This document shows, one piece after another, positions 1 through 64,000 of a DNA stretch of 64,000 nt. Position 1 is the stretch's first letter. Each line of letters starts with the position of its first letter. The DNA is from Ureibacillus sp. FSL W7-1570. Its GTDB lineage: Bacteria > Bacillota > Bacilli > Bacillales_A > Planococcaceae. Under the pieces are notes generated by a model that worked only from the letters and a program-made list of their open reading frames with translations, did not search any database and had not been told where the DNA came from. The stretch covers positions 1,998,001 to 2,062,000 of the forward strand of contig NZ_CP151979.1 of NCBI RefSeq assembly GCF_038593265.1. The letters run 5' to 3'. The position numbers were made by a program, and so were the translations under genes.

Positions 1-239
1 CCCAACTCTTTTAAATAGGCCAAGTCCGTTTCACTAAAGCGGAAATTTTTTAAGTAGTCGATAATCCGTTCAAGTCCCGCAAAGATGGCAAACCCGTTCC
101 CGAAAGGAAGTTTTCTGAAGAAAATTTCAAAAACGGCTTTGCGATTATGAATACCGTCAGCCCAATAACATTCCACCATATTGATTTGATATAAATCCGT
201 GTGCAAAGTTAATGAATCGTCTTGATACATTTCTTTCAT
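1..239 (-). CDS. pncB: Nicotinate phosphoribosyltransferase, N-terminal part (runs off the window)
   Basis: This is the first 79 codons of a gene that continues beyond base 1. It reads in from an ATG at 239, preceded by an AAGGGATC-type ribosome site. The translation carries family hallmarks: TDLYQINM near residue 14, then FFRKLPFGNGFA and FAGLERIIDYL. These belong to nicotinate phosphoribosyltransferase, which condenses nicotinate with PRPP in NAD salvage in the cytoplasm. The phosphoribosyl-binding and catalytic C-terminal parts lie outside the window, so completeness cannot be judged. It is transcribed away from the ABC remnant and putB. The family call is confident because the N-terminal block is highly conserved. 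Confidence 0.9.
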   Translation of the reverse strand, partial: MKEMYQDDSLTLHTDLYQINMVECYWADGIHNRKAVFEIFFRKLPFGNGFAIFAGLERIIDYLKNFRFSETDLAYLKEL

Positions 240-453
240 TCAAGATCCCTTCTTCCATTATTCGTTAATTTTAGTATACACTATTCCAATTTTCTATTCG
301 AAGTTTTCGGCAAAATTATCATACAAATCTCACATTCAAAAAACAAACAAATGAATGGCACACCGTTTTCTTTTCTTCACTTTTGATAAAAATTTATTAT
401 TTTCACTTTTTTCTGGCTTAAGACTCAATTATACTTATTTAGGATAGGAGATT

Positions 454-706
454 GTGATGACAAACGCAATAATTCATTCTGAAATATGTTTGTCAGAAAA
501 AATGGTTCGCTTATATCAGAAGAAGGTGCCGGTCATTTTCTACGTCGGCAAAATCGCCACAATTGCCGGTCCTTCAGATGCAGGAAAAACGTCCATTATT
601 ATATGGATTAATTTCCACTTCTTCGGGAAATATAATAACGGTAGGGAATATTGTATCGACATTATTTGATGAGCAATTGCAATTTTCACAAAAAAACAAT
701 AATTAG
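454..706 (+). pseudogene. Decayed ABC-transporter ATPase fragment
   Basis: This short reading frame has a good ribosome site (GGATAGGAG) before GTG/ATG at 454/457. It encodes a Walker-A-like P-loop, AGPSDAGKTSI, fitting GxxxxGKT. Soon after the P-loop (about 608) the +1-shifted frame continues with LISTSSGNIITVGNIV, which looks like the usual ABC-ATPase stretch after Walker A, and stops at 704-706. A single frameshift between the two frames would explain this. There is no room for the signature motif or Walker B, so the gene is truncated as well. The transporter type cannot be named. It may be a chance resemblance, but a P-loop followed in register by the expected next segment argues for a remnant. 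Confidence 0.4.
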
Positions 707-740
707 CGAATTATGTATTCTAAAGCTTCAAAATCTTCTA

Positions 741-749
741 TGCTATAAT
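741..749 (+). promoter_or_regulatory. Probable extended -10 promoter of putB
   Basis: TGCTATAAT matches the extended -10 consensus TGnTATAAT exactly. It lies 38 bases before the putB start. No good -35 hexamer sits 17 bases upstream, as is common for extended -10 promoters. Confidence 0.5.
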
Positions 750-787
750 ATTTTTGTATATCTTATCAGGAAAAGAGGAGATCGTTT

Positions 788-1765
788 ATGCCAGTATTAC
801 GTGACTTTTTCATCGCACTATCAGAAAATCAACTTTTGAATAAGGCAGCACAAAAATATGGTTTAAAACTCGGAGCTCAAAGTGTTGTTGCTGGTACAAA
901 TATCCCTGAAGTTATCGAAAGTATCAAAGAACTGAACAAACACGGTATTTCATGTACAGTGGATGTCCTCGGTGAATTTGTAAACGATCGGTCAGAAGCA
1001 ATCAAAGCGAAAGATTACATTATCGAAACAATTGAAGCGCTTCATGAAAGCGGTGTCGATGCCCATATTTCAATCAAACCTTCCCAATTAGGTTTAAAAA
1101 TTGACTTTGACTTCTGTTACGATAATGTGATGGAAATTGTAGGAACTGCCCATAAATATAATATGCACGTAAACTTTGACCAGGAAACTTACGATTTGTT
1201 GCAGCCTACATTTGAATTGATGGAAAAAGTGTCCGAAACTTACGATAATGTCGGTACGGTTATCCAAGCTTATTTCTTCAATGCGAAAGAAAATGCGGAA
1301 AAATATAAAGATTACCGCCTTCGCATCGTAAAAGGCGCTTATAAAGAATCGCCAAGCGTTGCTTATCAAGATAAAAGCGATATTGATTTGAACTTTATTG
1401 AAATCATTGAATACTCCTTATTGAATTGCAAATTTACGTCCATCGCGACACACGATCATAATGTAATCAATCACGTCAAACAATTCGTGAAAGATCACAA
1501 TATTCCTAATGACCGGTTTGAATTCCAAATGCTTTATGGTTTCCGCAAAGATATGCAATTGGAATTGGCTAAAGAAGGCTATAATTTCTGTACTTATGTT
1601 CCCTTCGGCAGTGACTGGTACGGATACTTCATGCGCCGACTTGCTGAACGTCCTCAAAACATAAACCTTGTCACAAAACAAGTGTTTAATAAAAAGACGA
1701 ATACAGTCATCGGCTTAATGGCTGCCGCCTTTGCATTGGGATACCTTACGAAAAAAAATAAATAA
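788..1765 (+). CDS. putB: Proline dehydrogenase (monofunctional, PutB/FadM type)
   Basis: The enzyme oxidises L-proline to pyrroline-5-carboxylate with FAD and passes electrons to the membrane quinone pool. The 325-residue length suits the monofunctional Gram-positive enzyme. A TIM-barrel proline dehydrogenase domain spans about residues 30-290. It ends in the conserved substrate-binding block YFMRRLAE, with Tyr280, Arg283 and Arg284. The last 20 residues are hydrophobic (IGLMAAAFALGYL) and could contact the membrane. The ATG at 788 follows AAGAGGAG at good spacing. No pyrroline-5-carboxylate dehydrogenase gene is adjacent, so the second step must be encoded elsewhere. A bidirectional terminator separates it from the convergent desR. 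Confidence 0.93.
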   Translation: MPVLRDFFIALSENQLLNKAAQKYGLKLGAQSVVAGTNIPEVIESIKELNKHGISCTVDVLGEFVNDRSEAIKAKDYIIETIEALHESGVDAHISIKPSQLGLKIDFDFCYDNVMEIVGTAHKYNMHVNFDQETYDLLQPTFELMEKVSETYDNVGTVIQAYFFNAKENAEKYKDYRLRIVKGAYKESPSVAYQDKSDIDLNFIEIIEYSLLNCKFTSIATHDHNVINHVKQFVKDHNIPNDRFEFQMLYGFRKDMQLELAKEGYNFCTYVPFGSDWYGYFMRRLAERPQNINLVTKQVFNKKTNTVIGLMAAAFALGYLTKKNK

Positions 1766-1775
1766 TGAAAATAAA

Positions 1776-1811
1776 AGGACATAACATCGGCTTAAACGCT
1801 TGTTATGTCCT
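1776..1811. terminator. Bidirectional terminator between putB and desR
   Basis: A perfect 11-bp stem (AGGACATAACA with TGTTATGTCCT) is followed by a T run on the plus strand. An A-rich tract precedes it, giving a T tract on the minus strand. It serves both convergent genes. Confidence 0.85.
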
Positions 1812-1818
1812 CTCTTTT

Positions 1819-2427
1819 TTATTTATTCCACCCTTTTTCTTTAAAGCGGGAAATGGCTTCGATACGATTGCCGACGCCCAGCTTATCCAAAATGGTGGAG
1901 ATGTAATTTCTTACGGTACCTGTGGATAAATATAACTCCGCAGCGATCTCCTTTGTGGTTTTTCCTTCCGCCACAAGCTCCAACACTTGACTTTCCCGTT
2001 CGGTCAATGGATTTTCGCTTTCTTCATCATAGACGATATCCACCAATTCCGGTGCATAGATCCGTCTTCCTTCCATAATCACCCGTATAGCGTTCACGAG
2101 CTCTTCAATCGGGCTGTCCTTCAACAAATAACCTCTCACTCCGGCTTTTCTTGCCCGGTCAAAATAACCGGGTCTTGCAAAGGTCGTTAAAATGATAATT
2201 TTGCAATCGGTTTTCCCATTCAACTCTTCCGCAGCATCAAGCCCTGTTTTCACCGGCATTTCAATATCCATAATGCAAATATCCGGTTTCAATTCGTCGA
2301 CAAGCCGCACCGCTTCTTCCCCGTTTTTGGCAAGTCCCACTACTTCCATATCGTCTTCCATGTTTAGCAGTGAACTCAATGCGCCAAGCAACATCCCTTG
2401 ATCTTCCGCAATCACAATTCTTATCAT
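1819..2427 (-). CDS. desR: DesR-like response regulator of membrane fluidity
   Basis: This 202-residue NarL/FixJ-type regulator has a receiver domain at about 1-120, with the phosphoacceptor Asp54 in IMDIEMP. A LuxR-type helix-turn-helix follows at about 138-195, with LTERESQVLELVAEGKT. DesK is encoded directly upstream with a 4-base start/stop overlap, and the desaturase gene lies before that, as in B. subtilis. In that family the phosphorylated regulator switches on des after a temperature drop. The assignment rests on sequence character plus the cassette. A paralogous regulator such as YvfU would look similar, but the des neighbour makes DesR far more likely. Confidence 0.9.
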   Translation of the reverse strand: MIRIVIAEDQGMLLGALSSLLNMEDDMEVVGLAKNGEEAVRLVDELKPDICIMDIEMPVKTGLDAAEELNGKTDCKIIILTTFARPGYFDRARKAGVRGYLLKDSPIEELVNAIRVIMEGRRIYAPELVDIVYDEESENPLTERESQVLELVAEGKTTKEIAAELYLSTGTVRNYISTILDKLGVGNRIEAISRFKEKGWNK

Positions 2428-3593
2428 ATTGCACTTCCTTCCTGGTGGGTAATGGTGAGGGGTATCGTAATCTTCAATTTCACTCCAGGATTATTTTCAA
2501 TCGTCACTGTTCCATTGATAAATTCCAATCGTTCACGCATCCCTTTTAATCCATTCCCTTCAAACCCGGCGTTTTCATTTAATCCTTTTCCATCATCTTG
2601 GATCAACAGCATCACTTCATTTTTATCCTGTTGAATTTCAACGGTGCAGTTCTTTGCACCGCTATGCTTCACAATGTTGGTCACCGCTTCTTTTAAACAC
2701 ATACTTAGTACATTTTCCACTAAAACGGGGATTTTTAATTTATGAATATCCCCGATCAACTGATAGTGAATCCCGGCAGCTTGCAACATTTCCTCCACCC
2801 GCTTGCATTCCTCGCTCAACTTGACAGCTTTCATATTCGAAACGAGTTCCCGCACTTCTTTTAATGCGATTCTTGCCGTGTGCCGGATTTCTTGAATTTC
2901 TTTGATCGCCGCTTTCGGATTTTTTTCCACAAGCCGGCTCGCCAAATCGCTCTTTAAACCGATCATGGAGAGCTTTTGTCCCAGCGTATCATGCAAATCC
3001 CTGGCAATACGCTGCCGTTCTTCGTGGATAATCAGTTCCGCAATCCGCTCTTTTGCACTTTCCAATTCACCTTCCAGATTTTCCTGCTTGTTCCTGCTAT
3101 AGATGGCGATCGGCAAAATGACAACACCCACTACGGTGATGATGATAAATGTCGTCTGGTGGAGGAATGATTCCAATTCAATGAAATAACCGGCGACGAT
3201 GGAAAGAATCGTAAATCCAATATGCAAGCCGTACATGATATAAAAACCGACCGTGCTTTTGATATTACCAATGAAGAAAGAGGTGAAGATGGATAAATAC
3301 ACATACCCGTAAAATAACGTCATCAAAATATTCAGCGCCATTCCGAAACTGACCCACATATAGACAACCCCGTTTTTGGAATGGACAGAAAAATAGTAAG
3401 ATAAAAAATAAAGCAAAATCAAAACAACCCCGAAAAATATTTGCACTTGGGATAATGTCCGTACAACAAGGAAGTAAAAAGGGAGAATACAAAAGATGAT
3501 CCATATATAAATGCTAATCCACTTGCTTCTCGGTAAAATCATGTACCAGCGCTTCATCGTTTTCCTCGCAACCTTTTTCTTTTCATTATACAT
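2424..3593 (-). CDS. desK: DesK-like thermosensor histidine kinase
   Basis: This is a 389-residue membrane kinase of the HisKA_3 family. The N-terminal third holds several hydrophobic segments (about residues 25-165), matching the multi-helix thermosensor of DesK. A coiled linker follows at about 168-190. The dimerisation/phosphoacceptor motif is RQRIARDLHDTLGQKL with His201. The C-terminal ATPase carries the N box (EAVTNIVKHSG) and G box (DDGKGLNENAG). DesK senses membrane thickness and fluidity, and phosphorylates or dephosphorylates DesR. It sits between des and desR and overlaps desR by 4 bases. A hairpin in the des-desK gap suggests its expression is partly separate from des. Confidence 0.9.
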   Translation of the reverse strand: MYNEKKKVARKTMKRWYMILPRSKWISIYIWIIFCILPFYFLVVRTLSQVQIFFGVVLILLYFLSYYFSVHSKNGVVYMWVSFGMALNILMTLFYGYVYLSIFTSFFIGNIKSTVGFYIMYGLHIGFTILSIVAGYFIELESFLHQTTFIIITVVGVVILPIAIYSRNKQENLEGELESAKERIAELIIHEERQRIARDLHDTLGQKLSMIGLKSDLASRLVEKNPKAAIKEIQEIRHTARIALKEVRELVSNMKAVKLSEECKRVEEMLQAAGIHYQLIGDIHKLKIPVLVENVLSMCLKEAVTNIVKHSGAKNCTVEIQQDKNEVMLLIQDDGKGLNENAGFEGNGLKGMRERLEFINGTVTIENNPGVKLKITIPLTITHQEGSAI

Positions 3594-3607
3594 TGTGAAA
3601 ACACGAA

Positions 3608-3638
3608 AGTCCCAAAAGCAGGCTATACTTTTGGGACT
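3608..3638 (-). terminator. Hairpin between des and desK
   Basis: A perfect 11-bp stem (AGTCCCAAAAG/CTTTTGGGACT) lies between the des stop and the desK start. The T tract on the minus strand is short (GTGTTTTC), so it may only partly terminate des transcripts and reduce read-through into desKR. Confidence 0.6.
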
Positions 3639-3644
3639 CTTCCT

Positions 3645-4676
3645 TTAGACTTCAACCGACTTTACTTTTCCGGAATATAATTTTTCCACTTCTTTAAAAG
3701 TGACAAACCTTTTCTTCTCCGGATCGTACAATTTATAACGAATCGATTCGATACTTGTTTTAATCGTTATCGTTGTCGCCTTTTGAAGAGGAGGCACGGA
3801 ATTATGGGCCGCTTCCAAATAATAATTTGGTACCCTCGGCGCCAAATGGTGCACATGATGGTAACCGATATTCCCTGTAATCCATTGCAGCACTTTCGGC
3901 AATTTATAAAAAGAACTTCCCTCCACGGCCGCCTTTACATAATCCCACTCCGGATCGTATTCGAAATATGAATCTTCATACGTATGTTGGATATAAAACA
4001 GCCAAATGCCAAGGGATCCCGCAATAAACATCGTCACTCCATGAACTAGAAGTACCGCTTTCCAGCCAAAGGCCAAAATCAGGGCTGTGATTAATAGCGC
4101 CACCATAATATTGGTGAAATACGTGTTCATGCGCTCTTTCTTCTTCGCATCTTTCCGGTTGAAACGATTTAAAACCAGCACTAAATACAATGGCCCCAAC
4201 CCGAACATCACAAAAGGATTACGGTATAAACGGTAGAAAAATCTTTTGGTTTTTGAAAGGGCCAAATATTCATCCGTCGTCAACATATCAATATCACCGA
4301 TGCCGCGTTTATCCAAATTGCCGCTTGTGGCATGGTGAATCAAATGCTCCCTTCTCCATTTCGCATAAGGGAAGGAAGTGAGGATTCCAGTAATGTTTCC
4401 TACAAAATCATTGGCCTTTTTGCTCTTGAAAAAGGATCCATGGGTGCAATCATGAAAAATAATGAATGTGCGCACGACAAATCCGGAAGCAAGCACGCCA
4501 CAAAGGACGCCTATCCACGGATTGGTACTCGCAAAATAATATCCGATTCCCCAAATGATGAGGAGGGGAATGAGGGTATCCATCATTTGAAGGATACTTT
4601 TTTTCCTTTCCGATTTGGCAAAGGGTGCAACATCTTTACGTAATTTTTTCGTCTTTTCAGCATTAGTCATCGACAT
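3645..4676 (-). CDS. des: Acyl-lipid delta-5-type fatty acid desaturase
   Basis: This integral membrane di-iron desaturase introduces a cis double bond into phospholipid acyl chains and restores fluidity in the cold. All three histidine boxes are present: HDCTH at 75-79, HLIHH at 111-115 and HHVHH at 273-277. Hydrophobic pairs flank them at about 33-75 and 185-230. The length of 343 residues is normal for Des. The ATG at 4676 follows AGGTGAACCT. The desKR genes follow on the same strand, so the product is almost certainly controlled by the thermosensor pair. Regiospecificity is inferred from the B. subtilis orthologue and cannot be read from sequence. Confidence 0.93.
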   Translation of the reverse strand: MSMTNAEKTKKLRKDVAPFAKSERKKSILQMMDTLIPLLIIWGIGYYFASTNPWIGVLCGVLASGFVVRTFIIFHDCTHGSFFKSKKANDFVGNITGILTSFPYAKWRREHLIHHATSGNLDKRGIGDIDMLTTDEYLALSKTKRFFYRLYRNPFVMFGLGPLYLVLVLNRFNRKDAKKKERMNTYFTNIMVALLITALILAFGWKAVLLVHGVTMFIAGSLGIWLFYIQHTYEDSYFEYDPEWDYVKAAVEGSSFYKLPKVLQWITGNIGYHHVHHLAPRVPNYYLEAAHNSVPPLQKATTITIKTSIESIRYKLYDPEKKRFVTFKEVEKLYSGKVKSVEV

Positions 4677-4699
4677 AGGTTCACCTATTCCTATAAATT

Positions 4700-4728
4700 A
4701 GTATTCTCATCGTACAATGGATTGTCAC
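4700..4728 (-). promoter_or_regulatory. Candidate des promoter with internal inverted repeat
   Basis: On the minus strand GTGACA and AATACT are spaced by 17 bases, 24 bases upstream of the des start. The spacer holds the perfect inverted repeat ACAATGGATTGT (4714-4725), a possible regulator site. Binding by DesR is inference. Confidence 0.4.
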
Positions 4729-4781
4729 GGACCAATAGAATCAAATATCACCTTTTCCACATTACAAATGTCATATAAAAA

Positions 4782-4814
4782 GGATCCATCCCTGTTATTC
4801 TTTGAGATGGATCC
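4782..4814 (-). terminator. Terminator of the GNAT gene
   Basis: The stem GGATCCATC/GATGGATCC is followed on the minus strand by TTTTTATATG, just downstream of the acetyltransferase stop codon. Confidence 0.8.
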
Positions 4815-4823
4815 CTTTTTCAT

Positions 4824-5312
4824 TCAATAAAAATGCAATTGATAATATTCAATGTCCAACCATTTCCCGAATTTGTAGCCGATATTTTTTAATCGGCCGG
4901 CCAGGTGAAAACCGAACTGTTCGTGCAGCTTGATACTTGCGATATTTTCCGAATCGATGACAGCCACCAGTGTTCTCACATTCCGTTTCTTTGCTTCTTC
5001 AATGATTGTTTGCAAAAGCTTTTTTCCGATTCCTTTTCCTTGGTGTTTGGATGAAACATAAACGGAATGTTCCATGGAATATTTATAGCCTTCATTGGGA
5101 TAAAATCGTTTGAATGTGGCAAAACCCGCCACTTCCCCATCCTCTTCATAGACAAACATCGGATTATGTTCCTTTTCATTTTCTATAAACCATTGCTTTC
5201 TTTCTTCCAACGTCTCCGGATGTGTGCGATAAAGGGATGTCGTATTCAAAATGGCTTCGTTGTAGATGGCTGATACACTTTCAAGATCTTCCGCCGTCAT
5301 TGGCCGAATCAT
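4824..5312 (-). CDS. GNAT family N-acetyltransferase (phosphinothricin acetyltransferase-like)
   Basis: This 162-residue single-domain GNAT protein transfers acetyl from acetyl-CoA to an amino group. The acetyl-CoA pyrophosphate-binding loop HQGKGIGKKLL is at residues 90-100, after the beta-4 strand EHSVYVSS. The opening MIRPMTAEDLESVSAIYNEA and the NTTSLYRTHPET stretch resemble the Pat/YwnH group, which acetylates phosphinothricin or methionine sulfoximine. The exact substrate is not decidable. The frame is open further upstream, but ATG 5312 is chosen because it is preceded by AAGGAGGGAG and starts the conserved domain. It stands alone between the des and metH units with its own terminator. 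Confidence 0.85.
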   Translation of the reverse strand: MIRPMTAEDLESVSAIYNEAILNTTSLYRTHPETLEERKQWFIENEKEHNPMFVYEEDGEVAGFATFKRFYPNEGYKYSMEHSVYVSSKHQGKGIGKKLLQTIIEEAKKRNVRTLVAVIDSENIASIKLHEQFGFHLAGRLKNIGYKFGKWLDIEYYQLHFY

Positions 5313-5495
5313 CCAATCTCCCTCCTTGATACGGTTCAGAAATATTTTGTTGATAAAAAGCAACCTGATGATATGGACACAAAAATCGGGGCGATTGTCA
5401 CAATTTCTGTTGATACGGACACAAAACCTGTCATTAAAAACGGGAGATGTCGTTATGTTCACAAAATCAGGCGATAGCTTAATCTTAATAAAAAA

Positions 5496-5516
5496 CATCC
5501 CCTTTCCCAGGGGATG
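5496..5516 (-). terminator. Terminator of the yitJ-metH operon
   Basis: CATCCCC/GGGGATG with a 7-base loop is followed by a T run (TTTTTTATT) on the minus strand, directly after the metH stop. Confidence 0.8.
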
Positions 5517-5523
5517 CTCATTG

Positions 5524-8500
5524 TCATACGTTGAAATATCTCGCGCTTGGGTGGGCAAAGACGATGGCCGAAACGCTTGCTTCCGGCTCCATCATGTAAC
5601 CTTCCGTCAAATGTACGCCAATTTGCTCCGGTTTCAACAATTTAAACAGCTTCTCCTGATCCTCCAAATTCGGACAAGCCGGGTAACCAAAGGAGAATCG
5701 CTGACCTTGATACTTGGCGGCAAAACGTTCCTTCATCGTAAAGTCTGTCGGATCCGGGAATCCCCAATCGTCTCGGATTTCCTGGTGCAATCGTTCTGCA
5801 AATCCTTCCGCAAGCTCCAATGCTGTGGAAAGGAGCGCATGGCTTTCCAAGAATTTTCCTTCTTCTTTTAATCGTTCCGCCTTTTCTTTTGCACCATGGC
5901 CGGCAGTAACCACCATGAGCGCCACATAATCCATTTCTCCGCTATCAACAGATTTCAAGTAATCGGCAAGACATAAATATGGTTCTACTTGTTGCCGTGG
6001 GAAATGAAATCGCTCAATTTCAGTTTTCATATCATCCGGGCTGTAAATGATCACATCGTCCCCATCACTTTGGGCAGGGAAGAATTGATACATGCCTGAA
6101 GGCTTCAAGACTCCGGAATTTAAAATGTCCATCACCAAATTGTATAATTCCACCGCCCGCGCGTCTTTCTCTGCCAGCAATTTCTCCACATTGCCTTTCA
6201 AGCCCAAATGATGGCCGAGCAATGTGCGCATATTGACATATGGCAGCAAATGTTGAACCGAATAATTTTTCTTAATATGCACTTTCAAATCTTTTGGTAC
6301 GAACACCGGCGCATCTTCCACCGTTCTGGCTTGCTTTTTCGGCGCTTCTTTTTTCGGCCGGTTTGCCCGTTTCGCATCCGCTTCTAACCGTTTTTCACGG
6401 GATTCCCGAATTTCTTGCAGGAAGGCTTCCCGTTCGTTTGAATCCATCAAACGGTTGGCATGTTCCAACCCTTGCATCGCGTCTTTTGCGTAAATCACCG
6501 GTCCATCGTATTCCGCGGCGATTTTCGTTTCCGTAAAGCGTTTCGTCAAAGCGGCTCCCCCAACAAGAATCGGTACATCAATGCCGGCCGCTTTAAAGTC
6601 TTGTGCCGTCAACACCATTTGCTGTGCCGACTTCACTAGTAGTCCAGATAAGCCGACGATATCCGGTTTTTCTTTGCGGATGGCTTCAATCAATTCCGCA
6701 GGGGTTACTTTGATCCCTAAATCAATGACTTGATAACCATTGTTGCTCAAAATTATATCCACTAAGTTTTTCCCGATATCGTGAACGTCGCCTTTTACCG
6801 TAGCCAAAATGACTTTCCCTTTTCCGGCGCTGTCCTCCACTTTCTCCATATACTGTTCCAGGTGTGCAACGGCTGCCTTCATGACGCCGGCACTTTGCAA
6901 TACTTCCGCCACGATTAATTGGTTATCGTTGAATAAGCGGCCGACTTCCGCCATGCCGTCCATAAGCGGCCCGTTTATAATATCGAGTGGCGTATCAAAG
7001 ATTTTTCTTGCTTCCTCCAAATCTTCAATTAATCCTTCTTTTGTTCCTTCGACGATGTAATATTTCAAACGTTCCTCCACCGTCGCAGGAAGCTCGACCT
7101 TTTTCTCCTCTTTCTTTTTATCCCGGTAAAAGGCCGTAAATTTCGCCAAGGTTTCATCGTTCGTATTGAAAATCAAATCATTGGCAAGTTGAATTTCTTC
7201 TTCCGGCAACGAAGCGTAACGCTCCAATTTTTCCGTATTGACGATGGCATAATCCAGCCCCGCTTGCGTGCAGTGATATAAAAATACCGCATTCAACACT
7301 TCCCGTCCCACAGGTGGAAGACCAAAGGAAACGTTGCTGATGCCAAGCACCGTCAAAGCTCTCGGGAATTTCCGCTTAATTAAACGGATTCCTTCAATCG
7401 TTTCCTCCGCGGCGCCAATGTATTGTTCATCCCCCGTACCTACTGGGAACACCAATGGGTCAAAAATGATATCTTCCGGTGCCAAGCCCCATTTTTCCGT
7501 CAAGATTTTGTACGAGCGTTCCGCAATGGCCAATTTTCTTTCGCGCGTAACGGCCATTCCTTCTTCGTCGATTGTTCCAACCACAACGGAAGCCCCGTAT
7601 TTTTTTACAATCGGGAGCACTTTGTCGAAACGCTCTTCACCATCCTCCAGATTAATAGAATTGATGATGGCCTTTCCTTGGGAATATTTCAACGCCTCCT
7701 CGATGACGCGCTCATCCGTTGAGTCAATCACCAAAGGCACTTTCACTTTCTTCACAACTTCTTGCATAAACTTGCGCATATCCTCAAGCTCATCCCGGTC
7801 AGGATTTGCCAAACAAATATCGATGACATGCGCCCCGTTTTTCACTTGGGCACGGGCGATTTCCGCCGCTTCCTCGTATTTTCCTTCAATGATTAATTGC
7901 TTAAATTTGCGGGAACCGATGACGTTCGTTCTTTCACCAATAAACAACGGACGCATGGAATCATCATAAACAAGCGGTTCAATGCCGGATACTGCATGTC
8001 CGTGGGATTTTTCCTTCTTCGGACGCGGTTTGTAATCTTTGATCGCTTCACGAATGGCTTTAATGTGGGCAGGAGTCGTTCCGCAGCATCCTCCGACAAT
8101 GTTTAGCCAGCCTTTTTCAGCAAATCCTTTCAATTTGGTCGATAACGATTCCGGTGTTTCGTGATAGTGCCCTTCTTCATCCGGCAATCCGGCGTTCGGA
8201 TAACAGCTGATATAACTTGTGGACAATTCGGATAAGGAGCGGATATGGTCCGTCATAAACTCCGGTCCTGTCGCACAGTTCAGACCAATGGAAATTGGAT
8301 GTATATGCTCAATGGAAATATAGAAAGCTTCAATGGACTGACCGGCCAATGTTGTTCCCATCGGTTCAATTGTTGCGGAAACCATGACCGGAAGCTCTTT
8401 TCCCGTTTCTTCAAAAGCCCGCTTGATGCCAAGGGTTGCCGCTTTTACATTCAGCATATCCTGGCTTGTTTCAAGCAAAAGCAGGTCCGCTCCGCCGTCA

Positions 8501-8955
8501 ATTAAGGCTTTGGCTTGAATATAAAAGTTTTCCGCTAGTTCATCGAATGTCACGCCGCCTGTGACAGACAATGTTTTCGTTGTCGGACCCATGGATCCTG
8601 CCACAAATCGAGGCCAATCACTGGTTGAATATTTTTCCGCTTCCGCCTTTGCAAGTTCCACTGCCCTTTTATTGATTTCATAAGCTTTGTGCCCTAAGCC
8701 GTATTCGTTCAAAACAAGGGGCGTTCCCCCAAAAGTATCGGTCGAAATGATGTCCGCCCCCGCCTCCAAGTAGGCACGGTGGATTTTTGAAATCACATCC
8801 GGTCTTGTCAAGACAAGATGTTCATTGCATCCTTCATATTGTTCGCCACCGAAATCTTCCGCTGACAAATTTTCCTGCTGGAGCATTGTACCCATTGCCC
8901 CGTCAATGATCAAAATTCGTTTCTGCAACTGTTCTTCGATTGGATGGTTAACCAT
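5524..8955 (-). CDS. metH: Cobalamin-dependent methionine synthase
   Basis: MetH transfers a methyl group from 5-methyltetrahydrofolate through cob(I)alamin to homocysteine. The 1143-residue protein has the full four-module layout. The homocysteine domain (about 1-305) carries zinc ligands Cys227, Cys290 and Cys291. The pterin-binding barrel lies at about 335-600. The cap and B12-binding modules (about 625-840) carry DVHDIGKN with the axial His725, then SGLLV and GGAALT. The C-terminal reactivation domain (about 900-1143) has the FGYPACPNL S-adenosylmethionine-binding motif. It is slightly shorter than E. coli MetH. Its start overlaps the yitJ stop by 8 bases, so the pair is translationally coupled under the upstream S-box. 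Confidence 0.97.
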   Translation of the reverse strand: MVNHPIEEQLQKRILIIDGAMGTMLQQENLSAEDFGGEQYEGCNEHLVLTRPDVISKIHRAYLEAGADIISTDTFGGTPLVLNEYGLGHKAYEINKRAVELAKAEAEKYSTSDWPRFVAGSMGPTTKTLSVTGGVTFDELAENFYIQAKALIDGGADLLLLETSQDMLNVKAATLGIKRAFEETGKELPVMVSATIEPMGTTLAGQSIEAFYISIEHIHPISIGLNCATGPEFMTDHIRSLSELSTSYISCYPNAGLPDEEGHYHETPESLSTKLKGFAEKGWLNIVGGCCGTTPAHIKAIREAIKDYKPRPKKEKSHGHAVSGIEPLVYDDSMRPLFIGERTNVIGSRKFKQLIIEGKYEEAAEIARAQVKNGAHVIDICLANPDRDELEDMRKFMQEVVKKVKVPLVIDSTDERVIEEALKYSQGKAIINSINLEDGEERFDKVLPIVKKYGASVVVGTIDEEGMAVTRERKLAIAERSYKILTEKWGLAPEDIIFDPLVFPVGTGDEQYIGAAEETIEGIRLIKRKFPRALTVLGISNVSFGLPPVGREVLNAVFLYHCTQAGLDYAIVNTEKLERYASLPEEEIQLANDLIFNTNDETLAKFTAFYRDKKKEEKKVELPATVEERLKYYIVEGTKEGLIEDLEEARKIFDTPLDIINGPLMDGMAEVGRLFNDNQLIVAEVLQSAGVMKAAVAHLEQYMEKVEDSAGKGKVILATVKGDVHDIGKNLVDIILSNNGYQVIDLGIKVTPAELIEAIRKEKPDIVGLSGLLVKSAQQMVLTAQDFKAAGIDVPILVGGAALTKRFTETKIAAEYDGPVIYAKDAMQGLEHANRLMDSNEREAFLQEIRESREKRLEADAKRANRPKKEAPKKQARTVEDAPVFVPKDLKVHIKKNYSVQHLLPYVNMRTLLGHHLGLKGNVEKLLAEKDARAVELYNLVMDILNSGVLKPSGMYQFFPAQSDGDDVIIYSPDDMKTEIERFHFPRQQVEPYLCLADYLKSVDSGEMDYVALMVVTAGHGAKEKAERLKEEGKFLESHALLSTALELAEGFAERLHQEIRDDWGFPDPTDFTMKERFAAKYQGQRFSFGYPACPNLEDQEKLFKLLKPEQIGVHLTEGYMMEPEASVSAIVFAHPSARYFNV

Positions 8956-10795
8956 TTGCTATAACTCCTTTGTTCTGCTCATCAAGTTGTTGGATATATT
9001 GCAATAGTTGTGATGTTATATCGTATCGCATAAACGGCGTGATCAAATAGATTCCGTTAAAGTATTTTGTTGCCGTATCTAACAACTCTTTCGCAATTTC
9101 AAGACCCACTCTTGTTTCTTCTTCTTTATTTCCGCTCACTTGTTTCATTCTTTCCAACACATCATCGGACAATTTGATTCCTGGCACTTCATGATGCAAG
9201 AACTCCGCATTTTTAAAGCTTGTGAGCGGCATGATTCCGATATAAATCGGTGTTTCCAAATGTTTCGTCGCTTCATATACTTCCACGATTTTTTCCTTGG
9301 AGTATACCGGCTGGGAAATGAAGTAATCCGCACCATGTTCGATTTTTTTCTCAAGGCGGCTTACCGCGCGATCAATCACCCTTACATTCGGATTGAAAGC
9401 GGCCGCTACAGAGAAGTTGGCTTTCTTTTTAAGGGCTTTTCCGGAGAAAGAAATCCCTTCGTTCAATTGTTTGATGAGGGAGATCAATTCCATGGATGAA
9501 ACATCATAAACGCTTGTGGCGCCCGGAAAATCCCCCACTTTTGTCGGGTCTCCTGTAACGGCTAATACATCATGGAGACCAAGGGCGCTTAACCCCAACA
9601 AATGGGATTGCAACCCGATCAAATTCCGGTCCCGGCATGTAATATGGGGCATTGTGCGGATTCCGTATTGCAATTTTAAGATGGCCCCCATCGCCAAGTT
9701 GCTGACTCTTGGGGAAGCCAAGGAATTGTCGGCCATCATGATAAGGTCTGCCCCGGCCTCGTACAGCGCTTTGGCCCCTTCAATAAATTTGTCGATTTCA
9801 AGATGCTTTGGTGTATCCAACTCGACAATGACCGAACGTTCCCTTTTCGCTTTTTCATGAAGCGGCTCGAAACTCCGCGGTTCTGCTTCCTGAATGACAA
9901 TTTCCCTTTGGGGTTTTGCCACTTTCTTTTCAACCGGCTGGAAATGGGCCAGTTTCTTTTTCATCGCTTCAATATGTTTTGGCGTCGTTCCGCAGCATCC
10001 TCCGATGAGCCTTACCCCTTCATTGCAAAGTTCCACTGCGGCACGGGCAAAATAATCCACTTCCGATTCATAAACGACGCGGCCATCCTCGATATCCAAC
10101 AGGGATGCGTTCGGATAAGCCGATAAAAAGGCCCGTTCGGGAATTTCCACCTCTTCAAAGGCCTGTAATGTGTGATAAGGGCCAAGACGGCAGTTCACTC
10201 CTACGACATCTGCCCCCAATTGTTCAAGCCGCTTCAACGCATCATTCAATTTCATGCCGTTCAATAACACGCCAGGTTCCTGCATGGAAACTTGGGCGAT
10301 GATAGGCATATCCGTCATTAGCCTTAGCATTTTCAACGTTTCCGTAAGTTCTTCAAAATCATAGTAAGTTTCAAGCAATAAACCATCCAACTGTCCGTCA
10401 ATCAACACTTCCGCCTGTTCACGGACAGCTTCCAGAATTTCCTCCAATGTGTGGTCAACTTTCCGGACGCCGCGAATTCCGCCGATGGAACCCAAAACAA
10501 AGACGTTGTGGCCTTCTGCTGCACGCTTCGCTACAGCAATCGCCCCTTGGTTGATTTCCGCCACTTTGGACTCCAATCCATAACGGGCAAGCTTGATTCC
10601 ATTGGCTCCATAAGTATTCGTTTGAATCACATCAGCGCCGGCCTGTATGTATTCGCTATGAATTTTTTCGATGATGTCCGGTCTTTCAATATTCATTTCT
10701 TCATGGCAGTATTCAAGTCCGTACGAATATAAAAGGGTTCCCATCGCCCCATCTGCAACCAACACTCTATTTCTTAAAGCTTCCAGTAGCCCCAT
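8948..10795 (-). CDS. yitJ: Bifunctional homocysteine S-methyltransferase / 5,10-methylenetetrahydrofolate reductase
   Basis: This is a 615-residue two-domain enzyme. Residues 1-290 form a homocysteine S-methyltransferase domain with zinc ligands Cys202, Cys267 and Cys268 (IGGCCGTTP). Residues 320-605 form a flavin-dependent MTHFR barrel, with LAVTGDPTK at about 411-419 and SQPVY downstream. The reductase makes 5-methyl-THF, the methyl donor for MetH encoded next, so the two genes complete the terminal methionine pathway. It is the first gene after the SAM-I riboswitch and is therefore expected to be switched off when S-adenosylmethionine is plentiful. The protein matches B. subtilis YitJ in architecture. 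Confidence 0.95.
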   Translation of the reverse strand: MGLLEALRNRVLVADGAMGTLLYSYGLEYCHEEMNIERPDIIEKIHSEYIQAGADVIQTNTYGANGIKLARYGLESKVAEINQGAIAVAKRAAEGHNVFVLGSIGGIRGVRKVDHTLEEILEAVREQAEVLIDGQLDGLLLETYYDFEELTETLKMLRLMTDMPIIAQVSMQEPGVLLNGMKLNDALKRLEQLGADVVGVNCRLGPYHTLQAFEEVEIPERAFLSAYPNASLLDIEDGRVVYESEVDYFARAAVELCNEGVRLIGGCCGTTPKHIEAMKKKLAHFQPVEKKVAKPQREIVIQEAEPRSFEPLHEKAKRERSVIVELDTPKHLEIDKFIEGAKALYEAGADLIMMADNSLASPRVSNLAMGAILKLQYGIRTMPHITCRDRNLIGLQSHLLGLSALGLHDVLAVTGDPTKVGDFPGATSVYDVSSMELISLIKQLNEGISFSGKALKKKANFSVAAAFNPNVRVIDRAVSRLEKKIEHGADYFISQPVYSKEKIVEVYEATKHLETPIYIGIMPLTSFKNAEFLHHEVPGIKLSDDVLERMKQVSGNKEEETRVGLEIAKELLDTATKYFNGIYLITPFMRYDITSQLLQYIQQLDEQNKGVIANG

Positions 10796-10853
10796 CCAAA
10801 TTCCCTCACTTTTCTTTACTTCTTAAATATTCAGTTAATTCAACTAAAAGAAA

Positions 10854-10877
10854 AAGCCTTCTTGCGAAAGAAGGCTT
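10854..10877 (-). terminator. Expression-platform terminator of the SAM riboswitch
   Basis: A perfect 10-bp stem AAGCCTTCTT/AAGAAGGCTT has a 4-base loop and is followed by TTTTTCTTTT on the minus strand. It lies between the aptamer and the yitJ start, where the SAM-bound state should terminate transcription. Confidence 0.9.
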
Positions 10878-10898
10878 GTCATTTCCTTTTGAAGTCAC

Positions 10899-10998
10899 CT
10901 TATCTTTCGGCCATTGCCGCTGGATTTAGCACCTTACTAATTTCATTAGTGGTTGCTGAAGCTTCACAGGGCCAGTTCCCTCCACTTCTCTCGATAAG
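10899..10998 (-). ncRNA. SAM-I (S-box) riboswitch aptamer
   Basis: Read on the minus strand, this has the canonical S-box parts in order. P1 is formed by CTTATC and GATAAG. Then come AGAGAAGTGGAGGGAACTGG, CCCTGTGAAGCTTCAGCAACC, a variable P3 hairpin, and AAGGTGCTAAATCC. It ends with the CGAAAGATAAGGTG side of P1. It binds S-adenosylmethionine and controls the yitJ-metH transcript through the downstream terminator at 10854-10877. Confidence 0.96.
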
Positions 10999-11035
10999 TA
11001 ATATTCAATTTTGAAATACCGATATAATAGCTTAC

Positions 11036-11064
11036 ATCATAAACGGTATTCTTCATTTTGTCAA
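11036..11064 (-). promoter_or_regulatory. Sigma-A promoter of the S-box yitJ-metH operon
   Basis: On the minus strand TTGACA (11059-11064) and TATGAT (11036-11041) are exactly 17 bases apart, about 40 bases before the riboswitch. Confidence 0.85.
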
Positions 11065-11079
11065 GTTAACTAATCGGAA

Positions 11080-12471
11080 TTAATGCGAAATGATATCGAA
11101 AATTTTCTCTGCCGTTTCTTTACCATTATCGATACATGCGCCGATTCCTACGCCGAAATAAGAACATCCTGCAATGAACAGATTTGGATAGAGCTGATCC
11201 AATTTTGCCAACACTTGATCCAATGCTTCGTGATGGGCCAAATCATAAGTCGGCATCGCTTCAATCCATTTCGTAATATTCACAATGCTAGGTTGCGCTT
11301 CTATATTCAAGCTGAGTTTAATATCGTTCAATGCCACTTTTGTCAGCTCTTCATCAGTCATGTTGATCAATTCTTGATAACGTGGATTACTTTCCTTATA
11401 GAAGACGCGCACCAACAGGTTCCCTTCTTTGGACGTATGTTTCCATTTGCGGCTTGTCCAAGTGGATGCATTACATGCCAAATCGCTGTTATGGGAAACG
11501 ATAAATCCGGTGCCATCCTGCGGCAATACGGAATCCGGCAGATCAAAGCCCAAATACATTGTGATGGCGGATGCATCTTTGAATTGGTTGAAATAAGGTT
11601 CCAATTCTTCATTATTCAAAAGATGTTTAATCACTTTGTTAGGCAATGCCAAAACAACAACATCCGATTCCATTTTATCGCCACTAGCCAAAGTGATTTC
11701 ATAACGATCATTTTTCTTCTCGACTTGAACCGTTTCCGTGCCTTTATAAATTTCTACATCATCCAACAGTTCTTCCAATCGGTCGATCAATTGGCTTAAA
11801 CCGTTTTTAAAAGACAAGAATTTTTTATTTGCTTCCCGTTCAAATTTTTCCCGATTCGCTTGCAATCCTTTCATCAGGCTGCCATATTCATTTTTATAAT
11901 CGACCAAATACGGAAGGGTGGAAGCGATGGACAATTTATAAATATCTCCGGAATAAACGCCGGCAAGTACTGGGGCAATCTGCTTTTCAACGATTTCTTT
12001 TCCCAAAAAGTATTCCAAAAATTCTCCGATTGAATTTTCCTTTGTAAATTTCGTATTCGGAATTTCTTCATCTTTTAAAAAGCGTTGTTTTCCTTCTTCT
12101 GAAATCAATGTGCTCGCATTCAATGATTCCACCGTCATCGGAATACCGAAAACAGACTCCTTAGGAATTGCATGTAATTCATTGTTCGTATGGATATAGG
12201 AAATCCCCGTTTCGTTATAAACAACTTCCGATTCAAAATCGAGTTCTTTTATCAGTTCTTGGACACTTGGATAACGGGCTACAATGGAATCCGCCCCCGT
12301 TTCCATGACGAATCCGTTTTCCCGCGCTGTGTGCATTTTGCCGCCAAGGTAAGGATTTTTTTCCAAAAGCACCAAACGGGCAGGAACATTTTTTTCTTTC
12401 AATTGTTTTTGCAAATAGTACATCGTGCAAAGTCCTGTAATTCCTCCACCAATCACTGTTACCGTTTTCAT
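11080..12471 (-). CDS. cgoX: Coproporphyrinogen III oxidase (HemY-type protoporphyrinogen/coproporphyrinogen oxidase)
   Basis: This 463-residue FAD enzyme acts in the Gram-positive coproporphyrin-dependent heme pathway, converting coproporphyrinogen III to coproporphyrin III. The N-terminal dinucleotide fold is clear (VTVIGGGITGLCTMYYLQ, residues 4-21). An acidic/basic FAD loop follows (VLLEKNPYLGGKMHT). The C-terminal FAD-binding block LFIAGCSYFGVGIGACIDNG is typical for the family. No hemE or hemH neighbour is present, unlike B. subtilis hemEHY, so the gene stands apart from the rest of the pathway here. The ATG at 12471 is preceded by a weak AGGAGT-like site. Confidence 0.92.
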   Translation of the reverse strand: MKTVTVIGGGITGLCTMYYLQKQLKEKNVPARLVLLEKNPYLGGKMHTARENGFVMETGADSIVARYPSVQELIKELDFESEVVYNETGISYIHTNNELHAIPKESVFGIPMTVESLNASTLISEEGKQRFLKDEEIPNTKFTKENSIGEFLEYFLGKEIVEKQIAPVLAGVYSGDIYKLSIASTLPYLVDYKNEYGSLMKGLQANREKFEREANKKFLSFKNGLSQLIDRLEELLDDVEIYKGTETVQVEKKNDRYEITLASGDKMESDVVVLALPNKVIKHLLNNEELEPYFNQFKDASAITMYLGFDLPDSVLPQDGTGFIVSHNSDLACNASTWTSRKWKHTSKEGNLLVRVFYKESNPRYQELINMTDEELTKVALNDIKLSLNIEAQPSIVNITKWIEAMPTYDLAHHEALDQVLAKLDQLYPNLFIAGCSYFGVGIGACIDNGKETAEKIFDIISH

Positions 12472-12656
12472 TCAATACAACTCCTATACATTCAATTTGA
12501 CTATTTTAAGTATAATCGCTTTTTTTAGCTATTTTTGTGTCGGCTTTAGCAAATTTTATTGAATAATAGTCGAAAAATTTCATAATTCAATAGACTTCCA
12601 CTCGAATTGTCCAAGGGAATGTGCATTCCAAGAAGTGGATGGAGGAAATTGCGGAA

Positions 12657-13535
12657 TTATTGAACATATTCGTTTTCCATTTGTTGTCTTGCCAATTCCC
12701 GCCAACGGGAGGCAGCCTTCTTATCAACCTCGACATCGATTCCATTTTCATAAATATGGGCGATATTCAACTTTGCCTGATAATCGCCGAGCAATGAAGC
12801 CCGCTTATAATAGTAAAGCGCTTTCTTTCCATTCCTTTCCACCCCAATGCCGTTCTCATATAAATATCCCAAATTATAAATGGAATCGATATGATGGGAT
12901 TCAGCCGCTTTCTCAAACCATTCAACGGCTTTTGAAATGTTTTTCTCCACACCCAATAGCCCGTCCAAATAGATGGAACCCATACGGTACTGGGCATCCT
13001 CATAACCGCCTTGAGCGGACTTCAAATAATGGTGAAAGGCCTTATCTTCATCTTTATTGATTCCGATTCCTTGTTCATACATGATCCCCAGCGTAAACAT
13101 CGCTTCCACCACATTCTGTTTTGCAGCCTCTTTGAACCATTTCAATGCTTCCTTGTAATTTACAGGGACCCCTTCTCCGTTCAAATACATATCGGCCAAG
13201 TTATTTTGGGCATCCGGATGTCCCTTTTTTGCCGCCTTTTTATATAATTGAAAAGCCATCTTCACATCTTCTTCCACCCCAAGCCCTTCATAATAACAGT
13301 TTGCAAGCTGATAAAGGGCTTCACTATTCCCGGCTTTGCCGGCTTTTTGCAGCCAAAATACCACGAGGGAATATTCTTCCATAATTTTATAAAGATAGGC
13401 CAATTCAATCATAGCTTCCACATTTTTTTCATGGGCAAGGCGATAAATATCTCTCGCTTGGATCAATTGCTCGACTGTCAGTAAATGCTGGAACCGCAGC
13501 AATAACTCTTCAAATTTATCTTGCTTATCTACCAC
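12657..13535 (-). CDS. Sel1-like tetratricopeptide repeat protein
   Basis: This is a 292-residue protein made mostly of Sel1-type repeats. About six tandem 36-residue units run from residue 65 to 285, each with the pattern A..LG..Y..G.GV..D...A...Y.KAA. Examples are YQLANCYYEGLGVEED and YNLGYLYENGIGVERN. Such solenoids bind partner proteins; no catalytic domain is visible. The start is taken as GTG 13535, because AAAGGTG precedes it and the longer frame overlaps the LysR gene. It begins 16 bases after the LysR stop, so the two genes are probably co-transcribed. No signal peptide is seen. The function is unknown. Confidence 0.75.
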   Translation of the reverse strand: MVDKQDKFEELLLRFQHLLTVEQLIQARDIYRLAHEKNVEAMIELAYLYKIMEEYSLVVFWLQKAGKAGNSEALYQLANCYYEGLGVEEDVKMAFQLYKKAAKKGHPDAQNNLADMYLNGEGVPVNYKEALKWFKEAAKQNVVEAMFTLGIMYEQGIGINKDEDKAFHHYLKSAQGGYEDAQYRMGSIYLDGLLGVEKNISKAVEWFEKAAESHHIDSIYNLGYLYENGIGVERNGKKALYYYKRASLLGDYQAKLNIAHIYENGIDVEVDKKAASRWRELARQQMENEYVQ

Positions 13536-13551
13536 GCCATCTACACCTTTT

Positions 13552-14439
13552 CTATTTTCCTTTGAAATATTCCACCAAATAATTTCGAAATTGATTCGTT
13601 GACGGAGAAATATATCTCCCTGCAACCCATGATACCCCAATTTTACGTTCACAAATTGGTTCTTTTACGGAAATTTTTTTGACATTATATTCCGATAATC
13701 CTTTAATGGATGGAATGATGGAAACACCATGGCCTGCGCTGACAAATCCCGCTACCGTATGCGGATCTTCCCCTTCAAATGTGATGTTTGTTTTGGAAAT
13801 CCCTACATCCTTCAATAGTTTATCCACCATGTGACGCAGTGCATTCCCTTTTTTGATCGAAACAAAAGGTTCATCTTTAATCTCCTTCAACTCAATAAAA
13901 TCTTTTTTTGCCAAAGGATGATTTATGGGGACAATCACAAACAATTCTTCTTTCCACAATTCAATCCATTCTATTTCAACCACTTTTGACTCAATACGCT
14001 GGGATAAACATAAATCAATATCCCCTTTTTCCAAAAGTTCCAATAAATTCAACGAAGATGCCTGCGTCAAGTTAAACTTAATATTTGGATATTTATCATG
14101 GACATGGGCCATCAACTCGGGCACAATTTCCATTCCCAACGTATGAATAAATCCAAATGACACTTCACCGTAACCCGGCATGACAAGACCGTTGATTTCC
14201 TGTTTGGCCCTGCTGTATTCATCCAAAATCTTATTGACGCTTTCCAAAAACAGCTTCCCATAGCGGTTCAATATGATGGACCGCCCTTGACGATCGAAAA
14301 GGGGCACGCCAATCTCCTGCTCAATATTTGAAATGGATTTGCTCAGGGCGGGTTGGGAAATGTTTAACATTTCAGCAGCATGGGTCATATGTTCCGTTTC
14401 AGCCACTACTTTAAAGTACTCTAATTGTTGTATTTCCAT
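13552..14439 (-). CDS. LysR family transcriptional regulator
   Basis: This is a 295-residue regulator. The winged helix-turn-helix occupies residues 1-60 (MEIQQLEYFKVVAETEHMTHAAEMLNISQPALSKSI pattern, HTH at about 18-37). A type-2 periplasmic-binding-fold effector domain fills about 90-290. The ATG at 14439 is chosen over an upstream in-frame start, because it opens the conserved domain and follows AAGAAGGGA. It is divergent from the esterase gene (221 bases between starts) and upstream of the Sel1-repeat gene. LysR proteins usually regulate a divergent neighbour, so the esterase is the natural candidate target. The effector is unknown. Confidence 0.85.
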   Translation of the reverse strand: MEIQQLEYFKVVAETEHMTHAAEMLNISQPALSKSISNIEQEIGVPLFDRQGRSIILNRYGKLFLESVNKILDEYSRAKQEINGLVMPGYGEVSFGFIHTLGMEIVPELMAHVHDKYPNIKFNLTQASSLNLLELLEKGDIDLCLSQRIESKVVEIEWIELWKEELFVIVPINHPLAKKDFIELKEIKDEPFVSIKKGNALRHMVDKLLKDVGISKTNITFEGEDPHTVAGFVSAGHGVSIIPSIKGLSEYNVKKISVKEPICERKIGVSWVAGRYISPSTNQFRNYLVEYFKGK

Positions 14440-14499
14440 AGCGAATTCCCTTCTTAAAAAATGATAACCGAATCGAATCAATTTGATAGAAATAATAAA

Positions 14500-14528
14500 T
14501 TGTATTTATGTAAGTCTATATCTATAAT
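14500..14528 (+). promoter_or_regulatory. Candidate promoter of the esterase gene
   Basis: TTGTAT (14500-14505) and TATAAT (14523-14528) are 17 bases apart on the plus strand. This would give an unusually long, A/T-rich leader of about 125 bases before the esterase ATG. Confidence 0.5.
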
Positions 14529-14660
14529 AAAGTTAAACGTTGAGTTTGAATACCAAAAATCTTAAAAAAACACAAGTATTTTTCTTAAATTTTCAAACAA
14601 TTTTCAAATTCTTTTTAAATTTTCTGTCACATTACGGTTAAAAAGGAGTAGTTCTTCAGA

Positions 14661-15407
14661 ATGAAAATCATTTCGCCAAAACCATTTACGATTGAGGCGG
14701 GAAAACGTGCTGTCTTATTATTGCATGGCTTTACAGGCAACACAAATGATGTGAAACGTTTAGGCCGCTATTTAGCAGAACGCAACTATACGGTTCACGC
14801 TCCTTTGTATAAAGGCCATGGCGGTGATCCTTTAGCCCTCATTCAAACCGATCCGATTGAATGGTGGAACAGTGCAGTTGAGGGTTATGATGAGCTTCGA
14901 AGACGTGGCTATACAGAAATTGCCGTTGCTGGTGTTTCTCTCGGAGGCATTTTCTCATTGCGCCTTGGCGAAGAACGTCCAATCAAAGCGATTGTAACAA
15001 TGTCCGCACCAGCATTGGATAAAAGTGTTGATAGCTTGCAACAACGCATCATTAGCTATACAATTAATTACAAAAAGCTGACTGGAACATATAATGAAGA
15101 AGAAGATAAACCAGAAGTTATTGCAAAAAGATATCAAATGCCGAAGCTTGAATATTTGCAAGGCATTATTAATGATACAAGCGCAAAATTGAATAAAATT
15201 GATAAACCTGTTCACATCTTGCGCGGCTTACATGATGATGAGTACTATTGCAAAAGCGCGGATTATATTTACAATTCCGTCAATTCGCGCATTAAATCGG
15301 TAAAAAGCTTCATCAATTCAGGTCACATTTTAACGGTTGACAAAGAACGTGAACTTGTATTTGAAGAAGTATACCGGTTCTTTGAAAGTTTGGATTGGGA
15401 AGAATAA
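14661..15407 (+). CDS. est: Carboxylesterase (Est30/YvaK-like alpha/beta hydrolase)
   Basis: This 248-residue alpha/beta hydrolase resembles the thermostable Geobacillus Est30, which hydrolyses short-chain esters in the cytoplasm. The oxyanion loop LLLHGFTGN is at 19-27. The nucleophile elbow GVSLGG puts the catalytic serine at 93. Asp192, within LHDDEYY, is the likely acid. His222 in NSGHILT completes the triad. The ATG at 14661 is preceded by AAAAAGGAG. Compared with Est30 the cap region (about 120-165) is diverged, so substrate preference may differ. A strong plus-strand terminator follows at 15504. It is divergent from a LysR regulator. Confidence 0.88.
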   Translation: MKIISPKPFTIEAGKRAVLLLHGFTGNTNDVKRLGRYLAERNYTVHAPLYKGHGGDPLALIQTDPIEWWNSAVEGYDELRRRGYTEIAVAGVSLGGIFSLRLGEERPIKAIVTMSAPALDKSVDSLQQRIISYTINYKKLTGTYNEEEDKPEVIAKRYQMPKLEYLQGIINDTSAKLNKIDKPVHILRGLHDDEYYCKSADYIYNSVNSRIKSVKSFINSGHILTVDKERELVFEEVYRFFESLDWEE

Positions 15408-15503
15408 AATTCGATTCTTCTTGCCATAATAATAATGTATCCCCTAGCAAATTCCCCAATTTGCTATGATATAAATATGTCCTTGAGACATACATCCCTT
15501 TAG

Positions 15504-15549
15504 CAAGCTACGAAAATGATCCCCGTCAAATTTCGTAGCTTGTTTTTTT
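15504..15549 (+). terminator. Terminator downstream of the esterase gene
   Basis: A perfect 12-bp stem CAAGCTACGAAA/TTTCGTAGCTTG is followed by seven T residues on the plus strand. A second, smaller hairpin (AGCAAATT/AATTTGCT, 15447-15466) lies between it and the stop codon. Confidence 0.85.
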
Positions 15550-15583
15550 GTGCAATTTTTCAGGATAAACTAAAGTGCCGTTT

Positions 15584-16750
15584 TCATTCAACGACTTTCC
15601 CGTACACTCCGCCTCCACCCCTTTCAATATTCAATTCCCCTTTCCTTGCCAAATCGATCATTTTGGCGATTTTTCCAGGCACCACTTGACCGAGTTCTTC
15701 CAATGACACTTCATGCAGAATGGCCATTTCCGTTCCAAACTCATCAATCAGCCGTTGAATCGTCCTTTTTCCAACACCCGGTATAAAATCGAGCGGCACT
15801 TGATGGATATACGGGGGCCTTTGACGGGTAGGCCGTTCAAGATCCGTCAATTCCCGAATTCTTACCGAAACCCCTTTTACGAAATGATGGCTTCCGCATT
15901 TCGGACAACTTTCCCCTTCTTCCACCCGTTCACCACATTCCTGGCAAGCAGTGGAATAGTATTTTCCGAGTAGCGGGTTTAAGCCATAGTTGGCTACAAT
16001 TTTTCTTTCTCCCTTTTCCTTGAGGGCCAATACGAGTTCTTGAAAATTCGGCTTTACCATCTGCACTTTTTGATATTCCCGCGCCAGTTTCCCGAGGGAA
16101 TGGGCATCGGAATTGGTGACGAACGTGTATTTTTCCAATTCACTAATACCCTGCACCATGTATGTATCGGAACTTAATCCGAGCTCAACCGCATCAATCT
16201 TCTCAGGATCGAACACTTCCGTCAAACTTTTTTCGACCCCTTTTCCATATAAGCTTTTGAAAGGGGTAAAAACGTGGGCAGGTATGAAAAGCCCTCCCAT
16301 TTCTTTGACTTTTCCCTGCAATTCCCTACCGCTGCAATAAATCCGCTGGGAACTTAAATGGATATTTTTGACGAACATTCGCATCCACCCGGAAAATTCT
16401 TTCATCCATTCGAGGGTTGGAAAAAAAGCAAGCACGTGGATGGGTCCTTTACAATGTTCATCGTAGATTTCAATTTCGGAACCCGGAATAAGGGTCGTCT
16501 TTTCAAATCTTAAACCGCCTTCCGGAAGAGGTTCCATCCTTCCATCATTCATCATTTCTTCCATTTCCTTTATGACTTCCGGTGAGTGGCAATCGATAAT
16601 GCCGATCATATCAAGACCTTTTTGACTGGAAGCGGTTTTTAAAATATTTTTTAGCGTCAAATCTTTGCTTCCCGTTATTTTTACCGCACGTCCGCCCTCC
16701 GTTCTCCCGATATGTATATGTAAATCGACATAATAATTTTTCAAGATCAT
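15584..16750 (-). CDS. Endonuclease Q-like PHP-domain DNA repair nuclease (YqxK family)
   Basis: The 388-residue protein matches the EndoQ/YqxK layout. An N-terminal PHP metal domain (about 1-255) has metal ligands in DLHIHIG (His11, His13), IIDCHS and TNSDAHS. A four-cysteine zinc finger follows (Cys269, Cys272, Cys282, Cys285). A C-terminal helix-hairpin-helix (DFIPGVGKRTIQRLIDEFG, about 321-339) comes last. EndoQ nicks DNA 5' of deaminated bases such as uracil and hypoxanthine. It is widespread in archaea but patchy in bacteria, mainly some Bacilli. Domain order and motifs make the family secure; the substrate is from family knowledge. An alternative TTG start at 16744 has better spacing from the AAAGGA site. 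Confidence 0.8.
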   Translation of the reverse strand: MILKNYYVDLHIHIGRTEGGRAVKITGSKDLTLKNILKTASSQKGLDMIGIIDCHSPEVIKEMEEMMNDGRMEPLPEGGLRFEKTTLIPGSEIEIYDEHCKGPIHVLAFFPTLEWMKEFSGWMRMFVKNIHLSSQRIYCSGRELQGKVKEMGGLFIPAHVFTPFKSLYGKGVEKSLTEVFDPEKIDAVELGLSSDTYMVQGISELEKYTFVTNSDAHSLGKLAREYQKVQMVKPNFQELVLALKEKGERKIVANYGLNPLLGKYYSTACQECGERVEEGESCPKCGSHHFVKGVSVRIRELTDLERPTRQRPPYIHQVPLDFIPGVGKRTIQRLIDEFGTEMAILHEVSLEELGQVVPGKIAKMIDLARKGELNIERGGGGVYGKVVE

Positions 16751-17014
16751 CCCGTCCTTTCTTTTATTTTATCATGTCTTTTCCGGTTGCTTTCTATGTA
16801 GTGGATCGCAACTTCATTTTCGCTATAACTTTTATTAATCAATTTTCTATTTAATATAAAGTTTTTAATCTAAAGTAACCATTTCTTCTAATGATATTAA
16901 TAGCATCTTAATTTTTTTCAGAAATTATGTATGATTAAAATAGCAATGTTTCATCGAGTTGAAGCGTTGAAGCGTTAAAGTAATAAAGGGATAAAGAGGC
17001 AGGAGGAAGATCAA

Positions 17015-18460
17015 ATGACTGTTAAGTTTTATTCAGGGGAAAAGATACCTCTGGAAATGCATAAAGTCCGCATCATTCAAAAACTTAATTTGCTGCCGGT
17101 GGAAGAACGTTTAAAGGCGATGAAAGAAGCCGGGTTTAATACGTTTCTTCTGCAAAATAAAGATGTATTTTTGGATATGTTGACAGACAGCGGTGTCAAC
17201 GCCATGAGTGACCGCCAGCAAGCTGCCATGTTAGAAGCGGATGACAGCTATGCGGGAAGCGCTTCTTTCACAAGACTGGAAAAAACCATTCAAGAGATCT
17301 TCGGAAAAAAATATTTCCTTCCGGCTCACCAAGGCCGTGCTTGTGAAAATATTTTAAGCACTACATATGTAAGACCAGGCACATATGTTCCAATGAACTA
17401 TCACTTTACAACAACCCATGCCCATATAACAAAAAACGGCGGAAAAGTTGTTGAAATCTTTACGGATGAAGCATTGAAATTAAACAGCGATCATCCTTTC
17501 AAAGGAAACATCGATATCGAAAAACTTATCGGCCTCATCCGGGAGGTCGGGGCTGAAAATGTCCCATTTGTCCGCATGGAAGCCGGTACAAACTTGATCG
17601 GTGGACAACCATTCTCTTTGGCCAATTTGCGGGAAGTGCGCAAAGTTTGTGATGAATACGGAATCAAATTGGTGCTTGATGCAAGCTTGCTGCAAGACAA
17701 CTTGTACTTCATCAAACAGAGAGAAGATGAATGCAAGAATATGACAATCCGTGAAATCACACGGCAAATTTCCGACTTGTGCGATATTATCTACTTCTCT
17801 GCACGTAAACTCGGATTCGCCCGCGGTGGAGGCATCATTACAGATAGTGAAGAAGATATGCGTGCAATGCGTGAGTATGTGACATTATATGAAGGATTCT
17901 TAACATATGGCGGAATGAGTGTCCGTGAAATCGAAGCCATTGCCATCGGTTTGGAAGAAACAATGGACGAAGAAATGATCAACCAGGGACCGCTCTTCAT
18001 CGAATACATGACGAATGAATTGCTTAAAAAGGGTGTGCCGGTTGTTACACCTCCTGGAGGTCTCGGCTGCCATATCAATGCAATGGAATTCCTGCCACAT
18101 GTACCGCAACATGAGTATCCTGCGGGAGCATTGGCGGCTGCCATTTACATCGCAAGCGGAGTGCGGGGCATGGAACGGGGAACGATGTCGGAAGCCCGGG
18201 ATGAAAACGGCGTAGAACAACTTGCCAATATGGAATTGGTTCGCCTTGCCGTTCCTCGACGAGTTTTCACATTGTCCCAAATTCAATATGTAGTCGACCG
18301 GGTTAGTTGGCTATATGAAAACCGGGACATCATCGAGGGCTTAAAATATGTGGACGAGCCAAAAGTATTAAGATTCTTCGTTGGAAAATTGGATGCGCTA
18401 TCCGATTGGCCGGAACGCCTTGTCGAAAAATTCAGAGCGGATTTCGGCGACAGTTTATAA
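17015..18460 (+). CDS. Tryptophanase / tyrosine phenol-lyase family PLP enzyme (divergent)
   Basis: This is a 481-residue beta-eliminating lyase of the aspartate aminotransferase fold. Family landmarks align throughout: LTDSGVNAMS (57-66), DSYAGS with Tyr79, AHQGR (104-108), FTTTHAH (131-137), GGQPFSLANLR (196-206), the PLP lysine Lys265 in FSARKLG, and MERG with Arg388. Tryptophanase makes indole and tyrosine phenol-lyase makes phenol from the amino acid. Arg388 and the FTTT motif are tyrosine phenol-lyase-like. However, the PLP-contacting Arg expected four residues into the Asp222 motif (D-A-S-L here against D-A-T-R or D-S-A-R) is Leu225, and the Asp after the PLP lysine is Leu. The substrate is therefore open. 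AGGAGGAAG precedes the ATG. Confidence 0.8.
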   Translation: MTVKFYSGEKIPLEMHKVRIIQKLNLLPVEERLKAMKEAGFNTFLLQNKDVFLDMLTDSGVNAMSDRQQAAMLEADDSYAGSASFTRLEKTIQEIFGKKYFLPAHQGRACENILSTTYVRPGTYVPMNYHFTTTHAHITKNGGKVVEIFTDEALKLNSDHPFKGNIDIEKLIGLIREVGAENVPFVRMEAGTNLIGGQPFSLANLREVRKVCDEYGIKLVLDASLLQDNLYFIKQREDECKNMTIREITRQISDLCDIIYFSARKLGFARGGGIITDSEEDMRAMREYVTLYEGFLTYGGMSVREIEAIAIGLEETMDEEMINQGPLFIEYMTNELLKKGVPVVTPPGGLGCHINAMEFLPHVPQHEYPAGALAAAIYIASGVRGMERGTMSEARDENGVEQLANMELVRLAVPRRVFTLSQIQYVVDRVSWLYENRDIIEGLKYVDEPKVLRFFVGKLDALSDWPERLVEKFRADFGDSL

Positions 18461-18471
18461 TCCAAAAGATT

Positions 18472-18508
18472 AAGGACATTTCAAAGGCATCTCCTTTGGA
18501 ATGTCCTT
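18472..18508. terminator. Bidirectional terminator between the tryptophanase-family gene and ku
   Basis: Nested stems AAGGACATT/AATGTCCTT and CAAAGG/CCTTTG are followed by TTTTTTAAT on the plus strand. It separates two convergent genes. Confidence 0.85.
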
Positions 18509-18521
18509 TTTTAATAAAGCG

Positions 18522-19346
18522 CTACGCTTCCTTCTTCTCTTTTGCCTTTTTCTTTTTGGCTGCAGGTTTCTTTTTCACTTTGTTCAATGATGCTTCGAGA
18601 GCGCTCATTAAATCTGTCATATCCGGCGGGATGGCCGGATTTTTCTCTGCGGCAGTCACCGTTTCTCCCGCTTTTTTCTTCTCGATCAATTCAAGAAGAG
18701 CTGTGCGGTATTCATCATGATATTTCTCCGGTTCGAATTTCACCGTCAATTGATCGATCAACATCAATGCCGTTTCCAATTCTTTTTCCACCACTTTTTC
18801 CGCACCGGGAATGTTTGGTACATCACTGGACTTTCTCACTTCATCCGGAAAATAAATGGTTTCCATCAACAAGGTATCTTCATATACTCTCACAACCGCC
18901 AACTGCTCTTTTGAACGGATCGTAATTTTCGCCACGCCTATTTTTCCTGATTCTTTCAAGGCTTGCCGGAGCAATGCGTAGGCTTTCATTCCTCCTGTAT
19001 CCGGCGATAAAAAGTAGCTTCTTTGAAAATAAATCGGGTCAATCTCTTCCAGCTTCACAAATTCCAGAATCTCAACCGCTTTTTCTTCATTTTCTTTTCT
19101 TAATGCTTCCAAATCTTCCTCGTCCAGCACGACGAATTTATTCTTTGCATATTCAAAAGCTTTGACAATCTCCTCATTTTTTACTTCCCGGTCGCAAACG
19201 GGACACACCTTTTTATAATTGATCGGCGTATGGCATTCTTTATGGAGTTGCCTCAATTTCACATCTTTATCTTCTGTGGCCGCATGCAGCTTTACTGGTA
19301 TGTTCACTAAACCGAAACTGATGCTGCCTTTCCACATCGTGTGCAT
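18522..19346 (-). CDS. ku: Ku DNA end-binding protein for NHEJ
   Basis: This 274-residue bacterial Ku forms a ring on DNA double-strand ends and recruits LigD. The core Ku bridge domain starts at MWKGSISFGLVNIPVKL, with YKKVCPVCDREV, QRSYFLSPDTGG and FEPEKYHDEYR following in order. The C-terminal tail is a lysine/alanine-rich extension (KKKPAAKKKKAKEKK), as in other Bacillus Ku proteins, where it aids DNA threading. The frame is open much further upstream, but ATG 19346 follows GTAGGTGACG and matches family N termini. It is divergent from ligD with 96 bases between starts. In B. subtilis this pair protects dormant spores. Confidence 0.95.
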   Translation of the reverse strand: MHTMWKGSISFGLVNIPVKLHAATEDKDVKLRQLHKECHTPINYKKVCPVCDREVKNEEIVKAFEYAKNKFVVLDEEDLEALRKENEEKAVEILEFVKLEEIDPIYFQRSYFLSPDTGGMKAYALLRQALKESGKIGVAKITIRSKEQLAVVRVYEDTLLMETIYFPDEVRKSSDVPNIPGAEKVVEKELETALMLIDQLTVKFEPEKYHDEYRTALLELIEKKKAGETVTAAEKNPAIPPDMTDLMSALEASLNKVKKKPAAKKKKAKEKKEA

Positions 19347-19442
19347 AACGTCACCTACTTTTTTCTTATTATGCTTTATTGAAAAAGAACTATGTATATC
19401 CTTTGCGTGCCGTTGAACAATAATGAAAAAAGAGGTTATGCC

Positions 19443-21284
19443 ATGAAACCGATGTTGTTGACATCCGCTGACGAATGGCCAACAGGCGATCAATGGATAT
19501 ATGAGGCAAAATATGATGGATATCGGGCGATTTTGCAATGGGAAGAAGAAGTTCCCGCAATCATCAGCAGAAATCATCGGGATTTGTCGCCCCTCTTTCC
19601 GGAACTGATCGATTTTTGCAAACATTCTTATCCAAAGGTAAAACCTTTTCTTCCGCTGACATTGGATGGTGAAATCGTCTACTTGGAAAACAATTTTCGA
19701 AGCAATTTCTCCGTCGTCCAATCCCGCGGAAAAACAAAATCCACTCAAAAAATCCGACAGGCAAGCAAACAATTCCCTTGCCAATACATCGCCTTTGATT
19801 TGTTGATGGCAAAGGGGGAAGATCTGCAAAGGCTTCCTCTCGTCGAACGGAAAAAACAATTATCCCAATTGTTTGGAAAAGCCGGAATTCCAGGAAAAAC
19901 CACATTTTATCATCGCGGGCAAATCCAATGTATTGAAAGCTATGAACAAGGCGATGCACTTTGGAAAAAAATCAAAAAACATAACGGTGAAGGGATGGTC
20001 GCCAAGCGAAAAAACAGCCTTTGGACAAGCGGAAAAAGAACAACGGACTGGCTGAAAATAAAAAATTGGCGCTATGTATCGGTTATCGTTCACACTTTCA
20101 ACAAAGAAAATGATTATTTCACCGGCGCCATATATAAGGACAATCAATTAATGGAAGTCACCGCTTTTAAACATGGCCTTTCCAATGAAGAATTTCAGAC
20201 ACTCGCCGCCTTTTTCCAGACAAAGGGAGAAAAAACTTTCGATTCCATTTGGACTTTGCCCCCTTCCATTTGCGTCGATATCGCATGCATCGATTTTGAT
20301 GGAAAAAAATTGAGGGAGCCGAGATTCCATTCTTTCCGTTTCGACTTGACACCTGAAGAATGTAATTGGAAAACTTTCCAGAATCAACTTCATCCAATCC
20401 CCGAACAAGTGGAAATCACCCATCCGGATAAACCGGTTTGGCCGAAAATGAATTTGTTGAAAGTGGATTATCTACTTTATTTGGAAACCATTGCCCCTTA
20501 TTTGCTTCCCTTTTTGCAAAACCGTGTTCTAACTACCATCCGGTTTCCCCACGGCGTACCTGAAGAACATTTTTATCAAAAAAATGTTCCGGATTATGCA
20601 CCGGATTTTGTACAAACCAAACGGATCGATGATATTGATTATATTGTTTGCAATGACTTGGAAACCTTATTCTGGCTCGGCAATCAATTGGCATTGGAAT
20701 TCCATATCCCTTTTCAGACGGTCGATACCGATTGTCCGACTGAAATCGTATTCGATTTGGATCCGCCGTCGGTGAATGAATTTCCGCTTGCAATGGAAGC
20801 CGCATTAAGAATGAAAGCCATCTTTGACCAGTTTCAACTCCATTCATTCGTAAAAACCTCCGGCGGCAAAGGGTTGCAAGTCTATCTTCCCCTTCCAAAA
20901 AACCGGTTCACTTATGATGAAACCCGTATTTTTACTGAATTCATTTGCCGGTTCTTAGTCGATCGGAACCCGCAAATGTTCACATTGGAAAGGCTGAAAA
21001 AGAAAAGAGGGAATAAATTATACTTGGACTATGTGCAACATGCCGAGGGAAAAACCATCATCGCCCCCTACTCGCCGCGGGGAAATGAATGGGGATGTGT
21101 AGCCACACCGCTGCTATGGGAAGAAGTGAAGGAAGGATTGCATCCAAATAACTTTACCATTCCAACCGTCATGGAAAGGGTAAAGGCATCAGGAGATCCG
21201 TTCAACCACTTTTTTGAAGCGGGAGAAAAACAGCCGCTGAAAGAGGTCTTGGAAGAGTTAAAGAAAATATTGCAACAACGATAG
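19443..21284 (+). CDS. ligD: LigD: ATP-dependent DNA ligase fused to primase-polymerase domain
   Basis: This 613-residue NHEJ enzyme has the ligase first and the polymerase second, as in B. subtilis YkoU. The ligase domain (about 1-310) has the nucleotidylated Lys23 in EAKYDGYR, motif IV EGMVAKR (183-189) and motif V LKIKN. The archaeo-eukaryotic primase/polymerase domain (about 325-600) begins at ITHPDKPVWP. It has the catalytic FDLDPP (Asp438, Asp440) and TSGGKGLQVYLPL. No 3'-phosphoesterase domain is present, which is normal in Bacilli. The ATG at 19443 follows AAAGAGGTT and replaces an upstream in-frame start. It works with the divergent ku. Confidence 0.95.
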   Translation: MKPMLLTSADEWPTGDQWIYEAKYDGYRAILQWEEEVPAIISRNHRDLSPLFPELIDFCKHSYPKVKPFLPLTLDGEIVYLENNFRSNFSVVQSRGKTKSTQKIRQASKQFPCQYIAFDLLMAKGEDLQRLPLVERKKQLSQLFGKAGIPGKTTFYHRGQIQCIESYEQGDALWKKIKKHNGEGMVAKRKNSLWTSGKRTTDWLKIKNWRYVSVIVHTFNKENDYFTGAIYKDNQLMEVTAFKHGLSNEEFQTLAAFFQTKGEKTFDSIWTLPPSICVDIACIDFDGKKLREPRFHSFRFDLTPEECNWKTFQNQLHPIPEQVEITHPDKPVWPKMNLLKVDYLLYLETIAPYLLPFLQNRVLTTIRFPHGVPEEHFYQKNVPDYAPDFVQTKRIDDIDYIVCNDLETLFWLGNQLALEFHIPFQTVDTDCPTEIVFDLDPPSVNEFPLAMEAALRMKAIFDQFQLHSFVKTSGGKGLQVYLPLPKNRFTYDETRIFTEFICRFLVDRNPQMFTLERLKKKRGNKLYLDYVQHAEGKTIIAPYSPRGNEWGCVATPLLWEEVKEGLHPNNFTIPTVMERVKASGDPFNHFFEAGEKQPLKEVLEELKKILQQR

Positions 21285-21308
21285 CCTCCATCTTCCCTTG
21301 ATGGAGGC
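21284..21308. terminator. Bidirectional terminator between ligD and czcD
   Basis: The stem GCCTCCATC/GATGGAGGC has a 7-base loop and begins at the last base of the ligD stop. TTCATTTT follows. czcD converges from the other side. Confidence 0.75.
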
Positions 21309-21314
21309 TTCATT

Positions 21315-22274
21315 TTAGTGATGGTGATGGTGGTGATGATGGGAATGGCCGTTATTCTTGCATAAGACGGAATCATCATGCACATGTTCCCCGTCCTCAA
21401 TTTGCACTGTCATATGGGCAATCCCCAAATGCAACAGTTCGTGTTCGATATTTTTTAATATTTTTTGTATGTCTTTTAATGATAAACTGTCTTCCACTAC
21501 CGCATGGCACGATAACGCATTTTGACCGCTGGTAATACACCATACATGCAAATCGTGAATCCCGATAATGCCTGGCGTATTATTAAATAATGATATGATT
21601 TCATCGATGTTGACGTTGCTTGGCGTGCCTTCCATCAATACATGAATGGAATCTTTCGTCACCCGGTAGCCGCCCTTGATGATGATAAGCGCCACGATGA
21701 TACTTGCCAGCGGGTCCATCCATTTCCAATCAAAAAGCATTATGAATATCGCGGCCAGAATTGCGGCAGCAGAGCCCAACATGTCACCGATCACATGGAG
21801 AAAAGCCGCCCGCATATTTAAATTATCGTGCGTATCTCCGCCGCGCATCAATATCCATGCCACAAGCATATTGACTGCCAATCCGACAATTGCAATCCCT
21901 AACATGCCATGGGATGAAATTTCCGTGGGGCGAACAAAGCGTTCAATGGCTTCAATAAAAATGAAAATGGAAATGATCATCAATGTGACCCCGTTAAAAA
22001 CGGCGGCCAATATTTCAAAACGCCGGTACCCGTAAGTCCTGCTGTAATCCGCCACCTTCTCTCCAAACTTGAAAGCAAGGACACCGACACCCAATGAAAT
22101 GGCATCGCTCAACATATGTCCGGCATCGGAAAGCAATGCAAGGCTGTTTGTCACTATACCGCCGATTGCTTCCACAACCATGTAGGCGGCGATGATAAAA
22201 AATGCGATGGTTAATGTTTTCTTATTGGCACCATGTGTATGATCGTGATGTGCATGATGATGTCCATGTCCCAT
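21315..22274 (-). CDS. czcD: CzcD-type cation diffusion facilitator
   Basis: This 319-residue membrane antiporter exports Zn2+, Cd2+ or Co2+ in exchange for protons. Six hydrophobic segments are visible (about 20-210). Transport-site residues sit in LSDAGHMLSDA (TM2) and HVIGDMLGS (TM5). The cytoplasmic C-terminal domain (about 210-300) has the DLHVWCITSGQNALSCH metal-binding pattern. Both ends are histidine-rich: an N-terminal HGHHHAHHDHTH and a C-terminal run of eight histidines. Three ATGs stand in a row after GGAGG, and the third is given here because the first is too close to the ribosome site. It follows czrA and is probably induced by metals through it. Confidence 0.93.
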   Translation of the reverse strand: MGHGHHHAHHDHTHGANKKTLTIAFFIIAAYMVVEAIGGIVTNSLALLSDAGHMLSDAISLGVGVLAFKFGEKVADYSRTYGYRRFEILAAVFNGVTLMIISIFIFIEAIERFVRPTEISSHGMLGIAIVGLAVNMLVAWILMRGGDTHDNLNMRAAFLHVIGDMLGSAAAILAAIFIMLFDWKWMDPLASIIVALIIIKGGYRVTKDSIHVLMEGTPSNVNIDEIISLFNNTPGIIGIHDLHVWCITSGQNALSCHAVVEDSLSLKDIQKILKNIEHELLHLGIAHMTVQIEDGEHVHDDSVLCKNNGHSHHHHHHHH

Positions 22275-22321
22275 CATCATACCTCCTTTTATATTAGTAT
22301 ATGTTCATATATATTTTTTTG

Positions 22322-22654
22322 TTAATTATGCTGCGAATGCTCGATCGTTTGGTACAACATATGCATAATGTGGTCATCATCGGTGGAATAATACAGCGTC
22401 GTTCCTTCCCTCCGATATTTGACAAGGCGCAAGTTTTTTAAAAAACGCAATTGATGGGAAACGTTCGGTTGGCTTAAATTTAATTTTTTTGCAATCTCAC
22501 TCACTGAACACTCTTTTTTGGAAAGCAAGTATAAGATCCGGATTCGGGTTGGATCGCTCAACGCTTTAAAGGTTTGGGATACTAAAAACAATGTCTCTTC
22601 ATCCAAATCAAATAGTTCTTCATCGTTATCATGAAGTTCTTTATCGTTTTCCAC
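22322..22654 (-). CDS. czrA: CzrA-like ArsR family metal-sensing repressor
   Basis: This 110-residue winged-helix repressor is of the SmtB/CzrA class. The DNA-recognition helix region reads [24 protein letters not shown]. The alpha-5 metal site is complete in [18 protein letters not shown] (an Asp/His pair plus HxxH), expected to bind Zn2+ or Co2+. The start is taken as GTG 22654, because GGTGGTGAG lies just upstream and the length then matches B. subtilis CzrA. An ATG at 22684 is in frame but lacks a ribosome site and falls within the operator. czcD follows after 47 bases, so the regulator and its efflux target form one unit. Confidence 0.9.
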
Positions 22655-22668
22655 TGCACTCACCACCA

Positions 22669-22706
22669 ATTCGTATATAAACATTTATTCATATACGAAT
22701 ATTATA
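22669..22706 (-). promoter_or_regulatory. czrA promoter -10 and operator (inverted repeat)
   Basis: ATTCGTATAT (22669-22678) and ATATACGAAT (22691-22700) form a perfect 10-bp inverted repeat with a 12-base gap. It overlaps a TATAAT -10 (22701-22706, minus strand). This placement suits autorepression by CzrA. Confidence 0.65.
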
Positions 22707-22768
22707 AACAATAACGAAGTCTTCGGGAAGCATTTTTTTATTTTTCAACTATCTGCCCAATACCAAAA

Positions 22769-22796
22769 TATCCACCAATGAAATCATTGGTGGATA
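22769..22796 (-). terminator. Terminator after the SLH remnant
   Basis: A perfect 13-bp stem (TATCCACCAATGA/TCATTGGTGGATA) has a 2-base loop and is followed by TTTTGG on the minus strand, just downstream of the SLH remnant stop codon. Confidence 0.6.
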
Positions 22797-22805
22797 GTGG
22801 CTTGT

Positions 22806-22976
22806 TTAAAACTCAACGTCCATTTCAACCGCTTTGCGGGCAAATCGTACAGCGGACGTAACAAATTCAGTATATGTGACAGAGCGCTTCGGATTAAACT
22901 TGTTATTTTCTGCCGGTATGATTCCCAGCTCAATATACCGGTATTTGATTGCTATTATCAAGTAATTTTTTGTTAT
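22806..22976 (-). pseudogene. Remnant of an S-layer-homology (SLH) domain protein, C-terminal end
   Basis: On the minus strand an open stretch ending at TAA 22806-22808 translates to AIKYRYIELGIIPAENN, then FNPKRSVTYTEFVTSAVRFA. This is the pattern of an SLH repeat (AI....GI.P...KFNP..SVT..EF). Only about one repeat is left. There is no ATG or ribosome site, and upstream lies the sleL terminator, so the rest of the protein is gone. SLH domains anchor proteins to pyruvylated cell-wall polymers. The intact hairpin just after the stop supports this being the true end of a former gene. Confidence 0.5.
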
Positions 22977-23008
22977 AAAAGAGAGAGTTTAAGACATAAA
23001 CACAAAAA

Positions 23009-23060
23009 AGCCCGGTTCAATCCATTTGAAGCATCAAACCTTTCTGCCGGAAGCCGGGCT
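23009..23060 (-). terminator. Terminator of the sleL-like gene
   Basis: The stem AGCCCGG/CCGGGCT, extended by flanking A/T pairs, has a long loop and is followed by TTTTTTGTG on the minus strand downstream of the cortex-hydrolase stop. Confidence 0.7.
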
Positions 23061-23108
23061 TTTCATTTGGAGGATTTCTTTTACTTTTTAACGGACACGA
23101 ATACCCTC

Positions 23109-24398
23109 TCACCTTTTTGTCACGTTAAAGTTGTCCTGGATCAACAACCAATTTTGCGGAAACGCAAAACTTAACTTCCAATAACTGATTCCGCGCAAAT
23201 TCAATCGTTTCAGCAAATCGAACTTAGCCTGAATGGATCTGGCATCTTCAAACCACACTTCATGCCGGTTTCCTTCATCATCGATATAATAGAAATATGG
23301 CGCTTGGGCAACGTAATCATATTGGATTTCCGCATGATGATCGCGGGCGATGGCAATGGCTTGCTGGGGACTGATGGCTCTCGCGTATTTTCCCCCTTCC
23401 ACATAGGGAAGAGTCCAATCATAGCCATATAAATTTTGCCCCATCATAATCTTTTCCTGAGGAATTTCCGTCAAAGCATAATTCAATACTTTCTCCACTT
23501 CCGTAATGGGCGACACCGGCATTGGCGGTCCCCCTGAGTACCCCCATTCATAAGTCATTAATACAACAAAATCAACAATTTCCCCGTGGGCTCTGTAATC
23601 ATGGGCTTCGTACCATTGCCCCGCTTGCTCCCGGGACAATTTCGGCGCTAACGCACTGGAAATCAGCAATCCTTCCGCATGTAGACGATCCGCCGCTTTC
23701 CTTAAAAAATTATTGTAGGCTTCTCTCTGATCCGGCGGCAAAAACTCAAAGTCAAAATGAATATCCGATACGCCTCCAATGCGTTTTGCTTCTTCAATGA
23801 TGTTATCGAGAAGAACATCTTGCACGGCTGAACTTTGCAGTATATCCCTGCCCAGTTCCCCGCTAAACTGGCCATTTTCCAAATTCGTCACAACAAGCAT
23901 CAAGGAAGCTCCACTATTGCGGGCCACCTCCGGGATTCCCTGAATCGGCATCGGCACAAGGCTGCCATCTCTTCTTGCCTGATAACTGAATGTCGCCAAG
24001 TAAGTGAGGTGTCTTCCCACCTCCCTGGCGCTGTTCAACAGTACTTGGCTGACTGCATCTCCGGTCGGTTCAATGTAAATATTCACTTCGGCATCCGTTT
24101 TCTGCCGCGGAGGAATGTATAATCTTAATCCTGGAAGCAATGGTTGATTGGGATTGAGACCGTTCACTTGCGCAAGGGTGATATAGTTCACCCCAAAACG
24201 TTGGGCGATGGTAAAGAGGGTATCCCCAGGCTGAACCCAGTAAAAGCTTCCTACAATCGGAATGACAATGGCTTGCCCTACCACTAATTCATCGGGGGCT
24301 TCGATTTGATTGGTTTGTATGATTGTTTGAGCATTTACATTGTAGCTTTGCGCGATTCCCCAAATCGTTTCTCCCGGCCGAACGACATGTATTTGTAT
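23109..24398 (-). CDS. Spore cortex-lytic/peptidoglycan N-acetylglucosaminidase, SleL/YaaH-like
   Basis: This is a 429-residue LysM-LysM-GH18 protein. LysM 1 (about residues 3-48, HVVRPGETIWGIAQ) and LysM 2 (about 53-97, WVQPGDTLFTIAQRFGV) bind glycan. The GH18 barrel (about 110-425) has the catalytic DIHFDFE motif and closes with GISYWKLSFAFPQNWLL. This matches B. subtilis YaaH and the B. cereus SleL family, which trim cortex muropeptides in germinating spores. No signal peptide is present, as in SleL. The expected initiator just 7 bases after AAAGGAGG is ATA (24396-24398), and no in-frame ATG, GTG or TTG is found before residue 39. Initiation is therefore uncertain; the next GTG (24284) would delete LysM 1. 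Confidence 0.85.
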   Translation of the reverse strand: MQIHVVRPGETIWGIAQSYNVNAQTIIQTNQIEAPDELVVGQAIVIPIVGSFYWVQPGDTLFTIAQRFGVNYITLAQVNGLNPNQPLLPGLRLYIPPRQKTDAEVNIYIEPTGDAVSQVLLNSAREVGRHLTYLATFSYQARRDGSLVPMPIQGIPEVARNSGASLMLVVTNLENGQFSGELGRDILQSSAVQDVLLDNIIEEAKRIGGVSDIHFDFEFLPPDQREAYNNFLRKAADRLHAEGLLISSALAPKLSREQAGQWYEAHDYRAHGEIVDFVVLMTYEWGYSGGPPMPVSPITEVEKVLNYALTEIPQEKIMMGQNLYGYDWTLPYVEGGKYARAISPQQAIAIARDHHAEIQYDYVAQAPYFYYIDDEGNRHEVWFEDARSIQAKFDLLKRLNLRGISYWKLSFAFPQNWLLIQDNFNVTKR

Positions 24399-24488
24399 GG
24401 CACTTCCTCCTTTACGCGCTTATGACAATCAATAGATTTTATGATGCCTTTGCAAGGAAAATTCGTTTTCCCTGCCGCAAAAAATAAA

Positions 24489-24519
24489 GCCATCCAGAAA
24501 GTCAGGCTTTCCGGACGGC
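24489..24519 (-). terminator. Terminator of the ykuI-like gene
   Basis: The stem GCCATCCAGAAAG/CTTTCCGGACGGC has two mismatches and a 5-base loop. TTTATTTTTT follows on the minus strand, shortly downstream of the EAL-protein stop. Confidence 0.75.
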
Positions 24520-24556
24520 CTCCGACACTGCTGTTGGTTGGTTATGAACAGCATCA

Positions 24557-25762
24557 TCATATCAATAGGTTATGTTCATATAAATAATCGTGCGAAATGT
24601 CGACAAATAAATATTCATCGTCATCCAGTTTCATTGAAAACGTGCGCGTCAATTCCCCTGTCTTAATATCGCTATAGATATTTGACAATTCACCTTTCGC
24701 ATCATCTTTTAATTTAATGATATTCAATAGAAAATATGGTCGCCAACTCCAGTTTTTTCCGAGCGCCTCTTCTTCCACTACCCATTCACCATTTTTGCGC
24801 ACGATATTTGGTGAAATTTGAAAACCTTCTTCATTGCAAATATAAAATCGAAAAGCATATTGATTCAATTTTTTTGCCAACGCCAAGAGTGACTCCACAT
24901 CATTGCTTTGTATTTTTGATTGTTCCACGATGGTCGAAATGTTTCGTTTCAATTTTTTCATTTCTTCATATTTCAATTCCAGCTGCTTTCTTTCCGTTGC
25001 GATAAACTGTTTGCAATCATTGCGGAACCGCTCTTTTAATGCATCTTTCGGATTCAACTGTGTAGAAGGTTTCTGTAAATATTCTCCCTTGAAATAACGG
25101 GCACCATGTTTCCAAGCATGATGCAATTGATAGTCCGTTTTAATATCATGAAACATTAAAGCGGCGCCCATTTTGATCGCCAAATTTTGAATAGTCGTAA
25201 AAACGGGATTTTGGGAACCCCATGCATCATAATTCAATTGGCTGATATTAATGAATAAGACGGCGGGCTCCAACATTAAAATTTGATCCAGATTGCTGTC
25301 TTTTCCGATTTCGTCCAAAGCAATTTTGACTCCATATGTTTTCATATACCGGATTGGATGATGCAAATCCTCGGCTTCCCCTTCATACTTATGCGCCGGA
25401 ATCACCAGGTAGATTTTTGATAATAGCGATTCATCAACATTTTTCTTGATAGTTTGGAAATAGGCGTCACCTATATCCGTCATAAACAGATTTGGGTTGC
25501 AAGGAAGGTAAAGATAATATTCTTTTAGTGCGTCCTTCGTTTCCGACAAAGCTTTATCAATTAAATAAAGCTCCACTTCTTTCCGCAAATCTTCAGGCAT
25601 CGTAGAATCGTATGTAAAATCGATAATATCGATCGTTTTGTCGTCTACTGTAAGTTTTCCGGAAACTTCATAAGCGACAATCGAATGCGAATCCGCACTA
25701 AAAATTGGCTCATAAAACACGGTCATTTCGTTTAAACTATCTAAAATATCTAATGCTTCCAT
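24557..25762 (-). CDS. ykuI: YkuI-like degenerate EAL domain protein
   Basis: This 401-residue protein has an N-terminal EAL fold (about 1-240) and a C-terminal PAS-like YkuI_C domain (about 250-400). The signature EAL position reads YEVSG, and the usual DDFGTG loop is DEIGKD, so key metal-site positions are altered. The related B. subtilis YkuI binds cyclic di-GMP but shows little hydrolysis, so a receptor role is more likely than phosphodiesterase activity. The ATG at 25762 follows GGAGGTTTCTT. A TATAAT box lies at 25813-25818 on the minus strand. It is a single-gene unit with its own terminator. Confidence 0.82.
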   Translation of the reverse strand: MEALDILDSLNEMTVFYEPIFSADSHSIVAYEVSGKLTVDDKTIDIIDFTYDSTMPEDLRKEVELYLIDKALSETKDALKEYYLYLPCNPNLFMTDIGDAYFQTIKKNVDESLLSKIYLVIPAHKYEGEAEDLHHPIRYMKTYGVKIALDEIGKDSNLDQILMLEPAVLFINISQLNYDAWGSQNPVFTTIQNLAIKMGAALMFHDIKTDYQLHHAWKHGARYFKGEYLQKPSTQLNPKDALKERFRNDCKQFIATERKQLELKYEEMKKLKRNISTIVEQSKIQSNDVESLLALAKKLNQYAFRFYICNEEGFQISPNIVRKNGEWVVEEEALGKNWSWRPYFLLNIIKLKDDAKGELSNIYSDIKTGELTRTFSMKLDDDEYLFVDISHDYLYEHNLLI

Positions 25763-25819
25763 AAGAAACCTCCACACACAATGATGTTTCATTACAAAAA
25801 CTAGCTAATTGTATTATAC

Positions 25820-26286
25820 ATGAAAAGAAAATTATCAAAAAGAAACAGATATGGAACATTGGTTGCATCTTACATACGGTTGTTTTATATAATAAAACGA
25901 TTTTGCACTTCCATTTGTTCTTCGTTTCAGATGATTTTCAATACCAACCCGTGAAAAATCTATCCAATATTCCTTTGAAATTTTTGTTCCATATAAAATA
26001 CAACATAGCATAGTGAATTATTCATTATTATAAAATAATTTTTCAGATTTTAAAACATACTATTCTTATAAATTTTATTTTAAATTATAGAAATATAAAA
26101 TCACCCCAAAAGTTTGATTCCAACTCCGGCTTTTGGGGCGAATTCTTCTTTTAGGTTTTATAGATTTAAAACTGCTAGTTCAATTATTTTATCTTGAAAG
26201 CCATGTAGAACGAAAGAGAAAACAGGTATCTTTTTTCCGCGCGAACAGATTATTCTGATTGAGCATAAATTTCAATATAAAAGCAT
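25820..26286. other. Gene-free A/T-rich interval with one orphan hairpin
   Basis: About 470 bases between the ykuI promoter and the groEL terminator hold no convincing reading frame. The only structure is the hairpin at 26104-26138 (listed separately). Short poly-A/T tracts and TATAAT-like words occur throughout and are not informative in such A/T-rich sequence. Confidence 0.5.
26104..26138. terminator. Orphan terminator-like hairpin
   Basis: A perfect 9-bp stem CCCCAAAAG/CTTTTGGGG has a 17-base loop. It is followed by CGAATTCTTCTTTTA on the plus strand and an A/T-rich tract on the other side. No gene abuts it, so it may end an unrecognised small RNA or be a relic. Confidence 0.4.
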
Positions 26287-26290
26287 AAAA

Positions 26291-26324
26291 AAGGGTTCTC
26301 TCCATTGGGATGGAAAGAACCCTT
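26291..26324 (-). terminator. Terminator of the groESL operon
   Basis: The long stem AAGGGTTCT-TCCAT/ATGGA-AGAACCCTT is followed by TTTTATGC on the minus strand, downstream of groEL. Confidence 0.85.
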
Positions 26325-26371
26325 TAACCATATCACCGTTTCCAAAAGATGGTGTTATTGAAGTCTTTCGA

Positions 26372-28000
<1,629 letters not shown>

Positions 28001-28100
28001 TTACCTCCGTATTTTTTCTTTCGGTAATCAAAATTGGGATAAAAATGCCTGCCATTTCATAAAAATTAGTAGGCGCAATTTTGATTGTTCGGTCTATTTA

Positions 28101-28382
28101 TTATAAAACAGCTAAGATGTCGCTTTCTCTTAAAATTAAATATTCTTTGCCTTCGTATTTCACTTCTGTTCCCGCATATTTGGAGAAGATGATAACGTCT
28201 CCTTCTTTTACTTCAGGTTCAACGCGAGTTCCATTGTCCAATACACGGCCAGGACCTACTGCCACCACTTTACCTTCTTGTGGTTTTTCTTTCGCGGAAT
28301 CTGGAAGTACAAGTCCGGAAGCAGTTTTTTCTTCTACCTCAACTAATTCGATAATCACGCGATCTCCTAATGGTCTTAGCAA
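28101..28382 (-). CDS. groS: Co-chaperonin GroES (10 kDa)
   Basis: This 93-residue cap protein of the GroEL cage begins [14 protein letters not shown]. It contains the mobile loop [21 protein letters not shown], and ends [22 protein letters not shown] 28382 is taken as the start. It lies 9 bases after AGGAGG and gives the standard N terminus, whereas the TTG at 28391 abuts the ribosome site. It is the first gene of the groESL operon and is preceded by a perfect CIRCE element. Confidence 0.97.
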
Positions 28383-28420
28383 GTGAAACAACCTCCTAAA
28401 TCATATTTTAACTACCATTA

Positions 28421-28447
28421 TTAGCACTCCACCCAACCGAGTGCTAA
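28421..28447 (-). promoter_or_regulatory. CIRCE operator (HrcA site)
   Basis: TTAGCACTC-N9-GAGTGCTAA is a perfect match to the CIRCE consensus. It lies between the groESL promoter and groES. HrcA repression with heat-shock release is expected from family knowledge. Confidence 0.98.
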
Positions 28448-28456
28448 CACAATTAT

Positions 28457-28485
28457 ATAATAATGAATCGTTCCTATTTTTGCAA
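28457..28485 (-). promoter_or_regulatory. Sigma-A promoter of groESL
   Basis: TTGCAA (28480-28485) and TATTAT (28457-28462) are 17 bases apart on the minus strand, immediately upstream of CIRCE. Confidence 0.7.
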
Positions 28486-28625
28486 GTGAGAAGTATAAAA
28501 AATTTCTTTTCTTTCTAACTTCCTCTACAATAGAATATGGTTAGTAAAAAGAAGCAATCACACTTGTCAGTTTATGCCTCCAATTACATTTTAAACATTT
28601 TTTCGGGAAAGAGGGAATCATACGA

Positions 28626-29357
28626 TTGGCCAGTTCAAAAAATTTGCAAACTCAAAAAACAGCATTTTATGTATTAATCACTTACATCGCTTTTCAACTT
28701 TCTTCCTTTTTACTTTGGATACCTCCCCTAAAAAACTTCTTTTTAAGTTTCATTGATTTGGAAGGAAGTTCAGCGAATATTGCCTTGGCCGGATGGTGGT
28801 CTTCCATCACGGCGGGGATTGCATTCATCATCTCCATTCTTCTTATTTCAAGGAATAAAAACTTTTGGAATTGCTTAAAGGGAGAAAAAAAGCCGTTGCC
28901 CGTGGCCATTGTTTGGGGAATTGTCGGGTTTTTCATGATTTATCTTGGCCAAGTGATCGGCGTACAAATTGAATCATCATTAGGCATCAATCCCGGCTCC
29001 GAAAACACGGAAGCCATTATCAAAGTGACAAAAATCGCACCGGTGATGATTTTTGCTTCCGTATTTTTTGGGCCTGTCCTGGAAGAACTTGTGTTTCGCC
29101 GGGTAATTTTCGGTTCCATCATGCAAGCACAAAACAACTTTTGGGTGGCCGCATTTGTCAGTGCCATCTTCTTTGCCATCATCCATTTGGATTTCAGTCA
29201 CATTATCCTTTATACAATTACCGGCTTTATCCTATCTTACTTGTATTATAAGACAAAGCGTTTAATTACTCCGATTATTGCCCATATGCTGTTGAATGGT
29301 TTCGTTACTTACTTGCAATTGAACATTGATAAAATCCAACAATTTTTCAATCATTGA
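28626..29357 (+). CDS. ydiL: CPBP-family intramembrane metalloprotease (YdiL-like)
   Basis: This is a 243-residue protein with about six to seven membrane segments. It carries the Abi/CPBP motifs: Glu153-Glu154 with Arg158 in LEELVFRR, and His187 and His192 in FAIIHLDFSHI. Family members are prenyl-protease-like enzymes of mostly unknown substrate. It starts at TTG 28626 after GAGGG. Its place between groES and tatC matches B. subtilis ydiL, although that genome also has ydiK here and this one does not. It is divergent from groES and ends in a terminator shared with tatC. Confidence 0.85.
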   Translation: MASSKNLQTQKTAFYVLITYIAFQLSSFLLWIPPLKNFFLSFIDLEGSSANIALAGWWSSITAGIAFIISILLISRNKNFWNCLKGEKKPLPVAIVWGIVGFFMIYLGQVIGVQIESSLGINPGSENTEAIIKVTKIAPVMIFASVFFGPVLEELVFRRVIFGSIMQAQNNFWVAAFVSAIFFAIIHLDFSHIILYTITGFILSYLYYKTKRLITPIIAHMLLNGFVTYLQLNIDKIQQFFNH

Positions 29358-29387
29358 TTTTTGCAGGAATTTAAAGATGAAAAAAAA

Positions 29388-29429
29388 AAGCCTATTTTCA
29401 ATGAATTCACATCATTGAAAATAGGCTTT
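29388..29429. terminator. Bidirectional terminator between ydiL and tatC
   Basis: A perfect 18-bp stem spans 29388-29405 and 29412-29429 with a 6-base loop. Nine A residues lie on one side and TAATTTTG on the other. It overlaps the tatC stop codon, so both convergent genes use it. Confidence 0.9.
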
Positions 29430-30300
29430 AATTTTGTTCTTTCATTTGTTCGATTTGGCGGCGTTGTTCCGCCAGTGCCGCTTCCACCTGTTGTTTCTGT
29501 TCCGCTTCCTTTTCTTCCTTCAACCGCTGTTCTTCCGATTTTTCAAATTTCCTGTATCCGATTTTTGCAATCACAATGCTGAATTCATATAGAATGAACA
29601 ACGGAATCGACAGGATGATATACGAAACCAAATCAGGCGGCGCAATCAGTACGGCAATCACAAAGAGCACGAAATAAGAATACTTTCTGAATTTGACCAT
29701 CCACTTCGGATTCAATACACCGAGCCGTGATAAAAACAGGGTGATGACCGGGAGTTGAAACAAAAGCCCAAAAGGAATCACCAATTTGAAGAGAAAGGAA
29801 AAGTATTCGTTTATCCCAATCACTTGTTGAATTCCTAACCGCTCGGACAAATTCATCATGAAATTCATGACATTCGGAAAAAGGATAAAATAACCGAACA
29901 ATACGCCCGCCAAAAACAGGATGAAAGCGTAAGGGATATATTTTAATGTCGCCTTCCGTTCCGCTTCATACAATCCCGGTGCAACAAACGCCCAAAGTTG
30001 ATATAAAATCACCGGCGATGTCAAAATCAATGCAACAAAAAATGTCACTTCCAAATAAACGGTGAGCGGATCGGTCACTTTAAAAGCATTTAACGTGAGT
30101 TCATTTGATTGATCCAACTGTTCATTATTCTGCTTAAAGTGTTCGATAAATGGCTCTGCATCATACTGAATGTATTTGATAATCGGCTCCGCCAAGTAGA
30201 ATCCAGCAAATAATGCAATAACGAAAAAAACCGCACATATGATTAAGCGCTTTCTTAATTCCTCTATATGTTCTATAACCGGAAGTTCTTTTGGATCCAT
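29428..30300 (-). CDS. tatC: Sec-independent (twin-arginine) translocase TatC
   Basis: This 290-residue, six-span membrane protein recognises twin-arginine signal peptides of folded exported proteins. Typical blocks are the N-terminal EHIEELRKRLI, the loop APGLYEAERK and FGLLFQLPVI. Compared with B. subtilis TatCy (about 254 residues) it has a longer, charged C-terminal tail (about 245-290, rich in Glu, Lys and Gln), likely a cytoplasmic helix. tatA is directly upstream, so the pair forms a minimal TatAC translocase. The stop codon lies in the bidirectional terminator. Confidence 0.95.
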   Translation of the reverse strand: MDPKELPVIEHIEELRKRLIICAVFFVIALFAGFYLAEPIIKYIQYDAEPFIEHFKQNNEQLDQSNELTLNAFKVTDPLTVYLEVTFFVALILTSPVILYQLWAFVAPGLYEAERKATLKYIPYAFILFLAGVLFGYFILFPNVMNFMMNLSERLGIQQVIGINEYFSFLFKLVIPFGLLFQLPVITLFLSRLGVLNPKWMVKFRKYSYFVLFVIAVLIAPPDLVSYIILSIPLFILYEFSIVIAKIGYRKFEKSEEQRLKEEKEAEQKQQVEAALAEQRRQIEQMKEQN

Positions 30301-30319
30301 TTGCTAGACATCCTCAAAA

Positions 30320-30574
30320 TTACTTATTCTGTTCTCTTTCTTTCGTTTCAACCGTTTCAATGGATTTTTGCTGCTGATCTATTTCAATAATATTCTTTTT
30401 TTCTGTACTTTCGTTATCATCTAATAACCCTTGCGTACCTTTTTTGAACTCGCGCAATGTCGTTCCCATTGCTCGTCCAAATTCAGGCAATTTTTTCGGT
30501 CCAAAAATGATTAAAGCCACAATCCCTATAACGACAAGAGCTGCTGGTGAAATTGCACTTAAGTGCACAACCAT
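30320..30574 (-). CDS. tatA: Twin-arginine translocase subunit TatA
   Basis: This 84-residue protein has one N-terminal transmembrane helix (about 9-24), the hinge [12 protein letters not shown], an amphipathic helix ([10 protein letters not shown]) and a charged tail. In Bacilli a single TatA-type protein does the work of TatA and TatB and forms the pore with TatC. ATG 30574 is chosen because GAGGAGGTGG precedes it; the frame is open 19 codons further up. It lies 19 bases before tatC. Confidence 0.93.
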
Positions 30575-30665
30575 TGATGCCACCTCCTCTAAATATGTAA
30601 TTATTTTACCCCAATTCGACACATTTTGCATTACATATCAAATGAATGTTTGTGAAAACTTTTCA

Positions 30666-31298
30666 TCAATCACTATTGCGAATTAAATAGATTAAAGCCT
30701 CCAATTCCACAGCCAAATCGATATTCATCACTTTCATCGTATCCGGAACGTTCAGCCGGACCGGTGTAAAATTCAATATCCCTTTTGCATTGATGGCTGC
30801 CAGGCGATCCGCAATGGCTTGGGCTGAACGCGAAGAAACCGTCAAGATGGCAAGCTCCGCATTATATTTTTGATACATTTCCTCTAATCGATCCGGATGA
30901 TAAACCGGGATCCCATTGACTTCATGCCCCTCCATCGGCGCCTTCGTATCAAAAGCAACGACGATTCTTGTATTATGATTTTTCTGGAAGTTATATTTTA
31001 ATAGAGCATTTCCTAAATTTCCCACACCAATAAGGGCAACGTTTGCCCCCTCATCCTGGTCGAGAATTTGCCGGAAAAATTCCAGCAAGTATGCAACATC
31101 ATATCCGTATCCTTTTTTTCCTAAAGCTCCGAAATAAGAAAAATCTCTTCGAATTGTTGCGGAATCAATTTTCATTGCCTCGCTTAATTCTTGAGATGAA
31201 ACTCTCTGTTTTCCGGCATTTGCGAAATTTTGCAAGAAGCGATAATAAAGAGGAAGTCTTTTTGTTGTCGCTTGTGGAATTTTTATATCTTTTTTCAC
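30666..31298 (-). CDS. rex: Redox-sensing transcriptional repressor Rex
   Basis: This 210-residue repressor senses the NADH/NAD+ ratio and controls fermentative and respiratory genes. The N-terminal winged helix is at about 10-75 ([24 protein letters not shown]). A Rossmann domain follows at about 80-200 with LIGVGNLG. A domain-swapped C-terminal helix ends the protein ([15 protein letters not shown]). GTG 31298 lies 9 bases after AGGGGG and fits family N termini. It is divergent from ydiF, and tatAC follow on the same strand. The moaC gene found here in B. subtilis is absent. Confidence 0.96.
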
Positions 31299-31434
31299 CA
31301 CGATAATCCCCCTGTTTACTTTCAAATCGAAATTGATTTTATATTACTAAACATAGCTCAATAAGTAAAGCATGCGCATTGCTTGAAATCCCCTCTTCTA
31401 TTACACTATAGAAGAGTGAATTGAGGTGTAAAAA

Positions 31435-33375
31435 TTGATCATACTTCAAGTGAATCAACTGTCGAAATCTTTCCTATCTGATGAAATATTAAGGGATGTC
31501 AAACTGGAAATTCAACATCGGGACCGCGTTGCTTTGGTTGGACGTAACGGGGCCGGGAAATCCACCCTGTTAAAAATCATCGCCGGTCAAATGTCATACG
31601 ATTCCGGGGAAATCATCATTCCTAAAGATATAACAATCGGTTATTTGGAGCAACATACAGGCCTCGAATCGAAGCGGACCATTTGGGAAGAAATGATGAC
31701 GGTCTTTGAACCGTTGAAAAAGCAGGAAATGCGGTTGCGTGAATTGGAGCAGCAAATGGCGGATCCATCCGTCTATGAAAATCCGACGAATTACTCCCGA
31801 ATCATGGCGGAATATGACCAACTGCAGCATGCCTTCAAAGATGCGGGCGGTTACCAATATGAAGCGGATACCCGTTCCGTCCTCCATGGAATGAAATTTT
31901 ATCCTGACATGTATGACCAACCCGTTTCTTCCTTATCCGGTGGTCAACGCACCCGTCTTGCCCTTGCAAAACTGCTGCTCAGCAAACCGGATTTATTAAT
32001 TTTGGACGAGCCTACCAACCATTTGGATATTGAAACATTAAGCTGGCTTGAAAATTATTTAAAATCCTATTCCGGTGCCATTTTAATGGTTTCCCACGAC
32101 CGCTATTTTTTGGATCAGATCGTCAATATCGTGTATGAAGTATCAAGAGGCCGCGTCACAAAATATGTTGGAAATTACAGCGATTATTTGGATCAAAAAG
32201 CGAAGCAATATGAACGCGACTTAAAAATGTATGAACATCAGCAGGATGAGAAAGCCAAGCTGGAAGAGTTCATTCAAAAGAACATCGCCCGCGCATCTAC
32301 CTCCAAACTGGCGAAAAGCCGGAGAAAAATGCTGGAACGCATGCAATGGATGGATGCCCCGGCAGGCGATGAAAGATCCGCAAAATTCGGTTTCGACATT
32401 GAACGGCAAAGCGGAAACGATGTGTTATCCGTTGATGACCTGGCCATCGGTTATGATGAACATCATATCGTTTCAAGAAACATCAATTTGCGTATCTTCC
32501 GGCAGGATCGGGTGGCCATCGTCGGTCCAAATGGTGTCGGCAAGTCCACCTTTTTAAAAACCATTGTGAAAGATTTGCCGGCACTTTCCGGAAACATCCG
32601 ATACGGAACGAATGTCAAAATCGGCTATTATGATCAAGATCAGGCAAAACTTCACAGTAATAAAACGGTGCTGAATGAACTGTGGGATGAATGGCCGTTA
32701 CTGCCCGAGAAGGAAATCCGCACCGTATTGGGGCAATTTTTATTCAGCGGCGATGATGTGTTAAAACCTGTCAACGCACTGTCCGGTGGAGAAAAAGCCC
32801 GGCTTGCCCTTGCAAAGCTGATGATGCAAAAAGCGAACTTCCTTGTCTTGGACGAACCGACAAACCATCTCGATTTAGACAGCAAGGAAGTGCTTGAAAA
32901 TGCATTGATGGATTATCCGGGAACCATTCTCTTCGTTTCCCATGACCGCTATTTCATCAATAAGATCGCCACTAAAGTCGTCGAACTATCTTCAACGGGA
33001 ACGTTCGAATATTTAGGGGATTACGACTACTATGTTGAGAAAAAACAAGAATTGATGGAATTGGCAGAAATGAATGCGGCAAAACAGGCAGAAAAACAAG
33101 AAACCAAAACGGACCATTCATCAATGGCAAATGCGAAAGAAATCAGAAAAAGGGAAAGACAAATACAAAGAAAATTGGAAGAAATCGAAAAAGACATGTC
33201 CCAAATTGAAAATAAAATCAATGACATCGAACTTGAGCTCTGCAAACCTGAAATTTTCAGCGATTACGAAAAAGCATTGGAGCTGCAAAACGAGTTGGAC
33301 TCATTAAAACAAACCCACAGTGAGCTGGAACTCGAATGGCTTGAACTGCATGAAGAATTGGAAAATCTGAAATAA
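31435..33375 (+). CDS. ydiF: ABC-F family ATPase (YdiF/Uup-like)
   Basis: This 646-residue soluble protein has two ABC domains and no membrane part. Domain 1 has GRNGAGKST, LSGGQRTRL and LLILDEPTNHLD. Domain 2 has GPNGVGKST, LSGGEKARL and LVLDEPTNHLD. A linker (about 235-310) joins them, and a C-terminal coiled coil (about 565-646) rich in Lys/Glu completes it. ABC-F proteins bind the ribosomal E site and relieve stalled peptide-bond formation; YdiF is a housekeeping member. It starts at TTG 31435 after GAGGTG. The first copy of the terminal-inverted-repeat element begins 5 bases after its stop. Confidence 0.92.
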   Translation: MIILQVNQLSKSFLSDEILRDVKLEIQHRDRVALVGRNGAGKSTLLKIIAGQMSYDSGEIIIPKDITIGYLEQHTGLESKRTIWEEMMTVFEPLKKQEMRLRELEQQMADPSVYENPTNYSRIMAEYDQLQHAFKDAGGYQYEADTRSVLHGMKFYPDMYDQPVSSLSGGQRTRLALAKLLLSKPDLLILDEPTNHLDIETLSWLENYLKSYSGAILMVSHDRYFLDQIVNIVYEVSRGRVTKYVGNYSDYLDQKAKQYERDLKMYEHQQDEKAKLEEFIQKNIARASTSKLAKSRRKMLERMQWMDAPAGDERSAKFGFDIERQSGNDVLSVDDLAIGYDEHHIVSRNINLRIFRQDRVAIVGPNGVGKSTFLKTIVKDLPALSGNIRYGTNVKIGYYDQDQAKLHSNKTVLNELWDEWPLLPEKEIRTVLGQFLFSGDDVLKPVNALSGGEKARLALAKLMMQKANFLVLDEPTNHLDLDSKEVLENALMDYPGTILFVSHDRYFINKIATKVVELSSTGTFEYLGDYDYYVEKKQELMELAEMNAAKQAEKQETKTDHSSMANAKEIRKRERQIQRKLEEIEKDMSQIENKINDIELELCKPEIFSDYEKALELQNELDSLKQTHSELELEWLELHEELENLK

Positions 33376-33379
33376 TGTC

Positions 33380-33677
33380 GAGGCTGGGACATAACTAATA
33401 AAGTGAACGAGCTGCAAAAAGATTTTTTTGTAATAAATTGATTGGAGTGACGGGGCGAGTGCTCCTGTCGCGCACGCTTAGTCGCAAAGCAAAAGCTTTC
33501 CTGCGGGAACAGCCCGAGTCTCGAGACCCCGCAGGAGCGAAGGATTGAGCTCCGAGGAGGCTCGAGCCGGGCCCGCGGAAAGCGTCCCCGGAACGGAAAT
33601 CAATTTTCTTCAATTATCAAAAAAACACCATTTTCTCCCGGGAGAAAATGGTGTTTTTTATCTTTTGTCCCAGCCTC
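33380..33677 (+). repeat. TIR repeat element, copy 1 (complete, 298 bp)
   Basis: This non-coding element is bounded by GAGGCTGGGACA and TGTCCCAGCCTC. Inside are an imperfect GC-rich stem (CCTGCGGG...CCCGCAGG), a CCCGCGGAAAGCG block, and a perfect 32-base palindrome at 33624-33655 flanked by A and T runs. The same sequence recurs at 34053-34240 plus 38344-38462 and at 62281-62538. Having inverted ends and no gene, it resembles a MITE. Its position right after ydiF means the palindrome probably terminates that gene. Confidence 0.85.
33624..33655. terminator. Perfect palindrome terminator inside repeat copy 1
   Basis: A 16-bp perfect stem centred on CCCGGG has A runs on the left and T runs on the right, so it can work in both directions. 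It is identical in the other copies (38409-38440 and 62485-62516). Confidence 0.8.
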
Positions 33678-33774
33678 TTTATTGTTCCAGGAATGCAACA
33701 CCCTTTGGTCCTTATTGTTTTGTATACATATATCTTGGTCAATAGACATTTTTCGATAAATTTTTCCCACAATT

Positions 33775-34027
33775 TTATTCACAATGAAAATACAGCTATA
33801 CCAACATATCAACAACCTTTTCCACACTATCCACATTGGGATTTTTATTTATTCACATTTGATTCTGAAAAAATACACACAATATATTGATTTCCCACAA
33901 AATTATCACAGGTTATGCACAAGTTATCCACAAATTGTGTATAAGTACGGATGTTCGTCTTGACAAATCCGGAAAGATATTAACATACTTGTGGATAAGT
34001 TTTCAGAAAAATAACAAATGTGCATAA
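33775..34027. promoter_or_regulatory. DnaA-box cluster between ydiF and tsaD
   Basis: Seven exact matches to TTATNCACA lie within 253 bases. Four are on the plus strand (33775-33783, 33849-33857, 33913-33921, 33924-33932) and three on the minus strand (33936-33944, 33990-33998, 34019-34027). Further one-mismatch sites occur at 33818-33826 and 33827-33835. No gene is present. B. subtilis has a DnaA-box cluster at the matching gcp-ydiF intergenic region, one of several that bind DnaA away from oriC and restrain initiation. The same role is inferred here. Confidence 0.85.
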
Positions 34028-34052
34028 CTTTAATTCATTCTAAAATAAAAAA

Positions 34053-34240
34053 GAGGCTGGGACATAACGAATAAAGTGAACGAGCTGCAAAAAGAATTTT
34101 TGTAAAAAATTGATTGGAGTGACGGGGCGAGTGCTCCTGTCGCGCACGCTTAGTCGCAAAGCAAAAGCTTTCCTGCGGGAACAGCCCGAGTCTCGAGACC
34201 CCGCAGGAGCGAAGGATTGAGCTCCGAGGAGGCTCGAGCC
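34053..34240 (+). repeat. TIR repeat element, copy 2, left part (split by IS4-family element)
   Basis: This is the left 188 bases of the repeat, from GAGGCTGGGACA up to GGCTCGAGCC, where the IS4-family element begins. The rest of the same copy resumes at 38344, with GGCTCGAGCC duplicated. Confidence 0.9.
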
Positions 34241-34458
34241 CAATGTCAGAAACTTATACAACCAATAATTTACAGTTAGTAGGCAACCATCTGGTTGTCT
34301 ACTTTTAAAAATACTATTCAACCTACAAAGTGTTGATAATTTTCTAAAATCGGCTAAAAAAGGCAATAGGATGCCCGGGGCTTAAATTTTTATTTTTTTA
34401 AGCCCCTAATTTATTTACATTTAATAAACAAATAGGTTATATTTATCCTACGTATTGT

Positions 34459-35527
34459 TTATAGACACCTTTTTTGGTTTAGGGGATACTTTGTTGAGGA
34501 CAGACCATTCCTTCGTGGGTAACTTCTCCCAAACCGAATAGGTGTCTTATTTCTTATAATCACTTTCATGATTTTTGTAAACATTCTCTCTCTTTTGATT
34601 GGACAATCTTCTAATAATAAGTGAACCATCCTATCTTTTAATTTTCCTATTAAGATATTTGTGTTTACTTGATAATCATGTTTTCGTCTTTTTTTCTTAC
34701 TCTCCTCATTAATTGTTTCATTGGCATCATTTCTCAATAAACTGACCATATTCGATAAATATATTGATGCATAGAAATCTTGTTCAATTGCGATTTTCGA
34801 ACTACCCGTGAAATTTTCTATTTCGATTTTATTTTTCACATCATTATATTCTGTTTCAATTCCCCAGCGTTTAAAATAAAGAGATTTAAACTCAGAGATA
34901 TCAAACTCTTCCTCGGTTAAATTTGTGACAAGTATTTCTTCCGTGCCAGAATCCAGTGGGAATCTAACTACACGAGCAGTAATCACTTGTTTCCTATGTA
35001 TTATATGAATGTTTTGATCAGCATCTTTCGCTTCGACAATTTCCTTTATCGTATTTTTTTGACATCGCATCACATATTTGATACCAAGGGCATCTAAATA
35101 GGCAATAAAATCTCTCGATGGATACCCTCGATCAAATAAAAAAAGATCATTTTTTAATCCAATTTGTACGAGTTCTTCAATCATATCCTTTGCACTATCT
35201 CGCTCAGCTACCTTATATGGATTGATTCTAGAAGTAATAATGATTCCATTCTCAAGATCGTAAATACAAGAGGCACTAGCTCTTGCATAACTTGTCTTAT
35301 GATTTTTTCCATACCCAAAATAATTTCGAAGCTCCTCAGTATCAGGAATTTGGAGCACACTTCCATCGATTGCGCAAAGTCTAAATCCACGATAAGTTTT
35401 AAAGGAATTTTCTTCATAATACCAATTCACAATCGCTTTTGTAAGTTTTACAAAAGCGAGAGGAGAAATCTTTTTTCGTGCGGCTGAATAGCCTTGTTTG
35501 GAAATACTAATTTCTGATAAATTAAAT
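34459..35527 (-). pseudogene. IS4-family transposase, C-terminal part (interrupted gene)
   Basis: This is the downstream portion of a DDE transposase split by an IS21-family insertion. It carries the first catalytic Asp (CAIDGS), the second (LFDRGYPSRDF), and the exact IS4 signature Y-2-R-3-E-6-K in YFKRWGIETEYNDVK. The 5' portion is at 37983-38190. Joining the two at the duplicated TAAAT restores one frame through DDFFDKFNLSEIS, giving about 423 residues. As it stands the gene cannot make the full enzyme. The fragment keeps the catalytic region but lacks the N-terminal DNA-binding part. Confidence 0.9.
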
Positions 35528-35583
35528 TGTAAACGTCAACCCCAAATGAACAATTTTTGCTCATTTCGGATGAACACTTTTTG

Positions 35584-36333
35584 CTAAGAAAAAATTGTTT
35601 CTTGATGTTTTAATCGGTAACTTTCGTTGTTCATATGAATCACTTCAACTCGATGTAACAGACGGTCAAGTATTGCAGTCATCATCCCTGGATTATCTAC
35701 GAGTTCTATCCATTGTTCTGGGCTTCGATTGGATGTTAAAATTAACGAACTTCGTTCATATAATTGATGAATAAGCTGGAAGAACAATGTGCCTTCTCGT
35801 TGATCCATTGCCATATACATGACATCATCAATTATCACAAGATCTGATGCACGCAGTCTCTTTAACTGAGTTTTTGACTTATTGACATATTCTTCTGTTT
35901 TTAATAGCTGAATTAATTCCCCCATGGTCACAAAATACACTTGAAAGCCTTTTTGAATCGCTTCAATTCCAAGGCCAACGGATAATAAAGTTTTTCCCGC
36001 TCCAGGTGGTCCAAGTAATATTAAGTTGTATGCTTGTTCTAACCATTGAAATTCACGTAATTGCCTTAATTGCCGCTCTGTAATGGCTGTTTGCTCATCT
36101 ATATTAAACATACTTAAAGGTTTATAGAACGGGAAACGAGCCCAATTCATTCGTCTTTCAATACTTTTCTCCTCACGTCTTTTTAGTTCATACGTAGTTA
36201 TCTGTTCTAAGAACTCTAAATATGTCCAAGATGATTGCTCTGCTTTCCGAAGGAGCTCTGGGAGCTCCTCCGCTGTTTCGGATAATCTCAATTGTTTAAA
36301 GGCTTGTTGAATTTCTGGAACACTTTTATTCAT
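35584..36333 (-). CDS. istB: IS21-family helper ATPase IstB
   Basis: This 249-residue AAA+ protein of the DnaC/IstB family oligomerises on target DNA and directs the IstA transposase. Walker A is GPPGAGKT (about residues 107-114). Walker B is DLVIIDDVMYM, and the sensor region LILTSNRSPEQW is in place. The start overlaps the istA stop by 8 bases, the usual translational coupling. No frameshift or stop interrupts it, so the element could be mobile. It lies antisense to nothing else and belongs entirely to the transposon. Confidence 0.95.
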   Translation of the reverse strand: MNKSVPEIQQAFKQLRLSETAEELPELLRKAEQSSWTYLEFLEQITTYELKRREEKSIERRMNWARFPFYKPLSMFNIDEQTAITERQLRQLREFQWLEQAYNLILLGPPGAGKTLLSVGLGIEAIQKGFQVYFVTMGELIQLLKTEEYVNKSKTQLKRLRASDLVIIDDVMYMAMDQREGTLFFQLIHQLYERSSLILTSNRSPEQWIELVDNPGMMTAILDRLLHRVEVIHMNNESYRLKHQETIFS

Positions 36334-37870
36334 TTGTTTTTCCTCCCATTCTTTGAATGTATGTATTGAAATCCCTTGTTTCTACAGCTATCGAAGAAAC
36401 AAGTTTAGTAGAATTGACCTGTATTTCAAGAATGGGATTAGATTCTTGTAGCTTTAAGTAATTTACGACATCTTGAAAAGCATTTGCACTATACAGTTTT
36501 TCACGGATACATTTCTCTAACGCCATTGGAATCCAATGAGGATCATTTTCGGCAACCCTTTGTAAAATGAGTAATTGATCACGGCGATAGCGCTTATATC
36601 TCTGGCAGATTTCATCAATATATTGTCTCGATGCTTCTCCAGTAGGAAATAAATGAAGCACTCTTTGTTTAAGCATATCAAGCGATTCTGTATGATCTCG
36701 TGCATGATTCGTATTTTTAATTAGCTTTCCTTTTTCTAAACTTATCGTGTGCTTGGCAAGTATTTCGCCAGTTGTAGGTTCTATGATGATTAATTTTTCA
36801 TTATTGATTTGCAGATTCACTGTAGGGCATTTCGTATATGTGCCGATAGGTACTGAATAGCGATTCGATTTGTAACGAATCGTGTTGTCCTTATTCACAT
36901 TCCTTGTTATAATTTCAATAGGGTTGCTTTCTGTTAAAGAAAGCGGTGAGGAGATCTTTCGTAAGTGTTTCTTTTCCAGTTGATACACTTCGTAAGGTCT
37001 CTTTTTTATTGTTTGATGCACTTTATAGTTCCCAGTACGTTCTAGCCAATTCCAGGCTTTTTCATTCCAATCTCCGATTGTTGAGAAGATACGATGTGCT
37101 GCGAAATTATACTTGATATATTTCACAACGTTCTCAATTTTTCCTTTCGATTGGGGATCTGCTTTTCGACATAGGTAAATCTGAAATTTACGTTCGTTCA
37201 CATATGCCTGAAATTTCTTTGTTAAGATAAGATCTCCAGCATTTTCGCTTACCGCAATAAGATTGTCTTGATCATAAACAATTTCTTCAGTCATTCCCCC
37301 AAAATATCTAAAGGCATTTTCGTGACAACGAATGGTGTCTTTCGTTGTAAAGGGGCGGTCTTGCCATTCCATATACTTTTGTCGAGAGTGAGATAATACA
37401 AAGGCAATAAAATAAAGTTTGATGTCCTTATTATCTATTGTTTTCTGAATGGTTTGTCCCCAGTCTACTTGCATTTGTTTTCCTGGTGGTAATTCATCAA
37501 CAGCTTCATGTTCTCGGGGTCCATCCGTTTTTTCAATTTGATAAATTTCTCTCATCTCTTTGACATACCGACGAACTGTACTTTCTCCAACTTGTAAGTC
37601 AGGAAACTTTTCTTGAAGCCAGTCCAAAATTTGTGCTCCACTCATGCTTGGATTTTCTTGTAACCATGTCACAATCCAATCCCGATAGGGATCTAACTTT
37701 TTCTTTCGCTCAATCGTGCCAAACTCCTCCACCGCTTCTTCAAATGTCATATTTAAATACTTATAAACTGTATTACGTGAGATTTTCAATTTCCTTGCGA
37801 TTTGTGAAATTCGCAATCTTTTAGTACGTAATTGATGGATTTCAATATATAACACAAGCTTCTCCTCCAC
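36326..37870 (-). CDS. istA: IS21-family transposase IstA
   Basis: This 514-residue transposase has an N-terminal helix-turn-helix (RISQIARKLKISRNTVYKYL). An rve-type DDE core follows, with VDWGQ, YDQDN and KGKIENVVKYIK supplying the catalytic residues. A C-terminal beta-barrel DNA-contact region comes after (RYKSNRYSVP). GTG 37870 after GGAGGTTGTACTA is the preferred start. The frame is intact, and with istB it makes a complete IS21 module. Some plus-strand host sequence lies within about 110 bases beyond the start, up to the element end at 37982. Confidence 0.95.
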   Translation of the reverse strand: MEEKLVLYIEIHQLRTKRLRISQIARKLKISRNTVYKYLNMTFEEAVEEFGTIERKKKLDPYRDWIVTWLQENPSMSGAQILDWLQEKFPDLQVGESTVRRYVKEMREIYQIEKTDGPREHEAVDELPPGKQMQVDWGQTIQKTIDNKDIKLYFIAFVLSHSRQKYMEWQDRPFTTKDTIRCHENAFRYFGGMTEEIVYDQDNLIAVSENAGDLILTKKFQAYVNERKFQIYLCRKADPQSKGKIENVVKYIKYNFAAHRIFSTIGDWNEKAWNWLERTGNYKVHQTIKKRPYEVYQLEKKHLRKISSPLSLTESNPIEIITRNVNKDNTIRYKSNRYSVPIGTYTKCPTVNLQINNEKLIIIEPTTGEILAKHTISLEKGKLIKNTNHARDHTESLDMLKQRVLHLFPTGEASRQYIDEICQRYKRYRRDQLLILQRVAENDPHWIPMALEKCIREKLYSANAFQDVVNYLKLQESNPILEIQVNSTKLVSSIAVETRDFNTYIQRMGGKTNE

Positions 37871-37982
37871 TAGTACAACCTCCAATAAACTTAATAAACT
37901 AGTTTATTAGAAGTGTATTTGATAGTGAAAAAGTGTTCAATCCAAATGAGCGAAATCTGTTGATTTTATTTTATCGTTTACA

Positions 37983-38190
37983 TAAATTTGTCGAAAAAGT
38001 CGTCAAGTTCAATTTGGAGGCTCTTTTTAACAAAGTTTAAGCTAAATAGAATAGTATTTTTAAAATTTAACTTCTTTTCTTTTCGTGTAAAATACGTTTC
38101 TTTTGTCCGAGATTCAAGCATAAACATCACATCATTCAGCAACTTTCGAGTAATCTCAATTGCCCCTAAAAAAGTACTTTTTGTTTTCAA
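37983..38190 (-). pseudogene. IS4-family transposase, N-terminal part (interrupted gene)
   Basis: These are the first 70 or so codons of the transposase, from a TTG at about 38190 following GGATGGTGG. The frame runs to DDFFDKF at the TAAAT duplication, where IS21 begins. Reading into IS21 hits a stop within two codons. It joins in frame to 35522-34459 once IS21 and one TAAAT are removed. Confidence 0.85.
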
Positions 38191-38343
38191 AAAAACCACC
38201 ATCCTCGTTTTATTAACCAAAAATTGGATTCTAAAACGATTTTGGTGGACTTTTTAAAATTACAAGAGGCTTATTACCTAATTTTATAAAAGTTAAATTA
38301 AATATTATTTTCCATTAAATGTAACGTTAAGTTGATGACATTG

Positions 38344-38462
38344 GGCTCGAGCCGGGCCCGCGGAAAGCGTCCCCGGAACGGAAATCAATTTTCTTCAATT
38401 ATCAAAAAAACACCATTTTCTCCCGGGAGAAAATGGTGTTTTTTATCTTTTGTCCCAGCCTC
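38344..38462 (+). repeat. TIR repeat element, copy 2, right part
   Basis: This is the remaining part of the interrupted repeat, starting with the duplicated GGCTCGAGCC and ending TGTCCCAGCCTC. It includes the palindromic terminator at 38409-38440. The last bases overlap the tsaD stop codon and supply its final residues. Confidence 0.9.
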
Positions 38463-39501
38463 CTTGATTCGGTTGGCGAAGATTGTCGTCTTGAATCCAA
38501 CTTTTTAATTCTTTTCCGGGCAAACCGTTCATTGACAGGTCTCCCCTTACGCCGGCTTCATACATGTATGCTGCACAGGCGCCAATCATCGCCGCATTAT
38601 CAGTGCATAAAGAGAGTGGCGGAGCCGTAAATGGTATCCCTTCTTGATCGAGCGCTTTTTGCAAACTTTCTCTTAGTCCGCGGTTCGCCGAAACACCACC
38701 GGCCACAATCACTTGTTTGACACCCAGCTCTTTTGCCGCTTTCACCGTTTTGGTTGTCAACACTTCGACCACACTATCTTGGAAGCCTTTTGCAATCTCT
38801 TCCGGAATGATTTCTTGTCCCCTCTGCTCCAAATTATGCTTATAATTGATGACTGCCGATTTTAAACCACTGAAACTGAAATCATACGTATCCTCCAACC
38901 ATGCCCGTGGAAAATCGACGCCCTTTTCCGCTTCGTGAGCCATCCGGTCGATATGCGGTCCTCCCGGATAAGGCAAGTTCAACACCCGTGCCACCTTGTC
39001 ATAGGCTTCACCTGCCGCATCATCACGGGTTTCTCCGATGACTTCAAAAGAACCGTGCCCTTTCATATAGACGAGCTCCGTATGCCCCCCAGACACTACA
39101 AGCGCCAGCAGAGGAAATTGCAACGGTTCCACCAGCGCACTTGCATATATATGCCCGGCAATATGATGCACACCAATGATCGGCAAACCGTGGGCAAAGG
39201 CAAAAGCTTTCGCGGCATTGATTCCTATGAGCAATGCGCCGACAAGACCCGGTCCCTCTGTCACCGCAACGGCATCCAAATCAGACGGAACCACATTCGC
39301 CTTTTCCAAAGCTTCTTCAATTACAATCGTGATTTGTTCAACATGGTGACGGGACGCAATCTCCGGTACGACCCCACCGAATCTTTTTTGACTTTCGATT
39401 TGTGAAGCGACTACGCTTGAGAGGATTTCATTCCCGTTGCGTATGACGCTTGCAGCCGTTTCATCACAGCTTGTTTCAATTGCTAAAATCAAGTTTTCCA
39501 T
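38443..39501 (-). CDS. tsaD: tRNA N6-threonylcarbamoyladenosine transferase TsaD
   Basis: This 352-residue ASKHA-fold protein transfers the threonylcarbamoyl group to A37 of ANN-decoding tRNAs with TsaB and TsaE. The N terminus reads [14 protein letters not shown]. The metal ligands His113 and His117 are in [10 protein letters not shown], followed by VSGGHTELV and PGGPHID. The last residues (QGGWDKR) and the stop codon are encoded by the end of the repeat element (38443-38462), so the native C terminus has been replaced. The stop of rimI abuts the tsaD ATG, and rimI, tsaB and tsaE lie upstream in one operon. Confidence 0.97.
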
Positions 39502-39945
39502 TTATAATTTCACCCACATTACTAAAGCATCTTCATGGTTATCTGTATAGTATCCTTTTCGAATTCCGCCATCCTGGAATCCAAGTTTCCGATATAAATT
39601 TTGGGCAACTTCATTGGATACCCGTACTTCCAAACTCATCATTTCCGCATTATGTTCTTTCGCCACCCGCATCGCTTCTCTCATCAGCCCTTCACCAATA
39701 CCTTGACCTCTTGCTTTTTCGGTCACTGCCACATTGGTGATTTGGGCCGAATCAATGACAATCCACATGCCGCAATAGCCGACAATCGTTCCCGCATCAT
39801 CTTCTGCGACAATATAATAAGCATAAGGATTGACTCGCATTTCATAATGGAAGGAATCCAACGACCAGGGAATCGGAAACGATTCGACTTCGATTGCATG
39901 CACGGCCTCCACATCTTGCGGAGTCATTTTCCGATATCGAATCAT
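39502..39945 (-). CDS. rimI: Ribosomal protein S18-alanine N-acetyltransferase RimI
   Basis: This 147-residue GNAT enzyme acetylates the N-terminal alanine of ribosomal protein S18. The acetyl-CoA loop EKARGQGIGEGLM and the following SLEVRVSNEVAQNLYRKLGF match the RimI family. ATG 39945 follows AAGGGGCAG and overlaps the tsaB stop by 4 bases (ATGA). tsaD starts immediately after its stop. The set tsaE-tsaB-rimI-tsaD is the B. subtilis ydiB-ydiC-ydiD-gcp order. Confidence 0.92.
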   Translation of the reverse strand: MIRYRKMTPQDVEAVHAIEVESFPIPWSLDSFHYEMRVNPYAYYIVAEDDAGTIVGYCGMWIVIDSAQITNVAVTEKARGQGIGEGLMREAMRVAKEHNAEMMSLEVRVSNEVAQNLYRKLGFQDGGIRKGYYTDNHEDALVMWVKL

Positions 39946-40649
39946 CGTGACTGCCCCTTCTTTTGTTCCTTTATCCAATTTGCCTCTGCTTCGGCTAAAC
40001 GGTGATATTGGGGAACAAAGGAATGGATCGCTTCTAATGGCGGTATCGGTTCTTTTTCAGCAAGTTCAATTAATTTTGATGCTCTCGGCAAATGGAGAGA
40101 AGGGGGTGCGAATTCAGCCAGTTCCCCTAACACGGCTTGGATGTCTTCCTTAAATTTTGTTGCATCCAAGCCAACAAACATAATCGGTCCATCATCTCTT
40201 TTTAACTGCTGCAACAGTTCCTCCAACGAACCGTGATGTTCCGGGATGATCGTGTTCAAATCCATACCGCAGTATGCTGCTGCATATACATTTTTTCTTC
40301 TTGCATCAAACAGCGCACAAATAGTGCCATTATACAATTCTGCATTGCTTGCAAGCACTTTTAAACTGGATACGCCAACTAAAGGTTTCTTTAAAGTCCA
40401 TGCCAATGTTTTAGCAATGGTAACCCCTATCCGCAATCCGGTATACGAACCCGGTCCTTCCGAAACGGCGATGGCATCGACATCAGCCGGTTGTAAATTG
40501 GCTTTCCGAAAAACTTCTTCAATCGCTGGCATACAAGTGACAGAATGTGTCATATTCGAATTTTGCACAATTTCCGCCAACACTTGTCCATCCTTTGCAA
40601 TGGCGACGGAAAGTGGTTTATTTGAAGTTTCTATCCCTAACCAAATCAT
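39942..40649 (-). CDS. tsaB: tRNA threonylcarbamoyladenosine biosynthesis protein TsaB
   Basis: This 235-residue ASKHA-fold paralogue of TsaD lacks catalysis of its own and forms the TsaD-TsaB core. It opens with WLGIETSNKPLSVAIAKDG and contains SEGPGSYTGLRIGVTIAKTLAW, the family signature. It overlaps tsaE and rimI by 4 bases on either side, so the operon is tightly coupled. The protein has the usual Gram-positive length. Confidence 0.95.
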   Translation of the reverse strand: MIWLGIETSNKPLSVAIAKDGQVLAEIVQNSNMTHSVTCMPAIEEVFRKANLQPADVDAIAVSEGPGSYTGLRIGVTIAKTLAWTLKKPLVGVSSLKVLASNAELYNGTICALFDARRKNVYAAAYCGMDLNTIIPEHHGSLEELLQQLKRDDGPIMFVGLDATKFKEDIQAVLGELAEFAPPSLHLPRASKLIELAEKEPIPPLEAIHSFVPQYHRLAEAEANWIKEQKKGQSR

Positions 40650-41101
40650 TGAAATAACTCCTCACATAACCGTTCATACCGATTTCCAATCGGTCTAAAT
40701 ATAAACTTTCTTTTATTTTCATCCAATCGTTGAATTTCAATTTCCAATCGTTCTTCCGGCAAATGATCTTCTATTAAATGCGCCCATTCCACAACTGTAA
40801 CCGCATCACCATAGAATATTTCTTCCCAGCCCAAATCTTCATCGCTGTTTTCCAACCGATAGACATCCAGGTGATTAAGCGGCAATCTTCCTTCATATTG
40901 TTTCATGATTGTAAATGTCGGACTGTTTACCGTTCTTGAAATGCCAAGCCCTTTTGCCAATGCTTGAACAAATGTGGTTTTTCCAGCCCCTAAATCTCCT
41001 TCGAAAGTAATATTATCTCCAGGCTCAAGTAAATTGGCCAGACGAATGGCTAATTGATTTGTTTCTTCTAATGAATGGACTTCCTTTTCATACATTTCCA
41101 T
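40646..41101 (-). CDS. tsaE: tRNA threonylcarbamoyladenosine biosynthesis ATPase TsaE
   Basis: This 151-residue P-loop protein activates the TsaB-TsaD complex by ATP hydrolysis. Walker A is EGDLGAGKTTF (about residues 35-45). NSPTFTIMKQYEG and HLDVYRLEN follow, as in the family. ATG 41101 is used because AGAGG lies 7 bases upstream; an ATG two codons later is also possible. It is the first gene of the tsaE-tsaB-rimI-tsaD operon. Confidence 0.94.
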   Translation of the reverse strand: MEMYEKEVHSLEETNQLAIRLANLLEPGDNITFEGDLGAGKTTFVQALAKGLGISRTVNSPTFTIMKQYEGRLPLNHLDVYRLENSDEDLGWEEIFYGDAVTVVEWAHLIEDHLPEERLEIEIQRLDENKRKFIFRPIGNRYERLCEELFQ

Positions 41102-41177
41102 CACATATCCTCTCACTTCACATCAACAATAGTTTATCTAAAAGGACTTCGATTCATCAACGAAAAGCAAAATAAAA

Positions 41178-41248
41178 ACATCTCTCTATATAGTAACTCA
41201 TTCATTTCCTTTCTAGAAATAAATTGTTTTCAATTTATAGAGAGATGT
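41178..41248 (-). terminator. Terminator of the 28-codon peptide gene
   Basis: A perfect 13-bp stem ACATCTCTCTATA/TATAGAGAGATGT has a 45-base loop and is followed by TTTTTATTTTGC on the minus strand, 16 bases after the small gene. Confidence 0.6.
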
Positions 41249-41263
41249 ATTTCCATATCCGGT

Positions 41264-41350
41264 TTATAGAAAAAATTTGAAGAGAAAATGAATCATGCTC
41301 GCCACAATAATGAAAATTATTACAATGGCGTTTCTTTTTAACCGTCGCAT
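41264..41350 (-). CDS. Putative 28-residue membrane peptide
   Basis: This short frame lies on the minus strand between the rRNA tail and tsaE. The ribosome site GAGGTG lies 5 bases before ATG 41350. The peptide begins MRRLKRN, a positively charged start, followed by a single hydrophobic helix (AIVIIFIIVASMIHFLFKFFL). That is the topology of a membrane-inserted miniprotein. A terminator follows. It cannot be assigned to a known family from memory. The combination of ribosome site, topology and terminator makes it more than a chance frame, but expression is unproven. Confidence 0.5.
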   Translation of the reverse strand: MRRLKRNAIVIIFIIVASMIHFLFKFFL

Positions 41351-41579
41351 ATTTTCACCTCAAAAAGGGTTGTTATTATATATTTATTCTTTTCACCCTT
41401 TTCTGACATTAGATGGGGGGAGAGGGGAGGATTTTGAATATCTTACAGACTTTCAGTCCTCTGAACACTAATATTGCTATAACTTAAATTCTGCTTCTTC
41501 AAAAAATGAAAATGAATAAGACTTCCTGTCTTTGATAATGGTTACAAAGCATAAATATTTAAATGTTCAATTTTTTAAT

Positions 41580-41644
41580 GCGACGTCCTACTCTCGCAGG
41601 GACCCCCCAACTACCATCGGCGCGAACTCCGAAGCACGTTGACC
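41580..41644 (-). pseudogene. 5S rRNA fragment A (chimeric)
   Basis: On the minus strand this holds the 3' half of 5S rRNA (CGCCGATGGTAGTTGGGGG... to GAGAGTAGGACGTCGC). It is fused at its 5' side to a non-5S block, GGTCAACGTGCTTCGGAGTT. Fragment B at 41820 has the same fusion point. Confidence 0.75.
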
Positions 41645-41819
41645 TTCCACTTTCGTCAAGTTTAGTGGTTGGTGTTTTATGGGACTGGAACACTCGTCTT
41701 TCTTTGTTTTCTTGTATCCTCTAAATATTAATATTAAATTAAATCGAATATTGTCTCCTTTTCTAGAAATGAACAGACTTTCTGTCTTATTTGTGTGGAA
41801 TTTCAATGAAAAAACATTG

Positions 41820-41884
41820 ACGACGTCCTACTCTCGCAGAGGGCCCCCAACTACCATCGGCGCGAACTCCGAAGCACGTTGACC
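41820..41884 (-). pseudogene. 5S rRNA fragment B (chimeric)
   Basis: This is a near-identical copy of fragment A, 240 bases away, with the same 5S 3' half joined to the same foreign block. Its 14-base GCCCCCAACTACCA (41843-41856) also recurs inverted at 42060-42073. Confidence 0.75.
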
Positions 41885-42085
41885 GGCGAATCTCTGCGTC
41901 AGTTTCGGCGGTCCGGTGCTCACGTACCCGACGCTTGCGCTCCGGTTCCTCACTTCCTTGATCTTCTTGGTCCCCGTGCTTCTCGTCTGCTTCTAATCGG
42001 TTTGCCGCTTCACTTTTTGGTTCCTGCTTCTGTATCGCGCCGAGCTGACCTCCGGTCTTTGGTAGTTGGGGGCTTATTTTGGGCA
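41885..42085. other. GC-rich non-coding interval of the rRNA tail
   Basis: About 200 bases of GC-rich sequence sit between 5S fragment B and the rRNA terminator. It ends with an inverted piece of 5S (TGGTAGTTGGGGGC, 42060-42073), able to pair with fragment B. A minus-strand open frame crosses it, but it reads through 5S sequence and is not believable as a gene. Confidence 0.5.
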
Positions 42086-42091
42086 ATAAAA

Positions 42092-42113
42092 AAACACCAC
42101 TTTCGTGGTGTTT
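42092..42113 (-). terminator. Terminator of the rRNA operon
   Basis: AAACACCAC/GTGGTGTTT has a 4-base loop and is followed by a T run on the minus strand, 8 bases after the 5S gene. Confidence 0.9.
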
Positions 42114-42121
42114 CTGCTTGC

Positions 42122-42234
42122 GAAGCGACGTCCTACTCTCGCAGGGGGAAGCCCCCAACTACCATCGGCGCTAAAGAGCTTAACTTCCGTGTTCGGTATG
42201 GGAACGGGTGTGACCTCTTTGCCATCGTCACTTC
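42122..42234 (-). rRNA. rrf: 5S ribosomal RNA
   Basis: This is a full-length 5S, about 113 bases. The 5' GAAGTGACG pairs with the 3' CGTCGCTTC as helix I. The conserved CCGAACACGGAAGTTAAGC and GCGCCGATGGTAGT are in place. The ends are set by helix I pairing. It is the last gene of the operon before the terminator. Confidence 0.95.
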
Positions 42235-42297
42235 ACCATATTTAGTTGAGAGGTTGTTCTCTCAAAACTGGATAACGGCATTGAAAGCTTTCTTTTG

Positions 42298-45221
<2,924 letters not shown>

Positions 45222-45406
45222 TTACGGCTTACGATTTGCTTGCGCCTCGTAACCCTTGATGGTTTGCTTTTCTATCAGAAAAGCGTAAGAACTTTACAGT
45301 AAATTTCTTGCTTTCAATGTCGTTTATCCAGTTTTCAAAGAACAAAACTCTTGATTGAAGGCATGAACCTTCAAAACTGAACCCAAAACGTTAATGTTTT
45401 CCGTTT

Positions 45407-46969
<1,563 letters not shown>

Positions 46970-47089
46970 AGAAAATTTGATTAGCTCAAACTTTTGTCCG
47001 TATCCAATCCGTCAACAAGGGTCAACGAATTGGAAAATTTATAACATTAACGTTTCGGTGTTCAGTTTTCAAGGTTCATAAGACAAAAA

Positions 47090-47163
47090 TGGAGCGGGTG
47101 ATGGGAATCGAACCCACGACATCAGCTTGGAAGGCTGAGGTTTTACCATTAAACTACACCCGC
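47090..47163 (-). tRNA. trnG: tRNA-Gly (anticodon UCC)
   Basis: Cloverleaf with a GCGGGTG acceptor, anticodon loop CTTCCAA, T-arm GGGTTCGATTCCC and encoded CCA. It is the last tRNA before 16S. Confidence 0.95.
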
Positions 47164-47199
47164 ATATTATTATTTGATTTGAAATAACGCGCATTCAAT

Positions 47200-47285
<86 letters not shown>

Positions 47286-47349
47286 ATTTATCGGTGGCTT
47301 TATTAATTATACATATCCATTTGGATTTGTCAATTATTTTTTAAAAAAA

Positions 47350-47421
47350 TGAGCCATGAAGGACTCGAACCTTCGACCCTCTGATTAAAAGTCAGATGCT
47401 CTACCACTGAGCTAATGGCTC
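47350..47421 (-). tRNA. trnK: tRNA-Lys (anticodon UUU)
   Basis: Acceptor GAGCCAT, anticodon loop CTTTTAA, T-arm AGGTTCGAGTCCT. CCA is not encoded. Confidence 0.95.
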
Positions 47422-47430
47422 ATATTTAGT

Positions 47431-47505
47431 TGGCTGGGGTACCAGGATTCGAACCTGGGCATGACGGAATCAAAATCCGTTGCCTTACCACTTGGCTATA
47501 CCCCA
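47431..47505 (-). tRNA. trnQ: tRNA-Gln (anticodon UUG)
   Basis: Acceptor TGGGGTA, anticodon loop TTTTGAT, T-arm AGGTTCGAATCCT, encoded CCA. Confidence 0.95.
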
Positions 47506-47516
47506 ATAACTTGTAA

Positions 47517-47592
47517 TGGCGGTCCCGACCGGGATCGAACCGGCGATCTCCTGCGTGACAGGCAGGCATGTTAACCGCTACACCACGAGACC
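47517..47592 (-). tRNA. trnD: tRNA-Asp (anticodon GUC)
   Basis: Acceptor GGTCTCG, anticodon loop CTGTCAC, T-arm CGGTTCGATCCCG, encoded CCA. Confidence 0.95.
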
Positions 47593-47604
47593 GTAAAAAC
47601 AAGA

Positions 47605-47676
47605 TGACCCCTACGGGATTCGAACCCGTGTTACCGCCGTGAAAGGGCGGTGTCTTAACCACTTGACCAAGGGGCC
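47605..47676 (-). tRNA. trnE: tRNA-Glu (anticodon UUC)
   Basis: Acceptor GGCCCCT, anticodon loop CTTTCAC, T-arm GGGTTCGAATCCC. CCA is not encoded. Confidence 0.95.
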
Positions 47677-47677
47677 A

Positions 47678-47752
47678 TGGCTCCGAAGGTAGGATTCGAA
47701 CCTACGACCAATCGGTTAACAGCCGATTGCTCTACCACTGAGCTACTTCGGA
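47678..47752 (-). tRNA. trnN: tRNA-Asn (anticodon GUU)
   Basis: Acceptor TCCGAAG, anticodon loop CTGTTAA, T-arm AGGTTCGAATCCT, encoded CCA. It is the first tRNA after the operon promoter and lies one base from tRNA-Glu. Confidence 0.95.
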
Positions 47753-47793
47753 ATAATGATTTTATTTATCGGTTTTCCCTGCCGACTTTTATT

Positions 47794-47822
47794 ATTATAA
47801 TGACTGTCTATATAAAAGTCAA
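47794..47822 (-). promoter_or_regulatory. Strong promoter of the tRNA-rRNA operon
   Basis: TTGACT (47817-47822) and a perfect TATAAT (47794-47799) are spaced by 17 bases on the minus strand, 42 bases before tRNA-Asn. No comparably good promoter is seen between tRNA-Gly and 16S, so this one probably drives the whole block. Confidence 0.85.
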
Positions 47823-47945
47823 CAACTTTTTTCATTTATTCATTCGGAAAAATCTTTGATATTCCCCATATTTTCTAAGCATTATTATAAAGTATATCTT
47901 GCGACAACGCTAATTAATTTACCACGAAAAATTAATGTTGTAAAG

Positions 47946-48413
47946 TTAATTCTTCTTAAATTCGCTCACTTTTTTTAATGGCCCTCGGCAAATGCCGCAA
48001 CGATATTTTCTGACATCCATTCTTCGCTTTCGTATGTATTGTTGATGGCAAGTTGCACATTCGTACAGATGCACCGTTTTGTGTTTCCGATAGCTTTCTT
48101 CAATTCTGGAACAATATCTCGGTGCCCCGACTTTTGCCATTAAATTTCGGAAGTCTTTATCCCGGTGTTTATACCCTTTTCCTTGAATATGAAGATGATA
48201 ATGGCAAAGTTCATGAAGTATGATGCCCCTCAATTCTTCCATGCCAAAGAGTTCATATGATTTTCTGTTCAATTCAATATTATGGCTTTTCAGCAAATAC
48301 CGGCCGCCAGTCGTTTTCAATCGGGGATTAAAATATGCTTTATGTAAAAAACGGCGCCCAAAGTATTCCAAAGACATTTGTTCCACTAATAGTTGAAGTT
48401 CCTGATCCGTCAT
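47946..48413 (-). CDS. SprT-like metallopeptidase-fold protein (YdcK-like) with zinc ribbon
   Basis: This 155-residue protein has the zincin motif HELCHYH (about residues 67-73) after [13 protein letters not shown]. The C-terminal zinc ribbon (CATC...CGIC, about 118-145) is absent from the shorter B. subtilis YdcK. SprT-like proteins are related to the DNA-protein crosslink protease Spartan; the bacterial function is not established. ATG 48413 follows GGTGA and starts the conserved part. It lies between tex and the tRNA cluster, as ydcK does in B. subtilis. Confidence 0.85.
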
Positions 48414-48484
48414 TTTCTTCACCATCTTTTTTCTCAATATCATAAATAATATTATCTGCAATAATGTTAGCATACCAAAAATAA

Positions 48485-48510
48485 GAGGTGCCTAATTTGT
48501 TAGACACCTC
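48485..48510 (-). terminator. Terminator of tex
   Basis: GAGGTG-CTAA/TTAG-CACCTC is followed by TTATTTTTGG on the minus strand, downstream of the tex stop. Confidence 0.7.
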
Positions 48511-48553
48511 ACCTTTTAACATATCAAGCAATGTGAAAACGGACATTGATTTT

Positions 48554-50743
48554 TTAGTTTGCTTCTTCATTTCCAACGGTTTGCTTTTCCGGCGGTATCA
48601 TTGTTAGAGCAATCCTTCCTTTTTCGATCTCCACTTTTTCAACCCAAACCGTCACAATGTCTCCCAATGAAACGACGTCAAGGGGATGTTTGACCCTTCC
48701 TTTTTTCAATTTTGAAATGTGCACAAGGCCATCCTGTTTCACACCGATATCAACAAAAGCTCCAAAGTCAACAACGTTTCTGACAGTTCCTTGCAATTCC
48801 ATTCCCGCTTTCAAATCTTCCATTTTTAATACATCTGTTTTTAACAGCGGTTGCGGATACTCATCACGGGGATCCCTCATCGGCTTCATTAATGTATCAA
48901 CGATATCTTTTACCGTAATTTCGCCAACGCCCAATTGCTCGCTTAACTGATTAATGTTAACGTCGCTTAAAGTCTGCTCACATTTCTCGGTGCCAATATC
49001 ATTTTTGGATAAACCGCAAAGTTCAAGAATTTTTTCCGCTATTTCATAACTTTCCGGGTGAATTCCCGTTGCATCGAATGGGTTTTTGGCGTCTGGTATG
49101 CGCAAGAACCCGATCGCTTGTTCATATGTTTTCGCGCCAAGTCTTGGCACTTTCTTCAACTGGGTGCGGGATGTAAATTTCCCATTTTCGATGCGCATTT
49201 TAACTATATTCTCCGCCACTGTTTTCGAAAGTCCCGATACATATTGCAATAGTGAGCTCGATGCGGTATTTACATCCACTCCCACTTGGTTTACGGCCGT
49301 CTCAACAATAAATGACAATGATTCCGCCAGTTTCTTTTGGGATACATCGTGCTGATATTGGCCTACACCCACCGCTTTTGGATCAATCTTCACAAGTTCG
49401 GACAGCGGATCTTGAAGACGTCGTGCAATGGATACGGCACTCCGCTGTTCAACCTGCAAATCCGGAAACTCTTCCCGTGCAATTTCGGAAGCGGAGTATA
49501 CGGAAGCTCCTGCTTCATTGACGATGACATAAGATACATCCCGATCCACTTCTTTTAATACATCTGCAATAAATTGTTCGGTTTCCCTTGATGCCGTACC
49601 ATTGCCAATCGCAATGATATCAATGGGATATTTATCTAGCAGCGCCTTTACTATCGCTTTCGACTCTTCCACTTTCGATACAGGCGGATGCGGATAGATT
49701 GCTGACACTTCCTGCAATTTCCCGGTTTCGTCCACAACGGCCAATTTGCATCCAGTCCGATAAGCAGGGTCCACCCCAAGCACAGTAATGCCGCGCATTG
49801 GCGGTTGCAAAAGCAAGCTTCTCAAATTCTCTGAAAAAATATGGATTGCTTGAGCCTCTGCCTTTTCTGTCAACTCATTACGAATTTCCCTCTCGATGGA
49901 AGGTTGGATGAGCCGTTTATAACTGTCTTCAATCGCTTCTTTTACCGGTACAATTGAAGGGGAGATTGATTTTGATGGAATCCATTCTTTCTCCATGATT
50001 TGCAGCGCTTTGTCCAATGGTACATGAATGGACACTTTCAACACTTCTTCTTTTTCTCCCCGATTGATGGCGAGCGTTCGATGGGGAACGATGCTTCTGA
50101 CTGGTTCTTCGTATTCGTAATACATTTCAAATACTTTCTTCTCATCTTTTTCCCCATCTTTTACGGAGGTAGTAATAATCCCTTCCCTCCATGATAGCTT
50201 TCTAAGTAAATCCCGGACTTTGGCATCATCAGAGAATCGCTCCGCCAAAATATCTTTGGCTCCATTGATGGCATCCTCCACCGTCAATATTTCTTTTTCT
50301 TCGTTCATGAATGGACTTGCCAGAGTTTCTATCGGATCCATCCCAAATTTCATCAATTCATCCGCTAACGGTTCAAGCCCCCGTTCTTTTGCAACGGTCG
50401 CTTTCGTGCGGCGTTTTTGTTTGTATGGACGATATAAGTCTTCCACCCGCTGCAGTATTGTAGCTGCCCGGATTTCAGCGGCCAGTTCTTCCGTGAGTTT
50501 TCCCTGTTCATCAATTAACCGGATGACCTCTTCTTTTCTTTGCTCCAGTTGTTGTACGTAGTGATACCGTTCTTCAATTGATTTAATTTGCACTTCGTCA
50601 AGGGAACCCGTTGCTTCTTTACGATAACGGGCTATAAACGGCACGGTGTTCCCGTCTTCCAACAGCTTGATGACCGCCTCCACTTGGGATGGTTTCACAT
50701 TCGTATCCTTTGCGATCAATTGAAACATTTGCTTTTCATCCAT
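48554..50743 (-). CDS. tex: Tex-family transcription accessory / RNA-binding protein (YdcI-like)
   Basis: This 729-residue protein has the Tex order. An N-terminal helical region (about 1-315) comes first, with FIARYRKEATGSLDE. A YqgF-like RNase H fold follows (about 320-460, GVDPAYRTGCKLAVVD). Then come helix-hairpin-helix repeats (about 490-590, VNTASSSLLQYVSG) and a C-terminal S1 RNA-binding domain (about 640-712, GTVRNVVDFGAFVDIGVKQDGLVH). Tex and its eukaryotic relative Spt6 bind RNA and transcription complexes; in Streptococcus it affects toxin gene expression. Length and domains are standard. It stands downstream of sigB, as in B. subtilis. Confidence 0.94.
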   Translation of the reverse strand: MDEKQMFQLIAKDTNVKPSQVEAVIKLLEDGNTVPFIARYRKEATGSLDEVQIKSIEERYHYVQQLEQRKEEVIRLIDEQGKLTEELAAEIRAATILQRVEDLYRPYKQKRRTKATVAKERGLEPLADELMKFGMDPIETLASPFMNEEKEILTVEDAINGAKDILAERFSDDAKVRDLLRKLSWREGIITTSVKDGEKDEKKVFEMYYEYEEPVRSIVPHRTLAINRGEKEEVLKVSIHVPLDKALQIMEKEWIPSKSISPSIVPVKEAIEDSYKRLIQPSIEREIRNELTEKAEAQAIHIFSENLRSLLLQPPMRGITVLGVDPAYRTGCKLAVVDETGKLQEVSAIYPHPPVSKVEESKAIVKALLDKYPIDIIAIGNGTASRETEQFIADVLKEVDRDVSYVIVNEAGASVYSASEIAREEFPDLQVEQRSAVSIARRLQDPLSELVKIDPKAVGVGQYQHDVSQKKLAESLSFIVETAVNQVGVDVNTASSSLLQYVSGLSKTVAENIVKMRIENGKFTSRTQLKKVPRLGAKTYEQAIGFLRIPDAKNPFDATGIHPESYEIAEKILELCGLSKNDIGTEKCEQTLSDVNINQLSEQLGVGEITVKDIVDTLMKPMRDPRDEYPQPLLKTDVLKMEDLKAGMELQGTVRNVVDFGAFVDIGVKQDGLVHISKLKKGRVKHPLDVVSLGDIVTVWVEKVEIEKGRIALTMIPPEKQTVGNEEAN

Positions 50744-50880
50744 TTTTCCACAGCCTTTCTACGTTACAGCCTTCCGATATAATAATCAAATTTGGAAATA
50801 GACAAGGTTATTGTAACATTATCATCTCTGCTGTACTAGTGAAGATAGCTGTCATACGCATTTTTGCAAAAAAAAATAAT

Positions 50881-50909
50881 AGCCTACTCCAAAAATAAAC
50901 GAGCAGGCT
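50881..50909 (-). terminator. Terminator of the sigB operon
   Basis: AGCCTACTC/GAGCAGGCT (one mismatch) is followed by ATTATTTTTTTTT on the minus strand, downstream of sigB. It sits where rsbX would be expected. Confidence 0.8.
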
Positions 50910-50930
50910 TGTCCACAATCTATGAAACTA

Positions 50931-51713
50931 TCAAATTGAAACGCTACTGTTTGTCGCAATGGCACTTTTTAATTTTTCAATCGCCTTTCTCTGGATTCGG
51001 GAAACATGCATTTGAGATATTCCCAACATTTCACCGGCTTCTTTTTGACTTAATTGCTCCAAAAAGGTGAGTTGAATGATTTTCTTCTCCCGTTCGGATA
51101 ATACATTGATGATTTCGGAAAAGACAATCCTTTTGTTGGTCAGTTCATAGCGATCATCTTCCTGTCCAATCATATCCAATAATGTCACAGTGCTTCCGTC
51201 CGTATCCGATTCGATGGAATGATCAATCGATAAAGCTTGATAGTTTTTGCCGATTTCCATCGCTTCCAATACTTCTTCCACTTCAACGCCCAAGTATTCT
51301 GCGATTTCGGGTATGGATGGAGAATGTTGCAACTTAATCGTCAAATGTTCAACTGCTGTTTTGATCTTCGGTCCCAGTTCTTTTATGCGTCGTGGAACGT
51401 GCACATCCCAAGTTTTATCCCGCAAAAAACGTTTGATTTCACCTATGATTGTAGGGAGGGCAAAAGCCTCAAATTTTTTTCCGAGAGAAGGATCGTAGCG
51501 TTTGATTGCCCCCAATAACCCTAACATCCCTACTTGATACACATCATCATAGAGAGATTTTCCGTACGAATATTTTTTAGCAATGGATTCCACTAAATCT
51601 TCATAATAAAGGACTATCTTTGTCAGAAGTTCTTCATCTTCGTTTTTTTGATATTCAAGGATGTCGGAAATGACTTCTTCTTCAGGTCTAAGTGATTGGG
51701 ATCTTGTGGACAT
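50931..51713 (-). CDS. sigB: RNA polymerase sigma factor SigB (general stress)
   Basis: This 260-residue sigma-70 group 3 factor directs the general stress response. Region 2 (about 30-100) contains DDVYQVGMLGLLGAIKRYD and FEAFALPTIIGEIKRFLRD. Region 3 follows with VPRRIKELGPKI. Region 4 (about 205-255) has LSEREKKIIQLTF and the helix-turn-helix LSQKEAGEMLGISQMHVSRIQ. ATG 51713 is preferred because AGGTG lies 7 bases before it. The gene overlaps rsbW, consistent with coupled synthesis of sigma factor and anti-sigma factor. It should be held by RsbW and released by dephosphorylated RsbV. Confidence 0.95.
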   Translation of the reverse strand: MSTRSQSLRPEEEVISDILEYQKNEDEELLTKIVLYYEDLVESIAKKYSYGKSLYDDVYQVGMLGLLGAIKRYDPSLGKKFEAFALPTIIGEIKRFLRDKTWDVHVPRRIKELGPKIKTAVEHLTIKLQHSPSIPEIAEYLGVEVEEVLEAMEIGKNYQALSIDHSIESDTDGSTVTLLDMIGQEDDRYELTNKRIVFSEIINVLSEREKKIIQLTFLEQLSQKEAGEMLGISQMHVSRIQRKAIEKLKSAIATNSSVSI

Positions 51714-52161
51714 TTTCATTCACCTGCTCTCTTGCGACAAATTTCGTCATGAAAACAGTAACTCCACCTTCATTGTTCACTCTCACCTCGTCCATTAAAG
51801 TTTCCATTAGATAAAAGCCAAGTCCACCTTCGCGTAAACTTGAGATATTTTCATCTTCCCGATATGGTCCGATTTTTGATTTAATTTCCTCAAAATTAAA
51901 CCCATTGCCGTAATCGGAGACCATAATTTCCATTTTGTCCTTGTACAATGCGCATCCGATAACAACTTCCCCCTCATCCACACCTTGATAGGCGTGCTGC
52001 ACCACATTTGTGACCGCTTCGCTCACCGCGATTTTCATATCTTCTATTTCATCGTACAAAAAACCTAATCTGGCAGCTAATCCGGAGATTGTTAGACGAA
52101 TGACGCTTACATATTGCGGTTTAGCAGGTATTCGAATTTCTACATAGTCAAATGCACTCAT
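51688..52161 (-). CDS. rsbW: Anti-sigma-B factor, serine kinase RsbW
   Basis: This 157-residue GHKL-fold kinase binds SigB and phosphorylates RsbV. The ATP-site motifs are EAVTNVVQHAY (N box), VSDYGNGF and REGGLGFYLMETLMDEV. ATG 52161 follows AAGGTGG. It overlaps rsbV by 14 bases and sigB by 26, the tight coupling typical of this module. Confidence 0.94.
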   Translation of the reverse strand: MSAFDYVEIRIPAKPQYVSVIRLTISGLAARLGFLYDEIEDMKIAVSEAVTNVVQHAYQGVDEGEVVIGCALYKDKMEIMVSDYGNGFNFEEIKSKIGPYREDENISSLREGGLGFYLMETLMDEVRVNNEGGVTVFMTKFVAREQVNENVHKIPIT

Positions 52162-52492
52162 TTGCAGGTTCCACCTTTTTATCAGTTTCAATATCCATTA
52201 ATTCACTCAGCCCTGTGATTTCAAAAAGTCTGGCTAAGCGACCAGATAGGCGTACCAACTTTAAATTGGCATTTTCTTTCAATACCTTCTTATAAAATGC
52301 AACAAACACACCCAATCCTGTACTATCCATATAAGTAACCTTTGATAAGTCCAATTCAATGTTCATGTTTTCCTTGATCGAAATAATATCCAGCTCATCT
52401 CTTAAAATAGGAGCCGTGAAAGTATCAATTTCCCCTTCTATAATTCCATAAATTCTATTTTCCTCTTCCCGAAATTGCACGTTGACATTCAT
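52148..52492 (-). CDS. rsbV: Anti-sigma-B factor antagonist RsbV
   Basis: This 114-residue STAS-domain protein has its phosphorylatable Ser57 in TYMDSTGLGVF. When dephosphorylated by RsbU it binds RsbW and frees SigB. ATG 52492 follows GGAGGTGTCC. A sigma-B promoter lies just upstream, so rsbV-rsbW-sigB can amplify its own expression. Confidence 0.94.
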   Translation of the reverse strand: MNVNVQFREEENRIYGIIEGEIDTFTAPILRDELDIISIKENMNIELDLSKVTYMDSTGLGVFVAFYKKVLKENANLKLVRLSGRLARLFEITGLSELMDIETDKKVEPANECI

Positions 52493-52522
52493 CCAGGACA
52501 CCTCCAAATTGACTATAGTACC

Positions 52523-52548
52523 TTTCCCAAAATTCTTAGTGATTAAAC
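52523..52548 (-). promoter_or_regulatory. Sigma-B-dependent promoter of rsbV-rsbW-sigB
   Basis: GTTTAA (52543-52548), a 14-base spacer and GGGAAA (52523-52528) on the minus strand match the sigma-B consensus GTTTAA-N12-14-GGGTAT closely. It lies 31 bases before rsbV, the same place as the B. subtilis autoregulatory promoter. Confidence 0.85.
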
Positions 52549-52566
52549 CTGAATATATATTACCTT

Positions 52567-53565
52567 TTAATATTTTTTAATAGTAACAATCGTAAAATCA
52601 TCCGCCAATTGAAAATTATGCAATTTATTCAAATTTTCAAATATCTTGTTGCACATTTCCTGTGCGCTTAAATGGCTTAACGATTTCGCCAGCCTTTTGA
52701 TATAGGCGCGGGAATCAAAATTGTCCATATTTCTGAATTCTGTCACCCCATCTGTAATCAAAATGATAAAATCGTTTTCTGATAGATGAATGTCTTTTTG
52801 GGAATACTTGATTTCAGGCAATACTCCCAGCAACAATCCTTTGGAATCCAGGTCTGAAAAAGTTTGATCTTTAGAATTATAGTAGAGTGCAGGCTCATGG
52901 CCGGCTGAACCAAAAGTGAAGATATCGTTCTCCAAATCATACCGGCCATAGAACATCGATACAAACATGCTGTCATCGACACTTTTTTCGATGATGCGAT
53001 TCAGCACTTCAAGTACATAAGATGGGTTATTGTTTGCATATTCCAACGTATCCAACCCATATTTCACCATGGACATGCACAGTGCTGCCGGCACACCTTT
53101 TCCAACCACATCTGTCACCGCAACACTGAAATAGTTTCCGTCATCATGCATAAAATGGACATAATCCCCATTCATTTTCCGGACCGGCACAGAAACCATT
53201 CCGATATCGAGTCCATTTGGTTTTGGAATTTTCGTTTCAAGCAATAAATTTTGGATTTTTGCCGCTATTTCCATTTCGATCCGGATTTCTTCCTGCTTTA
53301 ATAATAGACTTTGGTGTTCCTTCAGCTTGAGCCCAAAGTGAACCATCACTTCGATTAAAAAGTCGAAAGAATTCGAAACGGATTCAGGAAGGTTTGGAAC
53401 GATATTTTCCATCGATTGTTTATGAATGCTGACCAAATCTTCCGGTGAAACATTGCTTCTCATTAATTCCCGCACCAGATTTTGGCCAATATATAAATTG
53501 CTCTCATTTTGATTCAACAGATAATCTGACAACACTTTTTCGTACTGAACTTTCAATTCTTTCAA
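52567..53565 (-). CDS. rsbU: Phosphoserine phosphatase RsbU
   Basis: This 332-residue activator of the sigma-B cascade has an N-terminal helical RsbT-binding domain (about 1-85) and a linker helix. A PP2C/SpoIIE phosphatase domain follows (about 120-330), with GDYVHF, VTDVVGKGVPAAL and ITDGVTEF metal-site motifs. It dephosphorylates RsbV-P when bound by RsbT. The start is TTG 53565, 8 bases after GGGGAGTG. rsbT is directly upstream. Confidence 0.93.
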   Translation of the reverse strand: MKELKVQYEKVLSDYLLNQNESNLYIGQNLVRELMRSNVSPEDLVSIHKQSMENIVPNLPESVSNSFDFLIEVMVHFGLKLKEHQSLLLKQEEIRIEMEIAAKIQNLLLETKIPKPNGLDIGMVSVPVRKMNGDYVHFMHDDGNYFSVAVTDVVGKGVPAALCMSMVKYGLDTLEYANNNPSYVLEVLNRIIEKSVDDSMFVSMFYGRYDLENDIFTFGSAGHEPALYYNSKDQTFSDLDSKGLLLGVLPEIKYSQKDIHLSENDFIILITDGVTEFRNMDNFDSRAYIKRLAKSLSHLSAQEMCNKIFENLNKLHNFQLADDFTIVTIKKY

Positions 53566-53580
53566 GAAGAATACACTCCC

Positions 53581-53982
53581 CTATTTCACCCACTTTTCAA
53601 TCCTGATGACAGTTCCTTTACCGATTTCCGAGTTGATTTGTATTGAATCCATCAATCGCTTTACACCTGGAAGTCCGGCGCCTTGACTGCTTGATTTTGC
53701 ATAACCGTCTTCCAGTATTTTGTGGGGATTCGCAATGCCTGGACCATTATCTATCGCTGTTATGGCAATCCCTTTTTGCCCGTCTTTCTCTATTTTCTCT
53801 ACAATAATTTCGCCTGTGGTGGCATATAAATATATATTTTTTGCCAATTCACTGGTGGCAGTGGCGATTCTCGCCTGATCAACAACTCCAAATCCGATCT
53901 CTTTCGCCATATAGCGACTTAATCGACGTGCAGCAACAATATCTAATTCTGTCACAATCTTTACTGTCGGGTGATCTCTCAT
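53581..53982 (-). CDS. rsbT: Switch protein/serine kinase RsbT
   Basis: This 133-residue GHKL kinase activates RsbU by direct binding when released from the stressosome. It has ATATSELAKNIYLYA (N box), IDNGPGI and SSSQGAGLPGVKRLMD. ATG 53982 follows GGGGGTG. It is the first gene of the module here. rsbR and rsbS, which in B. subtilis precede it, are absent from this locus, so its partners must be encoded elsewhere or be missing. Confidence 0.94.
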   Translation of the reverse strand: MRDHPTVKIVTELDIVAARRLSRYMAKEIGFGVVDQARIATATSELAKNIYLYATTGEIIVEKIEKDGQKGIAITAIDNGPGIANPHKILEDGYAKSSSQGAGLPGVKRLMDSIQINSEIGKGTVIRIEKWVK

Positions 53983-54085
53983 TTTTAACACCCCCATTGA
54001 TTTTCCCTAACGATTACTATCTCTCTATATCTATGAATTTATTATGTAGAGAAAAATTTTTAAAAAAGGATCGTATTATGTATTT

Positions 54086-54115
54086 ATCATAACGTATTGA
54101 ATTACTTTCCATCAA
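54086..54115 (-). promoter_or_regulatory. Candidate sigma-A promoter of rsbT-rsbU
   Basis: TTGATG (54110-54115) and TATGAT (54086-54091) are 18 bases apart on the minus strand. This gives a leader of about 95 bases before rsbT. The rest of the 250-base gap to the mazF terminator shows no gene. Confidence 0.5.
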
Positions 54116-54242
54116 TGACATAAATTATATTGGATACTTAATACTAGTAGCATAAAGGGAATTTGTCCGATTTCCCCTTTTCGCCCAGTGAATATATTAT
54201 TTTCTGAATTGGGATGCCAATCTCCTCTTTTTTGCAAAAAAA

Positions 54243-54271
54243 GCTGATAAAGCGTTGTCCGCTTTATCAGC
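54243..54271 (-). terminator. Terminator of mazEF
   Basis: A perfect 12-bp stem GCTGATAAAGCG/CGCTTTATCAGC is followed by seven T residues on the minus strand. It insulates mazEF from the sigB module, whereas in B. subtilis read-through links them. Confidence 0.9.
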
Positions 54272-54288
54272 CACCCTTTCTTATGTAT

Positions 54289-54639
54289 TCAAAATTTTAT
54301 TAACCCTAGACTAATTTCTAAAGCAACATCCACTTTTTCCATTAGTTCATCATCCAAATGGGTTATTCGGTCTGTTAATCTGGACTTATCGATGGTACGC
54401 AATTGCTCAAGCAAAATTACCGAATCCCTTTCGAAACCGTACTTTTTCGCATCGATTTCGACATGGGTAGGTAATTTTGCTTTTTGAATTTGCGCAGTGA
54501 TCGCTGCAATAATCACAGTAGGACTGAATCGATTACCAATATCATTTTGGATAATCAAGACAGGCCTAGTGCCACCTTGTTCAGAACCAACGACAGGTGA
54601 CAGATCTGCAAAGAAAACGTCCCCACGTTTAACAATCAA
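54289..54639 (-). CDS. mazF: MazF-type mRNA interferase toxin (EndoA/NdoA)
   Basis: This 116-residue toxin is very close to B. subtilis NdoA, which cuts UACAU in RNA. The fold motifs [32 protein letters not shown] and [11 protein letters not shown] are all present. TTG 54639, 9 bases after a GGGGG site, gives the NdoA length. An ATG three codons up overlaps the mazE stop (ATGA) but touches the ribosome site. The antitoxin gene lies directly upstream and alr before that, as in B. subtilis. Confidence 0.95.
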
Positions 54640-54644
54640 TAATG

Positions 54645-54917
54645 TCATCCCCCGCTTACGAGACGCTCCACTGTATGCTCTGCTTCATACTCGGCATGTA
54701 GACATTCGCTTGAAATCGACAAATTAATTTGTCCCATTTCTACATACCCTCTGATTAAAGCCTCCCGTATTTGATTTGGTTTACATGCAACCACTCTGCG
54801 TTTAGAAACGTAAACAATTACCTCATTGTTTTCGTTCTCCACACCGCAAAATTTCATCATTTCGTGAGGAAGAGCCACCGTAATTTCCTTTGCATCATTC
54901 ACTCTCTTTGCGTACAC
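54645..54917 (-). CDS. mazE: MazE-type antitoxin (EndoAI/NdoAI) with diverged N terminus
   Basis: This is a 90-residue antitoxin. The C-terminal MazF-binding tail ([17 protein letters not shown]...TVERLVSGG) is nearly that of B. subtilis EndoAI. The N-terminal ribbon-helix-helix part is diverged and about four residues shorter: [13 protein letters not shown] then [19 protein letters not shown] binding may therefore differ. GTG 54917 follows GTGGAGGTG. A weak extended -10 (TGTTAGAAT, 54966-54974, minus strand) could give it a promoter separate from alr. Confidence 0.9.
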
Positions 54918-55055
54918 AATAAGCACCTCCACAAAAACCATAACCTAATCTCATCACTCTCTCTCATTCTAACACCATCAATTAGAGAAGAAAAGACAAG
55001 ATGTTACAATTTTTTGGTTTTTCACAGTTTTTGTTGAGGTTTTTGTCGATATTTA

Positions 55056-56174
55056 TTAATTTTTGTAGTAAATTCTGGGTACTCTAGAAGTGATGATGCA
55101 AGGAACTTCGTAGTTTATAGTGTCTACTTTGGCAGCCCACTCATCAATTGTAATTTCTTCGTTTTTTTGTTTTCCTATTAAAACGACTTTTTCACCAATA
55201 TTATATGCAGCAGGTAATGCAATCATACATTGATCCATACAAATTCTTCCCACAATGGGAACTCTTTTCCCATCGATCAAAACATCCTGTCCGCTATATT
55301 TACGAATTAATCCGTCTGCATAACCGATCGGCAATGTACCGATATAAGTTGGTTGTTCTGCGGTAAAAGTGGCACCGTAGCCAACTGACTCACCAGGCCC
55401 GATTTGTTTAACGGCAACTAATTCCGTTTCCAAAGAAAAGGCCGGTTTCAACGGATAAGGCAATTTGGATTTGACAAATTCGGAAGGTGCCAAGCCATAC
55501 ATGGATATGCCGAAACGTACTGCATCATATTGTAAACGTGCATCCTTGATTAAAGCGGTTGCCGTGTTCGCAACATGCACAAGTCTCGGCTTTTCCGGCA
55601 ATGCTTTCAGGAATTGTTCAAATCGGTTGGCTTGTTTTTGGAAGTAGGAATCATCCTCTTCATCAGCAGTCGCAAAATGGGTAAAAATCCCATCCAAAAT
55701 AAATTGTTCGGCAGATTGTATCTTTTCATACAGTGAGCGCAATTCTTTTTCTGATGTTACGCCGATCCTATGCATTCCGGTATCGACTTTAATATGTAAT
55801 TTTAATGGTTTATTGCAACTTTTTTTGGCCTCTTCAACCCAATCGGAAGAATAAACCGTCAATGTAATATTTTCATTTGCCGCATATTCGGCAAATGAAA
55901 CAGGCGAATATCCTAATACCAATATATCAACAGTGGGTAAATGCTTACGAACATGAAGCGCTTCTTCGGGAGTGGCCACTGCGAGCATGCTTGCCCCCGC
56001 TTCAAGGGCTGCTTTCGCCACTTCCACATCACCATGTCCATAAGCATTTGCCTTCACAACTGCAATAATTTTCACATTAGGTTGGATATGTTTTTTTAAT
56101 TGTAAAACATTATATTTGATTGCATCTAAATCGATGATAGCTTTTGTTGGACGGAAGTGCTTATTGTTACGCAT
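55056..56174 (-). CDS. alr: Alanine racemase
   Basis: This 372-residue PLP enzyme interconverts L- and D-alanine for peptidoglycan. The PLP lysine is Lys41 (VVKANAYGHG). Arg136 lies in DTGMHRIG and the second catalytic base is Tyr266 in GYGATF. The C-terminal beta domain (about 240-370) has GRICMDQCM. ATG 56174 follows GAGGG. The order ydcC-alr-mazE-mazF matches B. subtilis. Confidence 0.96.
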   Translation of the reverse strand: MRNNKHFRPTKAIIDLDAIKYNVLQLKKHIQPNVKIIAVVKANAYGHGDVEVAKAALEAGASMLAVATPEEALHVRKHLPTVDILVLGYSPVSFAEYAANENITLTVYSSDWVEEAKKSCNKPLKLHIKVDTGMHRIGVTSEKELRSLYEKIQSAEQFILDGIFTHFATADEEDDSYFQKQANRFEQFLKALPEKPRLVHVANTATALIKDARLQYDAVRFGISMYGLAPSEFVKSKLPYPLKPAFSLETELVAVKQIGPGESVGYGATFTAEQPTYIGTLPIGYADGLIRKYSGQDVLIDGKRVPIVGRICMDQCMIALPAAYNIGEKVVLIGKQKNEEITIDEWAAKVDTINYEVPCIITSRVPRIYYKN

Positions 56175-56272
56175 TTGTTAGTTTTCCCTCTTTTTCTTTT
56201 TTTAAACCATGAAATTTCTATAGGTTTTCTTCTTGTATTGTAAAACTCTCCGTCCAACAACGCAACGAATTA

Positions 56273-57283
56273 CTATTTCAGACTGCCTGCCGTAATGGAA
56301 GCTGCCACTTCTATCATTTCTTCTTGCGTTAAGTCATTGGATGCAATGAAGAAGGAAATGCCATCCTTTTCGAAGCTGATGGAATGATCCGTAATAGCTC
56401 CGATTGTAAAGCCCAAATCCAGTAATTCCCCTGGTTGGAATACCGGAATCGTTGCGGATTCACCTATTTCAATCGGTTCTTGTACCAATGTGAAGGATTT
56501 ATCCCCTTCAAATGTTAAAATCACCCGTTCGACTCCATCTTCGCCTTCGATTCTTTTTTCATCCACTAAAGTCGTGTTGTCCCAAGCAAGCACCGGATAA
56601 TATGTTTGGAAATCGGCGCTTTCCTTTTCTTCAGTTGCCACATTTTCTTCATCTTTTGTAAATTGCTCAACTGCATATTCTTTTTCCTTATGTTGGACGC
56701 CTAAATCAATCTTTTTGAAGGTGATGAGCATTTGCTCCTCTTCAGCTTCGTTCAGGATCGAAACGGATTTCGGCAACAGCGTTTTCTTATCTACAGTCAC
56801 CTTTTGTGTCGGCATGATGCTCTTATGGTTGTTTCTCGTTGCCGCTGTAAAAATGTAGCTGTCATCCGTTTCTTCCATCGCCACATTTTTATCCGCCAAC
56901 AAATCCTCGGCCAACGCTCCGATTAAATACGGCTGGCTATTTTGTTTCGGCCACTCGCTTTGGAACTTGTACGTTTTCTTGAGCGAAGGCGTGACTACGA
57001 ATACTCCTTCTTTATTGCGGATGATCATCTGCGTTACATCTTCATCTTTTTGTGAAACTTGAACGCGATAGAAATCCGGCCGTGTATGCCATACATTGAC
57101 ATCATACACTCTCGGTTCGCTTCCCGTTTTGATTTCCATCGTCGCATCCAGTTCATAGCCTTTCCCTTCAGCCCATTTTTCATGCAACTTCTCCAAAACT
57201 TCTTCCTTTGAATCTTTACCGCAAGCACCAAGTACGATGACACTTAACAGCAAAACAATAAATATCGTTAACTTCTGTCTCAA
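56273..57283 (-). CDS. ydcC: YdcC-like sporulation lipoprotein (LolA-like fold)
   Basis: This 336-residue exported lipoprotein has an N-terminal signal with lipobox VLGAC (Cys21). The mature part begins with a charged helix and continues as a LolA/LolB-like beta structure (about 40-210), then a DUF4367-type C-terminal region. B. subtilis YdcC is expressed in the mother cell during sporulation and its exact role is unknown. It sits between acpS and alr, as in B. subtilis. Confidence 0.85.
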   Translation of the reverse strand: MRQKLTIFIVLLLSVIVLGACGKDSKEEVLEKLHEKWAEGKGYELDATMEIKTGSEPRVYDVNVWHTRPDFYRVQVSQKDEDVTQMIIRNKEGVFVVTPSLKKTYKFQSEWPKQNSQPYLIGALAEDLLADKNVAMEETDDSYIFTAATRNNHKSIMPTQKVTVDKKTLLPKSVSILNEAEEEQMLITFKKIDLGVQHKEKEYAVEQFTKDEENVATEEKESADFQTYYPVLAWDNTTLVDEKRIEGEDGVERVILTFEGDKSFTLVQEPIEIGESATIPVFQPGELLDLGFTIGAITDHSISFEKDGISFFIASNDLTQEEMIEVAASITAGSLK

Positions 57284-57384
57284 AACTCCATCCTTTCTAC
57301 TCTAACTGGATAGGACAAATATATGAAGGCAAATAGAGGTTTATGCTATCACTATTGGACAACAACAAAAAATCATTGATGGCA

Positions 57385-57741
57385 TCATGAACTCATAATG
57401 ATCACTTGTGCCGCAGCATAATCCCTTGAATGGGTGATGCTGACAAAACCATTGACTGCTTGGCCATGAAAGTAAAGTACCGGTTTTCCCAGTTCATCAT
57501 TTAAGATTTCAATCTGATGAAATTCGCATCCCTCCCTTATTCCAGTGCCATTGGCTTTTGAGAAAGCTTCCTTTGCTGCAAATCTCCCTGCTAAAAATTC
57601 ATATTTTCTTTTTTCAGAAAGATGATTAAAAATATCCAACTCCCGCTCCGATAAAATGCGCTTATGAAATTTATCAGTCCGATTCATCAGCTCCTTGATC
57701 CGTTCAATCTCCACTATGTCCAAACCTATTCCTTTTATCAT
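57385..57741 (-). CDS. acpS: Holo-[acyl-carrier-protein] synthase
   Basis: This 118-residue phosphopantetheinyl transferase activates ACP for fatty acid synthesis. The Mg2+/CoA motifs are GLDIVEIERI (Asp8) and RFAAKEAFSKA (Glu58). SITHSRDYAAAQVI closes the fold. ATG 57741 follows AAGGAGAAC. It is divergent from the rhomboid gene with 70 bases between the starts. Confidence 0.95.
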   Translation of the reverse strand: MIKGIGLDIVEIERIKELMNRTDKFHKRILSERELDIFNHLSEKRKYEFLAGRFAAKEAFSKANGTGIREGCEFHQIEILNDELGKPVLYFHGQAVNGFVSITHSRDYAAAQVIIMSS

Positions 57742-57811
57742 ATGATGAAGTTCTCCTTTTATTAATCTCTAACAACAATGTATAATAATTTTATAAATTG
57801 AGGTGACGATT

Positions 57812-58417
57812 ATGTTTGTTCGTACAGAAAATTTCAGGCAATATATCAAATATTATCCGGTTGTTGCAACGATTATTGCGCTAAATCTTATCATTTATAT
57901 ACTAACAATGATTCCTGTTATTGGTGATACGATATTTTACATGGGAATGAGCGTCAATTGGTTGATTGCTGAAGGCGAGTGGTGGCGGGTCATCACTTCC
58001 ACATTCTTGCACGCAGGGTTTTTCCACATATTGTTTAATATGTTTTCGTTGTTTTTATTCGGGCCAGAATTGGAGAGAATTGCAGGGAAACTGCGTTTTA
58101 TCACCATTTATTTGTTTTCGGGAATATTCGGTAACGTTGCGACATTCATTTTTCAATCCGGGGAATATGCAAGTGTGGGGGCCAGTGGTTCGATTTATGG
58201 CATTTTCGGAGCTTATGCAGCACTTGTCTACTATACCAGAAACACAATGCCTCAACTGAAACAAATCATTATGCCGATCATTATTATTGGGTTGATTATG
58301 ACCTTTTTACAGCCAAATATTAACATTTACGCCCACATTGGTGGATTGATTACCGGATTCTTGTTGGGACTTGCTTACTTCTCACCAAAAAATATATTAC
58401 GTTGGCGCATGAAATAA
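57812..58417 (+). CDS. ydcA: Rhomboid family intramembrane serine protease (YdcA-like)
   Basis: This 201-residue protein has six predicted membrane helices. The catalytic Ser125 is in GASGSIYG and His175 in YAHIGG. Asn76 within FHILFNMF stabilises the oxyanion, so the protease site is complete. Substrates are unknown. ATG 57812 follows GAGGTGACG. The following gap holds a terminator that begins with a GGCTGGGACA motif like the repeat ends. Confidence 0.9.
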   Translation: MFVRTENFRQYIKYYPVVATIIALNLIIYILTMIPVIGDTIFYMGMSVNWLIAEGEWWRVITSTFLHAGFFHILFNMFSLFLFGPELERIAGKLRFITIYLFSGIFGNVATFIFQSGEYASVGASGSIYGIFGAYAALVYYTRNTMPQLKQIIMPIIIIGLIMTFLQPNINIYAHIGGLITGFLLGLAYFSPKNILRWRMK

Positions 58418-58471
58418 CACTAAAATTGGACAACAAAAAATGATTTATTAAAGGCTGGGACAAATGCAAAA

Positions 58472-58504
58472 AACATCATTTTGGCGCAACACCAAAATGA
58501 TGTT
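58472..58504. terminator. Terminator between the rhomboid gene and ydbT
   Basis: A perfect 13-bp stem AACATCATTTTGG/CCAAAATGATGTT has A and T runs on either side and is usable by both convergent genes. AGGCTGGGACAAA at 58452-58464 just before it resembles the left end of the repeat family. Confidence 0.85.
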
Positions 58505-58523
58505 TTTTTGATATATCGAAAAT

Positions 58524-60032
58524 TTATTCTGCCGTCCCTTTATTTTCTTTGGACCGTTCAAACCAAGACAGGATCGCATCGACATCCGATTCGTCCAGGT
58601 GGGCGACTTTCCCTGTTGCACCGCCAATGCCGGACATGACCGTTGCCTGAACGGTAGCGATGTTTTTCCTTTTTTGAAAATAATTTTGTTTCTTTTGAAT
58701 GACTTGAATCCGTTTCTTTTCGACGATAAACGTCACCCGGCTGATGATGCGATACCTTAATGTCAACTGGTTTCCGGAAATCAAATAGCCATTTGTTTTG
58801 TATTGCCACAAACCCAACACGAAAACAAGAAATGGGAGCAAGATGGACAATAACCCGACCGGATAAAAGAAATATGAACATATCGCAATGATTGGAATCA
58901 AACCTATGATATACACTCTGTAAAAGTGCGGCCGGGATTTTTTTGGCGGACGGATCAATCCGTTTTCAAATTGGAGCGAAAACTGTGGAAATAAACGCCG
59001 CAATGGTTCGTACATTTCTTTTTTTGAAATGAGCGGGAACATCGCGATATTTGTATCATTCTTCCCAAATCCCCAGCTCGCGCTTTCCACAACGACCGTT
59101 GCATAACGGGTAAGCTGTCTCAAAGGATTCTCGATGATCTTGATTCCCTGCACCCGATTGAGTGGAATAATAATCCGCTTTCTTTCCAACAGCCCCCGTG
59201 TAATAATGATCCGATCATTTTCCTGTACAACCGTGAAATCATAATAATTCACAAATGTGATCATGACCGACAGTATCCAGGCAATGAAAAATGCGATGAA
59301 AAGGAGAAACGCGACGAACATCATTCCGAATTGAACAATTGCGGCCACTTCTTCGACAATCCAGTCGGACGGGATAATATCCGCAAACTGGGAAAAAAAG
59401 GCCGCCACCCCCGCAATAACGACACCGATGCTATTGGAAGTCGTCGCAAGTAATATCAAATCCTTTGGCGCCATTTTATATATCACATGGGATGGTTGCG
59501 ATACTTCCTCCTCGGGATTGGATTGAACAGCTTCATCCAACGGTTCATCGCCCGGTTTTTGTCCGGTTTTTGCTCTTTTTGTTTCGTTTTCAATAATCTC
59601 CGCAGCCTCTTTTGTGATGGCGGTGAATACCGCTTCCGGCTTTCCGGATGTGGTCCCTGCCGTTTCCACATTGACTTCCACGAGTCCGAACAGGCGATGG
59701 AGTATCGTCTCTTTATAGTTGAAGCTTTGAATCCGATCAAAAGGGATATAACGCTTCTTTTTGACAATCAATCCATATTCCACCCGCAGTTCATTATCTT
59801 CAAACCAATAGACAAAAGTCCTCCATTCGATAATTCCGGAAATCAAATAAAAAATAATAACCACTATAAAGATGATAACAGGAATGTACTCCCAAAAATG
59901 TTTCGCATCCGCACGGAAATTAAATCCGTTCGCTATCAATAGAATAAGCAATGGTGGAAAAAGGTCTTTGAGTCCTTTCAAAAAACCAATGACTGCAGAG
60001 ATGGGATGGAGCCGATATTTCTTATACATCAT
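58524..60032 (-). CDS. ydbT: YdbT-like membrane protein with bacterial PH domains
   Basis: This 502-residue membrane protein has three bPH2 (YdbS/YdbT-type) domains at about 65-140, 265-345 and 405-485, separated by hydrophobic pairs. Repeated signatures are RYIPFDRIQSFNYKE, RIIIPLNRVQGIKI and FIVEKKRIQVIQKKQ. B. subtilis YdbS and YdbT protect against the bacteriocin amylocyclicin and possibly other peptides. ATG 60032 lies inside the end of ydbS, so the two are coupled. The region about 155-205 is an acidic cytoplasmic insert. Confidence 0.85.
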   Translation of the reverse strand: MMYKKYRLHPISAVIGFLKGLKDLFPPLLILLIANGFNFRADAKHFWEYIPVIIFIVVIIFYLISGIIEWRTFVYWFEDNELRVEYGLIVKKKRYIPFDRIQSFNYKETILHRLFGLVEVNVETAGTTSGKPEAVFTAITKEAAEIIENETKRAKTGQKPGDEPLDEAVQSNPEEEVSQPSHVIYKMAPKDLILLATTSNSIGVVIAGVAAFFSQFADIIPSDWIVEEVAAIVQFGMMFVAFLLFIAFFIAWILSVMITFVNYYDFTVVQENDRIIITRGLLERKRIIIPLNRVQGIKIIENPLRQLTRYATVVVESASWGFGKNDTNIAMFPLISKKEMYEPLRRLFPQFSLQFENGLIRPPKKSRPHFYRVYIIGLIPIIAICSYFFYPVGLLSILLPFLVFVLGLWQYKTNGYLISGNQLTLRYRIISRVTFIVEKKRIQVIQKKQNYFQKRKNIATVQATVMSGIGGATGKVAHLDESDVDAILSWFERSKENKGTAE

Positions 60033-60501
60033 CTTCAGCCACCCTCGCCAATTCGGAAATTCTCGCCCGCAGCTGGTCGGCATCTTCCGTTATCAGCATC
60101 GGGATCACATGCGTTGTCGCCGCTGTGGAAATCGCAATATTGGCCAAATCATATTTTTTGAGAATCGGTCCTTGTGTGGTGTCCACATGTTGTACGCGAA
60201 CCATAGGGATTAAAGTTCTTTTCACGACAAACAAACCGCTCTGGATTTCAATTTCCTGCTCCCTCACCTCATACCGCCAATGATCCCACCGGATTTTTGG
60301 GAACAGCCAAATGAAGGCGAATCCAACGATCAACACTGCTCCTATCGCTATGTAATAAAAAATGTCCAACCAATCCAATTGATAAGTTAAAAAACAAAGG
60401 ATCCCTGCAATGATTGATAGAATCAAAGTATAAATAAGACCATACAGCCGCCACACGGTCAACCCTTTTCGTGGTATTTGATGTTCAAGTTCTTTTCTCA
60501 T
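60022..60501 (-). CDS. ydbS: YdbS-like membrane protein with bacterial PH domain
   Basis: This 159-residue protein has two N-terminal membrane helices (about 20-70) and one bPH2 domain (about 75-150, LIPMVRVQHVDTTQGPILKKY). It is the partner of YdbT. ATG 60501 follows GAGGTGAGG. The 3' end overlaps the ydbT start by 11 bases. Confidence 0.86.
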   Translation of the reverse strand: MRKELEHQIPRKGLTVWRLYGLIYTLILSIIAGILCFLTYQLDWLDIFYYIAIGAVLIVGFAFIWLFPKIRWDHWRYEVREQEIEIQSGLFVVKRTLIPMVRVQHVDTTQGPILKKYDLANIAISTAATTHVIPMLITEDADQLRARISELARVAEDDV

Positions 60502-60685
60502 TGTCCTCACCTCTAATCCGTCACTCCTATTCTATACGGATTCACTTTCAAATTTGTTTCAAAATTCAAAATTCTCTTTGAAAAAGACTCATTTTATGGT
60601 ATGTAAATTCATATAAACTTATTGTATCTTCTATGAAGTTGCGAGAATTGTTCACGTTTAAAAGAATTGGAGGAGTGTATGTAGA

Positions 60686-62269
60686 ATGAATGTACCTTTA
60701 ATTTTAACCCATTTCTTAGATCGTGCCGTAGCACTATATGGGGACAAGGAAGCAGTCATCGGTTATGAAGGGGATCGGCGCTTCACGTATCGGGAGTTCA
60801 ATAATCGGGTGAACCAGCTCTCGAGAGGCCTGCAATCATTGGGCATCCAAAAATACGATAAAGTGGCTTATCTTGCGCCAAACACTATTGAAATGCTGGA
60901 GGGCTTTTATGGCATCTACCAAGTTGGTGCAGTGATGGTGCCTTTAAACATCCGTTTGAAACCGGAAGATTATCTTTTTATTTTAAATCACAGCGAATCG
61001 AAAGTTTTGTTCGTTGACCAGGAGCTTTATCATTTAATTGAACCGATCAAAGAAAAATTGGTTACCGTAAAAACAATCATTGTTCATAACAAAGATAACG
61101 AAACCAATGAAATCGGTTATGACGAGTGGCTTGCAGGCTTCGACGATTCGAAATTCGACCGTGTGGAATTGGATGAAAATGATGAGTGCAGTTTATTATA
61201 TACAAGCGGAACAACCGGAAATCCAAAAGGGGTTCTTCTCACTCATCGCAACAACTATTTGCATGCTTTAAGTTCGATGCATTTCTTGCGCGTCACAGAT
61301 CAAGACGTATATTTGCACGTTCTGCCAATGTTCCATGTGAATGGCTGGGGTTCACCTTTTTATTATACTGCCAACGGAGCAACCCATGTCACTTTGAGAA
61401 AGGTTGCAGCCGATCAAATTTTTGATGCCATCCAAAAATACAATGTAACGGTTATTCATATGGCCCCAACGGTATTAAATACATTATTGCAATATTACGA
61501 TGAACACAAACCTGAAACTCCTAAAAATATCAGGGTTGTCATTGCGGGTTCTGCTCCGCCACCTGCGTTTGTCGGACGAGTTGAAAAAGACCTGGGATGG
61601 GAATTCATTCAAGTATATGGAATGACGGAATCTTCACCGCTCAGTTTAGGTTCCCGAATTCTTTCCCAATACGTGGATTTGCCGGAAGAAGAAAAATTCC
61701 GGTTGAAAGCGAAAGCGGGTACGCCATTTATCGGTACGGAAGTAAAAGTGGTGGACGAAAATGGGGAAGAAGTGCCTCATGACGGAAAAACGATGGGTGA
61801 AATTGTTGTCCGCGGCAACGGTGTAATGAAAGGTTATTGGAGAAACGAGACCGCCACTATGGAAACAATTGTGGACGGTTGGCTGCATACCGGTGATGTA
61901 GGAACAATTGACGAAAAAGGATACATCGATATCACTGACCGCAAAAAGGACATCATCATCAGCGGCGGGGAAAATATCTCCTCCATCGAGGTGGAAGGCG
62001 TTCTTTATGAACATCCAGCCGTGAAGGAAGCGGCTGTTATCGCGGTTCCTCATGAAAAATGGGGGGAAACGCCACATGCCATCGTTGTATTAAAAGAAGG
62101 CCACAGCGTTACTGAACAAGAACTCATTGACTTCACCCGTTCGAAATTGGCCCACTTTAAAGCGATCAAAAGCGCGTCTTTCGTGGATGAATTGCCAAAA
62201 ACAGCGTCCGGTAAAATCCAAAAAGTCCAATTGCGCAAACAATATGTCGAATCAATCCAAAAAGTATAA
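60686..62269 (+). CDS. Acyl-CoA synthetase (long-chain fatty acid-CoA ligase family)
   Basis: This 527-residue ANL-superfamily enzyme forms acyl-AMP and then acyl-CoA. The P-loop is LYTSGTTGNPKGVLLTH (about 170-186). Then come YGMTESSP (adenine site), GWLHTGDVG, DRKKDIIISGGENIS hinge and the C-terminal catalytic lysine in TASGKIQK. The acyl-chain length is uncertain; the family includes medium/long-chain ligases such as LcfB and YngI. ATG 60686 follows GGAGGAG. A copy of the repeat element starts 12 bases after the stop and probably terminates the transcript. Confidence 0.88.
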   Translation: MNVPLILTHFLDRAVALYGDKEAVIGYEGDRRFTYREFNNRVNQLSRGLQSLGIQKYDKVAYLAPNTIEMLEGFYGIYQVGAVMVPLNIRLKPEDYLFILNHSESKVLFVDQELYHLIEPIKEKLVTVKTIIVHNKDNETNEIGYDEWLAGFDDSKFDRVELDENDECSLLYTSGTTGNPKGVLLTHRNNYLHALSSMHFLRVTDQDVYLHVLPMFHVNGWGSPFYYTANGATHVTLRKVAADQIFDAIQKYNVTVIHMAPTVLNTLLQYYDEHKPETPKNIRVVIAGSAPPPAFVGRVEKDLGWEFIQVYGMTESSPLSLGSRILSQYVDLPEEEKFRLKAKAGTPFIGTEVKVVDENGEEVPHDGKTMGEIVVRGNGVMKGYWRNETATMETIVDGWLHTGDVGTIDEKGYIDITDRKKDIIISGGENISSIEVEGVLYEHPAVKEAAVIAVPHEKWGETPHAIVVLKEGHSVTEQELIDFTRSKLAHFKAIKSASFVDELPKTASGKIQKVQLRKQYVESIQKV

Positions 62270-62280
62270 AAAATATAAAA

Positions 62281-62538
62281 GAGGCTGGGACATAACTAAT
62301 AAAGTGAACGAGCTGCAAAAAGAATTTTTGTAAAAAATTGATTGGAGTGACGGGGCGACTCCTGCGGGAACAGCCCGAGTCTCGAGACCCCGCAGGAGCG
62401 AAGGATTGAGCTCCGAGGAGGCTCGAGCCGGGCCCGCGGAAAGCGTCCCCGGAACGGAAATCAATTTTCTTCAATTATCAAAAAAACACCATTTTCTCCC
62501 GGGAGAAAATGGTGTTTTTTATCTTTTGTCCCAGCCTC
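62281..62538 (+). repeat. TIR repeat element, copy 3 (258 bp, internal deletion)
   Basis: This has the same ends (GAGGCTGGGACA, TGTCCCAGCCTC) and order as copy 1. About 40 bases are missing after GACGGGGCGA, so GACTCCTGCGGG follows directly. The palindrome at 62485-62516 is unchanged. It fills the gap between two convergent genes. Confidence 0.9.
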
Positions 62539-62547
62539 TTTCATTTC

Positions 62548-63972
62548 CTATCTGCCTTTGCGGCGTCCGCTTCTCTCTTTTCGGCCACGGACTTCTTTCC
62601 GTACCCCGCCGCGTCCCCCTCCACGACCGCTTGTGGAGCGTTCTCTTCGTTTTGGAAGAGGAGCTTCTTCTGTAATTTTTACCGGTGTAGCATCCGGCTC
62701 TTTTGTGAATGATTTGATCGCTGCAGCTACAAGATCCACCGCTTCATAGTTTTCCAAAAGTTCCGTCGCAAGTATGCGGTAATCTTTTAAGTCGTTCGCT
62801 TGAACAATTTCGATGAGCCTTTCAACAGCCAATTTTTGTTGACCTGCCAAAGCTTCATCTTGCGTGGGTGGCCGAAGGGGCGAAATGCGTTTTTTCGTTG
62901 TTTCTTCCACAATTCGCAAATATCCCATTTCCCGAGGCGTTACAAACGTAACGGCAATGCCTGATTTCCCCGCACGGCCAGTTCGCCCGATGCGGTGAAC
63001 ATAACTTTCCGGATCTTGCGGAATGTCAAAATTGTAGACGTGAGAAACACCGGAAATATCCAGTCCCCGTGCCGCAACATCCGTTGCAACAAGGATATCA
63101 ATTTTATTTTCTTTAAATTGACGCAACACAGATAATCGTTTTGATTGGCTTAAATCCCCGTGAATGCCTTCCGCCAAATATCCACGGATGTTCAGCGCTT
63201 GCGCTAATTCATCGACGCGGCGTTTTGTCCGGCCAAAAACAATCGCGAGTTCAGGCTGATGGACATCCAATAAGCGGGTTAAAATGTCAAATTTTTCTCG
63301 TTCTTGGGATTTTACAAAGTATTGCTCGATATTTTCAACCGTCATTTCCTTGGATTTAATTTTCACTTCTTGCGGATTACTCATAAATTTCGTTGCAATT
63401 TTGCGAATCGCCGGCGGCATTGTTGCAGAGAACAACAGCATTTGGCGATTTTTAGGCACTTTCTCCAAAATCGCATTGATATCATCGATAAAGCCCATGT
63501 TCAACATTTCATCCGCTTCATCCAAAACAAGGGTTTGAACTTGATCAAGTTTCAATGTGCGACGGTTGATATGGTCAATGATCCGGCCTGGCGTACCTAC
63601 AATGATTTGAGGTTTATTTTTCAAAGCGCGGATTTGCCGCCCGATATCTTGGCCCCCATAAACCGATAAAATTTTCACCCGCTTATCATATCCAATTTTA
63701 TAAAGTTCTTCTGACACTTGGATCGCGAGCTCACGTGTCGGTGCAATAATTAAAGCTTGAATCTCAGGATTTTTCGTATCGATTTTCTCAATGATCGGGA
63801 TACCGAACGCCGCCGTTTTACCTGTACCTGTTTGTGCTTGACCGATAATGTCGCGACCTTCCAAAGCAAACTTGATTGTCCCTTCCTGGATTGGTGTTGC
63901 TTCTTCAAATCCCATCCGTTTTAATGAACGTAATGTAGATTCGCTGATATTAAATTCTGAAAAATTTGTCAA
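62548..63972 (-). CDS. cshA: DEAD-box ATP-dependent RNA helicase CshA
   Basis: This 474-residue RNA helicase is linked to RNA degradation, ribosome biogenesis and cold growth. Motifs in order are Q motif [19 protein letters not shown] (I), PTRELAIQ (Ia), TPGRIIDH (Ib), VLDEADEML (II), LFSATMP (III), [11 protein letters not shown] (V) and [11 protein letters not shown] (VI). The C-terminal tail (about 430-474) is Arg/Gly-rich ([11 protein letters not shown]) for RNA binding. TTG 63972, 9 bases after AAGGAG, is preferred to the TTG at 63981. It ends 9 bases from the repeat element. Confidence 0.96.
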
Positions 63973-64000
63973 ACTCTTCAATCTCCTTTTTTCTTAAGTC

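Follow-up and report, generated by a model that had tools for sequence, protein, structure and literature searches.

A DnaA-box cluster at the gcp/ydiF locus of Bacillus subtilis was reportedly described by Ishikawa in 2007 and by Okumura in 2012. In E. coli, datA is an intergenic DnaA-box locus outside oriC that depends on IHF and lowers initiation potential, and the array described here resembles it in consisting of intergenic DnaA boxes outside oriC. Bacilli are not known to have datA or DARS. As reported in PMC4447404, the B. subtilis gcp/ydiF site has 10 DnaA sites in vitro, binds the ATP form with a Kd of 0.15 uM, favors ATP-DnaA 16-fold at 55 nM and is one of the two most marked ATP-DnaA-preferring examples given there; the same report describes too few regions to define what makes some DnaA sites prefer ATP-DnaA. 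B. subtilis without all six clusters initiates early (PMC5295017), and about 10-fold overproduction of DnaA does not lead to over-initiation according to PMC13220808, where the existence of B. subtilis regulators balancing ATP- and ADP-DnaA is called unknown.

In E. coli oriC, low-affinity boxes two bases apart form two opposite arrays along one face of the helix, with high-affinity boxes flanking them (PMC4451416). The array described here is like the oligomerization region of E. coli oriC in having mixed-affinity boxes on one face and in opposite polarities (PMC4451416, PMC5742627), and unlike it in lying far from oriC, in showing no sign of an origin (constant skew) and in having, besides adjacent boxes, others spaced by several turns.

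The DnaA-box array between ydiF and tsaD

We analyzed a stretch of 64,000 nucleotides (the window; C1:1998001-2062000) from a 3.28-Mb genome whose dnaA lies at 2.4086 Mb. In the gap between ydiF and tsaD, positions 33775-34027 (253 bases) hold seven exact TTATNCACA DnaA boxes, four in plus and then three in minus orientation, and the sequence scan bears out this arrangement as given by the first-pass annotation. The plus boxes lie at 33775..33783 and 33849..33857 (both TTATTCACA; helical turns 0 and 6.98), 33913..33921 (TTATGCACA; turn 13.02) and 33924..33932 (TTATCCACA; turn 14.06). They are followed by minus boxes at 33936..33944 (TTATACACA; turn 14.95), the array's polarity switch point, at 33990..33998 (TTATCCACA; turn 20.05) and at 34019..34027 (TTATGCACA; turn 22.78), the last being the sole exact box clearly off phase. 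Plus-strand near-boxes are found at 33818..33826 (TTTTCCACA, 7 of 8 matches; turn 4.06), 33827..33835 (CTATCCACA, 7 of 8; turn 4.91) and 33891..33899 (TTTCCCACA, 6 of 8; turn 10.94).

The flanking genes are convergent, with their 3' ends facing each other across the gap: on one side the plus-strand gene at 31435..33375, which we take to be ydiF (an ABC-F type ATPase with Pfam ABC_tran, ABC_tran_Xtn and ABC_tran_CTD), and on the other the minus-strand tsaD (gcp) at 38443..39501, assigned from its open reading frame and Pfam. The TsaD protein is 94% identical to that of Ureibacillus thermosphaericus and 92% identical to that of U. terrenus, identities by which we assign the genome to Ureibacillus or its immediate neighborhood. 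The stretch 33685-34044 contains 7 exact boxes, compared with a mean of 0.074 in 2000 dinucleotide-preserving shuffles (maximum 2), and the locus shares with B. subtilis-type gcp/ydiF clusters both this excess over chance and the convergent tsaD-ydiF synteny, a pair kept in 79 of 80 named loci. Judged by synteny, the array is the counterpart of the B. subtilis gcp/ydiF cluster, an equivalence that had been proposed from the window's sequence at the outset. The two are alike in having the same convergent genes, multiple DnaA sites and an oriC-proximal location (peak 4, PMC4447404); the array, about 376 kb (11.5% of the chromosome) from dnaA/oriC, differs from the B. subtilis site, as described in print, in its opposed half-arrays with a conserved block (B2, below) and in the mobile repeats that flank it.

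Relatives of the locus and the mobile DNA around it

The first set of 80 named loci, retrieved via TsaD, comes mostly from Bacillales genera and includes some MAGs and one entry titled Chryseobacterium; the single locus without a convergent ydiF (L072) lies on a short contig with no ydiF match. We observe at least one exact box in 78 of the 79 named gaps and three or more in 72, with 342 exact boxes in total compared with 4.0 expected, and a box density of 8.77 per kb in the gaps compared with 0.083 per kb in the flanks. As many as 78 of the 79 gaps beat all 50 of their shuffles, numbers that, like the jitter numbers below, overstate independence because the sequences are related. The array is missing in Bacillus taeanensis (L055), where a 32-bp gap (5606-5637) holds little besides an inverted repeat common to tsaD and ydiF.

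From a class-wide search of 121 genomes we took 40 stretches, namely L158, a near relative with seven boxes, plus 39 loci spread over 35 families other than that of the window (Caryophanaceae in NCBI, which we take to be Planococcaceae). Clusters, counted here as three or more boxes 3' of tsaD with neighbors no more than 160 bases apart, are present in 24 of the 39 loci (21 of the 35 families) and absent from the remaining 15. Two of the clusters (L160 and L167) lie nearer the ydiF end, and one (L195), 849 bases from tsaD and with no ydiF match, may not be homologous. A search of 200 genomes was used for coordinates only, and its loci (L126-L155) were left out of the analysis. Compared across relatives, as the first-pass annotation had suggested, the gap thus carries boxes, rather than lacking them, in close (78 of 79 gaps) as well as distant (24 of 39 loci) relatives. 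These comparative data argue for the selection on the cluster that the annotation had suggested; the ground it gave, survival of the boxes beside an insertion, is the poorer argument.

Alignment confirms that direct repeat copies starting at 33380 and 34053 bracket the box cluster. Copy 1 (33380..33677, plus strand; ends GAGGCTGGGACATAA and TTTTGTCCCAGCCTC) starts four bases past the ydiF stop codon and contains a perfect inverted repeat (33620-33659) with a terminator-like score; copy 2, also on the plus strand, is found in two halves (34053..34240 and 38344..38462), the second half carrying that inverted repeat again (38405-38444), and the aligned parts of the copies are 99% identical over 144 nt and 89% identical over 63 nt. 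Copy 2 is split by an insertion (34241..38343) with a 10-bp GGCTCGAGCC at both borders, which is a DDE-transposase element with IS21-type istA/istB (about 35528-37982) nested inside. The earlier picture of a gap filled by transposons is right in that mobile DNA is present; instead of piecemeal filling, there is one nested insertion, that in copy 2. In addition to dnaA itself, a whole-genome scan gave 24 weaker matches to the Bac_DnaA domain. The only one of these in the window is the IstB protein, and many of the 24 probably stem from multicopy insertion sequences, since several others share identical scores.

Both copies adjoin gene 3' ends, copy 2 taking in the tsaD stop codon. The terminal codons of tsaD, stop included (38443-38465), come from the repeat, and the TsaD tail is for this reason unlike that of relatives. 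Because each copy contains the perfect inverted repeat, both ydiF and tsaD may now end in a repeat-supplied hairpin. A structured RNA was considered and rejected: when 33300-34300 was searched against Rfam, the 7 hits were all sub-threshold and fell at 33618-33700, within the repeat hairpin or next to it. Searching the genome with copy 1 (40 of 88 first-look candidates scored) listed at least 50 matches, among them at least 22 of at least 120 bases and at least 16 of at least 258. The family, whose ends are inverted and which has a hairpin inside, may serve as a mobile terminator. It is also present in the window at 62281-62538. The repeat ends were found in none of the 80 compared tsaD-ydiF gaps, that of L158 included, and the repeats and the insertion can on this account be taken as recent; judged from these comparisons, the array is old and its flanking repeats and insertion are recent. 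As the array lies between direct copies, their recombination would, by geometry, take out about 673 bp, all seven boxes included. The deletion hazard raised by the first-pass annotation is therefore real as geometry, and no locus among the 80 compared gaps, all without repeat ends, shows such a deletion.

Helical phase, polarity and non-box blocks

Box-to-box distances peak near 11, 22, 32, 43, 53, 64, 74, 86, 97 and 127 bp, and the best period, 10.65 bp, is alike for same-orientation and inverted box pairs. Among 49 distinct architectures, mean coherence is 0.861, compared with a jitter null mean of 0.449 (maximum 0.523 of 500). With period and shift fixed beforehand from the first-set architectures, the 24 clusters outside the window's family show a coherence of 0.758 (null 0.465, maximum 0.625 of 5000), and a set of one cluster per family (20 families, with L195 and the second loci of three families removed) shows 0.750 compared with 0.479, a value reached by 0 of 20,000 jittered sets. 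Five of the 39 other-family loci have a TsaD 80 to 83% identical to that of some first-set genome. When the clusters are limited to those whose TsaD shares less than 72, 70 or 68% identity with the first set (n = 12, 11 and 9, with L162 retained although it has no TsaD match), the observed value is reached by 0, 1 and 3 of 10,000 jittered sets.

Six of the seven exact boxes in the window are in phase, and the window and its nearest named relatives (L009 and L010) carry 11 extra bases, one turn, relative to the other 12 aligned rows. Box number and spacing drift, but by whole helical turns (10.6 bp), with boxes 9 bp apart as a real exception to the phase rule. Near-boxes (6 or 7 of 8 matches, with no overlap with an exact box) score 0.096 in phase compared with 0.006 in anti-phase, the in-phase value being higher in 77 of 77 scorable gaps (of 80). 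Literature on DnaA-box phasing, same-face placement, cluster conservation and gcp/ydiF, in its accessible portions, states no phase rule for the locus, which does not prove that none has been published.

The phasing could be unselected, a by-product either of curved A-tract DNA or of an array born through tandem duplication. Spacings of 11 and 22 bp are indeed common among tandem boxes, and curvature may contribute to phase, since A-tracts show a weaker coherence (0.375) at the same 10.6-bp period. We nevertheless consider this unlikely, given that the spacers between boxes differ in sequence in the alignment, that the phase is found again in families with other spacings and that T-tracts show no 10.6-bp peak (0.122). 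In our preferred reading of the array as a platform for DnaA, a lattice of about 10.6 bp that holds most of the boxes would place bound DnaA on one side of the helix.

Box orientation is likewise ordered. Read from tsaD, the boxes run plus-then-minus or are all minus in 67 of the 72 gaps that hold at least three, compared with 19 expected if boxes were oriented at random (47 with a switch, 20 all minus and 5 others). In the window, the switch adjoins a conserved non-box block, B2 (GTCAAGACGAACATCCGTAC, core GAACRNNNGTAC; 33945..33964, minus strand), next to the 33936 box. We find GAACANNNGTAC immediately before the TTATNCACA box at the switch in the window and in 48 of 48 named loci that we assign, genus by genus, to Planococcaceae; L158 reads GAACG at the B2 position. 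Block and box together (GAACRNNNGTACTTATNCACA, zero mismatches) occur once each in 27 of 249 class-wide genomes and their reversed control in none. Broken down by family, the window's own accounts for 22 (of 23 genomes) and one other (f9) for 5 (of 18), with 0 among the remaining 208. At least 22 of the 27 matches lie within 1.8 kb 3' of tsaD (tsaD positions being listed for 22 genomes). In this genome, the only zero-mismatch B2 match is at the array, and 12 others have 3 mismatches, near the control counts of 5 and 4. Alignment and motif scans point to three further conserved non-box blocks, all on the minus strand and with narrower ranges than B2: B1 (TTTTTCTGAAAA; 34000..34011), B3 (GTTGATATGTTGATATTACT-like; 33794..33813) and B4 (33727..33750), which is found in Ureibacillus and part of Lysinibacillus. 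A LexA/SOS site at B2 was considered and rejected, though not disproved, by comparison with the usual LexA consensus: the 49 rows, picked by closeness to the GTAC consensus, read GAAC-N4-GTAC and none reads GTTC, and a genome scan for a LexA-like dyad with one mismatch gave 31 matches compared with 83 per strand in the reversed control.

The switch invites comparison with DARS, where ADP release from DnaA is promoted, and with datA, where DnaA hydrolyzes ATP in an IHF-dependent manner. In such a site, a head-to-head DnaA dimer at opposed boxes would drive nucleotide exchange or hydrolysis, with the partner at B2 replacing IHF or Fis. The opposed-then-tandem (+,-,-) topology is that described for E. 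coli DARS cores (PMC5742627), with box I (33936, minus) opposed to tandem boxes II and III (33924 and 33913, plus) as in DARS1 and DARS2, and of the 23 family genomes, 22 have a single-copy non-box block beside the switch. We judge the reading improbable, however, as the spacing is 12/11 bp in the window and 14/12 in both E. coli cores, which sets the array apart from DARS membership, and as 20 of the 72 gaps contain no opposed exact box. Nucleotide preference also differs, DARS being reported to prefer ADP-DnaA (PMC5742627) and the B. subtilis counterpart ATP-DnaA (PMC4447404).

DnaA-controlled transcription, with the array repressing or timing a short transcript from an internal promoter toward the 3' end of tsaD, seems to us quite improbable. 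A promoter-like TTGACA-18-CATACT (33960..33989, plus strand; 10 of 12, a match to consensus only) does lie beside the 33990 box, but the 5 promoter-like hits compare with 2.0 (sd 1.5) after shuffling, the -35, which reads GTCAA on the opposite strand, is missing from 14 of 49 rows, and neither flanking gene can have its promoter in the gap, since both genes end there. The Rfam search found nothing above its gathering score.

Chromosomal position, sister clusters and a candidate role

Two opposed arrays, like those of the oriC oligomerization region, might also be expected of a secondary or relic replication origin. GC skew stays negative across the window in all eight 8-kb bins, and dnaA-dnaN with its own box clusters lies about 376 kb away; because the sign of the skew is constant over the window, we reject this reading as hardly credible. 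From the observed boxes and their conservation, phasing, polarity and position, we infer instead DnaA binding, cooperativity and titration: the array is probably, in a reading we favor with fair rather than strong confidence, an oriC-like platform that is not an origin and that is predicted from sequence to bind ATP-DnaA cooperatively and titrate it. In the space where tsaD and ydiF converge, the lattice of about 10.6 bp is laid out as two half-arrays of opposite polarity; a cooperative ATP-DnaA oligomer would start on the high-affinity boxes and grow over the weaker boxes in phase with them, without initiating replication. Copied soon after initiation, as its distance from oriC would imply, the array would double and take up ATP-DnaA, and this uptake would help to damp re-initiation jointly with sister clusters at ywlC and rlmH/yydA.

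A cooperative ATP-DnaA sink is suggested because the B. subtilis counterpart prefers ATP-DnaA and deletion of six clusters advances initiation. The first-pass annotation had credited the B. subtilis locus with limiting initiation; early initiation follows removal of the six clusters together, and for the gcp/ydiF cluster alone a limiting role is at most putative. Published B. subtilis data speak partly against a strong titration role, among them the lack of over-initiation at about 10-fold DnaA overproduction (PMC13220808). A wider reading, which we hold only tentatively and regard as rather doubtful, is that of a datA/DARS counterpart: an old platform of Bacilli off oriC, coded by helical phase and not by fixed spacing, which would nucleate an ATP-DnaA oligomer and, in the family of the window and some members of one other, have a dedicated partner at GAACRNNNGTAC. 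The recurrence of phased rows at the locus suggests a docking platform that may help to time DNA replication. Comparison of the locus yields many natural variants and points to a testable rule, helical phase plus mixed-affinity boxes. For the question of ATP-/ADP-DnaA balance it offers a tangible subject of study, being a structured site outside oriC that is widely conserved.

Same-orientation box pairs 9-39 bases apart are found at only three places in the genome, the first being the array itself. The second is at 2.3765 Mb, between rlmH and an htrA-like gene, and the third at 2.9333 Mb, before ywlC, these neighbors being named, presumably correctly, from their translations; we take rlmH to be yydA of B. 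subtilis. Among the 30 returned loci per gene from 61 family genomes searched, sister clusters of three or more boxes are present in 27 of 30 for ywlC and 27 of 30 for rlmH. Judged by their gene neighborhoods, the two clusters fit the DnaA peaks reported near yydA and ywlC in B. subtilis in vitro (PMC4447404).

Phasing was rejected as a rule for every DnaA cluster, the signal being weaker or unclear at the ywlC, rlmH and dnaA sites. In this genome alone, the phase test gives P = 0.0014 for tsaD-ydiF, 0.008 for ywlC, 0.06 downstream of dnaA, 0.25 upstream of dnaA and 0.80 for rlmH. Over 30 loci each, coherence is 0.662 for ywlC (null mean 0.420, maximum 0.586), 0.585 upstream of dnaA (0.379, 0.525), 0.494 for rlmH (0.398, 0.547) and 0.676 downstream of dnaA (0.506, 0.767), clusters that test phase poorly because their layouts vary little.

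With respect to position, tsaD lies ~376 kb and ywlC ~525 kb from dnaA in this genome (3.28 Mb), compared with ~316 kb and ~484 kb in a complete genome of the same genus (G002; 3.02 Mb), and the sides of dnaA on which they lie are exchanged between the two. Exchanged sides with kept distances are consistent with an inversion around oriC (C1 2.03-2.93 Mb of this genome relative to G002).
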